Virus record (IMG/VR): IMGVR_UViG_3300005613_000166
Location: 1 to 39,918 of that record
DNA from: a virus
Strand: one strand, 5' to 3'
Length of the DNA: 39,918 bases
The notes under the pieces were generated by a model. It was not told the origin of the DNA. It made no database searches and saw only the letters and a list, made by a program, of their open reading frames with translations. A program made the position numbers and the translations under genes. This document shows positions 1 through 39,918 of the stretch, piece after piece; positions within the stretch are counted from its first letter, which is position 1; every line of letters starts with the position of its first letter.

Positions 1-291
1 GCATCGCTGCGGCCCCTTGCCGTCAAATTGACCCAGCGTCGGCCCCTGCCAGTCCGTAATCTCGACCAGGCGGGGCAGCCTCTTAAAAGCCACATCGTCC
101 GGGTCGTAGTCCGGGGCGGGGATGACGGTCGCTTCGTAATGGGCGTCGTGCGGATCATCCTCCGCGTCGAGCAGGTCGCAAACTACGTCCGACCAATAAA
201 ACGGGCCATATACGCACAGGCCATCGGATTGCCGGTCTACCATTGTCCGCAACTTCTTCATCACTTCACTCTTTGTCATCTTGTCTGTCAT
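1..291 (-). CDS. Hypothetical protein, cut by the window edge
   Basis: The frame is open from an ATG at 291 to the window edge, giving 97 codons without a stop. The start is chosen because AAGGAA lies seven bases upstream; a second in-frame ATG lies at 279. The product is acidic and contains a Trp/Tyr/Phe-rich stretch (YGPFYWSDVVCDLL) followed by an Asp/Pro-rich segment. I do not recognise the family. If the window is circular, the frame continues at 39918 and stops at 39910-39912 after two more residues, making a 99-residue protein directly upstream of the small membrane gene at 39759-39896. Confidence 0.6.
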   Translation of the reverse strand, partial: MTDKMTKSEVMKKLRTMVDRQSDGLCVYGPFYWSDVVCDLLDAEDDPHDAHYEATVIPAPDYDPDDVAFKRLPRLVEITDWQGPTLGQFDGKGPQRC

Positions 292-592
292 TGGCTTGTT
301 CCTTGCTGGAATGTGGTTTCGATCTTCCCACGTGTCTCTACCTCCAGGATAGCAGCAGCGGTGTGGTCCTGAGTGGTGTCGCGGGGACTGGCACGCTCGG
401 CCTGCCGGGCTGTTGGATGGACAGGGGATGTGGTTTGGCATGGGTGGGGTTGTTGTGGGCGTCGAGGTTCACACGAGTCCCCGGTCTCGGTCTTTTACCG
501 GCGTAGCCGGTGGGCTGCGGTACGGTTCAGCTCTGGGCGGGCTTGTCATTGAATCGTGGTTGCAAGCGGGCTGTGGCGAAGCGTCTGGCACA
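292..592. other. Non-coding stretch
   Basis: No reading frame with a credible start and composition was found on either strand. It holds a short perfect hairpin at 497-511 (ACCGGC, three-base loop, GCCGGT). The promoter of the leftmost gene should lie here, because a terminator at 593-638 separates that gene from the one upstream, but I could not pick a convincing -35/-10 pair. Confidence 0.4.
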
Positions 593-638
593 CCAAAAAA
601 AGACTTCGACTACAAGCCGTGAAGCCTGTAGCCGAAGC
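593..638 (-). terminator. Rho-independent terminator
   Basis: Read on the minus strand, a hairpin with arms CTTCG-x-CTACA and TGTAG-x-CGAAG (one internal mismatch) is followed after GTC by seven T residues. It starts 13 bases beyond the stop codon of the gene at 651-1544, the usual position for an intrinsic terminator. Confidence 0.8.
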
Positions 639-650
639 CTTGGAACGATC

Positions 651-1544
651 TTAGTAAGAAGGCGATGTCTTAGCCATCTGGAACGTCAATGTCTGCTGTG
701 CCGCTTTGCACTTGCGGCCAACGAACTCCACTTGCTGGGCATGTGTATCCGCCGTGATAAGCTTTTTCGTCAGTAGCTCGTCAAGCCCTGCAACAACCAT
801 ATCCCAGAGCGGCGATATCTCTGCCATCGAGTTCTCGATGTCAAAGTCTTCGACAAGCTCTGTTAAGCGGTCTTCGAATGGATCGACTATCGCACCCAAG
901 TGATCCTCTTGGTCGAACTCCTGTTCTTCTCGGTTATCTGCGTCGCCCGTGTTGCCGAAGTTCTGTGAAGGCTGGTCTTCTGCCCACCCTGTCTCGCGTA
1001 GTTCTGACAACTCCTCGACAACTTCTTTGGCCGCTGGTTCTTCTCTTGTGCGATCTGCGTAGACCGATGCAGCGTCCTCAATAGTGATGATTCCGCAGCC
1101 AGAGATTGCGATCTCGTTGGTTTCATTCTTCTCGAAGTCGTACAGCGACATCGCATCGAGCCATTTAATCAGGCCGACCTTTTTACACTCTGGTTTTTGC
1201 TGGTTGAAGTCCCAGTACGGGAACATTCTCATTGCTACCCTGAATGGGTCGAACTTCGCGGCTCCGTACTGGAGCGACTTTTCTGCGAGCAGTTGGATGC
1301 AGCCGCTTGCGTACATGTCGCCCACTGCGTCGATCAGGGCTTGTTTCAGATTCGTGACTCCTGGCCAAGTTGCTCTGCAATTCCTGCGGAGCCTTGCAGC
1401 GGTCTGGCCTTTATCACGCTCGATAATGTCGATTGCCTGCTGATAGACCATCGTGGCGAACTCCTCCGGCGAGGTGGCCTCCTTGATGATGCGGTCGGCA
1501 GTTGCGTTGTTGGCAATGTCAGCGAGAGATTGAAAACGTTCCAT
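651..1544 (-). CDS. Hypothetical protein, acidic, 297 aa
   Basis: The ATG at 1544 is preceded by AAAGGAC at six bases, and the gene ends at an intrinsic terminator. The N-terminal half (about 1-150) looks helical and globular. Residues about 150-240 form a Glu/Asp-rich linker, followed by a helical C-terminus. It carries no signal peptide or membrane segment. I do not recognise the family. It follows the DUF4326 gene on the same strand and may share its transcript. Its place in the minus-strand accessory block suggests an early host-interaction or regulatory role, which is inference only. Confidence 0.75.
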   Translation of the reverse strand: MERFQSLADIANNATADRIIKEATSPEEFATMVYQQAIDIIERDKGQTAARLRRNCRATWPGVTNLKQALIDAVGDMYASGCIQLLAEKSLQYGAAKFDPFRVAMRMFPYWDFNQQKPECKKVGLIKWLDAMSLYDFEKNETNEIAISGCGIITIEDAASVYADRTREEPAAKEVVEELSELRETGWAEDQPSQNFGNTGDADNREEQEFDQEDHLGAIVDPFEDRLTELVEDFDIENSMAEISPLWDMVVAGLDELLTKKLITADTHAQQVEFVGRKCKAAQQTLTFQMAKTSPSY

Positions 1545-1656
1545 TGTGTAGTCCTTTCATAGACTTTTTTGGGCTACAAGCCCTAGATTGAGCTACTCAC
1601 AGCGAGTAACTGAAAAACAAGCCGAGGGGTTTAACCCTCAACCTGTGCCTTGCCTC

Positions 1657-1917
1657 TTACTTCGTCTTTTCCAATAAACGAACTAATACATCACCGTGAC
1701 ACGCGTATGGCTTGCAAAAACATCCAAGCCTTTTTCCTCTTAACTCCTCTATGCGACTCATTATCTCCTTTTGCTTTACGACCCATTCTTCGTACTTCCG
1801 AATCACATCCTCCCTCGAACCATCTGGCCCTATTCTGAATGGATTCCCCCATATACTTCCTCTTCCGATATAAACGTCGTACGAATTATTTCTTTTATTT
1901 ACTACCTTTGTCTGCAT
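1657..1917 (-). CDS. DUF4326 family protein
   Basis: An 86-residue protein. The motif order matches the DUF4326 family found in phages and bacteria: YIGRGSIWGNPF near the N-terminus, GSREDVIRKY in the middle, then LGCFCKPYACHGDVL. The two cysteines and the histidine of CFCKP...CHGD are the typical family signature and could bind metal. The frame is open upstream to 2106, but ATG 1917 is chosen because AAAGGAA lies six bases before it and the family match begins there. The biochemical role of the family is not established. In phages it usually sits among early accessory genes, as here. Confidence 0.85.
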   Translation of the reverse strand: MQTKVVNKRNNSYDVYIGRGSIWGNPFRIGPDGSREDVIRKYEEWVVKQKEIMSRIEELRGKRLGCFCKPYACHGDVLVRLLEKTK

Positions 1918-1988
1918 AACCAATTCCTTTCGCTTTGCTTTTGCCTTGTCTCTTACGCCCATTGCGTAAGATTTACACCTCTTACACT

Positions 1989-2154
1989 CCATTGGAAATC
2001 TGATTTCTCGAGGGGCGGCGAAGCCGGCTCGAAAAGAAAAGCAACTTGGTTGCTGTTGTTTTGTAATTTGAGGTATGGTTGCTTCACTTATACGAGATGA
2101 ATTCACCTGCTTTTGTTTTCGACGCTCACCCTCGAAAAATCAGATTTCCAATGG
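1989..2154. repeat. Long imperfect inverted repeat
   Basis: The 25 bases at 1989-2013 are the reverse complement of 2130-2154 with one mismatch (outer arms CCATTGGAAATCTGATTT and its complement). A second inner pair lies at about 2029-2043 and 2109-2122 (TCGAAAA-x-AAAAGCA and its complement). The inner loop is about 60 bases. The structure lies wholly upstream of the DUF4326 start, so it could form a cruciform or a long RNA stem in that gene's leader. Confidence 0.8.
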
Positions 2155-2160
2155 TAAAAT
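2152..2160 (+). promoter_or_regulatory. Possible extended -10 element
   Basis: TGGTAAAAT matches the TGGTANNAT form seen at three other candidate promoters in this window (4459, 4512, 34693). It points rightward into a stretch without genes and overlaps the edge of the inverted repeat. There is no good -35. If it works it would make a non-coding RNA. Confidence 0.2.
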
Positions 2161-2250
2161 GGCAAGGGATTGATTACAGAATGTTCTACAGTCCCATGGG
2201 TCAGTGGTCGCGGAGTGATAAGGGCGTGCAGGCTGAATAACCAGTGCACT

Positions 2251-2334
2251 GCGAGGCTTTGCGAGTACTCTCTGCTGGAAGAGCCGCGGTGTTCGATTAA
2301 GAGCATAAGATTCCGCCTAGCGAGGCTTTGCGAG
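2251..2334. repeat. 15-bp direct repeat, two copies
   Basis: GCGAGGCTTTGCGAG occurs at 2251-2265 and at 2320-2334, 69 bases apart. A shortened relative, GCGAGGCT, is found near 2591. The unit itself repeats GCGAG at both ends. No coding function is visible here. Confidence 0.7.
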
Positions 2335-2634
2335 CGGTCCTCAGTGTGGTCAGGTTGTTATTAGCGGTATGGCATTGGGGTTGTATTCATCCCGCTAAGA
2401 TTAAGCCGTAGTTATGTGTAGCATGGGTGGTTTAGGCCCAGCTTTCTTATCTGCCTTCCGGAGCCTTTGCATAGACCGCTGCGGCTTGTTTGCTTTGGGA
2501 CGTACCTATTCCTCGGGTTTAACTTTTTAGCCCTTGTTTTATCCTTGCACTTGCCTTGAGCCGGAACGGCGATTGAGTGCAGCCTAGCCGGCGAGGCTAC
2601 TGCATTAAAAATGCCTTGGTAACCAGGCTGTGAA

Positions 2635-2793
2635 TTACTTGTCCTCATCCCGCATGATGCTGCGTGCCATCGATCGAGCCTTGCGTCGTGCGTTCTTATT
2701 AAACTGCTCAACCTTCTGCGGTGACTTGGCTCCGATTGTGATGAGAATCCAAATTGACGCTGCGAGCACGACAATTGAAATGATTCCGTCCAT
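2635..2793 (-). CDS. Small single-pass membrane protein
   Basis: A 52-residue protein from ATG 2793, with AAAGGAA eight bases upstream. The N-terminal half is a hydrophobic segment (about residues 2-18, IISIVVLAASIWILITIG). The C-terminal half is strongly basic (KNARRKARSMARSIMR), so the tail is predicted to stay in the cytoplasm. The family is not recognised. It is paired with another tiny membrane protein at 2851-2967. Pairs like this can act in lysis, superinfection control or membrane anchoring, but nothing here decides between those. Confidence 0.65.
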   Translation of the reverse strand: MDGIISIVVLAASIWILITIGAKSPQKVEQFNKNARRKARSMARSIMRDEDK

Positions 2794-2850
2794 CTGCTTG
2801 TTTCCTTTAGTAGGTGGGTTAAAGAGACACACTGCGTGGTCAGCGTCTGC

Positions 2851-2967
2851 CTATGAAGCAATGTATTTAAGGGCTGCAATAAAGATCAGAACGATGTTTA
2901 ATGTGGCCATTAATACAATAAATGCGAGTCCTAAGCCGAAAACGGTGATGAAAATTCTGTTTGTCAT
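2851..2967 (-). CDS. Tiny membrane protein, 38 aa
   Basis: ATG 2967 has AAGG seven bases upstream and the frame stops at TAG 2851. Nearly the whole product is one hydrophobic helix (FITVFGLGLAFIVLMATL, continuing into NIVLIFIAAL). The family is not recognised. It lies 57 bases upstream of the next small membrane gene on the same strand, and the two are probably co-transcribed. Confidence 0.55.
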   Translation of the reverse strand: MTNRIFITVFGLGLAFIVLMATLNIVLIFIAALKYIAS

Positions 2968-3473
2968 GGGAGTGCCTTGGGTGTGTGGGTGTGGGTGTGG
3001 GTGTGTGGGGTTAAGTGCAATCACAACCCAGTGTTATGTGAGTGCAAACCCTAATTAAGCCGGGTAGGAGTTGAGTTTGTGGTGGATTTGAGTGGTTGAG
3101 TGGGTGGTGAAAGGGGCCAAAAGGGGCCAAAAGGAACGTTTCCCTTCTGTTGTCCCTATGTCATTTCCGCGTGAAGTTTATTTGCGTTCTGTGGTGTGTG
3201 TTTTGGAAGTGTGCGGCGGTGTGTGGCGGTGTGTGGATCAGTCCGCCGGCCCTGTGCGTATAACTGTCGCCCCCGTAAGCCAGCGGTGCGTCTGGCGTGT
3301 GTATTCAGGCTGTGGGGTTGTGGGGCTGCGTGGATCGTGGCGAGAGCTTGCTCGAAGCCTGCATTGCGACGGTGGAACTCAAGGGGGGGGGTGGGGACCC
3401 CAGTAGAGTTTGAAGGATGATATTATGTCCCCATCTTACAGCCCCCCGCAACATAACCCCTAACCCGTTTGTG
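2968..3473. other. G/T-rich non-coding region with short tandem repeats
   Basis: No supported gene. On the + strand it holds a GTGTGGGTGTGG-type tract at about 2979-3010 and two copies of GGGGCCAAAA at 3113-3132. Three near-copies of GTGTGNGGCG lie at 3209-3236, and nine consecutive G at 3383-3391. The strong G/T bias on one strand over 400 bases, within an otherwise gene-dense genome, is typical of replication origins, packaging sites or single-strand initiation regions. The assignment is inference. Confidence 0.45.
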
Positions 3474-3731
3474 TTACTCCCAGAAGGACACTGCGAAACA
3501 GTCTTCTTCAAGGACCTCCAGGTAGACGGGTCTTTTGAAGGCAGGGCTTTCTCCCATCACCACCGCTATTTCAAACTCAAGTGGCTCTGATCTTTTGTAG
3601 ATAGCCTCCATGAGTTCTTTCACTCCGTTATGGTCAGTGAAGATGGCGTCCGGCAGCATTCCTGTTTGCTCCAGGGCTATTTCGCGGACACGCATGACAG
3701 CGTCGAGGACAGTGTATTTGGGTGTATCCAT
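3474..3731 (-). CDS. Hypothetical protein, 85 aa
   Basis: The frame is open upstream to a TTG at 3791, but the likely start is ATG 3731 (MDTPKYTVLDAVMRVRE), because the extra N-terminal residues are not globular in character. The ribosome binding site is weak (AAAGA about nine bases upstream). The product has a predicted helix-rich N-terminus and strand-rich C-terminus ending CFAVSFWE. No family is recognised. It is the first gene of the left minus-strand group and precedes the repeat-rich gap. Confidence 0.6.
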   Translation of the reverse strand: MDTPKYTVLDAVMRVREIALEQTGMLPDAIFTDHNGVKELMEAIYKRSEPLEFEIAVVMGESPAFKRPVYLEVLEEDCFAVSFWE

Positions 3732-4128
3732 GTGGGAGGTCTTTTTGAGAAAGAAAGCGCAAAGAAAGAAATATGTGATCGAAGTGGTCAATAAGGGAAG
3801 TGGATTCGGAGTGGGCAGACCGACTCCTAAGAGCCGGGTGTCGGTTCAGACCGCCTGATGTATTTGGTGCTGGCATCATCAGGTTTCATCCTGCCAGTCG
3901 CAGCCCATGGTGTCCTCGCCAGTGTGTCGGGGAAAGCAAACGAGGGGGCTTGCGATAAGGAGCGTTTTAAGGTGCTGGGTGCACCGCTTCCTGCCGTAAC
4001 CCGGCCATTTAAGGCGGATACCGGACTTGGGCCTATGGAGTCTGAAGTTCGCCTCCCCCGCGTGCTCCAACGACACGGGATCAAGCGTTCAATGCGAGAA
4101 CCTTTCAGGGCTTCCTGGCCCTACGGGA
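3732..4128. other. Gap without a supported gene
   Basis: Open frames on both strands lack good starts and look like chance. The gap holds small hairpins at about 3975-3989 (GGTGC/GCACC) and about 4108-4122 (AGGGC/GCCCT). It also holds two copies of ACGGGATCAAGC at 4076-4087 and 4123-4134, the second running into the stop codon of the minus-strand gene that begins at 4449. A nine-codon minus frame starting ATGGGCTGC near 3905 is too short to call. Confidence 0.35.
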
Positions 4129-4449
4129 TCAAGCTTTCTTTGTCGAGGCTTTTTTACGGCTGATAACGTCCAGTATAAAGCTGGCAGCATCTTCAGGGGT
4201 CGTTTTGTCTGAAAAGAGTTCTGATACCAGGAAAGTTCGGCCAGAAATCGAAAAATCGCATGACAGCAGGGCTTTCTGCTTGCCTTCGTGCCATGAGGCC
4301 CGGGCGGAGTAGCCAGCCTCACGAAGGATTCGGACTGCCTCTTCGAACTTGCGGGCCTGGTGTGCCATGGAATTAAAAGCCCCCTCAACCGGGATAGCAG
4401 TCGGCTGAGGGGGCTTAATAAACGCTGGTTGGGTAGTGGAGCTATCCAT
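4129..4449 (-). CDS. Hypothetical early protein, 106 aa (or 79 aa from the inner start)
   Basis: The frame is open from several starts. ATG 4449 (MDSSTTQPAF) lies exactly six bases after a -10-like TATCAT, which suits a leaderless start. The inner ATG 4368 (MAHQARKFEEA) begins the part that looks globular. That part is helical, then FSISGRTFLVSELF, then a Lys-rich end. A strong hairpin covers the codons between the two starts. The family is not recognised. It diverges from the gene at 4527, the beginning of the rightward transcription unit, so it may be an early or regulatory protein; this is inference. Confidence 0.6.
   Translation of the reverse strand: MDSSTTQPAFIKPPQPTAIPVEGAFNSMAHQARKFEEAVRILREAGYSARASWHEGKQKALLSCDFSISGRTFLVSELFSDKTTPEDAASFILDVISRKKASTKKA
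4375..4415 (-). terminator. Terminator-like or attenuator hairpin
   Basis: The arms at 4378-4387 and 4406-4415 (AGCCCCCTCA/TGAGGGGGCT) pair perfectly over 10 bp. A further three pairs lie inside an A/C mismatch. On the minus strand the stem is followed by TTTTAATT. It sits between the promoter and inner start of the same gene, so it could stop early transcription. Confidence 0.55.
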
Positions 4450-4455
4450 ACTCTT

Positions 4456-4484
4456 ATGATACCAGGGATCGCCACGCTTTTCAA
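4456..4484 (-). promoter_or_regulatory. Sigma-70-type promoter, leftward
   Basis: On the minus strand TTGAAA (4484-4479), a 17-base spacer and TATCAT (4461-4456) are preceded by TGG, making an extended -10. The -10 ends six bases before ATG 4449, so the transcript would begin at or next to the start codon. Confidence 0.6.
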
Positions 4485-4492
4485 TAAAAGAC

Positions 4493-4520
4493 TTGCCATT
4501 TTCGAAACCTTTGGTAGTAT
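4493..4520 (+). promoter_or_regulatory. Sigma-70-type promoter, rightward
   Basis: TTGCCA, a 16-base spacer and TAGTAT at 4515-4520, with TGG just before the -10. It ends six bases before ATG 4527, which has no ribosome binding site. It diverges from the leftward promoter at 4456-4484, and the two share a layout. It probably serves the rightward operon. Confidence 0.5.
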
Positions 4521-4526
4521 CTGGGC

Positions 4527-4790
4527 ATGACGCACCCACATCCTATCGTAGAGTATTGCCAAAACAAAGGGAAAGACGTTGAATTTATCCCCGGCAACTC
4601 TGGAACCATTTTTGACGACACCAACGGCCATGTCCGCCACGAGTTTGATTACCGCGGCGAAGTTCGCATGGTTGTGTCGGAGGTCAAGGCCGGCGAAAGC
4701 CGCAAGACTTTCTGGAGTCGCTTCCTCAGGAAAATCAGAGAGGAGAAACAGTATGTTGACCAGCTATGGGAACATGGATCAGCCGTTTAA
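4527..4790 (+). CDS. Hypothetical protein, 87 aa; first gene of the rightward unit
   Basis: It starts at ATG 4527, six bases after a -10-like TAGTAT and with no Shine-Dalgarno sequence, so it may be leaderless. The product begins MTHPHPIVEYCQNKGKD and looks like a small mixed alpha/beta protein ending in a basic helix (FWSRFLRKIREE). The family is not recognised. It overlaps the next gene by 38 bases. Confidence 0.6.
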   Translation: MTHPHPIVEYCQNKGKDVEFIPGNSGTIFDDTNGHVRHEFDYRGEVRMVVSEVKAGESRKTFWSRFLRKIREEKQYVDQLWEHGSAV

Positions 4791-5031
4791 GATTCGCTGC
4801 TACGACGAGAGGTTCGTCCTGGTTCTCGAGGACCAGCAGGCAGGCTTCAACCGAGCCAAACGTTCCGCGTCGATCCTGAAGAAAAAGGGCTTCAAGAAGG
4901 TTATCATCAGGAAGACCAAGCTTGTTGACTACGGCGAGCCCTACGAGTGGCAGTTCAAGCCCGCCGAGCTTGATTGGACGCCAACAAAGTTCAGAGAAAA
5001 TCACCTCAGCCTTTTCCCGGAACCAGCCTAA
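4753..5031 (+). CDS. Hypothetical protein, 92 aa
   Basis: ATG 4753 is preceded by GAGGAG at seven bases, the strongest start in this frame even though the frame is open further upstream. The product is Lys/Arg-rich in the middle (ASILKKKGFKKVIIRKTK) with aromatic residues after it (DYGEPYEWQFKP). It overlaps the upstream gene by 38 bases in another frame. No family is recognised. A helper of replication or packaging would fit the place, but no motif shows it. Confidence 0.65.
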   Translation: MLTSYGNMDQPFKIRCYDERFVLVLEDQQAGFNRAKRSASILKKKGFKKVIIRKTKLVDYGEPYEWQFKPAELDWTPTKFRENHLSLFPEPA

Positions 5032-5071
5032 GACCAGCCCCACCCTTTTCTTTGCGCAATAAAGGTACACC

Positions 5072-5434
5072 ATGATTACGAGTTTAGACAGAATCGAGGA
5101 GATGATCGAGTGGCGATTTGAGGAGAATCGCATTACAGGCCGGATCAAAACGAGAGACCTCGACACCATGCGTGAGGCCAAGATACGCCTCGCAGGGTTT
5201 AAGTTTCACGATCGAGATCGTGCCAGAGAGAACGCTCAGATTTCTATCGCCTTGGACATCATTAGGGATATTTTCCATGGACAGCTCTACACTACCAAGC
5301 AATTATCAAGCACTAACCCGCTTGATGATGATGACAAGGCACAGAGTTCTGGAACAGGCCGAGGCCGTGGTCGAAGAAAAAATCCTCAGCCAGCAGCCAG
5401 GGACCATGTCGGAGCTGACGGGCCTGCTGATTGA
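5072..5434 (+). CDS. Hypothetical protein, 120 aa, with a low-complexity tail
   Basis: ATG 5072 has AAAGGT five bases upstream. Residues 1-70 are charged and helical (LDTMREAKIRLAGF, RENAQISIALDIIRDIF). The remainder is a Gly/Arg/Pro-rich tail (TGRGRGRRKNPQPAARD). The change coincides with the start at 5277 of another gene in the +1 frame, so the tail may exist only because it overlaps that gene. The family is not recognised. It lies two genes upstream of the large terminase. Confidence 0.65.
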   Translation: MITSLDRIEEMIEWRFEENRITGRIKTRDLDTMREAKIRLAGFKFHDRDRARENAQISIALDIIRDIFHGQLYTTKQLSSTNPLDDDDKAQSSGTGRGRGRRKNPQPAARDHVGADGPAD

Positions 5435-5498
5435 TGTGCTGATTGAAGACCTATACGCTCTAGAGCAAGGCGGCGATTTTGAGCTTGCAGGACTTTGA
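5277..5498 (+). CDS. Small helical protein upstream of terminase
   Basis: A 73-residue helical protein (RHRVLEQAEAVVEEKI, MSELTGLLIDVLIEDLYALE). It starts at ATG 5277 inside the preceding gene and runs 158 bases in overlap with it, then 20 bases into the terminase start. AGGGA lies about nine bases upstream. Position and character recall the small proteins often found in front of podoviral large terminases, but I cannot name a family. Confidence 0.6.
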   Translation: MDSSTLPSNYQALTRLMMMTRHRVLEQAEAVVEEKILSQQPGTMSELTGLLIDVLIEDLYALEQGGDFELAGL

Positions 5499-6960
5499 TG
5501 AAATTCCTCCAGCGGACTTGCAAAAGTTCCAGGCTATCTTTGAAAAAGTAAGGGTGATGTCTTCCAAGCGTAAGCTTGAATGGGAGATGGGATCGCCTTA
5601 CGACTACAAGAAACAGCCCGGGCCGCAAAACATTGGGCCTTACAACTGGCAGGTTGACTTTCATAACGCGGGGGCCAACTACGTTGAGCGATGCCTCATG
5701 GCGGCCAACCAGGTTGGCAAGACAAGGACGGGCGGGGCGGAGACTGCGATTCACGCGACCGGGAAATACCCCGACTGGTGGAAAGGTAAGAAGTTCACCA
5801 GGCCAGTTGAAATCTGGGTAGGCTCGGAAACCAACCAATCTTCACGCGACATTGTCCAAAAAGAGCTTATTGGCGACTCTGACGTTGGCGGGTGGATACC
5901 GCCCAACGCCATTTTGAAGACAAACTACCGGCAGTGCGGTATTCCCGGCGTCATAGAAAGCCTCCTGGTCAGGCACGCCTCTGGCGGAACCTCCAAAATA
6001 GGCTTCATGACTTACGAGCAGGGACGCCGAAAGTGGCAAGGCGTCAAAATGGATGTGCTTTGGATGGACGAAGAGCCTCCAAGCGACGTTTTTTCTGAAG
6101 CATTGATCCGATTGATTGCCCGGCAGGGCATTATGTACCTCACATTTACGCCGCTGGAAGGCGTCGGGGAGACTGTTCGGCACTTTATCGACGGTGGTCC
6201 GGGCGTAAAGGTGTTTTCTGCGACATGGGACGACGCTCCGCACCTGAACAAGGAGCGTAAAGAGCAGCTTATCAACTCGATCCCTATTCATGAGCGTAAA
6301 ACGCGAACTCAAGGCGTTCCGATGGTGGGAACAGGCCTTGTTTACCCTGTTAATGAGGAAGATATCAAGTGCGACCCATTCAAAATACCGCCGCATTACG
6401 CAAGAATCTGCGGAATTGACTTTGGTTTTGACCACCCGTTTGCAGCAGCGTGGATTGCATGGGATCGGGACCAGGATGTGATCTACCTTTACGACACATA
6501 CGACCAAATTGGCGAAACACCGGCTTACCATGTGGAGGCTATCAAGAAACGGGGCGAAACCATCCCCGTATCGTGGCCGCATGACGGCCAGCAGCGTGAA
6601 AAATCGTCTGGCATCCACCTTGCGGACCAGTTCAGGACTCAGCACAGGCTTGAGTCGATGCTGGGGTTCTCTGCTCGCTACGACAATGACAAGGGTGGTG
6701 GCCAGGACACCGAGCCGATCGTCATGGAAATCAACGAGAGGATGAGGACTGGCAGGTTCAAAGTGTTCCGCCATTTGGACCGATACTTCAGAGAGCTGAG
6801 GATGTATCACCGCAAAGACGGGCAGATCGTCAAGAAAAACGACGACATCCTCGCTGCGGTCCATTACGCGGTTATGATGAAAAGGTTCGCAGAACCCTTG
6901 ACACCGCCGCCCCTCATGCCCGAAACTGTGTCTGATTACAACCCATTGGAGATGTTCTAA
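5479..6960 (+). CDS. terL: Terminase large subunit (packaging ATPase/nuclease)
   Basis: This 493-residue protein drives genome packaging into the prohead and cuts the DNA. Walker A is AANQVGKT at 75-82 and Walker B is DVLWMDEE at 192-199. The nuclease domain starts at GIDFGFDHP (about 312-320) with acidic residues continuing to NDDILAAVHYAVM near the C-terminus. HATGKYPDWWKG after the ATP loop is typical of podoviral terminases of this kind. The start is probably TTG 5479 (AAGG eight bases upstream); no in-frame ATG occurs until residue 27. It overlaps the upstream small gene by 20 bases and ends in a TAATG overlap with the next gene. The small subunit is far away at 34701. Confidence 0.93.
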   Translation: MSLQDFDEIPPADLQKFQAIFEKVRVMSSKRKLEWEMGSPYDYKKQPGPQNIGPYNWQVDFHNAGANYVERCLMAANQVGKTRTGGAETAIHATGKYPDWWKGKKFTRPVEIWVGSETNQSSRDIVQKELIGDSDVGGWIPPNAILKTNYRQCGIPGVIESLLVRHASGGTSKIGFMTYEQGRRKWQGVKMDVLWMDEEPPSDVFSEALIRLIARQGIMYLTFTPLEGVGETVRHFIDGGPGVKVFSATWDDAPHLNKERKEQLINSIPIHERKTRTQGVPMVGTGLVYPVNEEDIKCDPFKIPPHYARICGIDFGFDHPFAAAWIAWDRDQDVIYLYDTYDQIGETPAYHVEAIKKRGETIPVSWPHDGQQREKSSGIHLADQFRTQHRLESMLGFSARYDNDKGGGQDTEPIVMEINERMRTGRFKVFRHLDRYFRELRMYHRKDGQIVKKNDDILAAVHYAVMMKRFAEPLTPPPLMPETVSDYNPLEMF

Positions 6961-7235
6961 TGTCAGCCGATGCAGGATTCCAACAACTAGCCTTGAGGGC
7001 AACCGAGATAAATCGCAACCCAGAGGCAAAAAAGGAGCGAGAGGCAAGGGTTGCATCTGCCAAGCTTTCTGGCTCTAGTGCTCCTAGTATTTTTGACCCG
7101 CTGCCTGGAGACCCTATATCATCGAAAAGAAGGCGTAAAGGGGTTTCTGGAAATCTCCTTGGCGGCACTCGGTCGCCAGGCAAAAGCGGTCGGGACCAAA
7201 ACATTGATAGAATAAAAACATTACTTGGATCGTAG
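6960..7235 (+). CDS. Hypothetical head-region protein, 91 aa
   Basis: It starts in a TAATG overlap with the terminase stop, indicating translational coupling. The product is polar, Ser/Arg/Lys/Gly-rich and probably flexible (KKEREARVASAKLSGSS). It ends RIKTLLGS, and the next small gene ends SRLLGS, so the two share a C-terminal style. No domain is recognised. Between terminase and portal it is likely a minor head-assembly factor, by position only. Confidence 0.65.
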   Translation: MSADAGFQQLALRATEINRNPEAKKEREARVASAKLSGSSAPSIFDPLPGDPISSKRRRKGVSGNLLGGTRSPGKSGRDQNIDRIKTLLGS

Positions 7236-7245
7236 AAGGTGCGAC

Positions 7246-7437
7246 ATGTCAGGATTATTCAAAACGCCCAAACCAGCCCCAATGCCAGTTGCTCCAAAAA
7301 CGGACAACAGTGCGGAAATTGCACAGGCCCGTGCGGCTGAGCGACGGCGTCTTGCGTCGGCAAGCGGAAGAAGCGACACACTCCTTGGAGGCAGCATTGG
7401 CAACCAATCCGGCCCTAGCAGACTGCTTGGATCATGA
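7246..7437 (+). CDS. Small protein upstream of portal
   Basis: ATG 7246 has AAGGTG four bases upstream and the frame gives 63 residues: a Pro-rich start (MSGLFKTPKPAPMPV), an Ala/Arg helix (AEIAQARAAERRRLA) and a Gly/Ser tail. Small genes of this composition are common just before the portal of T7-like and related podoviruses. Their function is usually unknown. The stop overlaps the portal start (ATGA). Confidence 0.7.
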   Translation: MSGLFKTPKPAPMPVAPKTDNSAEIAQARAAERRRLASASGRSDTLLGGSIGNQSGPSRLLGS

Positions 7438-9038
7438 GCGAAGAAGGCAAAAAATACATCCAGAAGTTTGAACGCTTAAAAGCGGATCGCCATGTGTGGG
7501 AACAGCACTGGCAGGATGTCGCCGAATTTGTCCTTCCAAACCGAGAGTTCACCACTCGATCGACGCCTGGCAGCGAAAAGCGTGAGCGAATCTTCAATAA
7601 CACGCCTGGCGAAGCCCTTGAGCGACTTGTCGGGGGAATCAACTCCCTTCTCACGAACCAGTCCCAAAAATGGTTTGACTTTGGTGTTCAGCAATTCAAT
7701 CCCGACGAAGAAGGCCGAAGGTGGCTCAGCCGAACAAGAGACGTTGTTCTTGATTTGATGTCTGATCCATCACTTAATCTTTACGCCACGCTGGACGAGT
7801 GCTATGAGTCTCTCGCAGGCTTCGGGACTGGTGTAGTTTATGCTGACACGACCAAGGGCTTGCGTTTCAGGGCAATTCCGCTGAAGTCTGTCTACATCGC
7901 TGAAGACGAAATGGGTATTGTCGATACGGTCTGCCGTGAGTTTGAATACACGCTTCGGCAGGCAGTTTCTTCATTTGGTCTTGAGGCATTGCCAGAAGAA
8001 CTCAGAAGCCGCGTTCAGGCATCAGACATGAGCGGCTCGGCCATGGAAGACAAGCACAGCTTTGTGCAGTGTGTTGGGCCACGAGAAGACTACGTCGCAG
8101 GAAGCGTGATTCCAACGTCGATGCCAATCTACTCTGTCACAGTTCACGTTGAAACAAACCACATTGTTCGTGAGTCCGGGTACAGCCGATTCCCGTACAT
8201 GGTCCCGCGATGGCGGCGAGGCTGCGGCGAAAAGTATGGCCGCTCGCCCGGCATGGTTCTTTTACAGGACATTCGCTACTGCAACGCGATGAGCAAAGCA
8301 GCCCTTTCGTCTGCAATGAAAGAGGCTGATCCTCCCGTTCAAATGCCCGATTCGGGATTCCTCAGGCCAGCCCGGCTTGGGCCTGGCGGGCTGAACGTCT
8401 ACAGAAGCTCTTCGCAGGGTCGAATTGAACCAATCAACCTGGGGGCAAGGTCGGATCGTGCTTACGCAATCATTCAAGACATTGAAATGCGTATTCAAAA
8501 GGGCTTCTACAACGATATGTTTCAGATGCCACAGATCGACAGGATGACCGCAACCGAGGTGATGCAGCGTCAACAGGACATGCGGCAGCTTTTCGCCCCA
8601 ACCCTGAACAGGCTTTATTCGGAGCTTCTCGATCCAATTATTTACGAGGCGTTTTCTTACGCCGTGGCCTTGGGGCTTGTGGAAGAGGCTCCGCCAAGCA
8701 TTGGCGGCAAGCGGATCAAGCTGCACTACACCAGCCCTCTTGCTCGTGCTCAGCGTGCCTCTGAAATGGGATCGTACCTTGAATGGATTAACGCCATTGG
8801 CGGGCTTGCCCAGGCTGATCCAACCATTCTCGACAACGCTCATCCTGACCGCATTGCAAGGCGGCTTGGCGTTGCGGTGTCTCTGCCAGAGGACATGACT
8901 CGAAACGACGAAGAGCTGGCAACGCTTCGCCAGGAGCGAATTGACCAGCAGGAGCAGCAGCAGCAATTGGTGGCGGCTCAATCGGTTGCTTCCGCAGCAA
9001 AGGATGGAGCACAGGCCATTAGTGCCTTGAGCGGATAA
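7434..9038 (+). CDS. Portal (head-tail connector) protein, T7 gp8 type
   Basis: At 534 residues it matches the usual length of T7-type connectors (about 535). The N-terminus has the family pattern (HWQDVAEFVLPNRE, LERLVGGINSLLTNQSQKWF). The middle has the conserved portal core, including SRFPYMVPRWRR and YGRSPGMVLLQDI, and the C-terminus is Gln-rich. It forms the twelve-subunit ring at the portal vertex through which DNA is packaged and ejected. The start overlaps the upstream stop by ATGA and the stop overlaps the next start by TAATG, so this head cluster is tightly coupled. Confidence 0.92.
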   Translation: MSEEGKKYIQKFERLKADRHVWEQHWQDVAEFVLPNREFTTRSTPGSEKRERIFNNTPGEALERLVGGINSLLTNQSQKWFDFGVQQFNPDEEGRRWLSRTRDVVLDLMSDPSLNLYATLDECYESLAGFGTGVVYADTTKGLRFRAIPLKSVYIAEDEMGIVDTVCREFEYTLRQAVSSFGLEALPEELRSRVQASDMSGSAMEDKHSFVQCVGPREDYVAGSVIPTSMPIYSVTVHVETNHIVRESGYSRFPYMVPRWRRGCGEKYGRSPGMVLLQDIRYCNAMSKAALSSAMKEADPPVQMPDSGFLRPARLGPGGLNVYRSSSQGRIEPINLGARSDRAYAIIQDIEMRIQKGFYNDMFQMPQIDRMTATEVMQRQQDMRQLFAPTLNRLYSELLDPIIYEAFSYAVALGLVEEAPPSIGGKRIKLHYTSPLARAQRASEMGSYLEWINAIGGLAQADPTILDNAHPDRIARRLGVAVSLPEDMTRNDEELATLRQERIDQQEQQQQLVAAQSVASAAKDGAQAISALSG

Positions 9039-9370
9039 TGGACGAAAATAGAGTAAATATTGCTATCCAAAAATGCCTGACCGGCACAAAGGATGGGGAA
9101 ATCGTTCTCCAGTGGCTTGCCCGATCGGTATCGGACAATTCCCCGATTATGATTCACTCCGACAAGGGGATAGACCCTTTGTTCGCGGCGTTCCGCGACG
9201 GTGGCATCTCGGCCTACCGCGACTTACTTGACCGAGCAGGATATCGGATAACTTACGAAAGGAAGCCCGATGAGCGAAACGACGACAGCGACGGCCCCGA
9301 CAGAGACAACCCAGACCGAGACATCAACCCAGACAGAGACATCTCAGGGGACGACGTCCTCCTGGCTTGA
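9038..9370 (+). CDS. Hypothetical protein, 110 aa, with Asp/Arg-rich repeat tail
   Basis: It starts in the TAATG overlap with portal. Residues 1-75 look globular (AFRDGGISAYRDLLDRAGYRI). The last 30 residues are an imperfect repeat of NPDRDI units. The tail is written by the same short DNA repeat that encodes the Thr/Gln/Glu-rich start of the scaffold gene in another frame (overlap 9270-9370). No family is recognised. Its place between portal and scaffold suggests a head-assembly helper. Confidence 0.65.
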   Translation: MDENRVNIAIQKCLTGTKDGEIVLQWLARSVSDNSPIMIHSDKGIDPLFAAFRDGGISAYRDLLDRAGYRITYERKPDERNDDSDGPDRDNPDRDINPDRDISGDDVLLA

Positions 9371-10124
9371 CTCGATCAAACTTGATAACCCCGAAACCCG
9401 GAAGTCCCTGGAAAAGTTTAAGGACCCAAGTGATCTGGCAAAAAGCTATCTGGAAGCGGAAAAAGGCCTTTCCCAACGCCTCAAAGTCCCTGAAAAAGAC
9501 GACGAAGAAGGCTGGGGCAAGGTCTTCGATCAGCTTGGACGCCCAAAGGAGCCGGGCGAGTATAGCTTTGATGAAATCGAGAACAAAGAGCTGTTGCAAG
9601 ACCCGGTAACGCAGTCTACTTTGGAACGATTCAAAGAAGCTGCTCACAAGTATGGGCTGAATCAGCGAATGGCGGCTGGCATTGCCAATGAAATCCTCGG
9701 CCATTCCGCTGAGCAAGCAGCCCAAATGCAGCAGGCCCAGCAGCAATCGGTGGAGGAGCTTAGGCGTGAGTTTGGGAACGCCTTTGACGAGCGAGTGACC
9801 TTGGCAAACGAAACCGCTCGCAAGATGGTTGAAAGGGCTGGTGGCGATTGGAATCGGTTCAGCGAAAAACTTGCAGCGACCGGCATGGGCAATGACCCGG
9901 ACCTGGTGCGAGCATTTGGAGCGATGGGCAAAATGATGCAGCAAGACAGGCTTTGGGGTTCTGGCGGCGAACCCAACAATATCGGCGGGCGTACTCCCGG
10001 AGAAATCAGGGCTGAAATTGACCGCCTTCAGGTGGAAAACATGGACGCCATCCTCAATCAAACGCCACAGGGCCAGCAGACTCAGGCCAAAATTGATAAG
10101 CTGCTCGAAGAGCTTGGGCGTTAA
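9270..10124 (+). CDS. Scaffolding (capsid assembly) protein, T7 gp9 type
   Basis: This 284-residue acidic, helical protein lies directly between portal and capsid, where T7-like phages keep their scaffold. It starts at ATG 9270 with AAAGGAAG four bases upstream. The N-terminus is a low-complexity TETTQTETSTQTETS stretch. WLDSIKLDNPETRKSLEKFKD and EYSFDEIENKE resemble the conserved part of phage capsid-assembly proteins. The middle is Gln/Ala-rich (EQAAQMQQAQQQ), and the C-terminal helix would touch the coat protein. A strong terminator follows. Confidence 0.85.
   Translation: MSETTTATAPTETTQTETSTQTETSQGTTSSWLDSIKLDNPETRKSLEKFKDPSDLAKSYLEAEKGLSQRLKVPEKDDEEGWGKVFDQLGRPKEPGEYSFDEIENKELLQDPVTQSTLERFKEAAHKYGLNQRMAAGIANEILGHSAEQAAQMQQAQQQSVEELRREFGNAFDERVTLANETARKMVERAGGDWNRFSEKLAATGMGNDPDLVRAFGAMGKMMQQDRLWGSGGEPNNIGGRTPGEIRAEIDRLQVENMDAILNQTPQGQQTQAKIDKLLEELGR
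9298..9352. repeat. Short imperfect tandem repeat read in two frames
   Basis: About three copies of a CAGACNGAGACA-based unit, spaced by AACC or TCAACC. In one frame they give PDRDN/PDRDI repeats (end of the 9038 gene), and in the other TQTETS repeats (start of the scaffold). Confidence 0.65.
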
Positions 10125-10150
10125 GCTTAAAAACCTGCTTTCACGAGACG

Positions 10151-10191
10151 CAACCCCAGCTTCAGCGTCATGGAGCTGGGGTTGTTTTTTT
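10151..10191 (+). terminator. Strong rho-independent terminator
   Basis: A perfect 11-bp stem (CAACCCCAGCT/AGCTGGGGTTG) with a 12-base loop is followed by seven T. It lies 27 bases after the scaffold stop and closes the terminase-portal-scaffold transcript. Confidence 0.93.
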
Positions 10192-10200
10192 GTAAAAATG

Positions 10201-10230
10201 TTGACACGGAGATTCTTGGCCGCTTATGCT
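10201..10230 (+). promoter_or_regulatory. Promoter for the capsid gene
   Basis: A perfect TTGACA at 10201-10206, an 18-base spacer and TATGCT at 10225-10230, ten bases after the terminator. The expected leader of about 130 bases contains a GCCAGG/CCTGGC hairpin near 10238-10260. The arrangement isolates capsid transcription from upstream genes. Confidence 0.7.
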
Positions 10231-10368
10231 TCAATCGCCAGGTAACCGCAAGGCCCTGGCTGACGCAACAAAAGTTGCCGTGTGGCCACGTTAATGCAAG
10301 AGCGTCCCGGTATCGGCAAACGTCTCGAAACAGTGTTTTAAACCATCCCCCTGTTTTGGAGACTATCC

Positions 10369-11304
10369 ATGCCTTCTACTGTACCAGTACATTTTGTCGA
10401 GCAATTTACCAGCTCGGTTCGACACCTTGCCCAGCGTAAGGGTTCGAAACTAGAGTCCACTATTATCACCAAGCCTCTCGTTGGCAACGAAGCTACTTTT
10501 GAGCAGCTTGGTTCTATCGAGGCCCAGGAAATTACAACCCGCCACGCGGACACTGTAATCCAGGAACGCGAACACATTCGCCGATGGGTCGGCAGCCGAG
10601 ACTTTTCGGTTGCAGAACTGTACGACTGGACGGATGAATACCGCCAGCTCGTCTCCCTTGGAAGCGAATACGTCAAGGGCCAGGCTTACGCCATTGGCCG
10701 CAAGAAAGACGACCTGATCGTTGCTGCATTCACCGCAGATGCAAAGTCTGACCGCACTGGCTCTACGACCGTTTCGTGGTCGCCAACGGCCTACAACGGC
10801 GGAAACTTTGGCACTGACCAACTCAAGATCGGTCACGACTACAACGAACTCGGCCAGCTTTCGAGCACCGGAACCGGCATGTCGCTTTTGAAGCTTCGTG
10901 CTGCTCGCCGAATCCTCGAAATGCGAGACGTTGACCGCGATCAGCCGTGGTATATCGCCATGACCCCCGCTCAAGAGCAAGACCTCCTGGCGGACCCCAA
11001 CCTGACGACCATTGAGCGAATGAATCTCCGAGCCTACCAGGCTGGCGAGCTTCCAAGCTTCTATGGCTTCAACTTTGTCAAGACTACGGCCCTCATCAAG
11101 ACTTCGACAATGCGTGCCTGCTGGGCGTACACGAAGAACTCGATGGCAATGGCAATTGGTAAGGAAATGCGTTCCGAAATGGATCGCCGTCCTGACAAAA
11201 ACCACTCGCTGCAAATCGCAACCTATTTTGCAGGCAACGCAACCCGGCTTGACGAGACTGAAATCGTCGAAATCGAGTGCGAAGAAGCACCCGCAACCTC
11301 GTAA
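10369..11304 (+). CDS. Major capsid protein
   Basis: This 311-residue protein follows the scaffold and has its own promoter, as expected for the most abundant structural protein. The start (VHFVEQFTSSVRHLAQRKGSKL) matches the pattern of a podoviral capsid family (HQFVQQF...V..L.Q...S.L). Further family-like stretches are RRWVGSRDFSVAELYDWTDEYR and the AYGRKKDDLIVAAF-like segment in the middle. It has a TGGAG ribosome binding site seven bases upstream. No separate decoration domain is fused. It should adopt the HK97 fold; this rests on family knowledge, not on a motif visible here. Confidence 0.88.
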   Translation: MPSTVPVHFVEQFTSSVRHLAQRKGSKLESTIITKPLVGNEATFEQLGSIEAQEITTRHADTVIQEREHIRRWVGSRDFSVAELYDWTDEYRQLVSLGSEYVKGQAYAIGRKKDDLIVAAFTADAKSDRTGSTTVSWSPTAYNGGNFGTDQLKIGHDYNELGQLSSTGTGMSLLKLRAARRILEMRDVDRDQPWYIAMTPAQEQDLLADPNLTTIERMNLRAYQAGELPSFYGFNFVKTTALIKTSTMRACWAYTKNSMAMAIGKEMRSEMDRRPDKNHSLQIATYFAGNATRLDETEIVEIECEEAPATS

Positions 11305-11339
11305 TTAAAACCCAGACATAACCACGAAAGGTAATAGTA

Positions 11340-11795
11340 ATGGCAAATTTCAACGGAACCAACATGGCAATTATCAAGAACCCGCCTTCGGACGGGGAAA
11401 AGATTGCCGCTTCTCAGATTGGACCAAAGGTTCGATGCTTTATCGAGCAAGTGAACCTTGAAACCAACGACATCAATGACGCTGACACGATTGTTGTCGG
11501 CCAGCTTCCAGCTAGCAGCCGGCTGCTGAAAATTGAGATCATTGCAAACGGCAGCTCTGATTTGTCCGCTGCTGACGCGACGATTGGCGATGGAACCGAT
11601 GCAGACCGCTTTGCGGCACTGACGGACCTTCCAGCGGCCGGTTTGACCGTCGTTTGCGATGTGCCTGCCGTCAGCTTTGCTGGCTCCGAGGTCACCGCAG
11701 TGACAGACATCGTTATGACGATTGACGCAGCGGACCTCCCCAACGCAACTGGCGATGGCTTTACTGTCATCACCTACTACGCGGACCTCAACTAA
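11340..11795 (+). CDS. Probable head decoration or minor virion protein, 151 aa
   Basis: It lies 35 bases after the capsid gene, has AAAGG eight bases upstream of its ATG, and is followed by a terminator, so it is co-transcribed with capsid. The product is rich in Ala, Thr, Asp and beta-branched residues. It contains a repeated alternating pattern (DTIVVGQLPASSRLLKIEI, GLTVVCDVPAVSF, TDIVMTIDAAD), suggesting a beta-sandwich. It lacks charged helices and membrane segments. Position and composition fit a capsid decoration protein, but the family is not recognised. Confidence 0.7.
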   Translation: MANFNGTNMAIIKNPPSDGEKIAASQIGPKVRCFIEQVNLETNDINDADTIVVGQLPASSRLLKIEIIANGSSDLSAADATIGDGTDADRFAALTDLPAAGLTVVCDVPAVSFAGSEVTAVTDIVMTIDAADLPNATGDGFTVITYYADLN

Positions 11796-11803
11796 ACCCC
11801 AAC

Positions 11804-11838
11804 GACCATTTTCCTGCAACCGGGAAGATGGTCTTTTT
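11804..11838 (+). terminator. Rho-independent terminator abutting the next start codon
   Basis: GACCAT/ATGGTC arms extended by T/A and C/G pairs (one T·G wobble) give a stem of about 11 bp, followed by five T at 11834-11838. The next gene's ATG is at 11839. The hairpin covers the only purine-rich stretch that could serve as that gene's ribosome binding site. Confidence 0.75.
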
Positions 11839-12267
11839 ATGAGCTACTTCAAGTCCTACAATCCGAAAGCCTGGGGCGACGGGGTTGGCCCGTTGAAGTT
11901 CATCCACCCAGAGCTGGCTGAGTTCACCGAGGACGCGGAAGTTCTTGGGGAGTTTTTCCCTAAGGGCTACAAAACAGACGGCGGAAGTATCCCGGCAAAG
12001 CTTTGCGGCTTTATGCGTAGATTCGGCAAAGGGCTACCCGCTTTCCTTGTTCACGACAAAGACTACGATCCGCCTGAGATTGACGGCGTAAAGCAGCGAT
12101 CAAAGACTCGCAGGCAAGCAGACCGCGACCTATACTTGAACCTTAGACGCTGCGGAGTAGGCCCGGCAAGAGCAAGAATCGCCTACAGGGCGGTAAGAGT
12201 CGGCGGAAAGTTTCCTTGGGATGCCGGAACAAAAGCCGGAACCCTCAACGTGAAAGAAACGCAATGA
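11839..12267 (+). CDS. DUF1353 family protein
   Basis: The 142-residue product carries the DUF1353 pattern. TDGGSIPAKLCGFMRRFG is followed by AFLVHDKDYDPP and a later acidic/basic segment RRQADRDLYLNLRRCGVGPARARIAYRAV. The invariant DGxSxP and HDxxY motifs are both present. The family is common in tailed phages between head and tail genes and its role is not settled; some annotate it as a minor structural or lysis-linked protein. A terminator sits immediately before its ATG and may lower its expression. Confidence 0.8.
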   Translation: MSYFKSYNPKAWGDGVGPLKFIHPELAEFTEDAEVLGEFFPKGYKTDGGSIPAKLCGFMRRFGKGLPAFLVHDKDYDPPEIDGVKQRSKTRRQADRDLYLNLRRCGVGPARARIAYRAVRVGGKFPWDAGTKAGTLNVKETQ

Positions 12268-12527
12268 CCATCATCAAACCAATCCTTGCGGCGGCACTGC
12301 TTTACTGCACTGGATGCTCTGTTAAACACGTGGAGGTCGTTAAGCCAGACGGCACAGTGGTGAAGGTAACAATCAACTCACTGCTCACCAGCGAGCGAGC
12401 CGAGGGCTTGTCCTATGGCCGGGTTGATGGCGAAGTAATGCTTGAGCTTGGGCCGATGGGTGCAGACCCGCAGGCCGAACAGCTTGGGGCCATCCTCGGA
12501 GCGGCGATTAAAGAGGCAACAAAGTGA
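12264..12527 (+). CDS. Probable lipoprotein, 87 aa; possible outer-membrane lysis protein
   Basis: The ATG overlaps the upstream TGA. The N-terminus is a short basic-hydrophobic signal (IIKPILAAALLYCTGC) ending in a lipobox-like CTGC, with Cys at -3 instead of the usual Leu. The mature part starts with SVKHVEVVKPDGTVVKV and ends helical. A small lipoprotein in an overlapping run of short genes fits an outer-membrane spanin, with the protein at 12718 as inner partner. That pairing is inference. It could also be a superinfection-exclusion lipoprotein. Confidence 0.6.
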   Translation: MTIIKPILAAALLYCTGCSVKHVEVVKPDGTVVKVTINSLLTSERAEGLSYGRVDGEVMLELGPMGADPQAEQLGAILGAAIKEATK

Positions 12528-12721
12528 CGCACCGACGGCGAGGAACTTACGACACCGATGGCGATTTGATGCGTGCCTACTGCCAGACGGTTGAAGAATT
12601 GCAGGACCATTGTGAAGAGACGGACCAAAACTTCAGGCAGGTCATGATTGACTTGATCGAAGCGAAGCTCAAGGACGAACGAAAGGGCAGGGATGCCCGG
12701 AAATCAAAGGATCACAAATGA
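12524..12721 (+). CDS. Small charged helical protein, 65 aa
   Basis: The GTG start overlaps the upstream stop (GTGA) and its own stop overlaps the next ATG (ATGA). The product is a Glu/Gln/Asp-rich helix (MRAYCQTVEELQDHCEE) with a basic C-terminus (KDERKGRDARKSKDHK). It has no membrane segment. The overlaps on both sides indicate a translationally coupled group with the lipoprotein and the membrane/coiled-coil gene. The family is not recognised. Confidence 0.6.
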   Translation: MTHRRRGTYDTDGDLMRAYCQTVEELQDHCEETDQNFRQVMIDLIEAKLKDERKGRDARKSKDHK

Positions 12722-12984
12722 CACCAGCCGATTGGATACAACTTGCTGCAACCGTTATTTCTATCGTCGTGGCCGTAGGCGGATCGGCGATTGGGCTGGG
12801 CAGGTACATTGTTCGGGCGTCTACAACCCACGCGATTGACGCGGTCAAGGTCGCCCAAGCACTGGACCGGTTAAACGAAACGGCCAAGGAAATGACAATT
12901 GCTCTTCAACACATGGATAGCAGGCTGAACGAGCACGACATCGACATTGCCCTCATTAAACAAAAACAGGCGGAAGCCGCTTAA
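12718..12984 (+). CDS. Membrane-anchored coiled-coil protein, possible holin or inner spanin
   Basis: One N-terminal hydrophobic segment (IQLAATVISIVVAVGGSAIGLG, about residues 7-28) is followed by a helical, coiled-coil-like tail (ALDRLNETAKEMTIALQHM, NEHDIDIALIKQKQ). This single-TM-plus-coil design is shared by inner-membrane spanins and by XhlA-like lysis proteins. It is coupled by ATGA overlap to the preceding gene. Family membership cannot be fixed from sequence alone. Confidence 0.6.
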   Translation: MTPADWIQLAATVISIVVAVGGSAIGLGRYIVRASTTHAIDAVKVAQALDRLNETAKEMTIALQHMDSRLNEHDIDIALIKQKQAEAA

Positions 12985-12990
12985 CGGACT

Positions 12991-13449
12991 ATGAAAACAC
13001 TCGCCACCGCAATCATTGCTGTAATACTCGGGATCGTATCCATTGCATACGGCCAGGACGCCACCTATGTTTCCGCCGTACCGATCGAGGTCGAATATAT
13101 TGACGGCGACGTGGTTATCAGCCAGATCGGCGAGCGGCTGCTTGCAGTCACTGACAAGGGCTTGCACGCGAAGATCGACACGCTGATAGAGCGAGTCGCA
13201 ACACTGGAAGCGACCCTGCTGAGCCAGGCTGATTTGCAGCCATCCGGGCCGGCGGTCAACATCAACACCGCGAGTTACGACGAGCTTCTAACCGTACCAG
13301 GCGTTGGCCCGGTGAAGGCTGGCTCAATCATCGCCGAACGTGGTCAGGGCGGTTTGTTTGTTGATTGGGAAGACTTGCGGCAGCGAGTATCTGGTGTTGG
13401 TCCAAGCACGATCGCGGACATGCAGGCGGGAGGGGCGGTCCTTGAGTGA
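12991..13449 (+). CDS. Exported helix-hairpin-helix protein, ComEA-like
   Basis: The 152-residue protein begins with a signal peptide (hydrophobic core at about residues 3-20, cleavage likely near AYGQDA). A coiled-coil segment follows (KIDTLIERVATLEATLL, about 68-84). The C-terminus is a helix-hairpin-helix domain with the ComEA hallmark VNINTASYDELLTVPGVGPVKA and a second turn RVSGVGPSTIADM. ComEA proteins bind double-stranded DNA in the periplasm during transformation. An exported phage copy could handle DNA at entry or exit, or act in the envelope during lysis. It is in the late operon, seven bases after the preceding stop. Confidence 0.8.
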   Translation: MKTLATAIIAVILGIVSIAYGQDATYVSAVPIEVEYIDGDVVISQIGERLLAVTDKGLHAKIDTLIERVATLEATLLSQADLQPSGPAVNINTASYDELLTVPGVGPVKAGSIIAERGQGGLFVDWEDLRQRVSGVGPSTIADMQAGGAVLE

Positions 13450-13888
13450 GCAGGCCTACCAGCTTTGCGTAAACGTTGCCGCCAGCCGAAAAGGGTGGCT
13501 CGGTAAGTTCAGCATTGATTTCCTGGACGCAGCTCACGATGCCTACCTTGCTTGCCTGAAACGCGGCGGTTTTGATCGGTCACTTGTTTTATCTCGTGCT
13601 CACTTCGCAACAGTAGACTCAGTTAAGAAGGCGGTGAAACAACCTGCACCTTACGACATGAGCCACCAGGAAGGTGAAGAGTGCTTCCAAGACCCAAAGG
13701 ACCACGACTTCGACTCAGGACTTGAGTTCGAAGAGGTCAGGGAGTGGGTTGACGGGCAGTACCCTGGCATGGTCGATGCTTACATCAAGTCCAACGGCGA
13801 TCAGAAAGCTGCCGGCAAACTGCTTGGACTAAGCCAGCCCGCAATGAGCCAGAGACTCAAGAAATTAAGAGAGGCTTACAATGCTTGA
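13442..13888 (+). CDS. Helix-turn-helix protein, possibly sigma-like
   Basis: The start is TTG 13442 with GGAGGGG six bases before it; it overlaps the upstream stop. Residues about 25-60 (DFLDAAHDAYLACLKR, LSRAHFATVDSVKKAV) recall region 2 of sigma-70-type factors. The C-terminus has a clear helix-turn-helix (AAGKLLGLSQPAMSQRLKKL). A middle acidic stretch links them. It may be a late-gene transcription factor or a small ECF-like sigma factor. The overall match is weak and only the C-terminal DNA-binding motif is convincing. Confidence 0.65.
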   Translation: MSEQAYQLCVNVAASRKGWLGKFSIDFLDAAHDAYLACLKRGGFDRSLVLSRAHFATVDSVKKAVKQPAPYDMSHQEGEECFQDPKDHDFDSGLEFEEVREWVDGQYPGMVDAYIKSNGDQKAAGKLLGLSQPAMSQRLKKLREAYNA

Positions 13889-14033
13889 CCTGGCCCGCAC
13901 CTACTACTGGCACAGCAACAGCAGCGGCCCAAACGGTTGGGGCGGTAGCGAGGGTGCAATGAGCCAGACGGCTGTAGGGAACGCAGCAAGCCCGTTTGGC
14001 GAGATACCTTATACATATAAGGAGATGGTTTAA
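13881..14033 (+). CDS. Small Gly/Ser-rich protein, 50 aa
   Basis: ATG 13881 overlaps the end of the HTH gene by eight bases, and its stop forms a TAATG overlap with the PhoD-like gene. It is Gly/Ser/Asn-rich with aromatic residues (TYYWHSNSSGPNGWGG), a composition seen in small virion proteins. The family is not recognised. Coupling on both sides supports real translation. Confidence 0.5.
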   Translation: MLDLARTYYWHSNSSGPNGWGGSEGAMSQTAVGNAASPFGEIPYTYKEMV

Positions 14034-16246
14034 TGACGTGTCCTGTAGACGGCCAACTCAAAATAACCGACGCAATTGATGCAACTATTTGGAACCCCGC
14101 CGACACGTCCATCGGCGGAGGAACTGTCACGTTTGAGGCCCACCCCGATTCTGCGGCTTCAAGCAATCAGGTCATGGTCTTGAACGCCCCCGCAATCACA
14201 TCGGGAACACGAGACGAAAGCCGAAAAAGATACCGACTCCGCCGCGCGACATTCGGCGACCAGACAGTCGGCACGCCTACGTATGAAGACAACTTCAGCG
14301 AGCTTCGCGGCTATCACAAGCTGGCCATCAAAACACCGACCGCGAACCCGCCAGCCGACGGAGCGATCCAAGCGTTTTTTGCTGGAGACAACACCGCATC
14401 GGCGGTCTTTAACTTTGGATTCAGACGTAACGGAAGCTCAAGCAATTATCGCGTCACCACGTTTATAGCAGCGGGGAGCGTCAGCACTACCGCAACCGGA
14501 AGCAACATTAGCCTTGACGAAGAGTTCGAGCTTCGGTGGCACTTTAAAGCTTCCACCGGGTCCAATGGTATTCTTCGTGTAGACATCAAGCGGCAGTCCG
14601 ATGAGGACTGGGTAACGGTCATCAACATCACCAATCACGCCGAAGCAAGCGATATCGTGTTTGTGGAGATGCGCTGCCGGGCCGACACGGTGTTCTCTAA
14701 TGGAACCTACGACTTCGGCATTGCTCATGTTGAGATGGGACTTAACACCGATGCAGACTGGGCATCAATCGAAAATGGCTACGAAGACTTTAAGGCCTGC
14801 TGGGTCGAAGCGGCAAAGACCGACCGTGCATCGTTTAAGATCGCAGGCATCAGCCCCGACCGCTACCGATCGGGGACTCATTTCCGCATCAACTACGGCA
14901 CGACCGAATCGCTCGGCACCGCCACAGCACGCACGGCTCTCAAAGCATGGAATCCCGCAGGCGGTGACTACATGGCCCAAGCCGTGGAAGTTACCGCATT
15001 AACCGCAGGCACTCGGTACTATTGGCGAGTTGAGATCGGCACCGACTCGGCAACCACTTTGACAAGTGACATTTTTACTTTTAAGACCTCTGCCGCGTCG
15101 GGATCGTCGCTGACCGCTCACTTTGCTTCTTGCTCCGAAAATGATGGAAAGATGCACCCGCTTCGCGGCTACAAGCTGCTGGCGGACAATATTGATTTGA
15201 CTGATCTTGACTTTTCAGTCCATGCAGGCGATTGGTTCTACGAAGCGTCGCAAGCCGACGACCCAGACCGCTTTGCACCAGAGACAGAGGCCGAATATCG
15301 CGCATTTATGCAGGAAGCGTTTGAAGACCGCTACCGACCGGCATACATGCACAGCACAGTCGTCTACATCCACCCCGGCGATCATGCGGTCTATAACAAC
15401 GCACAAGGCGTCGCGGAAAAAGACGACAACGTGAGCCTCATCAAGAATCACCCCGACGTTGGGAGCAATTACAACCCATCGTCGTCTTCAACATACAAAG
15501 ACGTTTGGGACGCGGCGCTCGGCGTTTGGGATGCGTGGGTCGGTCTGCCTGTATACAACGCGGGGACGGGCTACACCGGCTACATAGACCACGGCAGCGT
15601 CCGCATTATCGCACTAGACAATCTATTGACCGGCGACTTCGACAACACGATATTCTTTGGCACAGCTCAAATCGACTGGCTCAAGGCCCGATGTGCCGAG
15701 GTGCCAGCTAACACCACAATCATTGTCGCAGCCGATACAGCATGGGGTCCGGTCAACGAACAAAACGAGTCGGTGAACGATGTCGCCCCGCTTGAAACTC
15801 AAGGATTTAACGAGTGGGCCGAGACGCCGGGGAACGTCGCTGATGGTGTGAAGATCATTATTATGGAGGGCGATACGCATCGAGGCTGGTGGGTCGGTAA
15901 GGCGTTTTACGACACAGATGGCAACCTCATGACCGACACGAACGTGCTTGCGTTCAACTCGCTGTTTGCACCCATCGGCCAGACAGGAACATTACCCGGT
16001 CCTCCTCGTGTGACGACCGATGAAACCGAGATATCGGCGTTTGACATGGACTGGTTCACGGTCGGCGAGATCAGCGTTACTAGCGGCGGCGTGCTAAACC
16101 TTTCGCAAAACTCAGCCCGCTTGCGTGCGTGGGGAGACGACGCTCAAGAGCTTGATACGTCCATCTCCATACGAGCCACCACCGGCGGCGGACTGCTGCG
16201 GCGTAACCACTACTTCATCGGGCAAGGCATGGGCCTCGGAATTTAA
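14033..16246 (+). CDS. PhoD-like metallophosphoesterase with N-terminal beta domains
   Basis: A 737-residue protein. Residues 1-250 look like a beta-sandwich (LamG/concanavalin-like, ending YDFGIAHVEMGL). Residues about 255-352 resemble the FnIII-like N-domain of PhoD (TALTAGTRYYWRVEIG). The phosphoesterase follows with FASCSEN (364-370), HAGDWFYE (397-404), HPGDHAVYNN (447-456) in place of the usual WDDHE-NN, and EGDTHRGWW (612-620). PhoD enzymes cleave phosphodi- and monoesters with metals at these residues. Flanked by late structural genes, with no signal peptide, it is probably part of the virion and may attack a phosphate-containing surface polymer. It may also be a free enzyme. Confidence 0.8.
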   Translation: MTCPVDGQLKITDAIDATIWNPADTSIGGGTVTFEAHPDSAASSNQVMVLNAPAITSGTRDESRKRYRLRRATFGDQTVGTPTYEDNFSELRGYHKLAIKTPTANPPADGAIQAFFAGDNTASAVFNFGFRRNGSSSNYRVTTFIAAGSVSTTATGSNISLDEEFELRWHFKASTGSNGILRVDIKRQSDEDWVTVINITNHAEASDIVFVEMRCRADTVFSNGTYDFGIAHVEMGLNTDADWASIENGYEDFKACWVEAAKTDRASFKIAGISPDRYRSGTHFRINYGTTESLGTATARTALKAWNPAGGDYMAQAVEVTALTAGTRYYWRVEIGTDSATTLTSDIFTFKTSAASGSSLTAHFASCSENDGKMHPLRGYKLLADNIDLTDLDFSVHAGDWFYEASQADDPDRFAPETEAEYRAFMQEAFEDRYRPAYMHSTVVYIHPGDHAVYNNAQGVAEKDDNVSLIKNHPDVGSNYNPSSSSTYKDVWDAALGVWDAWVGLPVYNAGTGYTGYIDHGSVRIIALDNLLTGDFDNTIFFGTAQIDWLKARCAEVPANTTIIVAADTAWGPVNEQNESVNDVAPLETQGFNEWAETPGNVADGVKIIIMEGDTHRGWWVGKAFYDTDGNLMTDTNVLAFNSLFAPIGQTGTLPGPPRVTTDETEISAFDMDWFTVGEISVTSGGVLNLSQNSARLRAWGDDAQELDTSISIRATTGGGLLRRNHYFIGQGMGLGI

Positions 16247-16263
16247 CTAAAAAGGAAGCAATT

Positions 16264-16605
16264 ATGGCAAACGATCAAAGCGGAATCATTCAAACTTTCA
16301 CCACAGATGTTACCAGTACCCAAAAGTTCCATGTGCCGCGTGGCGGAGTAATTGGGCTGGACCTTGTCCGAACAGCGGGAACAGGCACGATTGCACTGCA
16401 ATTCTCGCTTGACGGAACAACCTATGTTCCTGCGAGAGACGATGAGGGAGCCTTGATATCAGCCTCACTGGACGGCACGACCCAGCATTATTCAAAAAGA
16501 ATTCTTGCTCAAGTAGACACTTACTACCAGCTCGTTTCAACTTCAGTCGTGTCGGGCAGTGGCTCAATTAGTGCTAAACTAACCCGAATCAGAGCCGAGT
16601 TCTGA
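16264..16605 (+). CDS. Hypothetical structural protein, 113 aa
   Basis: ATG 16264 has AAGGA seven bases upstream. The product alternates hydrophobic and polar residues and is rich in Gly, Thr and Ser (TGTIALQFSLDGTTYVPA, ISAKLTRIRAEF), as in small beta-sandwich virion proteins. It lies between the PhoD-like gene and tail tubular protein A. No family is recognised; a minor head-tail or decoration protein is the best guess. Confidence 0.65.
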   Translation: MANDQSGIIQTFTTDVTSTQKFHVPRGGVIGLDLVRTAGTGTIALQFSLDGTTYVPARDDEGALISASLDGTTQHYSKRILAQVDTYYQLVSTSVVSGSGSISAKLTRIRAEF

Positions 16606-16619
16606 GTGAGGAGGCTTAA

Positions 16620-17231
16620 ATGGCCCTTGATACAGAAGTCCAAATATGCAACGCGGCACTGCTGCGAGCTGGAATTACCAAGCGAATCGAAACGCTTACC
16701 GACGATACGCCGGAGGCCGAAGCCTGCAATGCAGAGTACGCTTCGCAGCGTGACTTTCTGCTTGAAGATCACCCTTGGCAGTTTGCCGTTGTATATGAGC
16801 AGTGGGCTGCGTTGTCCGAGTCCCCATCGTGGTACTGGAAATATTTTTACGAGCTTCCCACGGACTTCATGTCAATCCTGAACCTTGAGGAAGAAGGCAT
16901 TCATTACGAAATCACTGGAAACGACAGGCTCGCAACGAATGAAAGCGGACCCCTGAAGGTGCGGTACGTCAAGCGAGTTGAAGACCCCACAAGAATGCCG
17001 CAAATGTTCAAGCAAGCCCTGGCTACAAAGCTTGGAGCCGTTTTAGCCATGAGCCTTACAAAGGACATGGAGCGGGCGGAAGTCTTGGAGAGAAAGTACG
17101 ACCGGCTCGTGGCTGACGCAAGATTTAACGATTCCCAGAGACGGTCTTATCAGCCTCTTGATGCAACTGCATTTATTGATGCCAGAAGAGGTGGCCCAGA
17201 GGTCATTGATTCGGAAGGCAACTTGAATTGA
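16620..17231 (+). CDS. Tail tubular protein A (head-tail gatekeeper), T7 gp11 type
   Basis: The 203-residue product matches the usual length of gp11-type adaptors (about 196). Family features are the start EVQICNAALLRAGI, the RDFLLEDHPWQFAV motif (a hallmark near residues 47-60), YELPTDFMSI and the C-terminal helices KQALATKLGAVLAMSLTK. It forms a twelve-subunit ring between portal and nozzle. GAGGAGG lies five bases before the ATG. It is followed immediately by the nozzle gene, as in T7. Confidence 0.9.
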   Translation: MALDTEVQICNAALLRAGITKRIETLTDDTPEAEACNAEYASQRDFLLEDHPWQFAVVYEQWAALSESPSWYWKYFYELPTDFMSILNLEEEGIHYEITGNDRLATNESGPLKVRYVKRVEDPTRMPQMFKQALATKLGAVLAMSLTKDMERAEVLERKYDRLVADARFNDSQRRSYQPLDATAFIDARRGGPEVIDSEGNLN

Positions 17232-17238
17232 GGACCAG

Positions 17239-20148
17239 ATGCCACGAGCAACGCACGTTCAAACTAATTTCACTGCTGGCGAAATCAGCCCGAGGCTCCT
17301 TGGCCGTTCGGACCTGAATCGCTATCAGAATGGTCTTGAAAAGGCTGAGAACGCAATCATCTACCCCCACGGAATGATTGCCCGAAGACCTGGAACAAAG
17401 TTTGTCGGGTTTACCAAGAACAACGGCGTCTCAAGGCTTATCCCATTTGAATACAACGACGACCAGGCTTACGTTATTGAGTTCGGAAACGAATACCTTC
17501 GCTTTTTCCGTGATGGAATTCCAATCACAAGAAGCATTTCAATAACGACAGCTTCCTGGTCAGCAGAGCTGGCTACCTACACCTCTACCGCCCACGGCCT
17601 TGCGGTTGGAGACTATGTCTCCGTCAGCGGGGTGGACCCGGTTGGATACAATGCGCAAGGAACAGTGGTGTCCGTTCCTGGGGCAAACCAGTTCACGCTT
17701 CGCGTTTTGACAAACCCTGGGAGCTATGTGTCTGGCGGCTCTGCCGCTGTCCCGTATGAACTGGCGTCTCCATGGACTTCCGCCGAACTGGCTGACATCA
17801 ACTACACCCAGTCGGCAGATGTCCTGTACGTGATGCACCCAAACTTTGCCCCAAGAAGGATCACACGAATCGGAGCTGATGTATTTTCGATCTCGACGTT
17901 TGAAATTAAAAACGGCCCATTTGAGCCTTTGTCGCAGACAGCAAAGATCAGGGTGTCCGTAACAGGGCATGACGCGACCGCCGTGGACAGCAGCTACATT
18001 ACGTGGGGCGGATCGGCCCAGGATTGGGCGGGGGACGAGGCTGGGGAGCACCTTTCGATCAAGGTGACAGACGGAAGTTTTTCGTTTGAGCACGGAACCG
18101 GCGTTGATGGGCCTAGCATTGGCCGTCTGATCAAATTTAAGAAAGGGGTCAACCCTTTCAAGGTTGGGCTTATCTATCAGACCATCAGTAATTCGCAGGC
18201 CTATATCTTGGTTCTCAGCAAGGGGCAGGCTATCACGACTTTTGTTGACTACGACCCTTCAACCGACGACACGGCAGAATGGTATCTGGGCGATTTCTAC
18301 GGATCGTTTAGCGACACAACCCACACCCGGGTCGAGGCTACAAACCTCTCCTTCAGCAGCCCGACCGTGACAATAACCACTGCAAGAAAGCATACGGTTG
18401 AAGTTGGAGACTCGATTACGCTGCAAGGCTCTGAGTCCACGACGGATATCAACGGGGTCTACACCGTGACAGGCACGCCATCGACGACGACGATTGAGGT
18501 CACCGCATCCGACCCGGGAACGGTAGCTTCAAGCGGAACCGTCATTATGCCCGCGTTTCTCTCCAACGATGCCCAGGAAGGGACGCCGGTTTCAATGAAC
18601 CAGCCGAAGGTCCCGTCATTCTTTCAACAAAGACTGTGGCTTGGCGGAACAACAAACAATGTGAACAGAATTTACGCTTCAGTCACAGGCGACTTTAACA
18701 ATTTTCAGGAGGCAGACCTGGATTCTTCTTATGAAACGCTGGACACAGACAGCCTGAACATCACGATTGACGATGACAGGGTCAATGTGATCCGATGGAT
18801 GAGGTCCGTTGCTCAGGGCCTTATTGTTGGGACCAATGGGGCTGAGTACACCATAGGCGGTGCTACAACTGGTTCCGTGGTTACGCCAAGCAGCGTCAGG
18901 GCTTTGAGGCAGACCGAGTATGGGTCGAAAGCCGGCGTAGAAGCCGAGCTTGTAGGCCGCTCGTTACTGTTTGCACACCGATCGGGAACTCGCCTGATTG
19001 AGCTTGCCTACAGCTTCGAAGCGGATCAGCAGGTTGGAACCGACATGAGTATTGTCAGCGAGCACTTGCTGAAGCCAGGCATTAAAGCGATGTCTTACCA
19101 GGAAGTGCCGGTCCAGACGATGTGGATTGTCCTGGACAATGGAGACGTGATTGGCTTTGTCTTTGAAAAGGAGCAGGACGTTTTGGGCTGGACCAAATGC
19201 AACTTCGGCAACAACGGGCTTGCCGAGTCTGTTGCTGTTATTCCTGAAACAGACGAAGATGCTCCGTGGTTCATCGTTAATCGCGGTGGAGTGCGAACTA
19301 TTGAAGTGATGCAGCCGCCGTTTGACGTTGATACGGAGCAGGTTGATGCGTGGTACGTGGACGCTGGACTGCGATTCGACGCCCGCAACACTGATTCTCT
19401 TGCGCTATTAAAATTCAACGCAACTTCATACGGAACCGGGAGCACAGGAACGCTCAGTGCGTCTGGAACGCTAGGCGGAGCAGCCTTCGAGCCTTTTGCC
19501 GGCGACTCGACAGACCTCGGTGAACGCTTCAGAATGTGGGATGCGGCTGGTAACTACTACGACCTTGAGATCACCGTGGACGACTCGGCCACTTCCTGCA
19601 CCGCCAGGGTAATTACATCTGGGTTTCCCGCCGAGCTTCAAAACACAAACACGTCCAGTTGGGCCGATTTGGTTAGCTCGATCACCGGATTCGATCATTT
19701 GGACGGGGAGGTTGTTAAGGTCTTTGCCGATGGCGGACACCATGAAGATGCCACCATCTCTGCGACCGGAACCCTCACGCTTAACGGGCAATATGCCGAG
19801 GTGGTCGCTGGATACGGGTACACAACGACAATCAAGAGCGTCCCGATCAGGGTCTTGCAGTATTTCACGGAAACAAGGGGCAAGTACAAGTCGCTATACA
19901 ACGCTGAGCTAAGGCTCTGGAAATCACTCGGCGGAAGCATTGACTTCAACGACCAGGACACGCAGATAGAGTACCGGCAAAGGAACGCCGCTCTGGGGCT
20001 GCCACCGGCCTTCTACAGCGGTCTGATTGAAGAAAGCCCTAGAAGCTCTTATGACGGAGAGGCCTTTCTCAGGGTCACTACGGACGCCCCAATGCCATTT
20101 AACATCCTCTCAATTGTGTACGAGATTGACATCAATGCCGCAATTTAA
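17239..20148 (+). CDS. Tail tubular protein B (nozzle), T7 gp12 type
   Basis: A 969-residue protein beginning with the nozzle/stabilisation-protein pattern (NFTAGEISPRLLGRSDLNRYQNGLE cut into conserved blocks; IIYPHGMIARRPGTKF). It forms the six-subunit nozzle through which DNA leaves. It is longer than T7 gp12 (about 790), with an added beta-rich part at about 115-180 and 380-460 containing two similar Thr/Val-rich segments (TAHGLAVGDYVSVSG and ARKHTVEVGDSITLQG). Those look like repeated small domains. TGAGGA precedes the ATG. The stop overlaps the next start by 14 bases. Confidence 0.9.
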   Translation: MPRATHVQTNFTAGEISPRLLGRSDLNRYQNGLEKAENAIIYPHGMIARRPGTKFVGFTKNNGVSRLIPFEYNDDQAYVIEFGNEYLRFFRDGIPITRSISITTASWSAELATYTSTAHGLAVGDYVSVSGVDPVGYNAQGTVVSVPGANQFTLRVLTNPGSYVSGGSAAVPYELASPWTSAELADINYTQSADVLYVMHPNFAPRRITRIGADVFSISTFEIKNGPFEPLSQTAKIRVSVTGHDATAVDSSYITWGGSAQDWAGDEAGEHLSIKVTDGSFSFEHGTGVDGPSIGRLIKFKKGVNPFKVGLIYQTISNSQAYILVLSKGQAITTFVDYDPSTDDTAEWYLGDFYGSFSDTTHTRVEATNLSFSSPTVTITTARKHTVEVGDSITLQGSESTTDINGVYTVTGTPSTTTIEVTASDPGTVASSGTVIMPAFLSNDAQEGTPVSMNQPKVPSFFQQRLWLGGTTNNVNRIYASVTGDFNNFQEADLDSSYETLDTDSLNITIDDDRVNVIRWMRSVAQGLIVGTNGAEYTIGGATTGSVVTPSSVRALRQTEYGSKAGVEAELVGRSLLFAHRSGTRLIELAYSFEADQQVGTDMSIVSEHLLKPGIKAMSYQEVPVQTMWIVLDNGDVIGFVFEKEQDVLGWTKCNFGNNGLAESVAVIPETDEDAPWFIVNRGGVRTIEVMQPPFDVDTEQVDAWYVDAGLRFDARNTDSLALLKFNATSYGTGSTGTLSASGTLGGAAFEPFAGDSTDLGERFRMWDAAGNYYDLEITVDDSATSCTARVITSGFPAELQNTNTSSWADLVSSITGFDHLDGEVVKVFADGGHHEDATISATGTLTLNGQYAEVVAGYGYTTTIKSVPIRVLQYFTETRGKYKSLYNAELRLWKSLGGSIDFNDQDTQIEYRQRNAALGLPPAFYSGLIEESPRSSYDGEAFLRVTTDAPMPFNILSIVYEIDINAAI

Positions 20149-20584
20149 TGTTTCCACATTCAAGCCCGGCGATCTTTCCGTCTTTGAGCCGCAAGAGTCA
20201 CAGGCCAGTGAACTTGACGTTATCGAGAAGGTCGATTGGGGTAACTACTGGAAGAGTGGGTTCGCCTTAACCGGGTGGATGGGTGAAACTCCAATCGCTT
20301 TTGGTGGAATTGTGGAAGTTCACCCGGGCATAGGCGAGTGCTGGCTTTTTATATCAAGACACGCTTCGCACAGGGAAATGATTTATTTGGTCAAAGGATT
20401 CAAAAGATTGCTTCAATGCGAGCTTTCCACCGGTTATCATCGCGTTCAAATGTACGCGAGAGCGGACTTCAAGCCAGCCGTAAGGATGGCAAAGCTGATC
20501 GGAATGAAGCAGGAAGGGTTTTTAGAGCATTACCCTCGCAAAGGCATCCACAGCTTCCTTTTTGGAAGGACCAGAAATGATTAG
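20135..20584 (+). CDS. Internal virion protein A, gp13-like GNAT fold
   Basis: A 149-residue protein from ATG 20135. Its pattern fits the GNAT acetyltransferase fold: WKSGFALTGWMGETPIAFGGI, ECWLFISRHASHREM, RMAKLIGMKQEGFLEHYP. T7 gp13-type proteins of the same position and size share this fold and help assemble or eject the inner core. An active acetyltransferase is possible, but the acetyl-CoA loop (Q/RxxGxG/A) is not clear, favouring a structural role. It overlaps the nozzle gene by 14 bases and the next gene by eight. Confidence 0.75.
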   Translation: MPQFNVSTFKPGDLSVFEPQESQASELDVIEKVDWGNYWKSGFALTGWMGETPIAFGGIVEVHPGIGECWLFISRHASHREMIYLVKGFKRLLQCELSTGYHRVQMYARADFKPAVRMAKLIGMKQEGFLEHYPRKGIHSFLFGRTRND

Positions 20585-21032
20585 CAGTGTAGCCAGCAGC
20601 ACACTTTTTACTCTTGCGTCAGTTGTCGGTGCAGTTGGCACAGGCATCTCGGCACTTTCTGCCTATCAAAGCTCGAAGGCACAGGCAGCAGCCGAGAGCA
20701 TGAACGCCAGAATTGCAATTCAAAATGCAGAGCTGGAAGCCGACCGAAGCCGACGCAATGCAATGCGTGAGAGGGCCTCGGCAACCGCTTCCTTTGGGGC
20801 CAGCGGAATCCTAGTCAACAGCGGATCGAATCTGTCGGTCTTGCAGGATATGGCTGCACAGCAAGCAGAGAACGAGCTCAACATTCTCTATGGCGGGCAA
20901 GTAAACAGTGCCAACGCAAGGAATAGGTCAACGGCCTATAGCAGCCAGGCGACCGGGTCTCTAATTGGCGGGGCCGCTAAAGCCGGAGCAGGCCTCCTTG
21001 GCGATGCTTACACATACAGCCGCAGGTTTTAA
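20577..21032 (+). CDS. Internal virion protein B, T7 gp14-like
   Basis: A 151-residue protein with the typical composition of gp14-type ejection proteins. A hydrophobic Ala/Ser/Gly start (LFTLASVVGAVGTGISALSAY) is followed by long Ala/Gln/Arg helices (NAMRERASATASFGASGI) and a Gly/Ala-rich hydrophobic end (GSLIGGAAKAGAGLLGD). These proteins leave the virion first and enter the host outer membrane. It sits between gp13-like and gp15-like genes as in T7. Confidence 0.82.
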   Translation: MISSVASSTLFTLASVVGAVGTGISALSAYQSSKAQAAAESMNARIAIQNAELEADRSRRNAMRERASATASFGASGILVNSGSNLSVLQDMAAQQAENELNILYGGQVNSANARNRSTAYSSQATGSLIGGAAKAGAGLLGDAYTYSRRF

Positions 21033-21034
21033 TT

Positions 21035-24000
21035 ATGAGCAGAATCAACACCCGAATCTTACAAGTTCCCGCGACGACAAGCGGCCAGATTGACGCCAGG
21101 GCGATAGGCTCTTTTTCCGCACCTATGGAAGCGGCTGGCAATGCACTTGCCGGGATGGGTGATCTAGGCAAACAAATTGCTCTTAAAAAGCAGGCTCTTG
21201 ATGACGACTTGATTTCAGGCGAAATTTTGTCGGAAGCTAGCATGGCAACTCAAAGAGCCGAGGCTGGAATCGCTCAGGCAAAAAGCATTGAAGAAATCGA
21301 AGGCATTCAAAGAGCATTGGATGAGGATTTCAAAAGCCTGAGTTCTCGCGTGGATCAAGTGGGCAGCGACGAGATGAAGCAGAGCCTCAACAGGAACCTG
21401 ACTGTGAGTGGCGGCATGGCTGCGATTAAAACTCAGACTGCTTTGGGTGCAATCAAAACAGCGATGTCTCAGGCCGACGATCAGAAGATCGCGGAGCAAG
21501 CTGCAAGAGAAGGCCTTCAGACTGGAGACATGGAATCTTCGGTTGCAAAGGTGAGAGCGATTGTTGAATCAAAAATGGGAACAACCTACCCAGAATGGGA
21601 GGACCCGGACAAAATCGTTCGCTCTTACATGAACGACGGTGTTTATTCGAGCTGGAAGCTTCGTGTTGATGAAGGAAAAGCGACCAAAGAAGCTGTCCTG
21701 AGCGATACCATCCTGACTCCAAGGCAGCAGGAAGAGCTTATCTCAGACATCGAATCTACTCAGCTTCGCAAGAAAAATGAGTCCGAGCGGGAAGCCGCGA
21801 TCGCAAACCAGAAATTCAGAGCGGAGATGGAAACTGCTGCGTTTGTTAATGGCAAAGAGCCAAGCCCGCTGGAGTCGATGGCAAGCGTCAAGTCCAGAAT
21901 TGAAGAGCAATTCAAGGACGACCCAGCTATGGCTCAGGCTGAATGGTACGCTTATGTACAACGTATGCTGTCGAGCTACTCCAGGTCCATTTCAATTAAC
22001 GGTGATGGCGGCCCCTATGTCGATGAGGAAATTGGCAAGCTTGACGAAGCGATTGCCGCCGAAAGCGATCAAGCTGTCCGGGATTTCCTGAAAGAAGCGA
22101 GGCAAGAGCTTGAAAACGATATCAAGCAAAAAGCCTCAATCTCGGAAGCGGATCAGGAAAAGCTTTTCCAGCAGAACTTTGAAAGCGTTGTCGAGAGGAT
22201 TCTTTCCGTTGACAATGCTGGCGGCAAAATAAATGGCAAGCTTTTGACTCCAGATCAGTACGAACAGTTCCTGATGAAAGAGGCCGGGATTCTAAACAAA
22301 ACAAAGACTGAGGCCTATAGCTCTAAGCCTGGCATGACTGGCCTTAACTACGAAAAGACCATTGATGCGATCAAAAGAGCCAAGTTTGATTTTATTCAAA
22401 AGCACTACAAGTCAAACGCTCAAGACCAAATCAACCGAGCCAGGGCTGGCAGCGTAAAGGATTTGTACGCACTTGAAGGCCGGGCTTTCTCGATGGCAAG
22501 GGGTCCGGAAGACATGGAGGCGTTTGCTTCCTACTTGAGAGGCGAGGAAGTAGACCCGGACCAGGCGGAAATGTTCTCCGGCATTGTTGATGCGATGGCG
22601 ATGACTGGACAGGTTGGCCCGTATGTTCAGAAATTTTTCCTGGGAGCGGAGGACCTTCAGGAGTCAGCAGAGCTGTGGATGGGACCAAACGGAAAGGGCA
22701 TCCCCAATTTCAACACCGAAAATATGTCTGCTTACGAAAAGCGGCGAGCATTTGCCTTCATGAATTACGTAGCGAGGCGGAGAGGCAATGAGACGAAAGA
22801 GCAAGCGGCCGAGTCTTTTGTCGGCATGGCGAGGACCAGCGATGAAGAACTCCAGGAAATAGAGAGGCAAATAGGCAAAGAGAACCTTGATCTCTTTATT
22901 CAAAACACCCGGCAGTACAGGTGGCGGCTTCTCTCTGGAGAAGAAAAAAGCACGATGGACTTCGACAAGGGTGCGGAGTTTGCGATTCAAACGGACCTGG
23001 TTGGCGAGCTTAAAAGAAGGAATCATCCCGATCCAGAGAGCCGTGCAAAAGAACTCATTATGGAGCAAATGGACAATCAGATTGAAATGATTGCGGCGGG
23101 AATTGCAACGCGAGAAGGCTTGCTACAGGGGTTTCTGCAAGAAGACCCAGGCGATATCAACTCGGAAATAATGAAAAGCGTTTTCTCAAGAGCAGTTGAA
23201 ACAGCAATGTTTCACGAAGGCGAGACTTGGCTTTCTCCGAGTCGCCCAGGACAAAAAAGCGTTCAACCCTACTCTCCGGAGCGAGCCTTTAACGTTCAAC
23301 ATCCTTACTCCGGAGGATTTACCGGATGGCTGACAAACAGCCAGCCTAAGAGGGCTTTCCGTAGAGCATCTTCCTACACGCCAATGATGGCAACTCTTTC
23401 TGACGCAATGGCGGAACAGCTTGGAGATATTCTTAATGATGATGCCAGGTGGCTTAAAGAGATTGAAAGCAAGAACCCGGACGCAAAGCATCTTCGCAAA
23501 GTTCTCCAGGATGCCCAAGGCGTCAAAAGATTGTCTGGAGAAAAAGGCACTGCGGCTGAATTTATCAATTCCAACCTCGACAAGATTTCAAGCGATAACA
23601 AGGAATGGTTTTTGAAGCAGTCCTGGAGAGAAATGGATTTGCAAACGACCAACCAGAGCATCTGGGACAAGCCTGTTTTTCAAGACCCGCGAGCTCTCGA
23701 CAGGCTCTTGAAGTCAAACGTTCTCTCAGTGACGAAAGGCGAGCGGCTTAACGATGAAGAACTCAGGGAACTGAATCGAAGAAGGGCTCGGCTTGCTGCC
23801 GCTGGATACAACACGCCCCCAATTCACGAAGCTTACAAAACGCGGTTTACCATCAATGACAGCCAGGGCAATGCGATTTATTCAGTTGAAACTTACGTTT
23901 TGCCTGAGTATGGGCTGTATGATGTCATTGCGACAGAGGAATCCCTGGGGCAGCTTCGGGCAGAAGGCAAGTCGATTTATGAATCCGAAGAAGCCAAAAG

Positions 24001-24052
24001 CCCCACGAGCCAAAGTGCAATCGTCGATCTTTTTTTAACGGGTAACCAATGA
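21035..24052 (+). CDS. Internal virion protein C, gp15-like ejection protein
   Basis: A 1005-residue, almost fully helical, charged protein without signal or membrane segment, located where T7 has gp15 (747 residues). Repeated amphipathic helices (EILSEASMATQRAEAGIA, QRALDEDFKSLSSRVDQV) suit the inner-core protein that forms the periplasmic part of the DNA ejection channel. Size is larger than T7's. No enzymatic motif was noticed. The identification rests on position, length and helical composition. The stop overlaps the next ATG (ATGA). Confidence 0.78.
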   Translation: MSRINTRILQVPATTSGQIDARAIGSFSAPMEAAGNALAGMGDLGKQIALKKQALDDDLISGEILSEASMATQRAEAGIAQAKSIEEIEGIQRALDEDFKSLSSRVDQVGSDEMKQSLNRNLTVSGGMAAIKTQTALGAIKTAMSQADDQKIAEQAAREGLQTGDMESSVAKVRAIVESKMGTTYPEWEDPDKIVRSYMNDGVYSSWKLRVDEGKATKEAVLSDTILTPRQQEELISDIESTQLRKKNESEREAAIANQKFRAEMETAAFVNGKEPSPLESMASVKSRIEEQFKDDPAMAQAEWYAYVQRMLSSYSRSISINGDGGPYVDEEIGKLDEAIAAESDQAVRDFLKEARQELENDIKQKASISEADQEKLFQQNFESVVERILSVDNAGGKINGKLLTPDQYEQFLMKEAGILNKTKTEAYSSKPGMTGLNYEKTIDAIKRAKFDFIQKHYKSNAQDQINRARAGSVKDLYALEGRAFSMARGPEDMEAFASYLRGEEVDPDQAEMFSGIVDAMAMTGQVGPYVQKFFLGAEDLQESAELWMGPNGKGIPNFNTENMSAYEKRRAFAFMNYVARRRGNETKEQAAESFVGMARTSDEELQEIERQIGKENLDLFIQNTRQYRWRLLSGEEKSTMDFDKGAEFAIQTDLVGELKRRNHPDPESRAKELIMEQMDNQIEMIAAGIATREGLLQGFLQEDPGDINSEIMKSVFSRAVETAMFHEGETWLSPSRPGQKSVQPYSPERAFNVQHPYSGGFTGWLTNSQPKRAFRRASSYTPMMATLSDAMAEQLGDILNDDARWLKEIESKNPDAKHLRKVLQDAQGVKRLSGEKGTAAEFINSNLDKISSDNKEWFLKQSWREMDLQTTNQSIWDKPVFQDPRALDRLLKSNVLSVTKGERLNDEELRELNRRRARLAAAGYNTPPIHEAYKTRFTINDSQGNAIYSVETYVLPEYGLYDVIATEESLGQLRAEGKSIYESEEAKSPTSQSAIVDLFLTGNQ

Positions 24053-27000
24053 GCCAGCTAAGCATCCCAAACTTGAAGCCGGTAAACGAAGCCCCGCTGG
24101 AGGTTGAAGACCCCAGCGATCGGATTCTTGCAGCCATTCAGTTTTTTGGCTCAAGCGAGGAGCCGTTTGAGTTCAGGTCTGCAAGGCAGAGAGGCTTCAC
24201 GACACTTCCCGGCTTTAAAAGGGAAAAGCAGTCGCCGCTCAGGGCGATGATGATCGAAGGCAACTTCTTCGGCCTCGGTGCAAACGCACTGGTTAACCAC
24301 ATACAAAGAAGGGCTGCAAGCGGCAAAGACGAAGCTTTTTCGGCTTCGGCTCTTCTGGCCGAGATACCGGAAAGCGATTCGCTTTCTGTAAGCGAAAAGA
24401 ACTTCCTACTCAAATCGACTAACGCCGGAGAGATGCTCGTCAGATGGCGTCAGATGGGCGAGGAGCGTGAGCGTAATGAGGTGCTTGCTGGGCTGTCCAT
24501 CGGCGAGTCTATTGGCCTGGGGCTTGTAGCTGGCCTTACAGACCCGGCAAGCTACATCCCTGTTTTTGGGCAGGCTGGTCGCGTTAAAAACGTCGCGGGG
24601 CTTTACCGCCAGGCTTCTATGACAATTGCTCGTGGAGGCGAGCGTTCGATCAAAGCGGCCAGGATGAGGCTGATTCACGACTTGAAGGGTGGAGCCAGGC
24701 GAGGGTTCTGGCATGGAGCCGCTGAAGGCGTTGTCTACGAGTCCGTGTTCCAGGGCGTTCTGTACGGCACTTCGATCAATAAGGAGACTGCCCTTGAAGG
24801 GGTTATTCCCTCAATCGCCATGACCGGGGCGTTTAGCGGCCTTGTGACTGGAGCTAGAGGGGGGCTTTCCCATCGGTCTGCAAGAAAGCAGATTTTTAGT
24901 AGAGCAACGAACAGGCTTGATCCAAACCTTGCAAGCTTGCGTCGTGCTGTTGCTCTGGACAGTCCAGACGCACTTGTGCCTGGAAGAATCGGCAAGGGGT
25001 CCGGAGCAAGAACTAGGGTCAACACGGCAGCTCTTGTTTTGGAAAGTAAACAAAGCGCAAAAGAAGGGTTGATTCGACTTCTTCGTGATACCGGCATTGC
25101 TGGCGACGACGTAGAGGCCTCTTCACTGGCCAGGGACATTCTTGTAAAGCAGCCCGAGTGGGTTGCCCCTATTACCATGGATGGCGGCGTAAGGTCTACT
25201 TCGTTTAAACTTAATGCCGACAAGCTTCTTGCATCTCAATTTGGAGAGTCTGGGCTAAAACCTAAGAATCTTGGTGCAGCAAAAGCAAAGCTGACTCGGT
25301 TGATATCAAAAGCTTTGAATGCGAATGAGCCGGCCGAAGTGATTGAATCGCTCAAATTGAGACGTAAGCAGCTCGATTCCTACGGGAAATTTTTGAGCGA
25401 AGAAGAGGAGCTTGTAGAAGCCGCAAAAGACCAGATGGCTCGGAACCTGAATAATCCAAGACCAGCTTCGGAAGCGGCTACTCCAGAGAAGCTTGCAGAA
25501 ACGGGCGTTGGAGAACTGCAAGCTTCAAAAATTCAGGAAGCGGCTGGCGAAGCAGCGGCAATGAAATGGAGGCAAAAGCTTGCTGATTCTTTGAATGGAA
25601 CGCACGGCCTTTTAAACTTCATTCGATACGGATTCAGGCAAGGCAACGGAATGGTCGCTTTGGTCGCTGGCAGAGGTCCGATGATGATCGACCTTCCATC
25701 GGTAGATGGATACAAGTCCAAAGGCCCCATATCCGTTCGAGTTTTTACGGGATCGGCAGGCGACGATTTTTACGGGCTATTTACGCCAAAGGGCAAATCG
25801 GGACATCCTGAAATTACGGTTGATATTGACAGAATCACAAAAGATTGGGACGACTTAAAGGAAAGCAGCCAGGTAACTCTGTCTAAAAATAAAAGCGTTT
25901 CAGACAGCCTTGATTCAATCGGGCCTGACGACATCAAGCTTTACAAGGTCGGCGATTTTTTTAAGTCTCCACAAGAACTAGCAGACTTTGTTTTTCTACA
26001 TGAAATTGCTCACCAATCTTTGTGGGACGATATTCAAGCTCCGTCAGTAATGAATTTCTTGAAGTCTGGAGAAGAATACTTGGGGTCAGAGCTGCACAAA
26101 AAGATAGAAGCTCAGACAAACGCTCTTGTCATGCAATGGAAGCGGCAGGCCGATGAGCTGGCGAAAGAGGCTGGCCCCGATATATCGCTTGGATTTTCCG
26201 ATTTTAGCGGAGCATTGCCGCAGGCCAACTCGATCGTCACCAGGCAAGGGGAAGTGCCTATTCACGCGGTCATTGGCAATTACATGGCCCAGGGGTTGAG
26301 CAAGGCCATGGCTACGGCAATGGCGACCTGGGGGCGAACCGTCAGCCCGCTGTTTCGTGCGGCAACAAGCAGCTCGGTAACGCTGAGAACGCTTACAAGG
26401 CATTTGTCGGAGTCTCCACTTTATCTTGCGGGCAAGCCTGTAGACGGTGGATCAGCTTCGATGAAGGTTAAATACCGCTGGGAGCAGCCGGTCCTTCAGA
26501 TCAGGGAAAGAATGAAAGCTGGCTTCAATGCCGCCAATGAAGTAGTTGAAAGGGGGCAGGAGATTTCCTGGAGCGACTTTGACGCCCGGGTTCTTCGTGC
26601 TATCGCTCATGTTGAAGGCGACAAGATCGGGGATGCTTACTCAAAAGCCGTCAACGATGCCGCAGCCGAATTTGCAAAGCACAATGAAAGGCTTTATCAG
26701 GCCGGCGTCGGGATTGGCTGGACCCCAAATAGGGTGTTCCCTGATGGTGAGCGATACTACCGGCGTCTTTACAAGCGATCCGAAGTCGTCAAGAGAGGCT
26801 TTGTGGACTTCTTGGTATCAAAGGGAGCGTCTGAAGAAGAAGCCGTTGGAATTCAAAACGCAATCCTCGGAACAATGGGGGCCGCTAACAACGAGTTTTC
26901 AAAAGAAGTGTCCCTGCGAGGTGCGTTGAGAAAAAGAGATGACTTCATGGCTCAGCTCACGTACGACGAGCTTTCGCCTTACCTGGACAACAGTGCCTTC

Positions 27001-28668
27001 AACACCCAAACCAACGCAGCAAAAACGCTTGGCGGTGAAGTTGAGCTTCGCAGTGCTGTTGTTGCTGCCGCCAGAGAGCTTGGCATAGACACAAACCTGA
27101 TCCTGAAAAAGACCAGCCTTGTAGATGAAGCTACCGGCGATGCGGAAGACGTCATTCTTTTTGACATTGAGCCGATTCGACAAGCAATTCGCGGCGAGTT
27201 TGCGAAGATCAAAGGGCGAAAAGGCCTTGTGATTGATGCAGAAAACCTGAGCCTGGCCTATAGCCGTGACTTCGGTAAGGGGTCTGAGCTGGCTGAGAAA
27301 TACCCTGAATACGCAGAAGCCCTGCGTGAGTTTGTTCAGAACGAACAGACGGTTGGAATGATGACCGAAGGTCAGCTTGCCAAGGAAGAAGTGTTTGCAG
27401 TCAAGTTCCTGAATCAGATGGTTGAAACGCTTCAACATCGCAGGGACTTGCCAGACAACCCGGATAGCTGGATGGAGCAGAGGCTTCCTACGCTCATCAA
27501 GAACGCATCGCACATGATTATGGGCGGGTTTGTTGGCCTTGCAAACGTGGCCGATTTCCACCGATCCATCGCCGAGTTTGGATTTAAGCGTGCGTTTAGT
27601 AATGAGTGGGGCCTGATAATTCGCGACATCGAAGGATGGTCCAAGCGAACAAAGGCCACCAAAGAAATGGGCCTTGCCCTTGAGCACCAACTGGCCGAAA
27701 CCGCTCGCATCTTGAGGAACGCTACGGAGCACTACTCTCCAGAAACGAAAGTGGAGCGGTTTGCTGCTGAAGGGGCTAACTGGATGTCCAGGCTCAACGG
27801 CATGACCTACGTCACCAACATGCACCAAAAGGCTTTTGCGTCGAGCACGCAAGGGTTTTTACTTGATGTTCTTCCCAAGTTCATGAGTGGAGAAGAAATC
27901 TCGCAAACAGACCTCTTGCGTTTGAGCCGCCTGGGCATTGGCGATGGCTCTGCCAGGGGCGGAAACACAGTTGCCGCTCGTGAAATTATGGATTGGTTTG
28001 AGAGTGGAGCCTTGAAAAAGACTAAGGGCGGAACTTCCTATGTTGACATGGAGGCAGAGGGCCCTGGCAAAGAGTGGTTTGTTGCTGCTGTCCAGAAGGG
28101 TGTTCATTCGACCCAGACGGTTCCAACCAGAGACGAGCTTTTCGATTTTCAGGCTGCGGGGTGGGGAAGCGTGCTCATGATGTACCGCAACTGGACTACT
28201 GCCGCAAACAACCGGATTGTCGGCAGTGCGTTGAGCAATCCTAACGCAGCGTTGGCCTCTGGCCTTGTAGCCTCAATTGGACTTGGAGCCATGATTACGG
28301 CTGTGCGGTGGATGCTTTCCGGGCAGAATGGCGAGGCTCCATGGGTTGACTCCGACCAATTCCTCCGGGATTCCTTGCTCAGCGGCGGATACCTCGGCAT
28401 GGTTGGCGAGCTGTCGTCGGCCATGGCAAGAATCTCCAACGATCAGATTGACCCGCTTATCATTGGAGAGGGGGCCAGCCGGTTCCACAACTTCGACACG
28501 GCAATGGGTGCACTGGCTGGTCCAGTGTGGCACTACCCCAAGTTCGTTTCTGACCTGTCAAGTGATGCAAAGCTCGATTCTCACGACTGGAACCGAATAA
28601 AGGGCATGGTCCCGTTTAACAATCTGTTTTATATTGACGCCATCTGGGATACACTTAGCAAGGAATAA
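24049..28668 (+). CDS. Giant internal virion/ejection protein (gp16-like) with an HExxH zincin motif
   Basis: At 1539 residues it is the largest protein here and takes the gp16 place (T7 gp16 is 1318 residues). The N-terminal 300 residues carry hydrophobic Gly/Ala-rich segments (SIGLGLVAGLTDPASYIPVFG) also seen in other podoviral ejection proteins. Instead of an N-terminal transglycosylase it has HEIAH at 651-655 inside DFVFLHEIAHQSLWDD, a zinc-metalloprotease signature, preceded by a beta-rich stretch at about 545-600. The C-terminal half is helical. The protein should enter the host with the DNA. The metalloprotease role is inferred. Confidence 0.82.
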   Translation: MSQLSIPNLKPVNEAPLEVEDPSDRILAAIQFFGSSEEPFEFRSARQRGFTTLPGFKREKQSPLRAMMIEGNFFGLGANALVNHIQRRAASGKDEAFSASALLAEIPESDSLSVSEKNFLLKSTNAGEMLVRWRQMGEERERNEVLAGLSIGESIGLGLVAGLTDPASYIPVFGQAGRVKNVAGLYRQASMTIARGGERSIKAARMRLIHDLKGGARRGFWHGAAEGVVYESVFQGVLYGTSINKETALEGVIPSIAMTGAFSGLVTGARGGLSHRSARKQIFSRATNRLDPNLASLRRAVALDSPDALVPGRIGKGSGARTRVNTAALVLESKQSAKEGLIRLLRDTGIAGDDVEASSLARDILVKQPEWVAPITMDGGVRSTSFKLNADKLLASQFGESGLKPKNLGAAKAKLTRLISKALNANEPAEVIESLKLRRKQLDSYGKFLSEEEELVEAAKDQMARNLNNPRPASEAATPEKLAETGVGELQASKIQEAAGEAAAMKWRQKLADSLNGTHGLLNFIRYGFRQGNGMVALVAGRGPMMIDLPSVDGYKSKGPISVRVFTGSAGDDFYGLFTPKGKSGHPEITVDIDRITKDWDDLKESSQVTLSKNKSVSDSLDSIGPDDIKLYKVGDFFKSPQELADFVFLHEIAHQSLWDDIQAPSVMNFLKSGEEYLGSELHKKIEAQTNALVMQWKRQADELAKEAGPDISLGFSDFSGALPQANSIVTRQGEVPIHAVIGNYMAQGLSKAMATAMATWGRTVSPLFRAATSSSVTLRTLTRHLSESPLYLAGKPVDGGSASMKVKYRWEQPVLQIRERMKAGFNAANEVVERGQEISWSDFDARVLRAIAHVEGDKIGDAYSKAVNDAAAEFAKHNERLYQAGVGIGWTPNRVFPDGERYYRRLYKRSEVVKRGFVDFLVSKGASEEEAVGIQNAILGTMGAANNEFSKEVSLRGALRKRDDFMAQLTYDELSPYLDNSAFNTQTNAAKTLGGEVELRSAVVAAARELGIDTNLILKKTSLVDEATGDAEDVILFDIEPIRQAIRGEFAKIKGRKGLVIDAENLSLAYSRDFGKGSELAEKYPEYAEALREFVQNEQTVGMMTEGQLAKEEVFAVKFLNQMVETLQHRRDLPDNPDSWMEQRLPTLIKNASHMIMGGFVGLANVADFHRSIAEFGFKRAFSNEWGLIIRDIEGWSKRTKATKEMGLALEHQLAETARILRNATEHYSPETKVERFAAEGANWMSRLNGMTYVTNMHQKAFASSTQGFLLDVLPKFMSGEEISQTDLLRLSRLGIGDGSARGGNTVAAREIMDWFESGALKKTKGGTSYVDMEAEGPGKEWFVAAVQKGVHSTQTVPTRDELFDFQAAGWGSVLMMYRNWTTAANNRIVGSALSNPNAALASGLVASIGLGAMITAVRWMLSGQNGEAPWVDSDQFLRDSLLSGGYLGMVGELSSAMARISNDQIDPLIIGEGASRFHNFDTAMGALAGPVWHYPKFVSDLSSDAKLDSHDWNRIKGMVPFNNLFYIDAIWDTLSKE

Positions 28669-28671
28669 GCC

Positions 28672-29349
28672 ATGGCCATTCAAACTACAGTTCGCAAGGT
28701 CCAGTACGACGGCGACGGCACAACAACGGTGTTTGATGTCCCATTCCCGTTTGTAGACAACGCTCACCTGTTTGTACTGCTTTACGATCCTGTGACTGAG
28801 GTAGAGACTCCCCAGACGATCACGACGCACTACACGATCAGCGGCAGTGGCCCAAGAGCTACAGCCGAGGTGACAATGGGAACAGCCCCGCCCGCCGGCA
28901 AAGAGCTTCTCATTTATCGAGACACCGAGATCATCCAGCCTTACGAGCTGTTTGATAACGAGGCCCAGACAGCCACAAACGTCGAAGCTTCGCTCGACAG
29001 GCTCACCATGATCGCACAGGAGCTTGAGGAGGGCCTCTCGCGGCTTGTGCAGCGGAACATCGTGCTTGTGTCTGAGACGATCCCCTGCTCCAACACGGCG
29101 GTCACAGATGTGTTCCTGGCTCGCATTACGGGAGCTCCGACAGGGACCGATCACCCGTTCACGGAGCATCAGCCTATCGCAGGCTCTACTTCCAACCAGG
29201 CAATCTCTGGCGGGCGAAGCGGGACCTTCAAGTTTGTTGACCTGTGCGAGACTGACAAGACCAACGACTACGTATTTGTGATTCAAATGCTGGACACCTC
29301 GAACAATGTTGTGTACCGAAGCTGGCAACCTGCGGAGACTGTAGCTTGA
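28672..29349 (+). CDS. Tail fibre/adaptor with T7 gp17-type N-terminal domain
   Basis: The first 125 residues match the virion-anchoring domain of T7-type fibres: YDGDGTTTVFDVPFPF, TAPPAGKELLIYRDT, ASLDRLTMIAQELEEGL. The rest (about 130-225) is a short Thr/Ser-rich beta region ending with a domain that includes FKFVDLCETDK. At 225 residues it is much shorter than a receptor-binding fibre, so it is probably an adaptor or short spike. AAGGA precedes the ATG. A second fibre with the same anchor follows. Confidence 0.85.
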   Translation: MAIQTTVRKVQYDGDGTTTVFDVPFPFVDNAHLFVLLYDPVTEVETPQTITTHYTISGSGPRATAEVTMGTAPPAGKELLIYRDTEIIQPYELFDNEAQTATNVEASLDRLTMIAQELEEGLSRLVQRNIVLVSETIPCSNTAVTDVFLARITGAPTGTDHPFTEHQPIAGSTSNQAISGGRSGTFKFVDLCETDKTNDYVFVIQMLDTSNNVVYRSWQPAETVA

Positions 29350-31085
29350 GCGTTTTAACTACATCGTGGAAAGCAGAATTCACCGGAGACGGAGCCACCA
29401 CCACTTTCCTTTGCGCATTCCCCCTGATGCAAACTGAGGATTTGCTGGTCTACGTCAACGATGTCCTCATGAGGGCCAACCGTGACTACACGCTGTCAGG
29501 GGTGGTTTACACAGAAAGGCATACGGTCGCTTCTGGCTTCTCTGTCGTAATGGCGACTGCTCCCGCCAGCGGGGCCGAAGTCTACATTCGACGCAAGACG
29601 CCGAGAGAGAACCAAACAGTGCTTCATGGTGGCGACCGCTTCAGCCTGCCTGTTTTCGAGAACAACTACGACCGGCTCGTGATGATCTACCAGGAGATCG
29701 GAGGCCTTATTCTTGAGGGGTTCCAAGGTCCAATCCCAGAGACAGTCCCTCGGCGAGACTATGAGCCTCAATCTTCTGGCTTTTTCCCTGCGAAGGTTAT
29801 TGCCGGCCCTACTGACGGGTTCTACACGCTCAGGGCGGCGATCCCGTCTGATCTCGGTTGGGACACTACGGCCCTTCCAGTGCTCACTGAGCAGGGGGCT
29901 GAAATCAACAGGCGGCTTGACATTGCCATTGGCGACACTGTTCTGGTTCTGCCTGTCGCAGATACAAATGGCCAGGACGCATGGAGGTTTGTCGCCAATC
30001 AGGCCTGTGAAGACGCTGGCGGCGATCCGCCTTATTCAGGAGATTTCTTTGTCATTGCCCGGTGTGACAACCCGGATGTGGACGAAGTGGCGTGGGTTAG
30101 GGACGATGAGTTTGATGTTGGCGATGTTTTTATGCTCAACGGCATCTGCTACATCGTTCAATCAGGTGCGGTAACCGGCATTGCCCCAGAGCTTGTGGTT
30201 CGCGTTGCAGACACGACTGCTTATGCCGACTGCTCAACATGCGAAGCGGCAATGCCTGACCCGGACGCTCCGGACCCGCCGATAACGGCCAATGTCTTTA
30301 GAAAAATGGCCAACTGCCTTGACGATTCAACGGACGAGTATTCCTTGCCAGTTGAATACTTTGGCGTTCCCACGAACCATGACTTAACCAAAATATACGA
30401 AATACCAGACGGCTGTTACTACGTCTCTGAAGAAGAAGAAAGTTCTCCCTCCAACCCGCTGCTCCCAATTCACGCGGGAACGGTTTTTGACAATTGTGAA
30501 GAGTGCGGCTGCAACCCTGTTGCAGAGATTGGGCATCAATGCACCAACTGCGATGACAGCACTCCGCAGCAATACCAAATAACGGTTAGCGGAATCATTG
30601 GATGCTTGTGTGCAGAGCTTACTGGAGGAACCTGGTCTTCTGTTAACGCTTCTGCCTTGAATGGAACATTTACTTTAAATCAGTCTACTGACCCTGGAGG
30701 CAGATGCCAATGGGAAGCAACTATTCCAAACGCCGTAACTCATACTGTGTACGACGACTCTTCCTGCACTACTATTGATGGGGTTGATACTTTTGATGTA
30801 GAAGTGTTTTTTGTTAAAACATCGGGCGGCAACTGCTTTGTTATTTTAGAAGGAGCAAGAAAAAGCCGGGCGGGGGTTTACGCGGGGGGCGGGCTGAGTA
30901 TGGTTTTCTTTTTTAAATTTCAATTAAGTTTTTCAGACGGTGCATTAGAACTTTGTTCTGTAGTACCAGTCTTTGAAGATTTTAGGATGGTAAATGGATT
31001 TTGCGGAGAATCTTCAGCAGATTCTACAAACAACTCTGGGGTAAGAGCTGCTTACGGCGGAACCGCTACGGTGGTGTGTTTATGA
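29346..31085 (+). CDS. Second tail fibre, Cys-rich receptor-binding part
   Basis: A TTG start overlaps the previous stop. Residues 1-130 repeat the gp17-type anchor (FTGDGATTTFLCAFPL, TAPASGAEVYIRRKT, NYDRLVMIYQEIGG). The remaining 450 residues are unusual for a fibre. They contain many cysteines, including CSTCEAAMPDPDAP, CEECGC and CTNCDDSTPQQYQITVSG, suggesting metal sites or disulphides in a beta-rich receptor-binding part. DNA after about 30600 is clearly richer in A/T than the upstream structural genes, a sign of domain exchange. It overlaps the next start by ATGA. Confidence 0.82.
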   Translation: MSVLTTSWKAEFTGDGATTTFLCAFPLMQTEDLLVYVNDVLMRANRDYTLSGVVYTERHTVASGFSVVMATAPASGAEVYIRRKTPRENQTVLHGGDRFSLPVFENNYDRLVMIYQEIGGLILEGFQGPIPETVPRRDYEPQSSGFFPAKVIAGPTDGFYTLRAAIPSDLGWDTTALPVLTEQGAEINRRLDIAIGDTVLVLPVADTNGQDAWRFVANQACEDAGGDPPYSGDFFVIARCDNPDVDEVAWVRDDEFDVGDVFMLNGICYIVQSGAVTGIAPELVVRVADTTAYADCSTCEAAMPDPDAPDPPITANVFRKMANCLDDSTDEYSLPVEYFGVPTNHDLTKIYEIPDGCYYVSEEEESSPSNPLLPIHAGTVFDNCEECGCNPVAEIGHQCTNCDDSTPQQYQITVSGIIGCLCAELTGGTWSSVNASALNGTFTLNQSTDPGGRCQWEATIPNAVTHTVYDDSSCTTIDGVDTFDVEVFFVKTSGGNCFVILEGARKSRAGVYAGGGLSMVFFFKFQLSFSDGALELCSVVPVFEDFRMVNGFCGESSADSTNNSGVRAAYGGTATVVCL

Positions 31086-31423
31086 CGAAAATTACTTTAA
31101 AACAGCTCAGACCCCTGGCTTGCCATACTCGTGCTCACTGTAAGGTGTGTCGCACCGATTCTGAATGGAGAGAGCGGGTCACTGGCGTCCGCGATTTTGA
31201 ATGCCGCAGCAGAATCTATTGGGATGGCAAAGAGGTCAGGCAGCGAATGAGAGGCCTTGGCGATTTGCTGGAAGCTTCGTTCTCACGAGCTGGGATTAAG
31301 AAGAAGCCGGGGTGTGGATGCCAGAAGCGTCAAGAGAAGGCCAACAGGCTCTTCCCGTTTCCAAGGTGGCTTGCCAGGCTTTTCAAGGCTCGGCCTGTTC
31401 GCACGAGCTTGCACCGTCAATGA
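31082..31423 (+). CDS. Small Cys-rich protein with GLGD...CxC motif
   Basis: It begins at ATG 31082 in overlap with the fibre stop. The 113-residue product has an N-terminal cluster CHTRAHCKVC and, after a middle segment, GLGDLLEASFSRAGI followed by GCGCQKRQEKANRLFPF. The second half resembles a short motif found at the ends of many small phage proteins (GLGD...GI...C.GC..R...LN..FP) whose role is unknown. The cysteines suggest zinc binding. Its last 41 bases overlap the minus-strand DUF1064 gene tail-to-tail. Confidence 0.7.
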   Translation: MTKITLKQLRPLACHTRAHCKVCRTDSEWRERVTGVRDFECRSRIYWDGKEVRQRMRGLGDLLEASFSRAGIKKKPGCGCQKRQEKANRLFPFPRWLARLFKARPVRTSLHRQ

Positions 31424-31769
31424 TTTGAACTGTTTCAAAGCCTTTGCCTTTGCGTTTGATAATGCGCAAAGGAAACCCATGTCGGGCAGGCCATGCTTGC
31501 ACGATCTTCCGGAATCCATCTGTGACGACGCCCTTGACATCGACGTAGTAGGCTTGTTCCGACTCTACGACAAAGAAATCTGGGCGATACCAGAGGTCGC
31601 CTGATATGTGGACTTTGGGCTGATCCACAAAATCAAGCACTTCTCCGGCTTTAATCAGCAAGTCAAGACGCTGGGCATAAAGCATTTCTGCTTTGCTGTC
31701 GTAGATACGGCCTTTGTAGCTGCGTTCGCTTGGCTTGCTGACGTTGTATTTATTCCGCTTGATCTTCAT
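31383..31769 (-). CDS. DUF1064 phage nuclease-like protein
   Basis: The 128-residue product shows the DUF1064 pattern: RIYDSKAEMLYAQRLDLLIKAGEV, then QPKVHI, YRPDFFVVES and VDVKGVVTDGF. The Glu, Asp (PDF) and D-x-K (DVKG) residues match a PD-(D/E)xK nuclease core. Such proteins lie in phage recombination modules and may resolve branched DNA. ATG 31769 overlaps the upstream stop; a GTG at 31784 is an alternative start. It is last in the leftward replication operon, tail-to-tail with the fibre operon. Confidence 0.82.
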   Translation of the reverse strand: MKIKRNKYNVSKPSERSYKGRIYDSKAEMLYAQRLDLLIKAGEVLDFVDQPKVHISGDLWYRPDFFVVESEQAYYVDVKGVVTDGFRKIVQAWPARHGFPLRIIKRKGKGFETVQIIDGASSCEQAEP

Positions 31770-32028
31770 TTTTGAATTGTACACCCAAATCTTTTTCGAG
31801 ACGATCGAGGGCTAGTCTGAAAGGCGAAATATTGCCAGCAGCAAAAGACAGGCCCATCTGGTCGGTCAGAATCTTAAAGCTGTTTCGTGTAATCGTAATC
31901 CCTGTTTCACTCGAAACGCTTGCATGAGCGTCCGGGAACCTCAAGGATTCGAGACTTTCACGATTTTCCCAGATGTATTTGCCAATCTCGTAAACCTGCT
32001 GGGAATTGATGCGGTTGCGTTCAGCCAT
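31750..32028 (-). CDS. Hypothetical protein in the replication operon, 92 aa
   Basis: ATG 32028 has AAGGA nine bases upstream. The first 88 bases overlap the primase end in another frame. The helical N-terminus (SQQVYEIGKYIWENRESLES) and a following segment GITITRNSFKILTDQMG look like a small regulator or replication accessory factor with a possible helix-turn-helix. No family is recognised. Its place between primase and nuclease supports a DNA-linked role. Confidence 0.65.
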   Translation of the reverse strand: MAERNRINSQQVYEIGKYIWENRESLESLRFPDAHASVSSETGITITRNSFKILTDQMGLSFAAGNISPFRLALDRLEKDLGVQFKNEDQAE

Positions 32029-32828
32029 TGTCTTAAATCCTTGTGTGGAGGTGGTGGGTAAAAAATGGTTCCGGATGGAGCCATTTCAAGAAGTTCCTGG
32101 GCCATTTCGCGGGCCTGAAGCAGGACGGGGTTGGTTGCGTCATCAGAGTCGAGCAGCTGATGCAGTTCTGAGGGCTGGAGAGCCTCTACAAGGGCTTTGA
32201 GGGTTTCCTGGCCTCCAGTGGCACTTGGCCGCCCAACGGCGTGCAAGCCGTATCTATGGGCCGTAAAAGCGTCGCTAGCTCCATCGACAATAAGCAGGCG
32301 GGCTTTCGGGGTTAGCGGAGGCAGGTAAAAGAGTCCGTTTGACGATCCGCAGATGGAGAACTTGTCTCCAGAAGGCGTTCTGAGCCTGTAGCCAACAACT
32401 TCCCCCTCAATATCTCTCATGGGGAAAGTCCACGCACCTTCGTCTCGGCACTTGGTTTTAAGCTTGAAAAGCTGAGAGCGGCTTAGCCAGCCAATTTCAA
32501 ACTTTTGAAGCGAGTCTACCGTGCATCCGAATCTGCGTGCCAAAGAAGCCATCCTGTGCCTGGGGGCAATGAGACAGGCTTTGGAAACGTTGCTCCAGTC
32601 CATGGTTGGCCTGAGAGTCTTTTCAGGCATGGTGACGATAGGCTCTTTGAAATCGGCAAAGTCGTGACGGTGAAAGAAGCCAAGGCCGGCCTTGTCTCTT
32701 TTTTGGCTGAAGCTCCCATCGGAGACTTGAGTGCATTTTACGACACCGCCTTCAGGCTTGAAGGTGCAGTATCTTTTGCGTCCGCAAACAGGGCATGGGT
32801 TTAAGTCGCTGCATTGCTGCCAGGGCAT
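31941..32828 (-). CDS. DNA primase, zinc finger plus TOPRIM
   Basis: This 295-residue protein starts with a CHC2-like zinc site (CPVC at 12-15, C21, C32 in KCTQV). It ends with a TOPRIM domain at about 178-232 whose metal residues appear in LLIVDGASDAF (Asp in place of the usual Glu) and LLDSDD, followed by PHKDLRQWL. It lacks a helicase domain, so it is a stand-alone short primase. AAAGG lies six bases before ATG 32828; a TTG at 32861 is a weaker alternative. The Asp-for-Glu change may alter activity. Confidence 0.85.
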   Translation of the reverse strand: MPWQQCSDLNPCPVCGRKRYCTFKPEGGVVKCTQVSDGSFSQKRDKAGLGFFHRHDFADFKEPIVTMPEKTLRPTMDWSNVSKACLIAPRHRMASLARRFGCTVDSLQKFEIGWLSRSQLFKLKTKCRDEGAWTFPMRDIEGEVVGYRLRTPSGDKFSICGSSNGLFYLPPLTPKARLLIVDGASDAFTAHRYGLHAVGRPSATGGQETLKALVEALQPSELHQLLDSDDATNPVLLQAREMAQELLEMAPSGTIFYPPPPHKDLRQWLNATASIPSRFTRLANTSGKIVKVSNP

Positions 32829-32842
32829 GACAAGCCTTTCAT

Positions 32843-32875
32843 AAAAACGTGACCCGGCCAAATGGCAGGCCGGGC
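32843..32875 (-). terminator. Terminator-like hairpin between SSB and primase
   Basis: On the minus strand CCCGGCC, an eight-base loop and GGCCGGG (7-bp perfect stem, extendable by one pair) are followed by TCACG and five T. It lies directly upstream of the primase ribosome binding site, in a 146-base gap containing further inverted repeats. It could lower primase output relative to SSB. Confidence 0.6.
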
Positions 32876-32974
32876 CACGCGAACGGGGACAAAAGAACCC
32901 CCATCAGCGTCCGTGCGTCAGGGGGTAAACCCGCCCGAGGAGTTTCCTCAACTCGGACGAGCTTCCGGGGGCAA

Positions 32975-33343
32975 TTAGAACGGGGCGTCTTCTTCGGAGA
33001 TGCCCGAATCAGAGGAGTTGCCGGATGCGGCTCCCTTGCTCGTTTTCACGTTTGTGTAATTCTCGCATTTAAGCTTGATAATAGACCGCTTTTGGCCGTC
33101 TTTTTCCCAGCGTTCCTGGAGAATACGCCCGGAGATGGCAACGCGATCTCCCTTGGCGTGCCACTTGGCAAAGGTTTCTGCTGTTTTGCCCCACATTTCA
33201 CAATTGAAAAATGAGGCGGATTTTTCCTTGTCTTTGACGTAGGGATCGTTATAGGCAATGGAGAAGTTGACTTTGGTCGATTCTCCAAGCTTGACGATCT
33301 CAGGGTCGCTGGTAAGGTTTCCGATAAGTGAAAAATGATTCAT
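32975..33343 (-). CDS. ssb: Single-stranded DNA-binding protein
   Basis: A 122-residue SSB: OB-fold start (MNHFSLIGNLTSDPEIVKL, VNFSIAYND), a central FFNCEMWGKTAETFAKWHAKGDRVAISGRI and the acidic C-terminal tip SEEDAPF that recruits partner proteins. AGGAG lies five bases before the ATG. It directly follows the annealing-protein gene, as in many recombination modules. It coats single strands produced during replication and by the YqaJ exonuclease. Confidence 0.93.
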   Translation of the reverse strand: MNHFSLIGNLTSDPEIVKLGESTKVNFSIAYNDPYVKDKEKSASFFNCEMWGKTAETFAKWHAKGDRVAISGRILQERWEKDGQKRSIIKLKCENYTNVKTSKGAASGNSSDSGISEEDAPF

Positions 33344-33345
33344 AG

Positions 33346-34014
33346 CTACTCCTTGAAGGAATTGGTGTTAAGAGCTGCTTCGGCGACTGCTTCTGCCTTC
33401 TCTTGGGGTAAGCGGGCGAACTCCTTTAGCTCGCCCATAACTGATTTGATTGCGGCCTGAATGTGTTCAATGGCCTGTTCCTTGTTGAACTTGTGTTTCT
33501 TGACAACCGAAGCAAAAAGGTCGGCTGCGGCTTTTTGAGGGTTGTAAGCCTCGGTGACATTGGCCTGGGCCTTGTCGTAAAGAGCAAGGCCAAAGCGGTC
33601 GCCGAACTTCATGGCAGCACGCTTGAGAGCGTCTGTCTCGGCTTCCTTGGCTGCAAACTCATGGGCCTCGGCGATTGCGTTTTCAGGCATACTTGACGAG
33701 CCTCCGCCGATGCCGTCGTGACTGATAGTGGTGCTGGCCTTGTCAGTGCCAATGCAGGCAACGATCGTGCAGCGTGCAATGTAATAGGGCTGCACCATCT
33801 CAACGCCCTTGTAATTTTTGTACTTGCGAGTCTCTACGTGTTCAAGGCCTTCAATGCGATGGCTCCATTGAAAGTCAAACGCAGTGTTGAGTTCCCTGAT
33901 TACGTCGTGGCCTTCAAGATAGGAAAGGCCAGCTTTGGCTCCAACGTTGTCGCCAAACTTTTTGACGCGACCGCCATCAAGCGGCTTTTGTAATTCTGAA
34001 ATTGGGGTAGGCAT
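33346..34014 (-). CDS. Rad52-like single-strand annealing protein
   Basis: The 222-residue product has the Rad52/Rad22-type core: LSYLEGHDVIRELNTAFDFQW near residue 30, a beta segment (YYIARCTIVACIG), DGIGGGSSS and then EAHEFAAKEAETDALKRAAMKFGDRFGLALYD, the most conserved stretch of the family. The C-terminus is a helical tail. It anneals complementary single strands together with SSB and the YqaJ exonuclease. ATG 34014 has GGAG five bases upstream, and the stop is two bases before the SSB start. Confidence 0.9.
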   Translation of the reverse strand: MPTPISELQKPLDGGRVKKFGDNVGAKAGLSYLEGHDVIRELNTAFDFQWSHRIEGLEHVETRKYKNYKGVEMVQPYYIARCTIVACIGTDKASTTISHDGIGGGSSSMPENAIAEAHEFAAKEAETDALKRAAMKFGDRFGLALYDKAQANVTEAYNPQKAAADLFASVVKKHKFNKEQAIEHIQAAIKSVMGELKEFARLPQEKAEAVAEAALNTNSFKE

Positions 34015-34025
34015 GTAGTCTCCGA

Positions 34026-34670
34026 TTAAAAGAGTATTTCAACGAGTGCCTCGCCCTCTTTGGGCGGGGTCTTGGGTTCAATGTGGTTGGTCCAGAACGA
34101 TTCGACCGTCTCAAGAAGCATTTCGCCGATGCCCTGCTGGTAGGGGATGCGGTAGACAAGCGTGCCGCGTCCCTGCATGTCGAGCAGGCCGATAAAGCCA
34201 TCGCTGATCTTGCTGACATCGGTCGTAACGACTGTGAGGTGCATCTGCATTTGCAGTTGGTAAAACACATGCAGCGGGACTTCGTCGGAGCCGCCTTTGC
34301 CGTAGTCCTTGTGATACGGCATTTCTCCGCTGTAACCGATCGTCTTGATGTCAATCGGTGCGAAGTCGAACTTCCTACGCTTGTAAGAGCCGTTGACAAG
34401 GATGGCATCCAGGGTAGCTCCTGCGTGTCCTTCTCGAAGGTGCGTTTGGTAATTGGAATAGGTTGACTTGAAATATTCCTCACAAAAGAAGTTGAGAAGG
34501 CCTATTTCAAGGTGATTGCCGAGGCTGGCTGATTTTGAAGTCTTCCTATCTTCGCTCAGGCCCATCTTTTCATTGAAAATGTCAAGGGGGGTTTTGAAGG
34601 GGTGGCAATTAAGAAGTGCCGCAACTTCTGATGCCCCGATGAATTCAGAGCGATTCGTGTTATTATTCAT
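34026..34670 (-). CDS. YqaJ-type viral recombinase exonuclease
   Basis: A 214-residue protein starting at ATG 34670. The YqaJ pattern is visible: GASEVAALLNCHPFKTPLDIFNEKMG, SASLGNHLEIGLLNFF, HAGATLDAILV and PIDIKTIG. The Glu of GNHLE, Asp of TLDAIL and D-x-K of IDIKT form the PD-(D/E)xK site that digests double-stranded DNA 5' to 3'. The Rad52-like gene lies next to it, a lambda Red-like pair. The frame extends upstream to 34946, but that would run inside the opposing terminase gene. The ribosome binding site is weak. Confidence 0.88.
   Translation of the reverse strand: MNNNTNRSEFIGASEVAALLNCHPFKTPLDIFNEKMGLSEDRKTSKSASLGNHLEIGLLNFFCEEYFKSTYSNYQTHLREGHAGATLDAILVNGSYKRRKFDFAPIDIKTIGYSGEMPYHKDYGKGGSDEVPLHVFYQLQMQMHLTVVTTDVSKISDGFIGLLDMQGRGTLVYRIPYQQGIGEMLLETVESFWTNHIEPKTPPKEGEALVEILF
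34658..34666 (+). promoter_or_regulatory. Extended -10 promoter for the terminase small subunit
   Basis: TGTTATTAT: extended TG followed by -10 TATTAT at 34661-34666, 34 bases before ATG 34701, with no good -35. It lies within the first codons of the oppositely oriented exonuclease gene. The leader would carry GAGGA seven bases before the ATG. Confidence 0.45.
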
Positions 34671-34692
34671 GGGAAGTTTCACAAGTTTGAGG

Positions 34693-34701
34693 ATTGTACC
34701 A
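34693..34701 (-). promoter_or_regulatory. Extended -10 promoter for the replication operon
   Basis: On the minus strand TGGTACAAT gives an extended TG and -10 TACAAT, with a poor -35. Its expected start point is about 20 bases before ATG 34670. It overlaps the start codon of the divergent terminase gene and shares the TGGTANNAT form with the divergent promoters at 4456 and 4493. Confidence 0.45.
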
Positions 34702-35237
34702 TGGCCAGAAAAAAAGAAAAGACTCTTGTTCCAACTGATCCGCAGTGGACCTTTGCTTCTGTTTATGTGAGAACACAGTCGGTCCTGGAGGCTTTTAAGG
34801 CAGCTTATCCGAAGCATACCGGCAAGCCAATGCACAGAATTCGGATGATGGCCAAGCGGCAGCTTACTCAGCAGGGCACTCAGATCGCCATCAAAGAGCT
34901 GACGAACGATGTGAGGACTGCTGAGAAGCTGACCGTTGAAGGTCACATGGCCGAACTGAGAAAGATCAGGGACGCTGCTTTTGCTGACGGGAAATATTCT
35001 GTTGCCCGACAGGCTGAAGTTGATCGAGGCAAATGTGCTGGATTTTACGTAGAGCGTTCAATGAACATGAACGTCATCACGAGTCCGCAGGAACTGAAGC
35101 TTCAGTTTGAGGCTCTTCTTGAGCAGTATCCTCAGGCAAGCAAGTTTCTTCCTCAGCTTGGAGGTGGAACGTCACAGGATCAAGAACAAAATCGTTTAGA
35201 GATAATTGAGCAAACGGTAGAAGAGGTCGATGCTTAA
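34701..35237 (+). CDS. terS: Terminase small subunit
   Basis: A 178-residue protein. The N-terminus has a helix-turn-helix-like part (SVLEAFKAAYPKHTGKPMHRIRMMAKRQLT). The family hallmark follows: EKLTVEGHMAELRKIRDAAFADGKYSVARQAEVDRGKCAGFYVER. The C-terminus is acidic. It recognises the packaging site and hands DNA to the large subunit. It is the only + strand gene between 31423 and the window end and lies about 10 kb from TerL even across the joined ends. Its last 161 bases overlap the E1-like gene tail-to-tail. GAGGA is seven bases before ATG 34701. Confidence 0.85.
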   Translation: MARKKEKTLVPTDPQWTFASVYVRTQSVLEAFKAAYPKHTGKPMHRIRMMAKRQLTQQGTQIAIKELTNDVRTAEKLTVEGHMAELRKIRDAAFADGKYSVARQAEVDRGKCAGFYVERSMNMNVITSPQELKLQFEALLEQYPQASKFLPQLGGGTSQDQEQNRLEIIEQTVEEVDA

Positions 35238-35754
35238 AGCTTTGGGTCCACTGAGTCACGGCAAGGCCCGCGACAATGCTTGCTGTGAAAATAGTGCTGC
35301 GTGCCGTGCATGGCTCAGGGTGGGCCTGGTCGTTGCCGAAAAGGGTCTTGGCGTACTCATCTCGATTAAATTCATCGACATAGAAAACCTGGCAGGTCAT
35401 CGCAGACATGCGAGTGTCGATTAAAGCGTCAGGCTTACTCTCAGACTCAAAAATAGCTCGTCTGGCGTCCATGCAGTCAACGCAGACAAAGACCGTGTTG
35501 AACTGATGGAAGTGAGTTTCGGCGGTTGCTTTTTGCTTGTAGGCAGATACCTCGCACTCAGGGTTCATCGCAAGGATATCCGCTTCAGTGGCGTCTACCT
35601 TGGCTGCACCAATCTGGGATGGCCTGTAGCCCTGGGGTCCGAGGTTAGCTTGCTCTACAGTGTCATGGTCTATGAGAGAGATGGAGCCGACGCCCATAGC
35701 GGCCATTTGAAGAGCAACCTGCCTGCCGATGGCTCCTACACCGACAATAAGCAC
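35077..35754 (-). CDS. ThiF/E1-like ubiquitin-activating enzyme
   Basis: It activates the C-terminus of the ubiquitin-like protein by adenylation. Numbered from GTG 35754 (225 aa), the ATP-binding loop is LIVGVGAIG at 2-10. LIDHDTVEQANLGPQGY at 27-43 is followed by IGAAKVDA (48-55), the classic E1 order. C149 in PEPCTARSTIF lies where E1 enzymes place the catalytic cysteine; no CxxC zinc sites are present. The frame continues upstream without ATG, GTG or TTG. The hidden residues NQRYLRYSTIV look like the E1 N-terminal helix, so translation may begin at ATC 35832 (AGGAG eight bases upstream) or by frameshift from the JAB gene. Confidence 0.88.
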   Translation of the reverse strand: MLIVGVGAIGRQVALQMAAMGVGSISLIDHDTVEQANLGPQGYRPSQIGAAKVDATEADILAMNPECEVSAYKQKATAETHFHQFNTVFVCVDCMDARRAIFESESKPDALIDTRMSAMTCQVFYVDEFNRDEYAKTLFGNDQAHPEPCTARSTIFTASIVAGLAVTQWTQSFKHRPLLPFAQLSLNDFVLDPVTFHLQAEEETCLPEDTAQEEPQTEASVPADS

Positions 35755-35798
35755 TTCTGAGTCGATGAGGTCGTTGGGGTTGACGATGGTTGAATATC

Positions 35799-37079
35799 TT
35801 AGATAACGCTGGTTTCGTGATCGAGTAGTGATTGCTGGTACTCCTGTTGTTCGGTGGTGAAGGATTCAATGAAAGCCTTGCAGTGCTTGTCTATTTCGTC
35901 GCAAACTTCGGGGAAGTGGGCTATGGCTGTGAGGCAGGCCGAAAGGGCTTCGCAGCCAGCCTCCTCCGTTGATACGGTGAAAAGCGATGCAATTTCTTTG
36001 AGGTAGTTGTTTTTTTGAGACAAGAACCACGTTTCGACGCCAAGCTTGTTTTTGGAAAACTCAAGCCATTTGTAGAATTCGTGCCACTCTTCTTCCAGGT
36101 ATTCTTCGTATGGAGCCGGCGAAGACCGAAGCTCAAGCATAAAGCCCATGACGTCAGTAGACCAGGCAGTTTCGGGCGAATATTCTGCAATGAATTTATT
36201 GTCGTTTGAAAGAAGCCTGGAAAGAGTTTCTGCAATTGCCTCGATCTTGGAGAAATCGCTACTGGATGTTGAATTTGAGTAAGCCTCTTTCAACATTGTC
36301 AGTGCTTTGCATGGGCCAAAACTCATAATTTCTTCAAAAGTCGGTGACCACGTTTGGAGCTGTGGGTAAGGCGTCGAGTTGGTGAGCTCTTTTGTGTTTT
36401 TATGAAAAACAGACCAGATGGGAGCTTTAGACAGTTCCCATCCAGCGATTTCCAACTTGGTATCTTTTTTTTTGGCCTTGCCGTAGCCGCCAGTTTGGTT
36501 TAGCCAGTGAGAAGGCTCCTGGTAATAACCCTGCCGCCTTTCAATGGGCCTGGGCTTCGGAGGCTTGATGTTCTCAAGCTCTTTTGCCCATTCAGGGTTA
36601 ATTTCCTGTGGAGCAGTAAGAACTGGAATATTGAGCATCTGCTCTTTGACTCTGAAGACACACGAAAATTCGTTGGATGTCCCAAGGATAAGCATGACGC
36701 CCCAGGGCATATTGCCCATAATCTCCTGGAAGGTTTCCCAATCTGTAGAGCTTGGAGACGCGGACTGGCTTGGGTGAGTGTGAGCCCAAACCCGGGTGAA
36801 CTGATCGGGGTTAAGCTTTTTCTCGATCATCATCTCTTCCATCCAGGCGTTCTGAGCATCTTCGTCAAAGTCTGTTGATACCGATGTGCATTCCTGTGGC
36901 AGGAAGGCAAAGTCCACGATGTGAAGCGGGTCTTTGGGATCAGAAATACCCATTGCCCCAACCTCAGTGTTTTTGCTGTTTCGGAACCAGACGAGCTTCT
37001 CGTAAGCGTAGTGGCTGAGAATAAGGCTTTCTCGATCGAGATTCTTACTCTTCCTCGTCCTCGTCAAAGTCTTCATCAT
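35799..37079 (-). CDS. JAB/JAMM-domain isopeptidase
   Basis: A 426-residue protein from ATG 37079, overlapping the E2-like gene end by 35 bases; the frame is open to 37190 but that part lies inside the upstream gene. The JAMM signature is complete: E39 in NTEVGAMG, H100 and H102 in WAHTHPS, S110 and D113 (H-x-H-x7-S-x2-D). This zinc site removes ubiquitin-like proteins from targets. Residues about 180-426 are a helical extension without a recognised family, containing KAKKKDTK and many Trp residues. It is neighbour to E2-like and E1-like genes. Confidence 0.9.
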   Translation of the reverse strand: MMKTLTRTRKSKNLDRESLILSHYAYEKLVWFRNSKNTEVGAMGISDPKDPLHIVDFAFLPQECTSVSTDFDEDAQNAWMEEMMIEKKLNPDQFTRVWAHTHPSQSASPSSTDWETFQEIMGNMPWGVMLILGTSNEFSCVFRVKEQMLNIPVLTAPQEINPEWAKELENIKPPKPRPIERRQGYYQEPSHWLNQTGGYGKAKKKDTKLEIAGWELSKAPIWSVFHKNTKELTNSTPYPQLQTWSPTFEEIMSFGPCKALTMLKEAYSNSTSSSDFSKIEAIAETLSRLLSNDNKFIAEYSPETAWSTDVMGFMLELRSSPAPYEEYLEEEWHEFYKWLEFSKNKLGVETWFLSQKNNYLKEIASLFTVSTEEAGCEALSACLTAIAHFPEVCDEIDKHCKAFIESFTTEQQEYQQSLLDHETSVI

Positions 37080-38217
37080 CTTCTTCGCTGCTACGTTCTC
37101 CGGCTTCGCCCGTTTGATGGGAACCGCCAGCTTCGGCTTGGATTGTGTCGTCTGGATTCTCTGTGCCGTCTGGGAGGATAGAAGTGTCAAAGCAGTGGCT
37201 CCTGTTAATGGGGGTGTAAATTGCGTTCATCAGTGCATCAGAATCGTTAAAGCCAGGCGAAACATTTACGCCTGCTTCTCTCATTGCTTCTGTAAAGTTT
37301 TCGTTTTGCGGCAGGACAAGTCGGGCAACCTTGTGCCAGCTTAATTCCGGATTATTTGCCGAGTCATAAATCTTCCTGAAAAAATTTCTAACGCCTTCCC
37401 GAGAAAGATTTCCGATAGCGGCGTACTCGCCATCAGTCAGCCATAGCGTGAAAGGGCCTATTTGACGACGAGTTCTTTCGCCAGGGTGAATTATTGTGCT
37501 GTAAATCTGAACCTCCATATCACTGTATTTCCTGAATGTCATGTTCGATTCAATTGGAGGAATAGACAAGGTAGATGGGAAAAGCAATCTAAGCCGGCTG
37601 TATGGACTTCCTGGATTGTAAACCTGTAGTACGCTCTCAATAATCATTACTGGAGTCAGGTTGTCGCCAGACCTGTGAGTTGATGCGTAAGCGGCTGATT
37701 CATCGCCAAGGCAAAGCTTCCTTGAATTGACGTGTGGATGCTCTGTCAAGACACGAAATTTTGGTGAGATATTGTCACTCGTTTTTGAGTACGTATGGAT
37801 AGTCGGCTGAGGCATGCATGGTTCGACTAAAAAGGGTCCAACTCTTAAAAATGAAGATGTTTCGTCATCAAAGAAGTAGATTTGGGGGATGTAGATTTTT
37901 GCATGTCTGTAACTCTGTACGACCAGGTAATTTTCCAGGACCGGCTTTAATGCAGAAATGGAAGTGCTTGGCCATTGAGAAAAAAGATGCATTCTATTTT
38001 CATCGTCTGTAATGTCAGATGCAGAAAGATGGTAGTGACTTCCCATAATGCTATTGATATCACTTGCTGTAATTGGGTCAAGAAAATACGCGAGCTGGAG
38101 AAAGTTTTCTCTTGTAACCGGAATTTCCTTGATCTGGGCTATGGTTAGCTGGAAAAGAGACTGATGTGTGAATGGGCCTTCTGGAAAAGCACGTCGTGGA
38201 AGTGTAAAGCGAGGCAT
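37045..38217 (-). CDS. E2-like (UBC-fold) conjugating protein
   Basis: A 390-residue protein; AAAGGAG lies five bases before ATG 38217. The diagnostic part is FRVLTEHPHVNSRKLCLGD (154-172), which matches the E2 active-site signature HPN-x...-CL, with C169 as the likely thioester cysteine. The preceding strands (IYIPQIYFFDD, RVGPFLVEPC) fit the UBC beta-meander. Later segments SVLQVYNPGSPYSRL and the C-terminal half resemble PRTRC protein B-type proteins, though longer. The last 17 residues are almost all Glu/Asp. In order with Ubl, JAB and E1 it should pass the modifier to a target. Confidence 0.78.
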   Translation of the reverse strand: MPRFTLPRRAFPEGPFTHQSLFQLTIAQIKEIPVTRENFLQLAYFLDPITASDINSIMGSHYHLSASDITDDENRMHLFSQWPSTSISALKPVLENYLVVQSYRHAKIYIPQIYFFDDETSSFLRVGPFLVEPCMPQPTIHTYSKTSDNISPKFRVLTEHPHVNSRKLCLGDESAAYASTHRSGDNLTPVMIIESVLQVYNPGSPYSRLRLLFPSTLSIPPIESNMTFRKYSDMEVQIYSTIIHPGERTRRQIGPFTLWLTDGEYAAIGNLSREGVRNFFRKIYDSANNPELSWHKVARLVLPQNENFTEAMREAGVNVSPGFNDSDALMNAIYTPINRSHCFDTSILPDGTENPDDTIQAEAGGSHQTGEAGERSSEEDDEDFDEDEEE

Positions 38218-38245
38218 TGCTGCTCCTTTGGTTAGTGGAAACCCC

Positions 38246-38267
38246 CGCCACACGGTTAAGCGTGGCG
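38246..38267. other. Hairpin between Ubl and E2-like genes
   Basis: CGCCAC (38246-38251) and GTGGCG (38262-38267) pair over a 10-base loop in the 77-base gap. No T-run follows on the minus strand, so it is more likely an RNA-stability or processing element than a terminator. It could set different amounts of Ubl and E2. Confidence 0.5.
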
Positions 38268-38294
38268 AGAGCGAACGGTGTGCCTATTCTTTAA

Positions 38295-38519
38295 TCAAGC
38301 ACCCTTGACTTGCGAGGGGTTGATCGAAACGATGTCGCCGTTGCACAGGACAACATTGCTGTCGCTGACAGGCATCCGGTTAAGACGGATGGTCGCCCCT
38401 TCCGGGACATTGCCCTGGGTGGCGAGGAAGTCCGACAGAGAAGTGCCAGACTGAATTGGCACTTGAACTGCGGGTTCGCTGCTGAAAACATTCGAGAACG
38501 TAACGTTGATACGAGACAT
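38295..38519 (-). CDS. Ubiquitin-like (beta-grasp, ThiS/MoaD-like) modifier
   Basis: A 74-residue protein; AAGGAG lies six bases before ATG 38519. The beta-grasp pattern is clear: a beta hairpin (INVTFSNVF, AVQVPIQSG), a helix TSLSDFLATQG, then PEGATIRLNRMPVSDSNVVLCNGDIVSINP. The ending is SQVKGA, a Gly-Ala C-terminus rather than Gly-Gly, already free for activation if no tail is removed. It heads the E2-JAB-E1 group and is the likely conjugated or thiocarboxylated substrate. A pure sulphur-carrier role is the main alternative, but the E2 argues against it. Confidence 0.85.
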   Translation of the reverse strand: MSRINVTFSNVFSSEPAVQVPIQSGTSLSDFLATQGNVPEGATIRLNRMPVSDSNVVLCNGDIVSINPSQVKGA

Positions 38520-38556
38520 AAAAAGCTCCTTTCACGAGCTGGGTAAAGATTGGCTC

Positions 38557-38796
38557 CTACGACACCTTGTCGTCGGTAACCTGGTTATTGAAAAAAGTCT
38601 GAACAAGCCTTACTTTCTTGTCGCGTTTGACAAGAAGGCGAATCTGTTTTCCCTTTCTGGCCGAAACGACCTTTGCGATTTCTCTGAGACGCAATAGCGT
38701 GAGGCGGTACAAGTCCTCACTCTCTTCTTTTGCGCTATTGATCTGTACTGAAATCAGGTTAGATTGTCCTGGTTCAAAGAGGTCGAGTTCGTCGAT
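38557..38796 (-). CDS. Probable small protein, no standard start codon
   Basis: A well-formed frame lies between a TGA at 38801-38803 and TAG at 38557. It encodes an amphipathic, basic-ended helix-rich protein (EESEDLYRLTLLRLREIA, KGKQIRLLVKRDKKVRLV). It contains no ATG or GTG, and the first TTG comes after 28 codons. AAAGGAG stands seven bases before an ATC codon at 38796, giving a 79-residue product from that codon. It overlaps the preceding gene by 43 bases in the -1 frame. It lies directly upstream of the Ubl gene and may belong to the same operon. Confidence 0.45.
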   Translation of the reverse strand: MDELDLFEPGQSNLISVQINSAKEESEDLYRLTLLRLREIAKVVSARKGKQIRLLVKRDKKVRLVQTFFNNQVTDDKVS

Positions 38797-39074
38797 GCCT
38801 CATCTCCTTTCTTCCCCGTTGGGTTGAAATGAAGAACAGCGTCGATTACGCCGTTGTGAATGTCGCCTGAAACTTTTTGAATCATTCGAACAAGCTCCAT
38901 TTTGCTGATCGAAGGCAGTGATGGGCTTGTCGGACTGACGTACCAGCTTGCAGTGCTGCAGATTCTCTCGTAGGTTGAATATTTGATGGTTCTGAATCGC
39001 TCGACATGAATGTGGTTTTGAGCAATACAGATGTAAAGGCAGATGCCACGGTTCCTGATGGTGTATTGTGTCAT
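38754..39074 (-). CDS. Hypothetical protein, 106 aa
   Basis: ATG 39074 overlaps the stop of the upstream membrane gene (ATGA), so the two are coupled. The product has a beta-rich N-terminus (TIRNRGICLYICIAQNHI) and a helical segment MELVRMIQKVSGDIHNGVI. It ends in a Ser/Thr/Asn-rich tail. Four cysteines occur in the first half. No family is recognised. It is two genes upstream of Ubl and may be part of the conjugation operon as an accessory or target-recognition protein, by position only. Confidence 0.6.
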   Translation of the reverse strand: MTQYTIRNRGICLYICIAQNHIHVERFRTIKYSTYERICSTASWYVSPTSPSLPSISKMELVRMIQKVSGDIHNGVIDAVLHFNPTGKKGDEASTNSTSLNQDNLT

Positions 39075-39253
39075 GGTGTGGTTGGGGCTGGGCAGCATTT
39101 GCATTGGTAGATTGCTATGGACCACCATAGAAGGGCGGAAATAACAAGCGCAAAGAAAAGTAGGGCTGCGAAATAGAGTCGAGTGGCTGCGTCGAGCAAA
39201 TTATTCATTCGACGGACGATCTTGTTTTTGATTTTTCTAATTGTCGTTTTCAT
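39071..39253 (-). CDS. Small membrane protein, 60 aa
   Basis: A basic N-terminus (MKTTIRKIKNKIVRRMNN) precedes one transmembrane helix (FAALLFFALVISALLWWSIAI) and a short tail with two cysteines (CKCCPAPTTP). The basic end should stay in the cytoplasm, with the Cys/Pro tail outside. It is coupled by ATGA overlap to the next gene. The family is not recognised. Confidence 0.65.
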   Translation of the reverse strand: MKTTIRKIKNKIVRRMNNLLDAATRLYFAALLFFALVISALLWWSIAIYQCKCCPAPTTP

Positions 39254-39274
39254 GTATCCACCATTGCTTTCGCA

Positions 39275-39676
39275 TTAGTACTCCGTTTTAAGCATGAGGG
39301 TGAACCCTGTGCCGTTCCATGCCGCCCAAACGTCAAGGTTTTGCTCAGGGAAATCTGTGAATTCGATTTTGTGTTCAAACCAGTTTGGTGCATCAAGGTC
39401 TGCATTTGCTGTAAGAACCGCTTTGTTGCCTGGCTGGACAGAGAGGTTGTAGAAAATCATGGAAGACAGCCTGCTGTCTTTAGAAGCCGCTTTTTTGTAC
39501 TCAGGGGACATCAATGACCCTGCTATAAGATCAATGAGCCAGTATGCACTTGCTTTTTCAGCGACATATTGAATGCCGTCTGTGTAAACAATGCCTTTCC
39601 ATAGTGGATGCCTGTAAAAGTTAGTTGTTCCGTAAAACTGCTCAAGATTCATGCTGTCTTTTTTTGCCTGTGTCAT
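39275..39676 (-). CDS. DUF6876-like protein
   Basis: A 133-residue protein. FYGTTNFYRHPLWKGIVYTDGIQYVAEKASAYWLIDLIA (in shorter blocks) and the later EFTDFPEQNLDVW with a C-terminal LKTEY match the DUF6876 family pattern of plasmids and phages: a start GTxxxYRH, YTDG, AYWLLD, TDFP and a final -EY. The role is unknown. AAAGGAAG stands six bases before ATG 39676. It belongs to the accessory genes upstream of the Ubl group. Confidence 0.78.
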   Translation of the reverse strand: MTQAKKDSMNLEQFYGTTNFYRHPLWKGIVYTDGIQYVAEKASAYWLIDLIAGSLMSPEYKKAASKDSRLSSMIFYNLSVQPGNKAVLTANADLDAPNWFEHKIEFTDFPEQNLDVWAAWNGTGFTLMLKTEY

Positions 39677-39725
39677 CGGTTGCTTCCTTTAGTTTTTCCA
39701 TCGCATAATCGAGTTCAGTTTTCAT
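39642..39725 (-). CDS. Possible 27-residue leader peptide
   Basis: ATG 39725 has GGAAGGA seven bases upstream and the frame ends inside the DUF6876 gene after 27 codons (MKTELDYAMEKLKEATDD). The overlap with ATG 39676 could couple translation of the DUF6876 gene. A real gene is uncertain because it is so short. Confidence 0.35.
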   Translation of the reverse strand: MKTELDYAMEKLKEATDDTGKKRQHES

Positions 39726-39758
39726 TTATCTGTCCTTCCGCCTTGGGCGGGGTTTGGG

Positions 39759-39896
39759 TTAATCAATCACGGCCAGCAGCCCAAGTGCCGCAATGCCGCA
39801 TGGAATCCACACGAACGCCAGGCTAAAGCCGACGCCGAGTACAAACCCGATTGCGGTCACGCCGAGGAAGAATATCAGGGTGTCGCGGAATCTCAT
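39759..39896 (-). CDS. Small two-helix membrane protein, 45 aa
   Basis: ATG 39896 is preceded by AGGGGG at about seven bases. Two hydrophobic stretches (LIFFLGVTAIGFVLGVGF and IPCGIAALGLLAVI) follow a short basic start (MRFRD). Small two-helix proteins can be holins or envelope-associated accessory proteins; nothing decides this. If the ends are joined, it lies 13 bases after the stop of the gene that begins at 291. Confidence 0.6.
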   Translation of the reverse strand: MRFRDTLIFFLGVTAIGFVLGVGFSLAFVWIPCGIAALGLLAVID

Positions 39897-39918
39897 TGTG
39901 TCGCCCCCTTTAGCTCCG

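Follow-up and report, generated by a model that had tools for sequence, protein, structure and literature searches.

The protein encoded at positions 14033-16246 (+ strand) of the window, by which we mean the whole 39.9-kb virus record analysed here, is a distant PhoD/purple acid phosphatase (PAP)-fold protein whose homology stands well above chance, and its gene occupies a slot between capsid and tail genes that is filled by unrelated proteins in related phages. From these observations we infer, with a probability of about one half, a metallophosphoesterase module that is carried on a T7-like virion, encoded in an exchangeable cassette and active on a phosphate-bearing envelope polymer.

The window phage and its PhoD-like protein

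The window comes from a T7-like podovirus related to HTVC010P; its major capsid protein (MCP) shares approximately 33% identity with the counterparts in HTVC010P-type pelagiphages. Genes for terminase, portal, protease/scaffold, MCP, tail tubular proteins A and B, internal virion proteins and gp17-type fibres occupy the + strand, and early genes the - strand, including primase/helicase and adjoining annealing-protein-like (33346-34014) and RecE-like exonuclease (34026-34946) ORFs. Two consecutive ORFs of 225 and 579 aa (28672-29349 and 29346-31085, overlapping by four bases) each start with a T7 gp17-type N-terminal fibre domain and appear to form a tandem of fibre attachment domains. A Gram-negative host is suggested by the internal core proteins, which are of T7 type, and by the hosts that HTVC010P relatives infect.

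The PhoD-like gene, identified from the ORF list, profile and fold, encodes 737 amino acids (80.2 kDa, pI 4.7) from an ATG start with a ribosome-binding site, AAGGAG (14019-14024), 8 nt upstream; its codon usage resembles that of the other genes of the phage and the ORF is real. Profile and predicted fold place the PhoD-like metallophosphoesterase domain at aa 357-656 (15101-16000), preceded by an Fn3/Ig-like domain (aa about 262-354; 14816-15088) of the type found at the N-terminus of PAP and PhoD proteins. In isolation this piece matched Pfam PF16656 (8e-6) and PF16655 (0.02), both sub-threshold, and the predicted fold agrees; a PAP_N match in the protein also fell just under its cut-off. 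An N-terminal Ig-like PhoD_N/PAP_N domain can thus be recognized from sub-threshold Pfam matches plus fold, so that of the N-terminal beta-sandwich domains described in an earlier, sequence-only reading of this DNA one is supported, with residues 1-260 left without assignment. The region formed by aa 1-261 (14033-14815) is beta-rich with pLDDT mostly <50, no relatives of these ~260 residues were found in the ORFs searched, and they gave one odd sub-threshold Pfam match, Top6b_C; the region is a candidate attachment or binding part. The absence of a signal peptide, also noted earlier, holds: neither a signal peptide nor a TM-like stretch was seen, the N-terminus having no hydrophobic stretch, and the Tat export signal of PhoD is missing.

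To place the protein, 80 viral and 79 cellular PhoD loci were collected, and a profile built from 151 PhoD sequences excluding the window protein scored it at 63.4 bits over residues 279-654, the best of 1000 composition-matched shuffles reaching 7.7 bits. Pfam PhoD (PF09423) gave 21.3-24.1 bits, below its cut-off of 27, and there was no PHROG match. Searching phages and plasmids by tblastn returned no match (only chance ones at E values up to 10), motif patterns recovered no relatives in viral or genome contigs, and the pattern HPGDHxxYN hit one contig, which was unrelated. Against the proposed reading, the collections searched contained no close homologue with which conservation within a subfamily could be assessed. 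At approximately 20% identity, the protein sits on a very long branch of the PhoD tree, where its placement is uninformative. Structure prediction, suggested earlier as a check, returned the PhoD/PAP fold, with matches to PAPs (Z 24.4; Foldseek 5e-11) and to Bacillus subtilis PhoD (2yeq; Z 23.1 over 398 residues) that are PhoD-informed, since the AlphaFold2 model used an alignment with 73 PhoD relatives. Most of the Fn3 and catalytic regions were modelled with good confidence, and it is the failure of the first 260 residues that lowers the mean pLDDT to 56.8.

Metal ligands and the altered calcium site

The metal ligands of B. subtilis PhoD are C180, D207, Y210, D265, D266, N271, N272 and D436 (PMC4223295); we took a ninth position, H438, from the alignment and checked the reference sequence against 2yeq. 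In the window protein the motifs run in the order read previously from the sequence, FASC(367), GDWFY(399-403), HPGDHAVYNN(447-456) and GDTH(613-616). By alignment, Cys367 (15131-15133) corresponds to the Fe ligand Cys180, Asp400 and Tyr403 of GDWFY (15227-15241) to D207 and Y210, and Asp614 and His616 of GDTH (15869-15880) to D436 and H438, giving a complete Fe3+ set (Cys/Asp, Asp, Tyr, His) in C367, D400, Y403 and H616. The block described as changed is indeed so: WDDHEVENN has become HPGDHAVYNN (15371-15400), in which profile alignment puts Gly449 at the Ca ligand D265 with Asp450, His451, Asn455 and Asn456 kept. Four of the five Ca ligands (D265, D266, N271, N272, D436) are therefore retained, and eight of the nine ligand positions overall (C367, D400, Y403, D450, N455, N456, D614, H616). 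The sequence-only reading had held that loss of metal ligands would speak against it, and such a loss is found at this one position.

The assignment of Gly449 rests on the profile HMM and on spacing, with an ungapped 30-residue YR..DH interval (read from the sequences) and a 51-residue GDxxY-to-DH-block interval, the same as in a common class of phage PhoDs. A MAFFT alignment of all PhoDs had instead set WDDH against EKDDN and was rejected, as the profile HMM and both spacings put WDDH on PGDH. The alignment given to AlphaFold2 was restricted to sets in which MAFFT agrees with PGDH, and the model therefore carries no independent weight here.

The PAP motif GNHE has Gly at the position of PhoD D265, and a two-metal site is conceivable in the window protein, its Gly matching that motif. 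Its catalysis is nevertheless uncertain and, as judged from sequence, is not secured because one Ca ligand is Gly; the D265A substitution in B. subtilis PhoD abolished pNPP hydrolysis (PMC4223295), which counts against the proposed phosphoesterase. Among 150 PhoDs other than the window protein, 69 of the 77 viral and 72 of the 73 cellular ones have Asp at this position, a difference in non-Asp residues (8/77 versus 1/73; Fisher 0.03) that is biased, as the scan patterns differed slightly between the two sets. All eight viral exceptions carry Ser (YMPSDH, YTWSDH, YMWSDH, HTYSDN and YGPSDH; PSDH, WSDH or YSDN in loci L121, L127, L134, L136, L142, L147, L180 and L183) and are spread over the tree, so that Gly449 resembles a recurrent drift found mostly in phage PhoDs. 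Most of the eight also carry an N-terminal extension of 220-240 aa, like the window protein.

These data bear on the alternative that fares best, namely a protein that is virion-borne and catalytically dead, its PhoD fold with a damaged Ca site having been reused as a receptor- or polymer-binding module. Gly449 at an essential Ca ligand, the very long branch and the excess of Ser at this site in phages all argue for such a binder, but the other ligands, including C367, Y403, D614 and H616, have been kept at approximately 20% identity when a pure binder would need none of them, and the G-D-H block is similar to GNH, the two-metal motif of functional PAPs. We regard a dead binder as a serious but rather unlikely explanation.

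A variable slot between capsid and tail genes

Structural genes do lie on both sides of the PhoD-like gene, as the sequence-only reading had it. The slot is bounded upstream by the MCP gene (10369-11304, +; phrog_3437, 5e-58) and downstream by that of tail tubular protein A (16620-17231, +; phrog_394, 7.7e-45), beyond which follow tail tubular protein B (17239-20148, +; phrog_376, 5.9e-163) and the internal virion proteins. Both genes could be located in 49 HTVC010P-type relatives, and in 47 of these the interval from MCP to tail tubular protein A measures 0.17-0.94 kb; it is 5.3 kb in the window, and 5.6 and 5.8 kb in the remaining two relatives, L017 and L006. Between the window and L017, its closest sibling (portal 71%, MCP 73%, tail tubular protein A 65%), the small ORFs flanking the slot are conserved, including a 113-aa protein directly 3' of the PhoD-like gene (16264-16605, +; 45% to its L017 counterpart), whilst the PhoD ORF itself is replaced by an unrelated 452-aa protein. 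The latter begins with a DUF1565/beta-helix-type segment and has PHROG matches to hydrolase and tail families (its AlphaFold2 model reached a pLDDT of 31), and the slot of L006 (ct9yY11) holds a pectate-lyase protein (PHROG, 1.4e-25). Because unrelated beta-helix/pectate-lyase proteins fill the slot in both long-interval relatives, it is most simply read, across three genomes, as an exchangeable cassette for a virion-borne surface enzyme.

The end of the PhoD-like protein, GGGLLRRNHYFIGQGMGLGI (16184-16243, +), tentatively resembles the end of the unrelated L017 slot protein (GLLRRNHYFIGQGMGLGI in the window protein, GLLQRLRYAISGIGIGV in that of L017). This likeness was the best among 959 ORF ends and was equalled in 0 of 3000 shuffles; the full-length comparison was not significant and phmmer did not recover the match. 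The shared peptide may tentatively be viewed as a possible docking tag.

The PhoD-like gene shares its strand with the tail genes and is tightly spaced with them, which together with the lack of a signal peptide favours a virion protein. Against this, the ORFs directly 5' (12991-13449 and 13340-13888) look regulatory or are without an assigned role, rather than structural, and the phage has gp17-type fibre genes of its own. The second of these ORFs carries an HTH inside the late operon, and at the equivalent place in L017 (15669-16214) there is a sigma-70 region 4-like match. Two further features lie closer to the capsid gene. An ORF soon after it (11722-12267) matches the tail assembly chaperone family phrog_1158 (5e-16), which is odd for a T7-like podovirus, and a strong hairpin with a T-run (11804-11833) follows the capsid gene and one small ORF. 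The T7 late terminator sits near the place equivalent to this hairpin.

PhoD proteins of other phages are likewise frequently associated with particle genes. In a non-redundant set of 54 viral PhoD ORFs, the PHROG annotation 'phosphodiesterase' was matched by 53, with additional matches to tail protein (12), minor tail (5) and two tail fibre families (2 and 2), and many tail and fibre families are represented among the neighbouring genes. Thermobifida phage P1312 has the PhoD domain within a 1096-aa gene that directly follows the tape measure gene and a tail gene, and in Nostoc phage YongM the PhoD gene adjoins one annotated as capsid fibre, an arrangement also seen in Anabaena phage Elbi. LC-MS/MS of concentrated phage detected the YongM protein with 35% coverage and a score of 1132, the seventh highest of 32 proteins and in the range of sheath, tube and capsid, with likely contaminants scoring ~19; the authors of that study placed it under DNA anabolism (PMC8875764). 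A cyanophage mutant that had lost a single base of a gene called 'alkaline phosphatase D' was viable (PMC11356776); the deletion coordinate falls inside the YongM gene and, if the mutant is indeed of that phage, the protein may be dispensable in the laboratory.

The tail-module PhoD of P1312, however, has no mass spectrometric coverage in the row of the virion table as printed (PMC4569894), which weighs against a virion-borne enzyme. It favours instead a late non-virion enzyme, working at or after lysis in the clearance of debris or biofilm polymers, or on intracellular phosphoesters, since a late gene position is no proof of incorporation. With the YongM homologue detected in particles and other phage PhoDs matching tail families, we consider this improbable. 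Least probable is an auxiliary metabolic gene helping the infected host to gain phosphate: ecological surveys list phoD among phage genes for P acquisition and one soil phage PhoD was active on pNPP (PMC10987575), but phosphate supply, which the sequence-only reading had entertained, is disfavoured here because the protein has no export signal, the gene belongs to a late structural unit, no promoter-like site was found directly upstream of it, and relatives hold polysaccharide-type enzymes in the same slot.

Proposed function and comparison with known systems

By analogy with these phages a role at the virion surface, as enzyme or as binder, is likely. For the virion-borne phosphoesterase that we favour, we envisage attachment to the particle through the beta-rich N-terminal region, the C-terminal tail or both, leaving the Fn3-PhoD part to act on a phosphate-bearing envelope polymer such as a phosphorylated capsule, LPS or exopolymer, whose cleavage during adsorption would expose the true receptor. 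With Gly in place of a Ca ligand and a PAP-like G-x-H block, the metal site would probably be reduced (Fe plus one divalent metal), or the enzyme slow. The earlier proposal of a virion depolymerase for a phosphate-rich polymer is partly supported: slot exchange, tail-family matches and the YongM particles make a virion surface module the best reading, while Gly449 weakens the case for depolymerization. A teichoic-type polymer, which that reading named for assays, is an unlikely target, given the Gram-negative hosts both of HTVC010P relatives and of T7-like phages that have internal core proteins; phosphorylated LPS, capsule or exopolymer are better candidate substrates than wall teichoic acid.

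More speculatively, and we think this doubtful, phage virions may repeatedly recruit PhoD surface phosphodiesterases, some of which would independently lose D265 (to Ser or Gly) and so pass from a three-metal phosphatase to a depolymerase that has two metals, like PAPs, and attacks envelope polymers containing phosphate. The window protein, from a T7-like podovirus with a Gram-negative host, would then be the most diverged case. Position, tail-family matches and the YongM proteome suggest virion parts aimed at the cell surface as the products of at least some phage phoD genes, probably including this one. If true, this would change the reading of viral phoD abundance, now counted as phosphate supply (PMC10987575), and the recurrent change at one metal ligand poses a simple biochemical question.

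Compared with B. subtilis PhoD (2yeq, PF09423), the window protein shares the fold, the N-terminal Ig/Fn3 domain, the Fe ligand set with Cys and the equivalents of D266, N271, N272, D436 and H438, but differs in D265, in having no Tat signal and a 260-aa N-terminal extra, in scoring under the Pfam cut-off and in being encoded in a phage structural cluster. With the PAPs of kidney bean and sweet potato it has in common the fold (Z 24), the Fn3 domain, the Tyr-ligated Fe site and the Gly at the D265 position. It lacks, however, their second-metal histidines: of the PAP His2Asp1Asn1 set (quoted in PMC4223295), one His is replaced by Asp614 of GDTH, the other has no candidate, and Asp450 stands in place of Asn. 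The tail-associated GDPD phosphodiesterases of enterococcal phages (PMC10194240) are similarly virion-module phosphodiesterases predicted to attack envelope phosphodiester polymers, but have an unrelated fold and target Gram-positive teichoic acid. Closest in kind are the phage PhoD-domain proteins (phrog_24476 phosphodiesterase and phrog_13624 hydrolase; YongM, Elbi, P1312 and Streptomyces phage Tomas), often encoded in or beside tail or capsid-fibre genes, although in the Streptomyces phage the gene is found in a non-structural region rich in tRNA genes; the window protein is set apart from them by the missing PHROG match, its very long branch, its T7-like podovirus context and N- and C-terminal parts of its own. 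The occurrence of PhoD domains among the particle genes of phages is known but little described, and the window protein is a new, very diverged variant.
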